A stretch of DNA of 15,925 nt from contig VAWY01000166.1 of the NCBI GenBank assembly GCA_005888335.1, positions 1 through 15,925 of the forward strand. The letters are read 5' to 3'. This DNA comes from Actinomycetota bacterium (GTDB taxonomy: Bacteria > Actinomycetota > Thermoleophilia > Solirubrobacterales > Solirubrobacteraceae). Position 1 is the first letter of the stretch. Every line of letters begins with the position of its first letter. The translations under genes were made by a program, and so were the position numbers. Below, piece after piece: positions 1 to 15,925 of the stretch. The notes beneath the pieces were generated by a model. The model ran no database searches. It was not told the DNA's origin and saw nothing but the letters and a program-made list of their open reading frames with translations.

Positions 1-1
1 G

Positions 2-241
2 CATGCGGAGCTCGTCGCTGCGCAGGCATCGCCTGCGAGCGCGCTGTCGTTTCCGCGCTACGCCGCGACCCTGCCGTCGGAGCAGGTCGCAGATGCGATC
101 CGCACGCGTGCGTCCGTGCTCGTGGTCCCGGGCTCGATGCTGGGGAGCGAAGGCCATTTCCGGCTTTCGGTCGGCTTCGAGCCGGACTTCCTCGGCCCGG
201 CCCTCGACCGGGTCGCCGCCGTCCTCGCGGAGCTGGAATGA
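2..241 (+). CDS. PLP-dependent aminotransferase, class I/II fold (C-terminal fragment)
   Basis: This is the 3' end of a gene that begins left of the window; about 79 codons remain, ending in TGA at 239-241. The tail reads VVPGSMLGSEGHFRLSVGFE, the usual C-terminal signature of fold-type I aminotransferases, in which the Arg of the FRLS segment binds the substrate carboxylate. The lysine that holds PLP lies outside the window, so the substrate cannot be named. Its stop overlaps the next start (ATGA at 238-241), so it is probably cotranscribed with the GntR regulator and the amino acid ABC transporter, which would suit a role in metabolising the imported amino acid. A related PLP enzyme of the same fold, such as an amino acid synthase or lyase, cannot be excluded. 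Confidence 0.72.
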   Translation, partial: HAELVAAQASPASALSFPRYAATLPSEQVADAIRTRASVLVVPGSMLGSEGHFRLSVGFEPDFLGPALDRVAAVLAELE

Positions 242-900
242 GCGCCGAGGCGCTCGTCCCCCCGCTCCACCGCACGACGACCGGCGCGCAGGCGGAGCGG
301 GCGCTGCGCGGGCTCATCCTCGAGGGCACGCTCGAACCCGGCACCCGCCTGCGCGAGGTGCAGCTCGCGGCGTCGCTCGGCGTCTCCCGCAACACGCTGC
401 GCGAGGCGCTGCGCGGCCTCGCCGAGCAGGGCCTCGTGACGCACCACCCGCACCGCGGCGTCGTCGTCACCGACCTCACCGAAGACGAGATCGCCGACCT
501 CTACCGGCTTCGGCAGGTGATCGAGAGCGCCGCGCTGCCTTCCGTCGCGGACGTCGAGGCGCTCGCCGCCGCCACCGACGCATTCGCGGACGCTCTCGAG
601 CGCCGTGACTTCGTCGAGGCGCTCGAATGCGACTTCGCGTTTCACCGCGCGCTCGTGGCGGCGCTCGGCAGCAGCCGGCTCGCGACGGCACACGAGCGTG
701 CCCAGCGCGAGCTCCGGCTCGCGTTGTTGCAGCTCGACCGCAACTACGAGCCGCCGCAGGTCGAGGAGCACCGCCGGATCGTCGAAGCGCTGCGCGCGCA
801 CGATCTGCCCGGTGCGGCGGATGCCCTGGCCGTCCACCTCGAGACGGCGGCCAACCGGCTCCAACGCCTCGTCCGTATGAAAGAGTCGCAACCCCAGTGA
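238..900 (+). CDS. GntR-family transcriptional regulator, FadR/FCD subfamily
   Basis: A 220-residue DNA-binding regulator of usual length for the family. Residues about 14-79 form the winged helix-turn-helix, including [16 protein letters not shown] and the wing HPHRGVVV. Residues about 85-212 form the all-helical FCD ligand domain. D132, H136, H178 and H200 match the Asp and three His positions that bind metal in many FCD proteins, where the metal helps hold a carboxylate ligand. The ATG overlaps the preceding aminotransferase stop by four bases. Lying inside an amino acid transport operon, it most likely senses the transported compound or a product of it and represses its own operon; that is inference. 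No operator is recognisable in the short gaps here, so the controlled promoter is probably left of the window. Confidence 0.9.
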
Positions 901-914
901 AAGGAGCACGACCC

Positions 915-1691
915 ATGATCAGACGGCTCGCTCTCATTGCGGTCCTTGCGCTGAGCGCGACCGCGTTGTTCGCGACCCAGGCCTCCGCTGCGAAGCAACT
1001 CGTCTTCTGCAGCGATGTCAGCTACCCGCCGGAGGAGTTCGTGCAGAGCGGCAAGCCCGTCGGCTCGGACATCGACATCGCCGCGAACGTCGCGAAGCGG
1101 CTCGGCATGACGTCGAAGATCCAGAACACCGGCTTCGACGGCATCGTCGCCGCGCTGCTCTCGAACAAGTGCGACGCGATCATCAGCGGCATGAACGACA
1201 CGCCCGAGCGGCGCAAGAGCATCGCCTTCGTCGACTACCTCAGCGTCGGGCAGTCGCTGATCGGGAAGAAGGGCAACCCGCTCGGCATCAAGACACCGCT
1301 GGACGTCTGCGGCCGCGTCGCCGGCGCGCAGGTCGCGACGACGAACCTGCAGACGTTGCAGAAATTCGACAAGCAGTGCAAGGCGAAAGGCAAGAAGGGG
1401 ATCAAGATCATCTCCTTCAAGGAGGATCCGCTCGGCGTCACGGCGCTGAAGACCGGTCACCTCGACGTCTACGAGTCCGACTCGCCACCCGCCGTCTGGT
1501 ACACGACGAAGGACACGTCGCTGCAGATCGTCGGCAAGCCGATCTCGCCGCTTCCGGTCGGCATCGCGATCAACCCGAAGAACACGGCGCTGAAGGCGAA
1601 GATCCAGAAGGCGGTCAACGCGATGTACAAGGACGGCACGATGGCGAAGATCCTCAAGAAGTGGAACATGAGCGAGTTCGCGCTCGGGTAG
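915..1691 (+). CDS. Amino acid ABC transporter substrate-binding protein (SBP family 3)
   Basis: A 258-residue extracytoplasmic solute-binding protein. The ATG at 915 is preceded by AAGGAG at 902-907. Residues 1-25 are a clear Sec signal peptide (MIRR, hydrophobic core, then QASA before AK), giving a mature chain of about 233 residues. The mature part has the family 3 layout: SYPPEEF near the N-terminus, [24 protein letters not shown], then [14 protein letters not shown], in which the arginine usually clamps the ligand alpha-carboxylate. The second lobe ends with the family-typical [18 protein letters not shown]. There is no lipobox cysteine, unlike most binding proteins of Gram-positive actinobacteria. 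It is followed by one permease and one ATPase gene, which makes a complete importer. The exact amino acid cannot be read from sequence. Confidence 0.92.
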
Positions 1692-1718
1692 GCAAGGGGC
1701 TGAGGAAGGAGGACGGCG

Positions 1719-2510
1719 ATGTACGCGGTCGTCGCCGCGGTCGACTGGCACCTGATCAAGGACCGGATCTTCAGTCCGGATCACGCGTTCGCGCAGGCGC
1801 TCCTGCGCACGGTCCTCATCGCCGTCCTCGCTCAGGTCTTCGGGGTCCTGCTCGGGCTCGCGTCGGCGCTCTTCCAGATGTCGCGTTGGCGCGTGCTGCG
1901 CGTGATCTCGTACGTCTACGTGCTGGCCGTGCGCGGCACGCCGCTGATCGTGCAGATCTTCTTCATGTATTACGGCGCGAACCTGTTCCTGGGGTTCGAT
2001 CTGTTCCCCCGCACGGTCAACCTCGGTCTCTTGTCCATCGACGGCGTCGTCGTCGCCGGAACCGTCGCGCTGGCGGTGAACGAGGGCGCCTACATGAGCG
2101 AGATCATCCGCGCCGGCATCGGCGCGATCGACCGCGGCCAGATGGAGGCCGCGAAATCCGTGGGCATGACGTACGGCCTCGCGATGCGGCGCATCGTCCT
2201 CCCCCAGGCCGCGCGCGTGATCGTGCCGCCGCTCGGCAACGAGTTCAACGGGATGATCAAGAACACGTCCCTGCTTGCGTTCATCGGGGTGTACGAGCTC
2301 TTCCTCGACGCAGAGCAGGGCTACTCGGTCACCTTCAAGCCGGTCGAGTACTTCATAGCGGTCGCGTTCTGGTACCTCGTGCTGACCACGGTGTGGGGGC
2401 TGATCCAGGTGCAGATCGAGCGCAAGCTCGGTGCCAGCGACCGGCCCGAGGACGAGAGCTGGGCGCTGCGCTTGTTCGGGATCCCGTCGCCGGCCAAGGG
2501 AGCACGTTGA
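1719..2510 (+). CDS. Amino acid ABC transporter permease (HisM/GlnP type)
   Basis: A 263-residue inner-membrane permease of the polar amino acid transporter family, with a strong AGGAGG-like ribosome site about ten bases before the ATG. The membrane core begins with a hydrophobic segment at about 28-52, followed by the conserved block [14 protein letters not shown] at 72-85. The cytoplasmic EAA coupling loop lies at about 143-171 (EAAKSVGMT, then [16 protein letters not shown]), where the ATPase docks. About five membrane helices are visible. One permease gene followed by one ATPase gene suggests a homodimeric permease, as in many glutamine- or cystine-type importers. The TGA stop at 2508-2510 overlaps the TTG start of the ATPase by three bases, indicating coupled translation. 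Confidence 0.93.
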
Positions 2511-3274
2511 GCGACACGATCGTCAAGGCGGAACAAGTCGACAAGTACTTCGGCCGCCAGCGGGTGCTTTGCGGCGTCTCGCTCGAGGTGGAGAAGAAGG
2601 AGGTCGTCTGCATCATCGGGCCGTCCGGGTCGGGCAAGACGACGTTCCTCCGCTGCATCAATCATCTCGAGCGCATCGACGGCGGCCGCATCGAGGTGAA
2701 CGGGCACCTGATCGGCTACCGGCCCGGCAAGAACGGTGGGCTCGTCGAGGACAGCGAACGGAACATTGCGTTGCAGCGAACCGAGATCGGATTCGTGTTC
2801 CAGCGCTTCAACCTCTGGCCGCACAAGACTGCGCTGCAAAACATCATCGAGGCGCCGATGCGCGTGCGGAAGGTTCCCGAGCAGGAGGCCGTCGCGCAGG
2901 GCGAGGCGCTGCTCGCGCGCGTCGGTCTCGCCGACAAGCGGAACGCCTATCCGGGGAAGCTCTCCGGAGGCCAGCAGCAGCGCGTCGCGATCGCCCGCGC
3001 ACTCGCGATGAAGCCCGCGCTGATGCTCTTCGACGAGCCGACGAGCGCGCTCGACCCGGAGATGATCGGCGAGGTGCTCGAGGTGATGAAGGAGCTCGCG
3101 TCGGACGGCATGACGATGGTCGTGGTCAGCCACGAGATGGGCTTCGCGCGCGAGGCGGCGGACCGGATGGTGATGATGGACGACGGCGTCGTCGTGGAGG
3201 AGGCGCCGCCGGCAGCGTTCTTCTCGGCGCCGCGCGAGGAGCGCACACGGCAGTTCCTCTCGAAGATCCTCTAG
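2507..3274 (+). CDS. Amino acid ABC transporter ATP-binding protein (GlnQ/HisP type)
   Basis: A 255-residue ATPase that drives the preceding importer. All the active-site motifs are intact: Walker A GPSGSGKT at 38-45, Q-loop glutamine at 99, signature LSGGQ at 152-156, Walker B LMLFDE at 172-177, and the switch histidine at 209 (VVSHEM). I chose the TTG at 2507 because it overlaps the permease stop as TTGA, is preceded by AAGGGAG, and gives the standard N-terminus of the family; the reading frame is open further upstream, but only in the shadow of the permease. The insert around residues 70-88 is somewhat longer than in E. coli GlnQ, which is common in HisP-like members. The stop codon shares the CTAG palindrome at 3271-3274 with the convergent EamA gene. 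Confidence 0.93.
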
Positions 3275-4128
3275 TGCGCGTTGACGCCGATCAGCACGGC
3301 GCCGGCGACGACGAGCAGCGCGCCCGCGACGACGTGCCGGCCGACCAGCTCGGTGCGACGGATGAGGAGCAGGGCGAGCAGCACGCCCCAGAGAGATTCG
3401 GTCGCGATCAGCGGTGAGACGACGGTGACTCGCCCGCGGTAGTACGCCTCGAAGAGCGACACGTACGAGAGCCCGAACACGACGCCGACGCCGAGGAACG
3501 GCAACGCCGGGCGGAGCGAGAAGCGGACCCGCGGCGCGAAGACCGCGACGATCAACAGCGCCCCGCCGAGCAGCGCCGCTACGGCCGCGACGCCGGGCGG
3601 GACTGATGTGTCGCCCGCGAGCCAGCGGAGCACGTTGTCGCGCGTCGAGAAGCAGATCGTCCCGGCGAAGGCGAAGACGAGCCCGATCGTGAGCACGTGT
3701 TCGGGCCGGCCGCGCTCCCGCGCGAGCTCGACACCGCCCGCCACGATCAGCACTGCGCCGCCGATCAGCGCCGCGCGCACCGGTTCGCCGAGCAGGAGCA
3801 GCGCGATCGTCACCGAGACGAGCGGCGCCGAGCCGAGCACGACGGACGCGCGCGCTGCGCCCGCATCGCGTATGGCGTAGGTCACGAAGATCTGCCCGAT
3901 TCCGGGCTGCAGCAGGCCGGCGAGCAGGAACGGCCACGCAGCGCCCGCGTGCACGCCGCGCGCCGGAACTTCGACGGCGGCGATCACGGCCGTCACCGCG
4001 AGGGCGCCGACCACGGTCGCGACGGTCGCGAGCCCGACGTCTGCGTGGCGGGCGAGGCCCATCTTCAGGCCGACGCTCATCGCGCCGAACAGGAATGCAG
4101 AGACGAGCGCGAGCCCGACCGCAGTCAA
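3271..4128 (-). CDS. DMT-superfamily transporter, EamA family
   Basis: A 285-residue membrane protein with about ten hydrophobic helices arranged as two repeated EamA halves. Each half ends with the typical pattern of a helix carrying a conserved acidic residue followed by two more helices: [20 protein letters not shown] in the first half and, in the second, [20 protein letters not shown]. Such proteins export or import metabolites and amino acids, but the substrate cannot be predicted. I chose the TTG at 4128 because it overlaps the upstream gene's TGA as TTGA and is preceded by GGAG with about ten bases spacing; an upstream in-frame TTG at 4158 would add ten arginine-rich residues inside the neighbouring gene. 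It is cotranscribed with the small gene upstream and converges on the ABC ATPase gene. Confidence 0.88.
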
Positions 4129-4625
4129 CGAAGCGCGCGCTCCGCGGCGGCGAGCCAACGTCGGCGGATCAGTGACGAGAAGGGGCCGACGGCGGCCCAG
4201 TACGCGCGAAACGCGCGCCGGGAACGGGCGTCCATCGCCGCGACGCGCGTCTCGGTGGCCAGGATCGACTGACCGTCTCCTGCCGGTTCGGCGGTGATGT
4301 CGAACACGATCCGAACCTGCCCGGCGCCCGCCTGGTCGAACGCCGTCAGCCCGCGGCTACGCGGCGACCATGGCCGGCCCGCGGCGCCCATGACGATGCA
4401 CGTCGGCTCCTCGACGAGCGGCGCGAGCCCGATGCCGCGCAGCGCGCTCTGGATCGAGCCGCCGCCGGGGAGCCCGCGCACCCGGAACAGGCGCCGCACG
4501 AGGGCGTCGGGCGCCACGGGGATACCGAGCGCCGCTGCGACCGCCAGCTCCGGCGTCGCCGGGACACGCCGCTCGTGACGCTCTCGGACGTCGTACTCAG
4601 GCAGGAACTCGTCGAGGCGCGACAC
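4125..4625 (-). CDS. Uncharacterised protein, possibly SRPBCC-like
   Basis: A 166-residue soluble protein with no signal peptide or membrane segment. It opens with LDEFLPEYDVRERHERRV, followed by an Ala-rich helix, then a strand-rich middle (GQVRIVFDITAEPAGDGQSI, then TETRV) and a basic C-terminal helix region (RAYWAAVGPFSSLIRRRW). The order of strands and long C-terminal helix, with an ETRV strand before it, resembles SRPBCC/START-type ligand-binding or DUF2867-like proteins, but I do not recognise a specific family. I chose the GTG at 4625 because a GAGAAT hexamer lies six bases upstream, as at other leaderless starts here; the GTG at 4643 would add six residues. Its stop overlaps the EamA start, so the two are coupled. 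No cysteines or obvious catalytic cluster are visible. Confidence 0.68.
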   Translation of the reverse strand: MSRLDEFLPEYDVRERHERRVPATPELAVAAALGIPVAPDALVRRLFRVRGLPGGGSIQSALRGIGLAPLVEEPTCIVMGAAGRPWSPRSRGLTAFDQAGAGQVRIVFDITAEPAGDGQSILATETRVAAMDARSRRAFRAYWAAVGPFSSLIRRRWLAAAERALR

Positions 4626-4631
4626 GGCACG

Positions 4632-4637
4632 ATTCTC
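4632..4637 (-). promoter_or_regulatory. Possible -10 element of a leaderless promoter
   Basis: Read on the minus strand the hexamer is GAGAAT, followed by exactly six bases before the GTG at 4625. It keeps the A at position 2 and T at position 6 of the TAnnnT pattern seen before other genes here but lacks the first T. No -35 element is apparent. It is interlocked with the opposing pepT promoter. Confidence 0.3.
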
Positions 4638-4648
4638 GTGCACGCGGC

Positions 4649-4654
4649 TAGGCT
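4649..4654 (+). promoter_or_regulatory. -10 element of a leaderless promoter for pepT
   Basis: TAGGCT is followed by six bases (GCCGCC) and then the ATG at 4661. There is no Shine-Dalgarno sequence before that ATG, so the transcript probably starts at or next to the start codon. The same hexamer and spacing recur before other genes of this window. No clear -35 box is visible. Confidence 0.55.
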
Positions 4655-4660
4655 GCCGCC

Positions 4661-5920
4661 ATGGCCACGGAAACCGGCGCGGCGATCGCGTCCCAGCTCG
4701 CCGAGGACGCCGCCGAGCGCTTCCTGCGCTACGTCCGTATCGACACGCAGTCCGACGAGGATTCGGAGACCTACCCGAGCACGGCGAAGCAGCTCGACCT
4801 GCTGCGGCTCCTGTTCGAGGAGGTAAGGGAGCTCGGCCTGGACGGCGCCGCGATCGACGAGCACGGCTACGTCACGGGGACGCTCGCCTCGACGGTCGAC
4901 CACGACGTGCCGGCGATCGCGTTCTTCGCCCACGTCGACACGGCGCGTGAGGTGACCGGCGCGAATGTGAACCCGCAGCGCGTCCAGTACGAGGGCGGCG
5001 ACATCCCGCTCGGCGACTCGGGCCAGGTGATCCGCCCGTCGGAGTCGGCCGAGCTCGACCAGCACGTGGGCCACGAGCTGATCACGACGGACGGCACGAC
5101 GCTGCTCGGCGCCGACGACAAGTCGGGCATCGCGGAGATCCTGGCTGCCGTCGCGTATCTCGCGGCGCATCCCGAGCTCCCGCACGGCCCGGTGAAGGTC
5201 GCGTTCAACCCCGACGAGGAGGTCGGGCGCGGCGTCATCCACTTCCCGGTCGACACGTTCGGCGTCGCCGCTGCGTACACGGTCGACGGCTCGACGGCCG
5301 GCGAGGTGCAGATGGAGACGTTTTCGGGCGCCCAGGTGCGGATGCACGTCCGGGGCCGCGCGATCCACCCCGGCCTGGCGAAGGGCGAGCTGGTCAACGC
5401 GATCAAGCTCGCCTCCGCAATCGTCGAGCGGCTCCCGAAGGACCGCCTCTCCCCCGAGACGACCGACGAGCGCGAGGGGTACGTCCACCCGGTCCTGATC
5501 AGCGGCGACTCGTCCGCGGTCGAGCTGCGCTTCATCGCGCGCGACTTCGAGAACGACCTGCTCGACGAGCACATCGAGCTCCTGCGCAATATTGCCGCGG
5601 AGGTGGCGGCGACCGACGAGCGCTGCTCGATCGAGGTCGAGACGCGCATCCAGTACCGCAACATGCGGGACACGCTGCAGCAGCACCCGGAGATCGTCTC
5701 GAACCTCGAGGAGGCCGTCCGCCGCGTCGGCCTGGAGCCGAAGCGCACCGCAATCCGCGGCGGCACGGACGGCTCGGCGCTGACCGAGCTGGGGCTGCCG
5801 ACGCCGAATATCTTCACGGGCGGCCACGACGCGCACAGCGAGCGCGAATGGATCTGCGTCGAGGACATGGGCCTCGCCGCCGCGACGATCGTCGAGCTCG
5901 CGAAGCTCTGGGCCGAGTAG
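4661..5920 (+). CDS. pepT: Peptidase T (tripeptide aminopeptidase, M20B family)
   Basis: A 419-residue cytosolic dizinc aminopeptidase that removes the N-terminal residue from tripeptides; E. coli-type PepT is about 408 residues, so this is full length. The metal ligands line up with the family: H91 and D93 (FFAHVDTA), bridging D152 (GADDKSG), catalytic E186 and ligand E187 (NPDEEVGRG), D209 (TVDGS) and H392 (GGHDAHSE). The dimerisation domain sits in the middle, at about 215-330, followed by the conserved GGTDGS. The start is fixed by the leaderless promoter hexamer and lack of other starts. It is transcribed divergently from the small gene at 4125-4625 with only about 35 bases between the two start codons, so both promoters must overlap. 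The gene ends directly before the palindromic repeat pair. Confidence 0.94.
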   Translation: MATETGAAIASQLAEDAAERFLRYVRIDTQSDEDSETYPSTAKQLDLLRLLFEEVRELGLDGAAIDEHGYVTGTLASTVDHDVPAIAFFAHVDTAREVTGANVNPQRVQYEGGDIPLGDSGQVIRPSESAELDQHVGHELITTDGTTLLGADDKSGIAEILAAVAYLAAHPELPHGPVKVAFNPDEEVGRGVIHFPVDTFGVAAAYTVDGSTAGEVQMETFSGAQVRMHVRGRAIHPGLAKGELVNAIKLASAIVERLPKDRLSPETTDEREGYVHPVLISGDSSAVELRFIARDFENDLLDEHIELLRNIAAEVAATDERCSIEVETRIQYRNMRDTLQQHPEIVSNLEEAVRRVGLEPKRTAIRGGTDGSALTELGLPTPNIFTGGHDAHSEREWICVEDMGLAAATIVELAKLWAE

Positions 5921-5921
5921 C

Positions 5922-6013
5922 GGGGGACAGTCCCCGTTCCCGAGTCGCCGGCTTGGTTGAGCCGACTGGGCGGCTCCGGAACCGTGACTTTCCCGAAACG
6001 GGGACAGTCCCCC
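5922..6013. repeat. Inverted pair of GGGGACAGTCCCC palindromes (REP-doublet-like)
   Basis: Two 17-base arms, at 5922-5938 (GGGGGACAGTCCCCGTT) and 5997-6013, are reverse complements of each other except at the central base. Each arm contains the near-perfect palindrome GGGGACAGTCCCC, at 5923-5935 and 6000-6012. A smaller hairpin, CGGCT-TGGTTG-AGCCG, lies between them at 5949-5964. The element starts two bases after the pepT stop and ends about 55 bases before moaA. Two inverted palindromes around a short spacer is the layout of REP doublets mobilised by REP-associated tyrosine transposases; that relation is inference. It may also act as a transcript-end or mRNA-stability structure for pepT. 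Confidence 0.7.
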
Positions 6014-6054
6014 AAACGGCTTTGTGCGGGCTCTGTGCCAAAAGCGTCACGGGC

Positions 6055-6060
6055 TAGTCT
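6055..6060 (+). promoter_or_regulatory. -10 element of a leaderless promoter for moaA
   Basis: TAGTCT is followed by seven bases and the GTG at 6068. No Shine-Dalgarno sequence precedes that GTG, and no good -35 box is visible. It lies just right of the palindromic repeat pair, so moaA appears to have its own promoter separate from pepT. Confidence 0.5.
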
Positions 6061-6067
6061 GTAGCCC

Positions 6068-7072
6068 GTGGAGCCGCTGCTCGACAGGTTCGGCCGCGCC
6101 CTCGAGACCCTCCGGATCTCGGTCACCGACCGGTGCAACTTTCGCTGCGTGTACTGCATGCCGAAGGAGGTCTACGGCCGGGATCACGTCTTCCTCGAGC
6201 GCAAGGAGCTGCTGAGCCTCGAGGAGATCGCGCGCGTCGTCGGCGTCTTCGCGCAGCTCGGCGTCCGCACGGTTCGGATCACGGGTGGGGAGCCGCTCGT
6301 CCGGCGGAACGTCGAGCACCTCGTCGAGCTGCTGCGCGAGATCCCCGGGCTCGAGCTCGCGCTGACGACGAACGGTGCGCTGCTGCCGCAGAAGGCACAA
6401 GCACTAGCCCGCGCAGGGCTCGACCGCGTGACCGTCAGTCTCGACTCGGTCGACGACGCGACGTTCCGGGCGCTGAACGACGTCGACTTCCCCGTGCAGA
6501 AGGTGCTCGACGGGATCGACGCAGCTGCAGCGGCGGGCCTCCGCGTGAAGGTGAACGCCGTCGTGAAGCGCGGTGCCAACGACCACGGCATCGTGGCGCT
6601 CGCCGAGCACTTCCGAGGCACCGGCCACGTGCTCCGCTTCATCGAGTACATGGACGTCGGTCACACGAACGGCTGGCGCCTCGACGACGTCGTCTCCGCA
6701 GCGGAGATCGTCCGGAAGATCGACGCGGTCTGGCCGCTCGAGCCGCTCGAGCCCGCCCGGGCCGACGAGACCGCGCGCCGCTGGGGCTACCGCGACGGGG
6801 CCGGCGAGATCGGCGTGATCGCGTCCGTGACCCAGCCGTTCTGCGGCGGCTGCTCGCGCGCCCGCCTCTCGGCGGAGGGCCGCCTCCACACCTGCCTCTT
6901 CGCGGTCCAGGGCCACGACCTCCGCGCGCCGCTCCGGCTCGGGGCGGACGACGAGGAGCTGGCCGAGCTCCTGCGGGGGATCTGGGGGCGGCGCGTCGAC
7001 CGCTATTCCGAGCTTCGGAGCGCGGAAACCGCCTCTCTGCCAAAGGTCGAGATGTCCTACATCGGGGGGTAG
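6068..7072 (+). CDS. moaA: GTP 3',8-cyclase MoaA (molybdenum cofactor biosynthesis)
   Basis: A 334-residue radical SAM enzyme that, with MoaC, turns GTP into cyclic pyranopterin monophosphate, the first step of molybdenum cofactor synthesis. The N-terminal SAM-binding 4Fe-4S motif is C23-x3-C27-x2-C30 (CNFRCVYC). The GGEPLVRR segment contacts SAM and TTNGALL follows. The second 4Fe-4S cluster that binds GTP is present near the C-terminus as C259, C262 and C276. The chain ends in Gly-Gly, the conserved tail that completes the MoaA active site. Length is normal. It starts at a GTG with a leaderless-type promoter and stands alone: no moaC, moaE, mogA or molybdoenzyme gene is in the window. Confidence 0.96.
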
Positions 7073-7083
7073 CGGTGCCCCCC
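7064..7083 (+). terminator. GC-rich stem-loop over the moaA stop
   Basis: GGGGGG at 7064-7069 can pair with CCCCCC at 7078-7083 around an eight-base loop that contains the moaA stop codon. There is no T-run after it, so it is not a classical intrinsic terminator, but it could slow transcription or protect the 3' end. The next gene has its own promoter 12 bases downstream. Confidence 0.3.
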
Positions 7084-7094
7084 ACCGGCCCGAC

Positions 7095-7100
7095 TAGAAT
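7095..7100 (+). promoter_or_regulatory. -10 element of a leaderless promoter for the PAP2-family gene
   Basis: TAGAAT, close to the TATAAT consensus, is followed by six bases (CGCGGT) and the GTG at 7107. There is no Shine-Dalgarno sequence. The spacing matches the leaderless promoters before pepT and the rRNA methyltransferase gene. It probably starts the transcript that covers the inositol-lipid genes. Confidence 0.6.
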
Positions 7101-7106
7101 CGCGGT

Positions 7107-7859
7107 GTGACCGCCATGGTGGCAGCAGGCCGCCGCGTACTTCCGCGGGGCTGGACGGACTTCGGCTTCCAGATCGTGATCTGGATCGGGTTCTACTTCA
7201 GCTACCAGGCGGTGCGCAGCATCGTCGACCGCAATCCGGCCAAGGCGCTCTTGAACGGCTTCTGGGTGATCGACTTCGAGCAGCGCTTCACGAGCAACTT
7301 CCTCGAGCAGACCGCGCAGCGGGTCGCCGATTCGTCGAACTGGCTCTTCACCGCCGCCGCGTGGACCTACTGGAACTCGGAGTTCACGGTCATCGGGCTG
7401 ACGCTCCTCTGGGTGTATCTGCGCCGGCACGACCATTTCGCACGGTTCCGGAACACCGTCCTGCTCGCCAACATGATCGGCCTCGTCGGCTACATCGTCG
7501 TGCCGACTGCGCCGCCGTGGATGTTCCCGTCGTTCGGCTTCGTCGACGGCGTCAACCACCAGGGCGACTTCGTCTCCGCGCTCGCGAATCCGTACGCCGC
7601 GATGCCGAGCCTGCACGCCGCCGACGCCCTGATCGTCGGCATCGCCCTCTTCGGCGCCTGCCGGCACTGGTGGTCGAAGGCGATCTGGGCGCTCTGGCCC
7701 GCCTGGGTGTGGTTCTGCGTGCTCGCGACGGCGAACCACTTCTGGCTCGACGTCGTGGCGGGAATCGTGGTCGCGCTGATCTCGATCGGCGTCATCTCGC
7801 GCGTCTCGAGGCTCCGGGCCCGGCAGCAACAGGCTGCCCCCATCGCAAACCTGCTATAG
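7107..7859 (+). CDS. PAP2-superfamily membrane phosphatase/transferase (Aur1-like)
   Basis: A 250-residue membrane protein with about six hydrophobic segments. It carries the PAP2 catalytic motifs: PSLHAADAL with H170, and ATANHFWLDVVAG with nucleophile-type H211 and charge-relay D215. The loop PTAPPWM (133-139) before them is typical of the PAP2_3 subgroup, which includes inositol phosphorylceramide synthases such as fungal Aur1 and several bacterial lipid phosphatases. The active site is predicted to face the outer side of the membrane. Directly downstream are a CDP-alcohol phosphatidyltransferase and inositol-3-phosphate synthase, so an inositol-lipid substrate is likely: dephosphorylation of phosphatidylinositol phosphate, or transfer of phosphoinositol. 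A general lipid phosphatase, for instance for undecaprenyl diphosphate, is the alternative. The start is GTG with a leaderless-type promoter; an in-frame ATG follows at 7116. Confidence 0.85.
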   Translation: MTAMVAAGRRVLPRGWTDFGFQIVIWIGFYFSYQAVRSIVDRNPAKALLNGFWVIDFEQRFTSNFLEQTAQRVADSSNWLFTAAAWTYWNSEFTVIGLTLLWVYLRRHDHFARFRNTVLLANMIGLVGYIVVPTAPPWMFPSFGFVDGVNHQGDFVSALANPYAAMPSLHAADALIVGIALFGACRHWWSKAIWALWPAWVWFCVLATANHFWLDVVAGIVVALISIGVISRVSRLRARQQQAAPIANLL

Positions 7860-7860
7860 T
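7855..7860 (+). promoter_or_regulatory. Possible -10 element before the phosphatidyltransferase gene
   Basis: TATAGT overlaps the stop codon of the PAP2 gene and matches TATAAT at five of six bases. A transcript from it would begin near 7867 and carry a leader of about 41 bases before the ATG at 7908. No convincing -35 box is visible at 17 bases upstream. Confidence 0.4.
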
Positions 7861-7872
7861 CGGCCCATAGCA

Positions 7873-7888
7873 AGGTTGCGATCAACCT
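7873..7888 (+). promoter_or_regulatory. Leader hairpin upstream of the phosphatidyltransferase gene
   Basis: AGGTTG at 7873-7878 pairs perfectly with CAACCT at 7883-7888 around the tetraloop CGAT. It lies in the only sizeable 5' leader in this gene cluster. It may tune translation or RNA stability; no known riboswitch is recognised. Confidence 0.3.
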
Positions 7889-7907
7889 CAAGCTCGAGAG
7901 CCTCCGC

Positions 7908-8576
7908 ATGCATGCGATGAACGAAGCCCCCACCCCACGTCTCAGTCGGGTCAAGGAGGGCTATACGACCGGCGCCAGGACGCTCGCGAAGCGCTCGGTG
8001 ACCGGCCTCGCACGCACGCGGGTGACCCCGAATGCACTGACCACCGCAGGGGTCTCGCTTTGTCTCGTCGCGGCGGTGCTCGTTCCGTTCGAAAGCCGGG
8101 ACAAGCTCCTCTACTACTGGCTCGGCGCGGCGGTCTTCGTCGTCGGCTCGGTCCTCGACATCCTCGACGGTGCGCTCGCGCGCGCCGGCGGGAAGTCGAC
8201 CGTCTTCGGCGCGTTTCTCGACTCCACGACCGACCGGGTGGGCGAAGGCGCGATGCTCGCCGCGATCGCGCTCGTCTTCACCCGCGCAGGCAATCACGTC
8301 GCGGTCGTCTTCACGATCGTGGCGGTCGCCGGCTCCTTCCTCGTGCCCTATGTGCGTGCGAAGGCGGAGGCGCTCGGGCTGCGCGGGGACGTCGGCCTCG
8401 GCTCACGCGCGGAGCGGGTCGTCGTCATCACCGCCGGGCTCGTGTTCGCCCCGTGGGGCGGCCTCCAGTGGGCGATCTACGTTCTCGCCGCGACCTCGTG
8501 GCTCACGGTTCTGCAGCGCATCCTGCACGTCCGAAAGCAACTCATTGATGGAGGAAAAGCGAATGTCCGGAACTAA
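7908..8576 (+). CDS. CDP-alcohol phosphatidyltransferase, probable phosphatidylinositol phosphate synthase
   Basis: A 222-residue membrane enzyme of the CDP-alcohol phosphotransferase family. The full family signature is present: D84-x2-D87-G-x2-A-R92-x8-G101-x3-D105-x3-D109, which binds two metal ions and the CDP-lipid. About six hydrophobic helices surround it, after a basic N-terminal region typical of actinobacterial inositol-phosphate-using members. The gene directly downstream makes inositol phosphate and overlaps it by 14 bases, which makes CDP-diacylglycerol plus inositol phosphate the most likely substrates; the product would be phosphatidylinositol phosphate. Phosphatidylglycerophosphate synthase is the main alternative. 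Two in-frame ATGs, at 7908 and 7917, could be the start; GAGAG seven bases before 7908 is the only hint of a ribosome site. Confidence 0.85.
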
Positions 8577-9723
8577 CGGCAGCTCGAACGGTCGTGCGCG
8601 CGTGGATGACGGCAAGGTCCGCGTCGCGCTGATCGGTGTCGGCAACTGCGCCAACTCGCTGCTCCAGGGCCGCGAGTACTACAAGGACGCACCGGACGAG
8701 CAGTTCGTCCCGGGGCTCATGCACGTGAACCTCGGCGGCTACCACGTCCGTGACATCGAGTTCACGGCGGCGTTCGACGTCGTCAAGGGCAAGGTCGGCG
8801 AGGATCTCGCCGACGCGATCTGGGCGCACCCCAACGACACGATCAAGTTCGCCGACGTGCAGAAGACCGGGATCACGGTGTCGCGGGGGATGACGCACGA
8901 CGGCATCGGCAAGTACCTGTCGCAGGTGGTCGAGAAGGCGCCGGGCTCGACCGCCGACATCGTCGGGATCCTCAAGGAGACGAAGACGGACGTCGTCGTC
9001 AACTACCTGCCCGTCGGCTCCGAGGCGGCCACGAAGTGGTACGCGGAGCAGATCCTCGAGGCCGGTTGCGCGATGGTGAACTGCATGCCGGTGTTCATCG
9101 CGCGCGAGGACTACTGGAACAAGCGCTTTCAGGATGCGGGCGTGCCGATCATCGGCGACGACATCAAGTCGCAGGTCGGCGCGACGATCACGCATCGCGT
9201 GCTCACATCGCTGTTCCGCGAGCGCGGCGTGCATCTCGACAAGACGATGCAGCTGAACGTCGGCGGCAACTCGGACTTCCTCAACATGCTCGAGCGCGAG
9301 CGCCTCGAGTCGAAGAAGATCTCGAAGACGAACGCCGTCACGTCGATGCTCGACTACGACCTCGGCGAGGGCAACGTGCACGTCGGCCCGTCGGACTACG
9401 TCCCGTGGCTGACCGACCGCAAGTGGGCCTACATCCGCATGGAGGGCTCCGCGTTCGGCGACGTGCCGCTCAACGTCGAGCTGAAGCTCGAGGTGTGGGA
9501 CTCGCCCAACTCGGCCGGCATCGTGATCGACGCCGTCCGGCTCGCGAAGCTCGCGTTGAACAACGGCGTCGCCGGCTCGCTCGTCGAGCCGAGCTCGTAC
9601 CTGATGAAGTCGCCGCCGCAGCAGATTCAGGACGACGAGGCCGCAGAGCTCACCGAGCAGTTCATCGAGCGCAACCGCCGGCAGGCGCCCGTCACCGCGC
9701 CGGATCCGACCACGGTCAAGTAA
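8563..9723 (+). CDS. ino1: Inositol-3-phosphate synthase (myo-inositol-1-phosphate synthase)
   Basis: A 386-residue NAD-dependent enzyme that converts glucose 6-phosphate to inositol 3-phosphate, the first committed step to inositol. The Rossmann NAD-binding loop is [13 protein letters not shown] at about 21-33. The catalytic domain is recognisable from [42 protein letters not shown] and [14 protein letters not shown]. It is of the short mycobacterial/archaeal type, not the roughly 530-residue eukaryotic type. The ATG at 8563 is chosen because GGAGGA lies about seven bases upstream; an ATG at 8548 has no such site. It overlaps the phosphatidyltransferase gene by 14 bases, which ties inositol phosphate production to the lipid step. 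The N-terminal 17 residues are Ser/Gly/Asn-rich and probably disordered. Confidence 0.95.
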
Positions 9724-9750
9724 CAGACGGCGCTTGCCGATACGGGCGGC

Positions 9751-10377
9751 ATGGATTTCCGTGCGCGCGAGCGGCTCGTGCTCGGCAGCGGCCTGACCGC
9801 GGCCGGCTTCGTCGCGCTTGCGCTCGTGGCTGCGATCTCCGGCTCGGCGCTCGGCCACCCCGGCAACCGCTTCGTGGCCTCGCTCGTCCTCGTCTACCTC
9901 TGCGCGCGCATGTGGGGCCACGGCTCGACGCTCGAGGAGCGCGGCTCCCAGGAGACGCTCGGCCGGATCGCGCGGCTCGGCGCCCCGGTCGTGCTGCTGC
10001 TCCTGCTCGCCCAGACGTGGGGCTCCGGGAGCTTCGACATCCGCCTCGGCCTCGACTTCGTGCCGCACCTCCAGGTCGGGCTGCTGACCCGGCTCGAGTG
10101 GACGGCGGACATCGCCGTCTTCTCGCTCTTCCTGCTCACGGCGACGAACGTCTGGATCGAGTTCAGCGACGGGTGGTCGGCGCTGTGCTCCCGGATCGCG
10201 AACGCGCTCGTCGCGCTCCTCGCCCTCGACCTGCTCGCCGGCGCCTGGGGGCTCGTCTCGCTCGTCCCGCAGATCCGGCTCGTCGGCGCGCTGATCGTGC
10301 TCTCGCTCGCCGGCACGATCTTCGTCGCGACGCTCCGGCGGATCGAGCGTCTCGACGACCTCACGGTAGAGAGCTGA
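9751..10377 (+). CDS. Hypothetical membrane protein, about six helices
   Basis: A 208-residue integral membrane protein that I do not recognise. Hydrophobic segments lie at about 14-34, 42-56, 77-93, 119-139, 150-172 and 176-196. The only marked polar stretches are a short loop, EERGSQETLGRIAR, after the second helix and the C-terminal RRIERLDDLTVES. No catalytic motif or cysteine cluster is visible. It starts 27 bases after ino1, without a clear Shine-Dalgarno sequence, and is probably on the same transcript. Its place between the phosphatidylinositol-type genes and the glycosyltransferase fusion would suit a role in envelope lipid handling, but nothing in the protein itself proves that. The call as a real gene rests on its codon pattern, length and good fit between neighbours. 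Confidence 0.7.
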   Translation: MDFRARERLVLGSGLTAAGFVALALVAAISGSALGHPGNRFVASLVLVYLCARMWGHGSTLEERGSQETLGRIARLGAPVVLLLLLAQTWGSGSFDIRLGLDFVPHLQVGLLTRLEWTADIAVFSLFLLTATNVWIEFSDGWSALCSRIANALVALLALDLLAGAWGLVSLVPQIRLVGALIVLSLAGTIFVATLRRIERLDDLTVES

Positions 10378-10478
10378 GCCAGGTCGCGAGCGCCGGCTGG
10401 TAGCGGCACTCGTCCGAGAACCGGATCGCGATCGGCTCCATGTGCCGCAGCGACGATCTTCTGCCTGACGGTCGTCAC

Positions 10479-10484
10479 TACACT
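10479..10484 (+). promoter_or_regulatory. -10 element before the glycosyltransferase-PHP gene
   Basis: TACACT lies eleven bases before the ATG at 10496. That would put the transcript start about four or five bases before the start codon, so the mRNA would be nearly leaderless. No strong ribosome site or -35 box is seen in the 118-base gap at 10378-10495, in which I see no other feature. Confidence 0.42.
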
Positions 10485-10495
10485 CGAAGCGAGCG

Positions 10496-12226
10496 ATGGC
10501 ACTTTCGGTCGCCCTCGTCACGCCCTTTGCCTGGTCGCAGCCGCACGACGTGAACGAGCACGTCGAAGGGCTCGCACGGGAGCTGCGCGCGCGCGGTCAC
10601 CGCGTCACCGTGCTCGCCCCGTCGAACCGGGCGCGCGACCTCGCCGCCGGGCGGCGGGCGCTCTCGAGAGGCGCCGGGGGCGACCTGATCGCACTCGGCC
10701 CCGCCGTGCCGATCTCGCGGCGAAGCCGGATGGGCGTGCCGGTCGGCGTGCGCGCGAACCTCGCGGTGGCGCTCGCTGCGGGCGGCTTCGACGTCGTGCA
10801 CGGCTTCGAGCCGGGCTTGCCGAGCCTCTCCTACCTCGCGCTCCGTGACGCGAGCCCGCTCACCGTCGCAACGTTCTTCTCGCCGGAGCGGCTCACCTAC
10901 CCGCCGGCGCGCACGCGGCGGGAGCGGCTGCTGACCCGCCTCGACGCACTGCTCGCGACGAGCGAAGAGACCGCCGCAGCCGCAGGCGAACGGTTCCCGG
11001 GGCGCTACGAGCTCGTGCCGATCGGCGTCGACCTCGAGCTCCATGCGCCGGGAGCGAAGCGAAACGTGATCGTGCTCGAGTGGCGGCAGTCGGAGCGGCC
11101 GCTGCTGCGGGCGCTCGTCCGCGAGCTCGGCGCGTTCCCGGACTGGCAGCTCGTGATCCTGCGGACCCGCCCGCTCGGGTCGCGCCCGCCGCTGCCACGC
11201 GCGTTGCGGGGACGCGTCCGGGTGCGGACCGCGCTCGACGGCGCGGCCCGCGCGGAGGTTCTGCGAGAGGCGGCGGTGTTCGTCCCGTCGGCCGAAGGGG
11301 TGCCGCGGGTCGAGGTCGAAGCGCGCGCGGCCGGCGTTGCCGTCGCGTCGCCGCCCGGCCGGCTGCTCCAGCCCGAGCTCGCGGCCGCGGAGGCGGCGCG
11401 CCTGCTCGAGGACGACACGTTCCGCGCCCGTCGCGCCGAGCAGGGTCTCGCCGAGGCGCGAGGGCAGAGTTTCACGGCTCTCGCGGACAGGGTGATGGAG
11501 GTGTACACAGCCATCACATCGCGCCGCCGCCCGGCGACGCCGCGCGCCCTGCTCGAGGGCCGCGACTGGATTCTCGTCGACCTGCACATGCACACGAGCT
11601 GGTCGCACGACTGCTCGATCGACGTAGACGAGCTGCTCGACCACGCCGAAGAGGAGGGCCTCGGCGCGATCGCGGTCACCGACCACAACGTCTTCGGCGG
11701 AGCGCTCGAAGCCGTCGAGAAGGCCAAGGGCCGCAAGCTGATCGTGATCCCGGGCGAGGAGGTGAAGACCGCCGGTCAGGGCGAGGTGATCGGCCTGTTC
11801 CTGAAGGAGGAGATCCCACGCGGCATGTCGTTCGCCGAGACCGTCGAGGCGATCCGGGGCCAGGGCGGCCTCGTCTACGTGCCGCACCCGTTCGACCGGT
11901 TGCATGCGATTCCAGACCCGGCGACTCTCCACCGCCATCTCGCGGAGATCGACGTGTTCGAGGTGTACAACGCGCGTCTGCTCTTCGAGGGCTACAACGA
12001 CGAGGCCGTCCGCTTTGCGCGCAAGTACAACCTGACCGCAGGCGCCGGCTCGGACGCGCACGTGCTCCAGGGCGTCGGCACAGGCGCCGTCCGGATGCGC
12101 CGTTTCGACGGGCCGGAGGAGTTCCTGCTCTCACTGCGAAACGCCGACGTTCTGCGCCGGCCGAAGTCGCTCGCGTACCTCCAAGGACTGAAGTGGGTGG
12201 CGCAAGCCAAGGAAAGGGTTCGTTAG
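10496..12226 (+). CDS. Fusion of GT4-type glycosyltransferase and PHP-domain phosphoesterase
   Basis: A 576-residue two-domain soluble protein. Residues about 1-345 form a GT-B glycosyltransferase. The N-terminal half has the family 4 layout (VALVTPFAWSQPHDVNEHVE, then FDVVHGFEP), and the C-terminal half ends in the E-x7-E sugar-nucleotide motif at E267 and E275 (SAEGVPRVEVEARAAG). Residues about 358-575 form a PHP metal-dependent phosphoesterase with all expected ligands: H364 and H366 (HMH), D396-H397 (TDHN), E421/E422 (PGEE), H464 (PHPF), and D520 and H522 (SDAH). The two parts are joined by a short Arg/Pro linker without a stop or frameshift. Next to inositol-lipid genes the transferase may act on phosphatidylinositol like PimA; the PHP part may remove a phosphate from the same pathway. 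Both substrates are inference. Confidence 0.85.
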   Translation: MALSVALVTPFAWSQPHDVNEHVEGLARELRARGHRVTVLAPSNRARDLAAGRRALSRGAGGDLIALGPAVPISRRSRMGVPVGVRANLAVALAAGGFDVVHGFEPGLPSLSYLALRDASPLTVATFFSPERLTYPPARTRRERLLTRLDALLATSEETAAAAGERFPGRYELVPIGVDLELHAPGAKRNVIVLEWRQSERPLLRALVRELGAFPDWQLVILRTRPLGSRPPLPRALRGRVRVRTALDGAARAEVLREAAVFVPSAEGVPRVEVEARAAGVAVASPPGRLLQPELAAAEAARLLEDDTFRARRAEQGLAEARGQSFTALADRVMEVYTAITSRRRPATPRALLEGRDWILVDLHMHTSWSHDCSIDVDELLDHAEEEGLGAIAVTDHNVFGGALEAVEKAKGRKLIVIPGEEVKTAGQGEVIGLFLKEEIPRGMSFAETVEAIRGQGGLVYVPHPFDRLHAIPDPATLHRHLAEIDVFEVYNARLLFEGYNDEAVRFARKYNLTAGAGSDAHVLQGVGTGAVRMRRFDGPEEFLLSLRNADVLRRPKSLAYLQGLKWVAQAKERVR

Positions 12227-12235
12227 AGGCGAACC
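12217..12235 (+). other. Stem-loop around the stop codon of the fusion gene
   Basis: GGTTCG at 12217-12222 pairs perfectly with CGAACC at 12230-12235; the seven-base loop holds the TAG stop of the fusion gene. No T-run follows. It sits in the 24-base gap before the next gene and might reduce readthrough transcription or affect reinitiation. Confidence 0.3.
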
Positions 12236-12250
12236 ATCCCAAGGGCTCAA

Positions 12251-12835
12251 GTGACCGTGGCGACCGACGAGATCTATGAGAAGTACCTGCAAAAGGCGAT
12301 CACCGAGATCAACGCTCTCGGTGACGCCGTCGCGCAGGCAGCTGCGGGCACGCGGGTCCCGGTCGTCGGCTCCGGCCACCCGCTCGCCGACGTCTTCCTG
12401 CTGAAGTACCTGCCGCGCGCGTCCGAGCTCCAGGAGGGCGTCGCGTTCTACGGCCGGGCCGGCAACGCACTCTTGAAGTCGCTGCAGCGGCTGCGGGTCG
12501 ACCCGATGGCGGTGTACGGGACGAATGCGCTCAAGTTCGCCGACGGTGACGAGGAGGAGTCCCGCCCCTTTCTGCTCCGTGAGCTGCACATCGTGCAACC
12601 GAAGCTCGTCGTCGTCATGGGCGACCAGGCGGTCGCATTCCTCAACTCCGTGAAGTTTCCGCTGGCGCGCAAGGTCGCGCCGACGACAGGCGAGCTGCAG
12701 AAGCTCACGCCGACGATCGACGCGCTCTACACGCCCGACATCGACGACGCGCTCGACGAGCAGCCCGCGAAGACGGCCTTCTGGAACGCGTTCAAGCTGC
12801 TCGGCGAGTGGTGGGCGTCGCTTCCTCCCTACTAG
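12251..12835 (+). CDS. Uracil-DNA glycosylase-superfamily-like protein, probably divergent or inactive
   Basis: A 194-residue soluble protein that follows the layout of family 4 uracil-DNA glycosylases. Residues 36-51 match the first strand and loop (VPVVGSGHPLADVFLL), 63-75 match the conserved G-x-PF-x-GRAG-x-LL block, 88-95 match the Y-x-TN-x-K strand (VYGTNALK), and 105-132 match the helix and strand ending VVVMGDQAV. However, there is no cysteine at all, so the iron-sulphur cluster of family 4 cannot form. The catalytic GEAPG-type loop is replaced by KYLPR, and no HPS-type motif is found near the C-terminus. It may bind DNA or a nucleotide without glycosylase activity, or use other residues. 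The start is GTG, with only a weak AAGGG upstream; a second in-frame GTG lies at 12257. It follows the fusion gene by 24 bases. Confidence 0.62.
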   Translation: MTVATDEIYEKYLQKAITEINALGDAVAQAAAGTRVPVVGSGHPLADVFLLKYLPRASELQEGVAFYGRAGNALLKSLQRLRVDPMAVYGTNALKFADGDEEESRPFLLRELHIVQPKLVVVMGDQAVAFLNSVKFPLARKVAPTTGELQKLTPTIDALYTPDIDDALDEQPAKTAFWNAFKLLGEWWASLPPY

Positions 12836-13581
12836 CCCGGCACCGCGTCGCGGCGTTCGCCGCCGTGGGCGCAGTCGTCGGCACATGGTTCGTCGTCGCG
12901 CCCCATCTCGAGCGCGTGGGCCTGTGGCCGGCGATCGCGATCGTCTCGATCGCCGTCATGCCGGTGACCTTCCTGCTGGTGCTGATTGCGCTGCCGCTCT
13001 GGCCGAGACGTTGGCTCCTGCCTGTGGTGGTTGTGCTCGCGCTCGTCGCACTCGTCTGCTCGCTCGCAGACTGGGGACTCGCCGCGAACTTCGCGAAGCT
13101 CTGGGCGGCCGTCTTTGCGGGCTGGGCGTTCCTGACGATGTTCGAGCAGCTGTCGTGGGTCGTGCTCGTCGCTGCGGTGATCCCGCTCGTCGACATCGTT
13201 TCGGTGTGGCGCGGACCGACGCACCACATCACGACGCACCACTTCGAGGTCTACACGGCAGTCGCGATCGCGTTCCTCGTTCCCGGCGGCGGCGCCGCGT
13301 ACCTCGGACCGCCGGACGTCCTCTTCTTCGCCCTCTTCCTCGCGGCCGCCGCGCGCTGGCACCTCAGGGTCTTCTGGACGTGGTTCTCGATGGTGGCCGT
13401 GTACAGCCTGACGGTTGTGATCGCGAACGCCGCCGACATCGGCGGCCTGCCGGCGCTGCCGTTCCTCTCGGTCGGCTTCCTCGCGCCGAACGCCGACCTC
13501 CTGTGGCGGCGGCTCAGGCGCCCGTCGGCGGGTTCGTCCGCGTCGTCTTCTTCCGCGGGTGGCGGCCCGGCGCCGAGCTGA
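12808..13581 (+). CDS. Multi-pass membrane protein, presenilin-like intramembrane aspartyl protease candidate
   Basis: A 257-residue membrane protein with about eight or nine hydrophobic helices from residue 14 to 232 and a Ser/Gly-rich tail. Two membrane aspartates sit where presenilin/signal peptide peptidase proteases have theirs: D129 in PLVDIVSVW and D170 in YLGPPDVLFF, which resembles the GxGD motif with GPPD instead. A PAL motif follows at 215-217 (GGLPALPFLSVGFL), the third hallmark of that family. The order D, GxxD, PAL and their distances (41 and 45 residues) suit a compact bacterial member. Protease activity is inference. It overlaps the UDG-like gene by 28 bases, so translation is coupled. 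The start is one of two adjacent GTGs, at 12808 or 12811. The last 68 bases overlap the convergent gene. Confidence 0.72.
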   Translation: MVGVASSLLARHRVAAFAAVGAVVGTWFVVAPHLERVGLWPAIAIVSIAVMPVTFLLVLIALPLWPRRWLLPVVVVLALVALVCSLADWGLAANFAKLWAAVFAGWAFLTMFEQLSWVVLVAAVIPLVDIVSVWRGPTHHITTHHFEVYTAVAIAFLVPGGGAAYLGPPDVLFFALFLAAAARWHLRVFWTWFSMVAVYSLTVVIANAADIGGLPALPFLSVGFLAPNADLLWRRLRRPSAGSSASSSSAGGGPAPS

Positions 13582-13858
13582 CCGACGTCTCGCCGATCGA
13601 GAACGGCGAATGGAACGACGCGACGACCGCGAGGATGATCGCCGTCGACACGGCGAACCAGCCTGCTGCGGAGTCGTAGTCGCGCAGCACCATCACGAAG
13701 CCCAGGCCGATCGCCGCGAAACCGAGGATCCAGGCGGGCACCTGTTGCCAGAGTCGGAATCTGTTCGTCGCGCCCGTCACGGTGACGTGCAGGTTCGCGT
13801 CCGTCCTGATCTCCGCAGGTTCGTTCCGGGCCGCAACCGGAGCGCCGTCGTTTTCCAT
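13514..13858 (-). CDS. Small two-helix membrane protein, hypothetical
   Basis: A 114-residue protein with a perfect GGAGG ribosome site five bases before its ATG, which makes it a convincing gene despite its size. The first 40 residues are soluble, with a strand-like segment NLHVTVTG. Two hydrophobic segments follow at about 41-59 (PAWILGFAAIGLGFVMVL) and 64-82, separated by a short acidic turn RDYDS. The tail is basic and Pro/Thr-rich (HPRKKTTRT). I recognise no family. It overlaps the end of the convergent presenilin-like gene by 68 bases, so the two C-terminal tails are encoded on opposite strands of the same DNA. A TAGGCT promoter hexamer lies about 30 bases upstream, over the stop codon of the rRNA methyltransferase gene. 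Confidence 0.68.
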   Translation of the reverse strand: MENDGAPVAARNEPAEIRTDANLHVTVTGATNRFRLWQQVPAWILGFAAIGLGFVMVLRDYDSAAGWFAVSTAIILAVVASFHSPFSIGETSVSSAPGRHPRKKTTRTNPPTGA

Positions 13859-13887
13859 CGAGGCCTCCGTGTCCCAGTGACGGCTTG

Positions 13888-13893
13888 AGCCTA
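13888..13893 (-). promoter_or_regulatory. Possible -10 element for the two-helix membrane protein gene
   Basis: On the minus strand this reads TAGGCT, identical to the hexamer before pepT. Its first three bases are the stop codon of the upstream methyltransferase gene. A transcript would start near 13881 and carry a leader of about 22 bases containing the GGAGG ribosome site, so this one would not be leaderless. Confidence 0.4.
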
Positions 13894-15261
13894 GGGCACG
13901 CGCTCGAAGAGAGCAACTGTCTCGACGTGCGGGGTGTGCGGGAACATGTCGACCGGCCGGGCGCGGAGGAGCTCGTAGCCGTACTCCTCGCGCAGCGTCT
14001 TCGCGTCGCCGGCGAGCGTCGTCGGGTTGCACGAGACGTAGACGAGCCGCGGCGCGCCGATGGCGCCGAGGCGGCGCAGCGCCTTGCCGGCGAGCCCGGC
14101 GCGCGGGGGGTCGACGACGACGACGTCGGGCGCGCCGGAGCGGTCGAGGAGGTCGTCGACGACCTGACCCACGTTGCCGGCGAAGAAGGCCGCATTCGTG
14201 ATCCCGTTCAGCTCGGCGTTCTCGAGCGCACACGCGACGGATTCCTCCGAGACGTCGATCCCCCACACCGTCAGCGCGTCGCCCGCCATGGAGAGTCCGA
14301 TCGTGCCGATGCCGCAGTAGAGGTCCCACACCGTTTCGTCGCCGCCGAGCTGCGCAGCGTCACGCGCGAGCGCGTAGAGCTTCTCCGCCATCGCCGTGTT
14401 CGTCTGCATGAACGCGTTCGGGCGAACGCGGAAGCGCAGGCCCCCGAGCTCCTCCTCGATCCAGTCGTCGCCCCACAGAAGCTTCGTCGGTAGATTCGTC
14501 ACCTCGGCCGGCGTGTCGTTGATCGACCAGTGCACCGACCGCACCGGCGGGAAGCGGCGTACGACGTCGACGAAGTAGCCGTGCTCGAACTTCTCCCCGG
14601 CCGCGGTCACGAGCTGGACGAGCGCCTGTCCGGTGTTGCGTCCTTCGCGGACGACGAGATGGCGCAGGTACCCGGTGCCGTCTTCCTGCGAGTACGCCTC
14701 GAGCCCTTCCTCGCGCGCCCAGTCGCGCACCGCGTCGCGCAGGTCGTTGCCGAGCTCGGTCGTCAGCCAGCACTTCCGGATGTCGAGCACCTCGTCCCAG
14801 CGGCCGGCCCTGTGGAAGCCGAGCGCCGGCCCGGACGGCGTGCGGGTGAACGAGTACTCGAGCTTGTTGCGATAGTGGAAGACGTCGGGCTCGCACGGGA
14901 CGATCTCCTCGAGCGGCGGCTCCGCTATGCCTGCAAGCCGTTGGAGCGCGTCGCGAACCTGGGACTCCTTCTGTGCGAGCTGCGCGTCATAGGCCAGATC
15001 CTGGAAGCGGCAGCCTCCACACGCCGGAAAGTGCTCACACGGCGCCTCGACGCGCTGCGGGCCGGGGCGCAGGACCTCCGTCGCAAGCGCCTCGGCGTGC
15101 GAGCGCTTCACCTTCGTGACGCGCGCACGCACCCGGTCGCCGGGGAGGCCGCGGCGCACGAACACGACGAACCCGTCCACACGCGCGACGCCGTTGCCGC
15201 CGTACGCAAGCGACTCGACGTCGAGCTCGAGCTCCTGGTTTTTCGTCACCGGCGCGGCCAT
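13891..15261 (-). CDS. rlmD: 23S rRNA (uracil-5-)methyltransferase, RlmD/TrmA family with TRAM domain
   Basis: A 456-residue SAM-dependent methyltransferase that makes 5-methyluridine in RNA, most likely position 1939-type in 23S rRNA. Residues about 5-62 form a TRAM RNA-binding domain. The 4Fe-4S ligands are C75-x5-C81-x2-C84 (ACGGCRF) and C164 (IRKCW), as in E. coli RumA. The Rossmann methyltransferase domain has WDLYCGIGTIGLSMA for SAM binding and VVVDPPRAGL. The catalytic nucleophile is C411 in VSCNPTTLAGD, and the general base is E447 near the C-terminus. Related enzymes RlmC, RlmCD and TrmA share these residues; the iron-sulphur cluster argues against TrmA. Its ATG lies six bases after a TACCCT hexamer and has no Shine-Dalgarno sequence, so it appears leaderless. 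Confidence 0.92.
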   Translation of the reverse strand: MAAPVTKNQELELDVESLAYGGNGVARVDGFVVFVRRGLPGDRVRARVTKVKRSHAEALATEVLRPGPQRVEAPCEHFPACGGCRFQDLAYDAQLAQKESQVRDALQRLAGIAEPPLEEIVPCEPDVFHYRNKLEYSFTRTPSGPALGFHRAGRWDEVLDIRKCWLTTELGNDLRDAVRDWAREEGLEAYSQEDGTGYLRHLVVREGRNTGQALVQLVTAAGEKFEHGYFVDVVRRFPPVRSVHWSINDTPAEVTNLPTKLLWGDDWIEEELGGLRFRVRPNAFMQTNTAMAEKLYALARDAAQLGGDETVWDLYCGIGTIGLSMAGDALTVWGIDVSEESVACALENAELNGITNAAFFAGNVGQVVDDLLDRSGAPDVVVVDPPRAGLAGKALRRLGAIGAPRLVYVSCNPTTLAGDAKTLREEYGYELLRARPVDMFPHTPHVETVALFERVP

Positions 15262-15267
15262 CGCCGC

Positions 15268-15273
15268 AGGGTA
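15268..15273 (-). promoter_or_regulatory. -10 element of a leaderless promoter for the rRNA methyltransferase gene
   Basis: On the minus strand TACCCT is followed by six bases (GCGGCG) and the ATG at 15261. The hexamer fits the TAnnnT pattern and spacing seen before pepT and the PAP2-family gene. It lies in the 16-base gap after the stop of the upstream phosphoesterase gene, giving the methyltransferase gene its own promoter. Confidence 0.5.
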
Positions 15274-15277
15274 CTGC

Positions 15278-15925
15278 CTACTTCCGCGTCGGCCGGACGG
15301 GCAGCAGCAGCGGCTTGCGCGGCAGTTGCGCGAAGTCGAAGTCCCGCCTGAGGTCGCCGAGGATCTTCACGCGCTCGCGGACGTCCGGCCGCGGATCCGG
15401 CCGCCCGTCCGTGCGCGGGTCGAGCCGCTGACCGCCGAGGAAGTCGTCCTCGATGAACTTCAGGTACGCATCGTGGCTCAGGATCTGATGGTCGATGTAG
15501 CCGCGCTTCGCGTACGGGCTGATCACGAGCCCCGGGACGCGCAGGCCGTAGCCGCTCGCATCGACCCTGGGCGGCTTGACGTGGTCGTAGAAGCCGCCCC
15601 AGTCGTCCCAGCTGAGAAAGATCGCGGTCGAGCTCCAGTCGGGACTGCGCATGATCGCGTTGACCACGCCGGTCACGTATGCCTGGCCGCGGCGGATCGA
15701 CGCCGGCGGGTGGTCGCTCACCGACTCCGCCGGCGCGAGCCAGGCGACGGCCGGCAGCCTCCCCGTGCGCGCGGCGTGCAGGAAGTCGTTGAACGGCGCG
15801 ATGTTCTCGCCCTCGCGGTCCTGCTTCACCGTGTCGAACCACGGCAGCGGGTTCCAGATGCCCGGGGTCTTCGCGTTCTGCGGCAACGCCTTGCAGAACA
15901 TCTGGTTGTTGTCGCAGTCGGGTTG
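15278..15925 (-). CDS. Phospholipase C / AcpA-type phosphoesterase (C-terminal part)
   Basis: The last 215 codons of a gene that enters from the right edge. The sequence has the C-terminal motifs of the phosphoesterase family that includes bacterial phospholipase C and the acid phosphatase Acp[44 protein letters not shown] with its metal-binding Asp and His, and [18 protein letters not shown]. These enzymes are secreted and hydrolyse phosphate esters or phospholipids; the signal peptide and the N-terminal metal-binding part are outside the window. The usual DE before GGFYDH is DD here. An internal ATG at 15901 is not the start, since the frame stays open to the window edge with further family-like residues. 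The C-terminal 30 residues are basic. Confidence 0.85.

Follow-up and report, generated by a model that had tools for sequence, protein, structure and literature searches.

A presenilin-like membrane protein paired with a UDG-like gene in Actinomycetota: a probable divergent bacterial branch of the presenilin/SPP-type proteases

Gene arrangement in the window

The window, that is, the whole 15,925-nucleotide stretch that was analyzed (contig VAWY01000166.1 of an Actinomycetota bacterium), contains a forward-strand open frame of 257 amino acids with a GTG start (12808..13581) that encodes a presenilin-like polytopic membrane protein. Directly upstream on the same strand lies a gene for a UDG-like protein of 194 amino acids (12251..12835; PF03167 with 41.1 bits, the cut-off being 24.3). 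The GTG of the membrane-protein frame sits inside the 3′ end of this gene, giving the 28-base overlap (12808..12835, forward strand) described in an initial annotation of this DNA. The residues on which that annotation drew, D129, the D170 of a GPPD motif and a PAL motif, were all located in the frame at the claimed sites and in order. D129 (13192..13194), the proposed first catalytic aspartate and the equivalent of PS1 D257, lies on a helix formed by residues 115–135 (13150..13212; DSSP on the structural model). A β-hairpin with strands 154–157 and 163–166 (13267..13305, also from the model) directly precedes G167-P-P-D170 (13306..13317), which occupies the place of the GxGD motif, aligns with the GLGD of PS1 and provides the second proposed catalytic aspartate. 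The PAL motif, P215-A-L-P218 (13450..13461), aligns with the PALP of PS1; all of these features are on the forward strand.

Upstream of the pair the forward strand encodes a protein composed of glycosyltransferase-4 and PHP domains (10496..12226; Pfam), and on the reverse strand a TRAM/tRNA_U5-meth_tr (RlmD-like) methyltransferase is a convergent neighbor (13891..15261; Pfam) that probably stands outside the unit formed by the two genes. Between 7107 and 12226, all before the pair, PAP2_3, CDP-alcohol phosphatidyltransferase and a myo-inositol-phosphate synthase look-alike (recognized by eye) are found together with the GT4-PHP fusion, resembling a phosphatidylinositol-lipid gene array. A convergent reverse-strand frame of 114 amino acids (13514-13858), with two hydrophobic stretches by eye, overlaps the presenilin-like gene at its 3′ end and had no match in a Pfam search.

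Distribution of the family and its pairing with the UDG-like gene

At least 2221 homologues of the window membrane protein were found at E ≤ 0.01 in a large protein collection of which the best 7996 candidates were scored, and the 120 homologues listed have neither a Pfam domain nor a functional name. The presenilin-like frame is thus more than a chance occurrence. Two profiles were used for the family: A1, from 29 close relatives, and A2, broader, with 34 members reaching down to 24% identity. The A1 profile found 10 loci in the genome_contigs set. With few candidates scored per genome, A1 matched in at least 24 of 396 sampled Actinomycetota genomes (the phylum of G002) and A2 in at least 32, the two weakest A2 matches being near the threshold. 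A spread into Acidobacteriota, prompted by locus L008, was dropped because the L008-based phylum search drew the same genomes as the earlier sample.

Gene order was compared in 39 loci (L001–L010, L012–L034 and L058–L063), any further loci being duplicates of these. L006 and L007 hardly differ from each other, a contig end truncates L060, and L062 and L063 contain partial membrane-protein frames next to an intact UDG-like frame, perhaps as decaying copies. In 38 of the 39 a UDG-like gene stands directly upstream of the membrane protein in the same orientation, so that the coupling put forward in the initial annotation is borne out as conserved adjacency. The sole exception is L028, where the membrane protein is present and the UDG-like gene was not detected. 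Among the 33 loci for which the spacing was computed, nine have −28, the same overlap as in the window, six have −4 (L027, L030, L031, L032, L034 and L058), and the remainder range from −55 to +174, except for L063 at +290. L014 has an ATG at the place equivalent to the window GTG. In 11 of the 38 loci (L026, L027, L029–L034, L058, L060 and L063), roughly the C-terminal half alone of the upstream protein matches the UDG-like profile, and in the two of these upstream proteins that were examined (L026 and L031) Pfam saw no UDG. A relative of the PHP protein is present in 19 of the 39 loci.

A functional partnership between the two proteins is, in our estimate, reasonably probable. The adjacency might instead be that of an old conserved array (PHP – UDG-like – membrane protein) in which a protease has no functional tie to its neighbor. 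The UDG-like family is present in 60 of the 396 genomes at E ≤ 1e-15, and 20 further strong UDG-like loci (L065–L084) bear on the question. Of the 38 places at E ≤ 8.7e-66, they are all 20 without an A2 match at that place, G196 having a threshold A2 match on another contig. In 19 of the 20 the membrane protein is absent downstream (same strand, up to 1.4 kb or to an earlier end of the contig or stretch), and 19 of the 20 keep a PHP relative, which speaks for the old array. The pair is therefore not obligate in both directions, because the UDG-like gene has no membrane protein downstream in these 19 loci; strict co-dependence of both genes is rejected, a presenilin-like frame lying downstream at L065 only. 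Against the array, L026–L034 show a PHP or RlmD-like neighbor in none of nine loci (fetched stretches of 1.9–3.4 kb), yet eight of the nine keep the UDG-like gene directly upstream, five of these with the 4-base overlap, which argues for function over inherited synteny. We regard the array as a possible but rather doubtful account of the adjacency, and retain the functional partnership. The frame at L065 is very divergent, with PTVP for PALP and GITD at the second aspartate, and the A2 genome search, in which part of the candidates were scored, did not pick it up.

The NCBIfam UDG models match the UDG-like protein only far below their cut-offs. Profile A5, built from 14 sequences, has matches to 28 sequences of solved structure at E ≤ 0.01 (best 9.2e-16), and those listed bear names such as uracil-DNA glycosylase, type 4 or UdgX, pointing to the type 4/UdgX part of the UDG superfamily (PF03167). 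The GEAPG motif, the C-terminal HPx motif and the 4Fe-4S cysteines have known roles in UDG family 4, and none of the three was found in the window's UDG-like protein: the GEAPG of solved uracil-DNA glycosylases aligns with K-Y-x-P-x, the A5 match stops before HPx, and the protein has no Cys (four are kept in 7 of the 14 A5 sequences). The window's UDG-like protein is thus unlikely to be an ordinary uracil glycosylase. Four Cys, possibly for an Fe-S cluster, are kept in the distant groups L015–L021 and L023–L025 and not in the window's clade, which suggests that the clade may have drifted from canonical UDG chemistry.

Conserved motifs, predicted fold and relation to presenilins

Conservation was followed in an alignment of 329 rows (the window protein, 290 database proteins and 38 locus proteins, some identical or nearly so, with the partial L062 and L063 left out). 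Because the rows were gathered as homologues of the window gene, overall similarity comes as no surprise; what stands out is how strictly the motif residues are kept while the background diverges. D129, S132, G136, P137, G167, D170 and P218 are invariant in all 329 rows, both aspartates proposed initially thus being conserved throughout the homologues, and the remainder of the PAL motif is nearly so (P215 in 328 rows, A216 and L217 in 327 each). Within the 34 A2 members the invariant set is D129, S132, G136, P137, G167, D170, F173, F177, L186, A216, P218 and N228. Position 169 is Pro in 303 rows, Ser in 17, Ala in 5 and Thr in 4, and never Gly. GPPD, initially called unusual, is no peculiarity of this gene, being fixed in the window's clade (29 of 29 in A1). 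The Tyr of the YD motif is absent from all 34 A2 rows, and the residue before D129 is V in the window protein and V, I, S or A in A2. In the model D129 and D170 are placed on adjacent TM helices, the former on the 115–135 helix and the latter on a helix formed by residues 168–183.

A search of all PDB sequences with A2 (hmmsearch) gave matches to six distinct sequences at E ≤ 10, every one a presenilin. The strongest was the PSEN1 C-terminal fragment 2kr6 (E 4.4e-6), in which GxxD aligns with GLGD and PALP with PALP. The first-Asp segment was also aligned to the YD helix in PSEN2 and PSEN1 (6iyc), with i-Evalues of 140 and 72 that are not significant alone. Subset A3 matched presenilins from 5.2e-5, followed by one unrelated sequence at 9, and subset A6 matched presenilins from 0.0028, followed by one unrelated sequence at 2; subset A4 was weak, with presenilins at 0.0035 and 0.02 and then unrelated CD1 at 0.13 and 0.16. 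Profile A1, the window's own clade, found no presenilin in the PDB and one unrelated kinase (0.41), and the window sequence alone had no match, so the presenilin link rests on the divergent members, which tie in the window sequence.

The window protein had no match in a search of all Pfam-A at E ≤ 10, including the PF01080, PF04258-type and PF06550 families that the initial annotation proposed to search, nor in NCBIfam up to E 10. Three of the 34 A2 members touch PF01080 (best E 0.0028; two members score 9.1 and 8.8 bits, the cut-off being 34.3). Matches to five unrelated families occur in single members (best 0.0064), and NCBIfam gave weak unrelated matches only over the 34 (best 0.046). PF06550 was found in none of 11 carrier genomes at E ≤ 1 and in none of 296 sampled Actinomycetota genomes at E ≤ 0.01, and neither PF06550 nor PF01080 was over its cut-off in any of the 296; among 14 control genomes PF06550 was over its cut-off in two (Haloferax volcanii and Methanosarcina acetivorans) and PF01080 in none. 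Weak PF01080 matches occur at 12 places in 11 of the 296 genomes, none over the cut-off. The place in G039 (model positions 331–392) is a member of the window protein's family, and the other places fall within model positions 183–366 (eight) and 22–187 (three).

The structural model, built from 137 sequences (pLDDT 91.8), has eight long membrane helices, with two short helices and the β-hairpin between D129 and G167. It superseded a first model from 29 close sequences (pLDDT 63.5), for which the fold search gave four unrelated matches with E 7.6 or worse. Structural matches of the 137-sequence model above the gap are all presenilin/SPP, with a best Foldseek E-value of 5.0e-3 and every E-value above 0.001, and a presenilin-type fold, as proposed initially, is thus predicted. 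The archaeal PSH is not among the 50 Foldseek matches listed, nor is prepilin peptidase A24 among the structural matches listed, an absence still compatible with A24 likeness. The initial count was about nine helices; the confident model contains eight, which would fit better. The crystal structure of MCMJR1 reportedly has nine. Yet for MCMJR1, too, eight TM helices had been predicted (PMC2947513).

Mean net charges over the 329 rows are +2.1 at the N-terminus, +1.3 in loop 2, +2.2 in loop 6 and +1.2 at the C-terminus, and between +0.1 and −1.0 in loops 1, 3, 5 and 7; loop 4 averages −0.8 though it is expected inside, a mild contradiction. With the orientations of SPP and presenilin as the reference, the positive-inside rule favors an N-in/C-in arrangement in which the catalytic and PAL loops would face outward, an SPP-like orientation.

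Compared with presenilin (PSEN1/PSEN2; MEROPS A22A, PF01080), the window family has GxxD rather than GxGD and lacks the YD Tyr, has eight membrane helices in the model with the short hairpin replacing the long TM6–7 loop, remains below the Pfam cut-off, is bacterial with no γ-secretase partners seen, and is predicted to have the opposite orientation. From SPP/SPPL and the archaeal PSH MCMJR1 (A22B, PF06550; 9k92, 9k93, 4hyg, 4y6k and 4hyc) it differs in having no PF06550 match, no second GxGD Gly and no YD Tyr, and in being paired with a UDG-like gene. PS1 G384 has been reported as required for activity (PMC2647162), and G384A as raising Aβ42 with no significant effect on Notch processing (PMC2405781); G219A slows archaeal MCMJR1 (PMC2947513). 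Given these mutant effects and the missing second GxGD Gly and YD Tyr, activity of the window family is therefore not to be assumed.

The missing residues, with Pro in place of the Gly in most rows, would fit a pseudoprotease in which the presenilin fold is retained without cleavage, the protein serving as a receptor or chaperone in the membrane, either for its UDG-like partner or for TM segments; invariance of both aspartates and G167, and near-invariance of PAL, down to about 24% identity would, however, be unusual for a dead enzyme, and we consider this reading unlikely. A prepilin-peptidase-like protein (A24, clan AD) or another polytopic protein with convergent motifs is very improbable: A24 enzymes likewise rely on a pair of Asp and on a GxGD-like motif, but the nearly invariant PAL motif, the presenilin/SPP structural matches and the six presenilin matches of A2 stand against it.

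Proposed function and significance

The window gene is best explained as a divergent bacterial branch of the presenilin/SPP-type di-aspartyl intramembrane proteases with a co-translated UDG-like partner, a reading that we hold to be quite likely. Computation supports it through the predicted presenilin fold, the two invariant aspartates in the right helices, the PAL motif and the conserved UDG-like neighbor. Membership in the presenilin/SPP superfamily fold is almost certain, and an active protease is likely. We have not filed the family as A22A or A22B because the full GxGD, the YD motif and scores over the Pfam cut-offs were tested for and are absent; it most likely works like A22 members all the same.

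In the proposed mechanism, D129 and D170 would activate water to cut the TM segment of a substrate, which may pair with the 154–166 hairpin. Translational coupling would tie production of the membrane protein to that of the cytosolic UDG-like protein, which could bind a nucleic-acid or nucleotide signal or serve as an adaptor, and the pair would carry out regulated intramembrane proteolysis. The specific signaling step has a low probability. In the complete scheme, which is more speculative still, a bacterial GxxD presenilin-type branch would form a two-gene system with a modified UDG-like cytosolic protein, and this protein might sense a nucleic-acid or nucleotide signal and gate intramembrane proteolysis of a membrane-tethered regulator.

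Presenilin-type proteases, among them the enzyme that generates the amyloid of Alzheimer's disease, have been studied in eukaryotes and archaea. Searches of the open-access literature listed no paper on a presenilin-type family of bacteria; Raut et al. 2021, which seems the most relevant paper, may mention bacterial members. A "bacterial presenilin homologue" is mentioned in PMC8396450 and is probably the archaeal protein. A review of bacterial proteases includes presenilin A22, exemplified by a eukaryotic protein (PMC7593790), and an A22 presenilin-like protease is named in an archaeal assembly (PMC10354927). A bacterial branch with invariant catalytic aspartates and no second GxGD Gly offers a natural test of which residues presenilin chemistry needs, and the conserved UDG-like pairing hints that membrane proteolysis may be tied to a nucleic-acid-enzyme fold in a way not yet explored. 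The family is testable because it is small and has a cultured carrier, Gaiella occulta, which encodes a homologue (P0172 and P0176, locus tag Gocc_2523); the isolate has been described (PMC6741124).

Two members extend beyond the usual C-terminus. In L022:1498-3036 (forward strand) the membrane-protein frame runs on stop-free for about 270–300 residues more, with no clear Pfam match in the extension (DUF7673, 17.6 bits against a cut-off of 27). P0158 (483 amino acids) is the same membrane protein with a C-terminal DUF429 fusion (PF04250, E 1.1e-45), and is named a predicted RNase H-like nuclease by its source.
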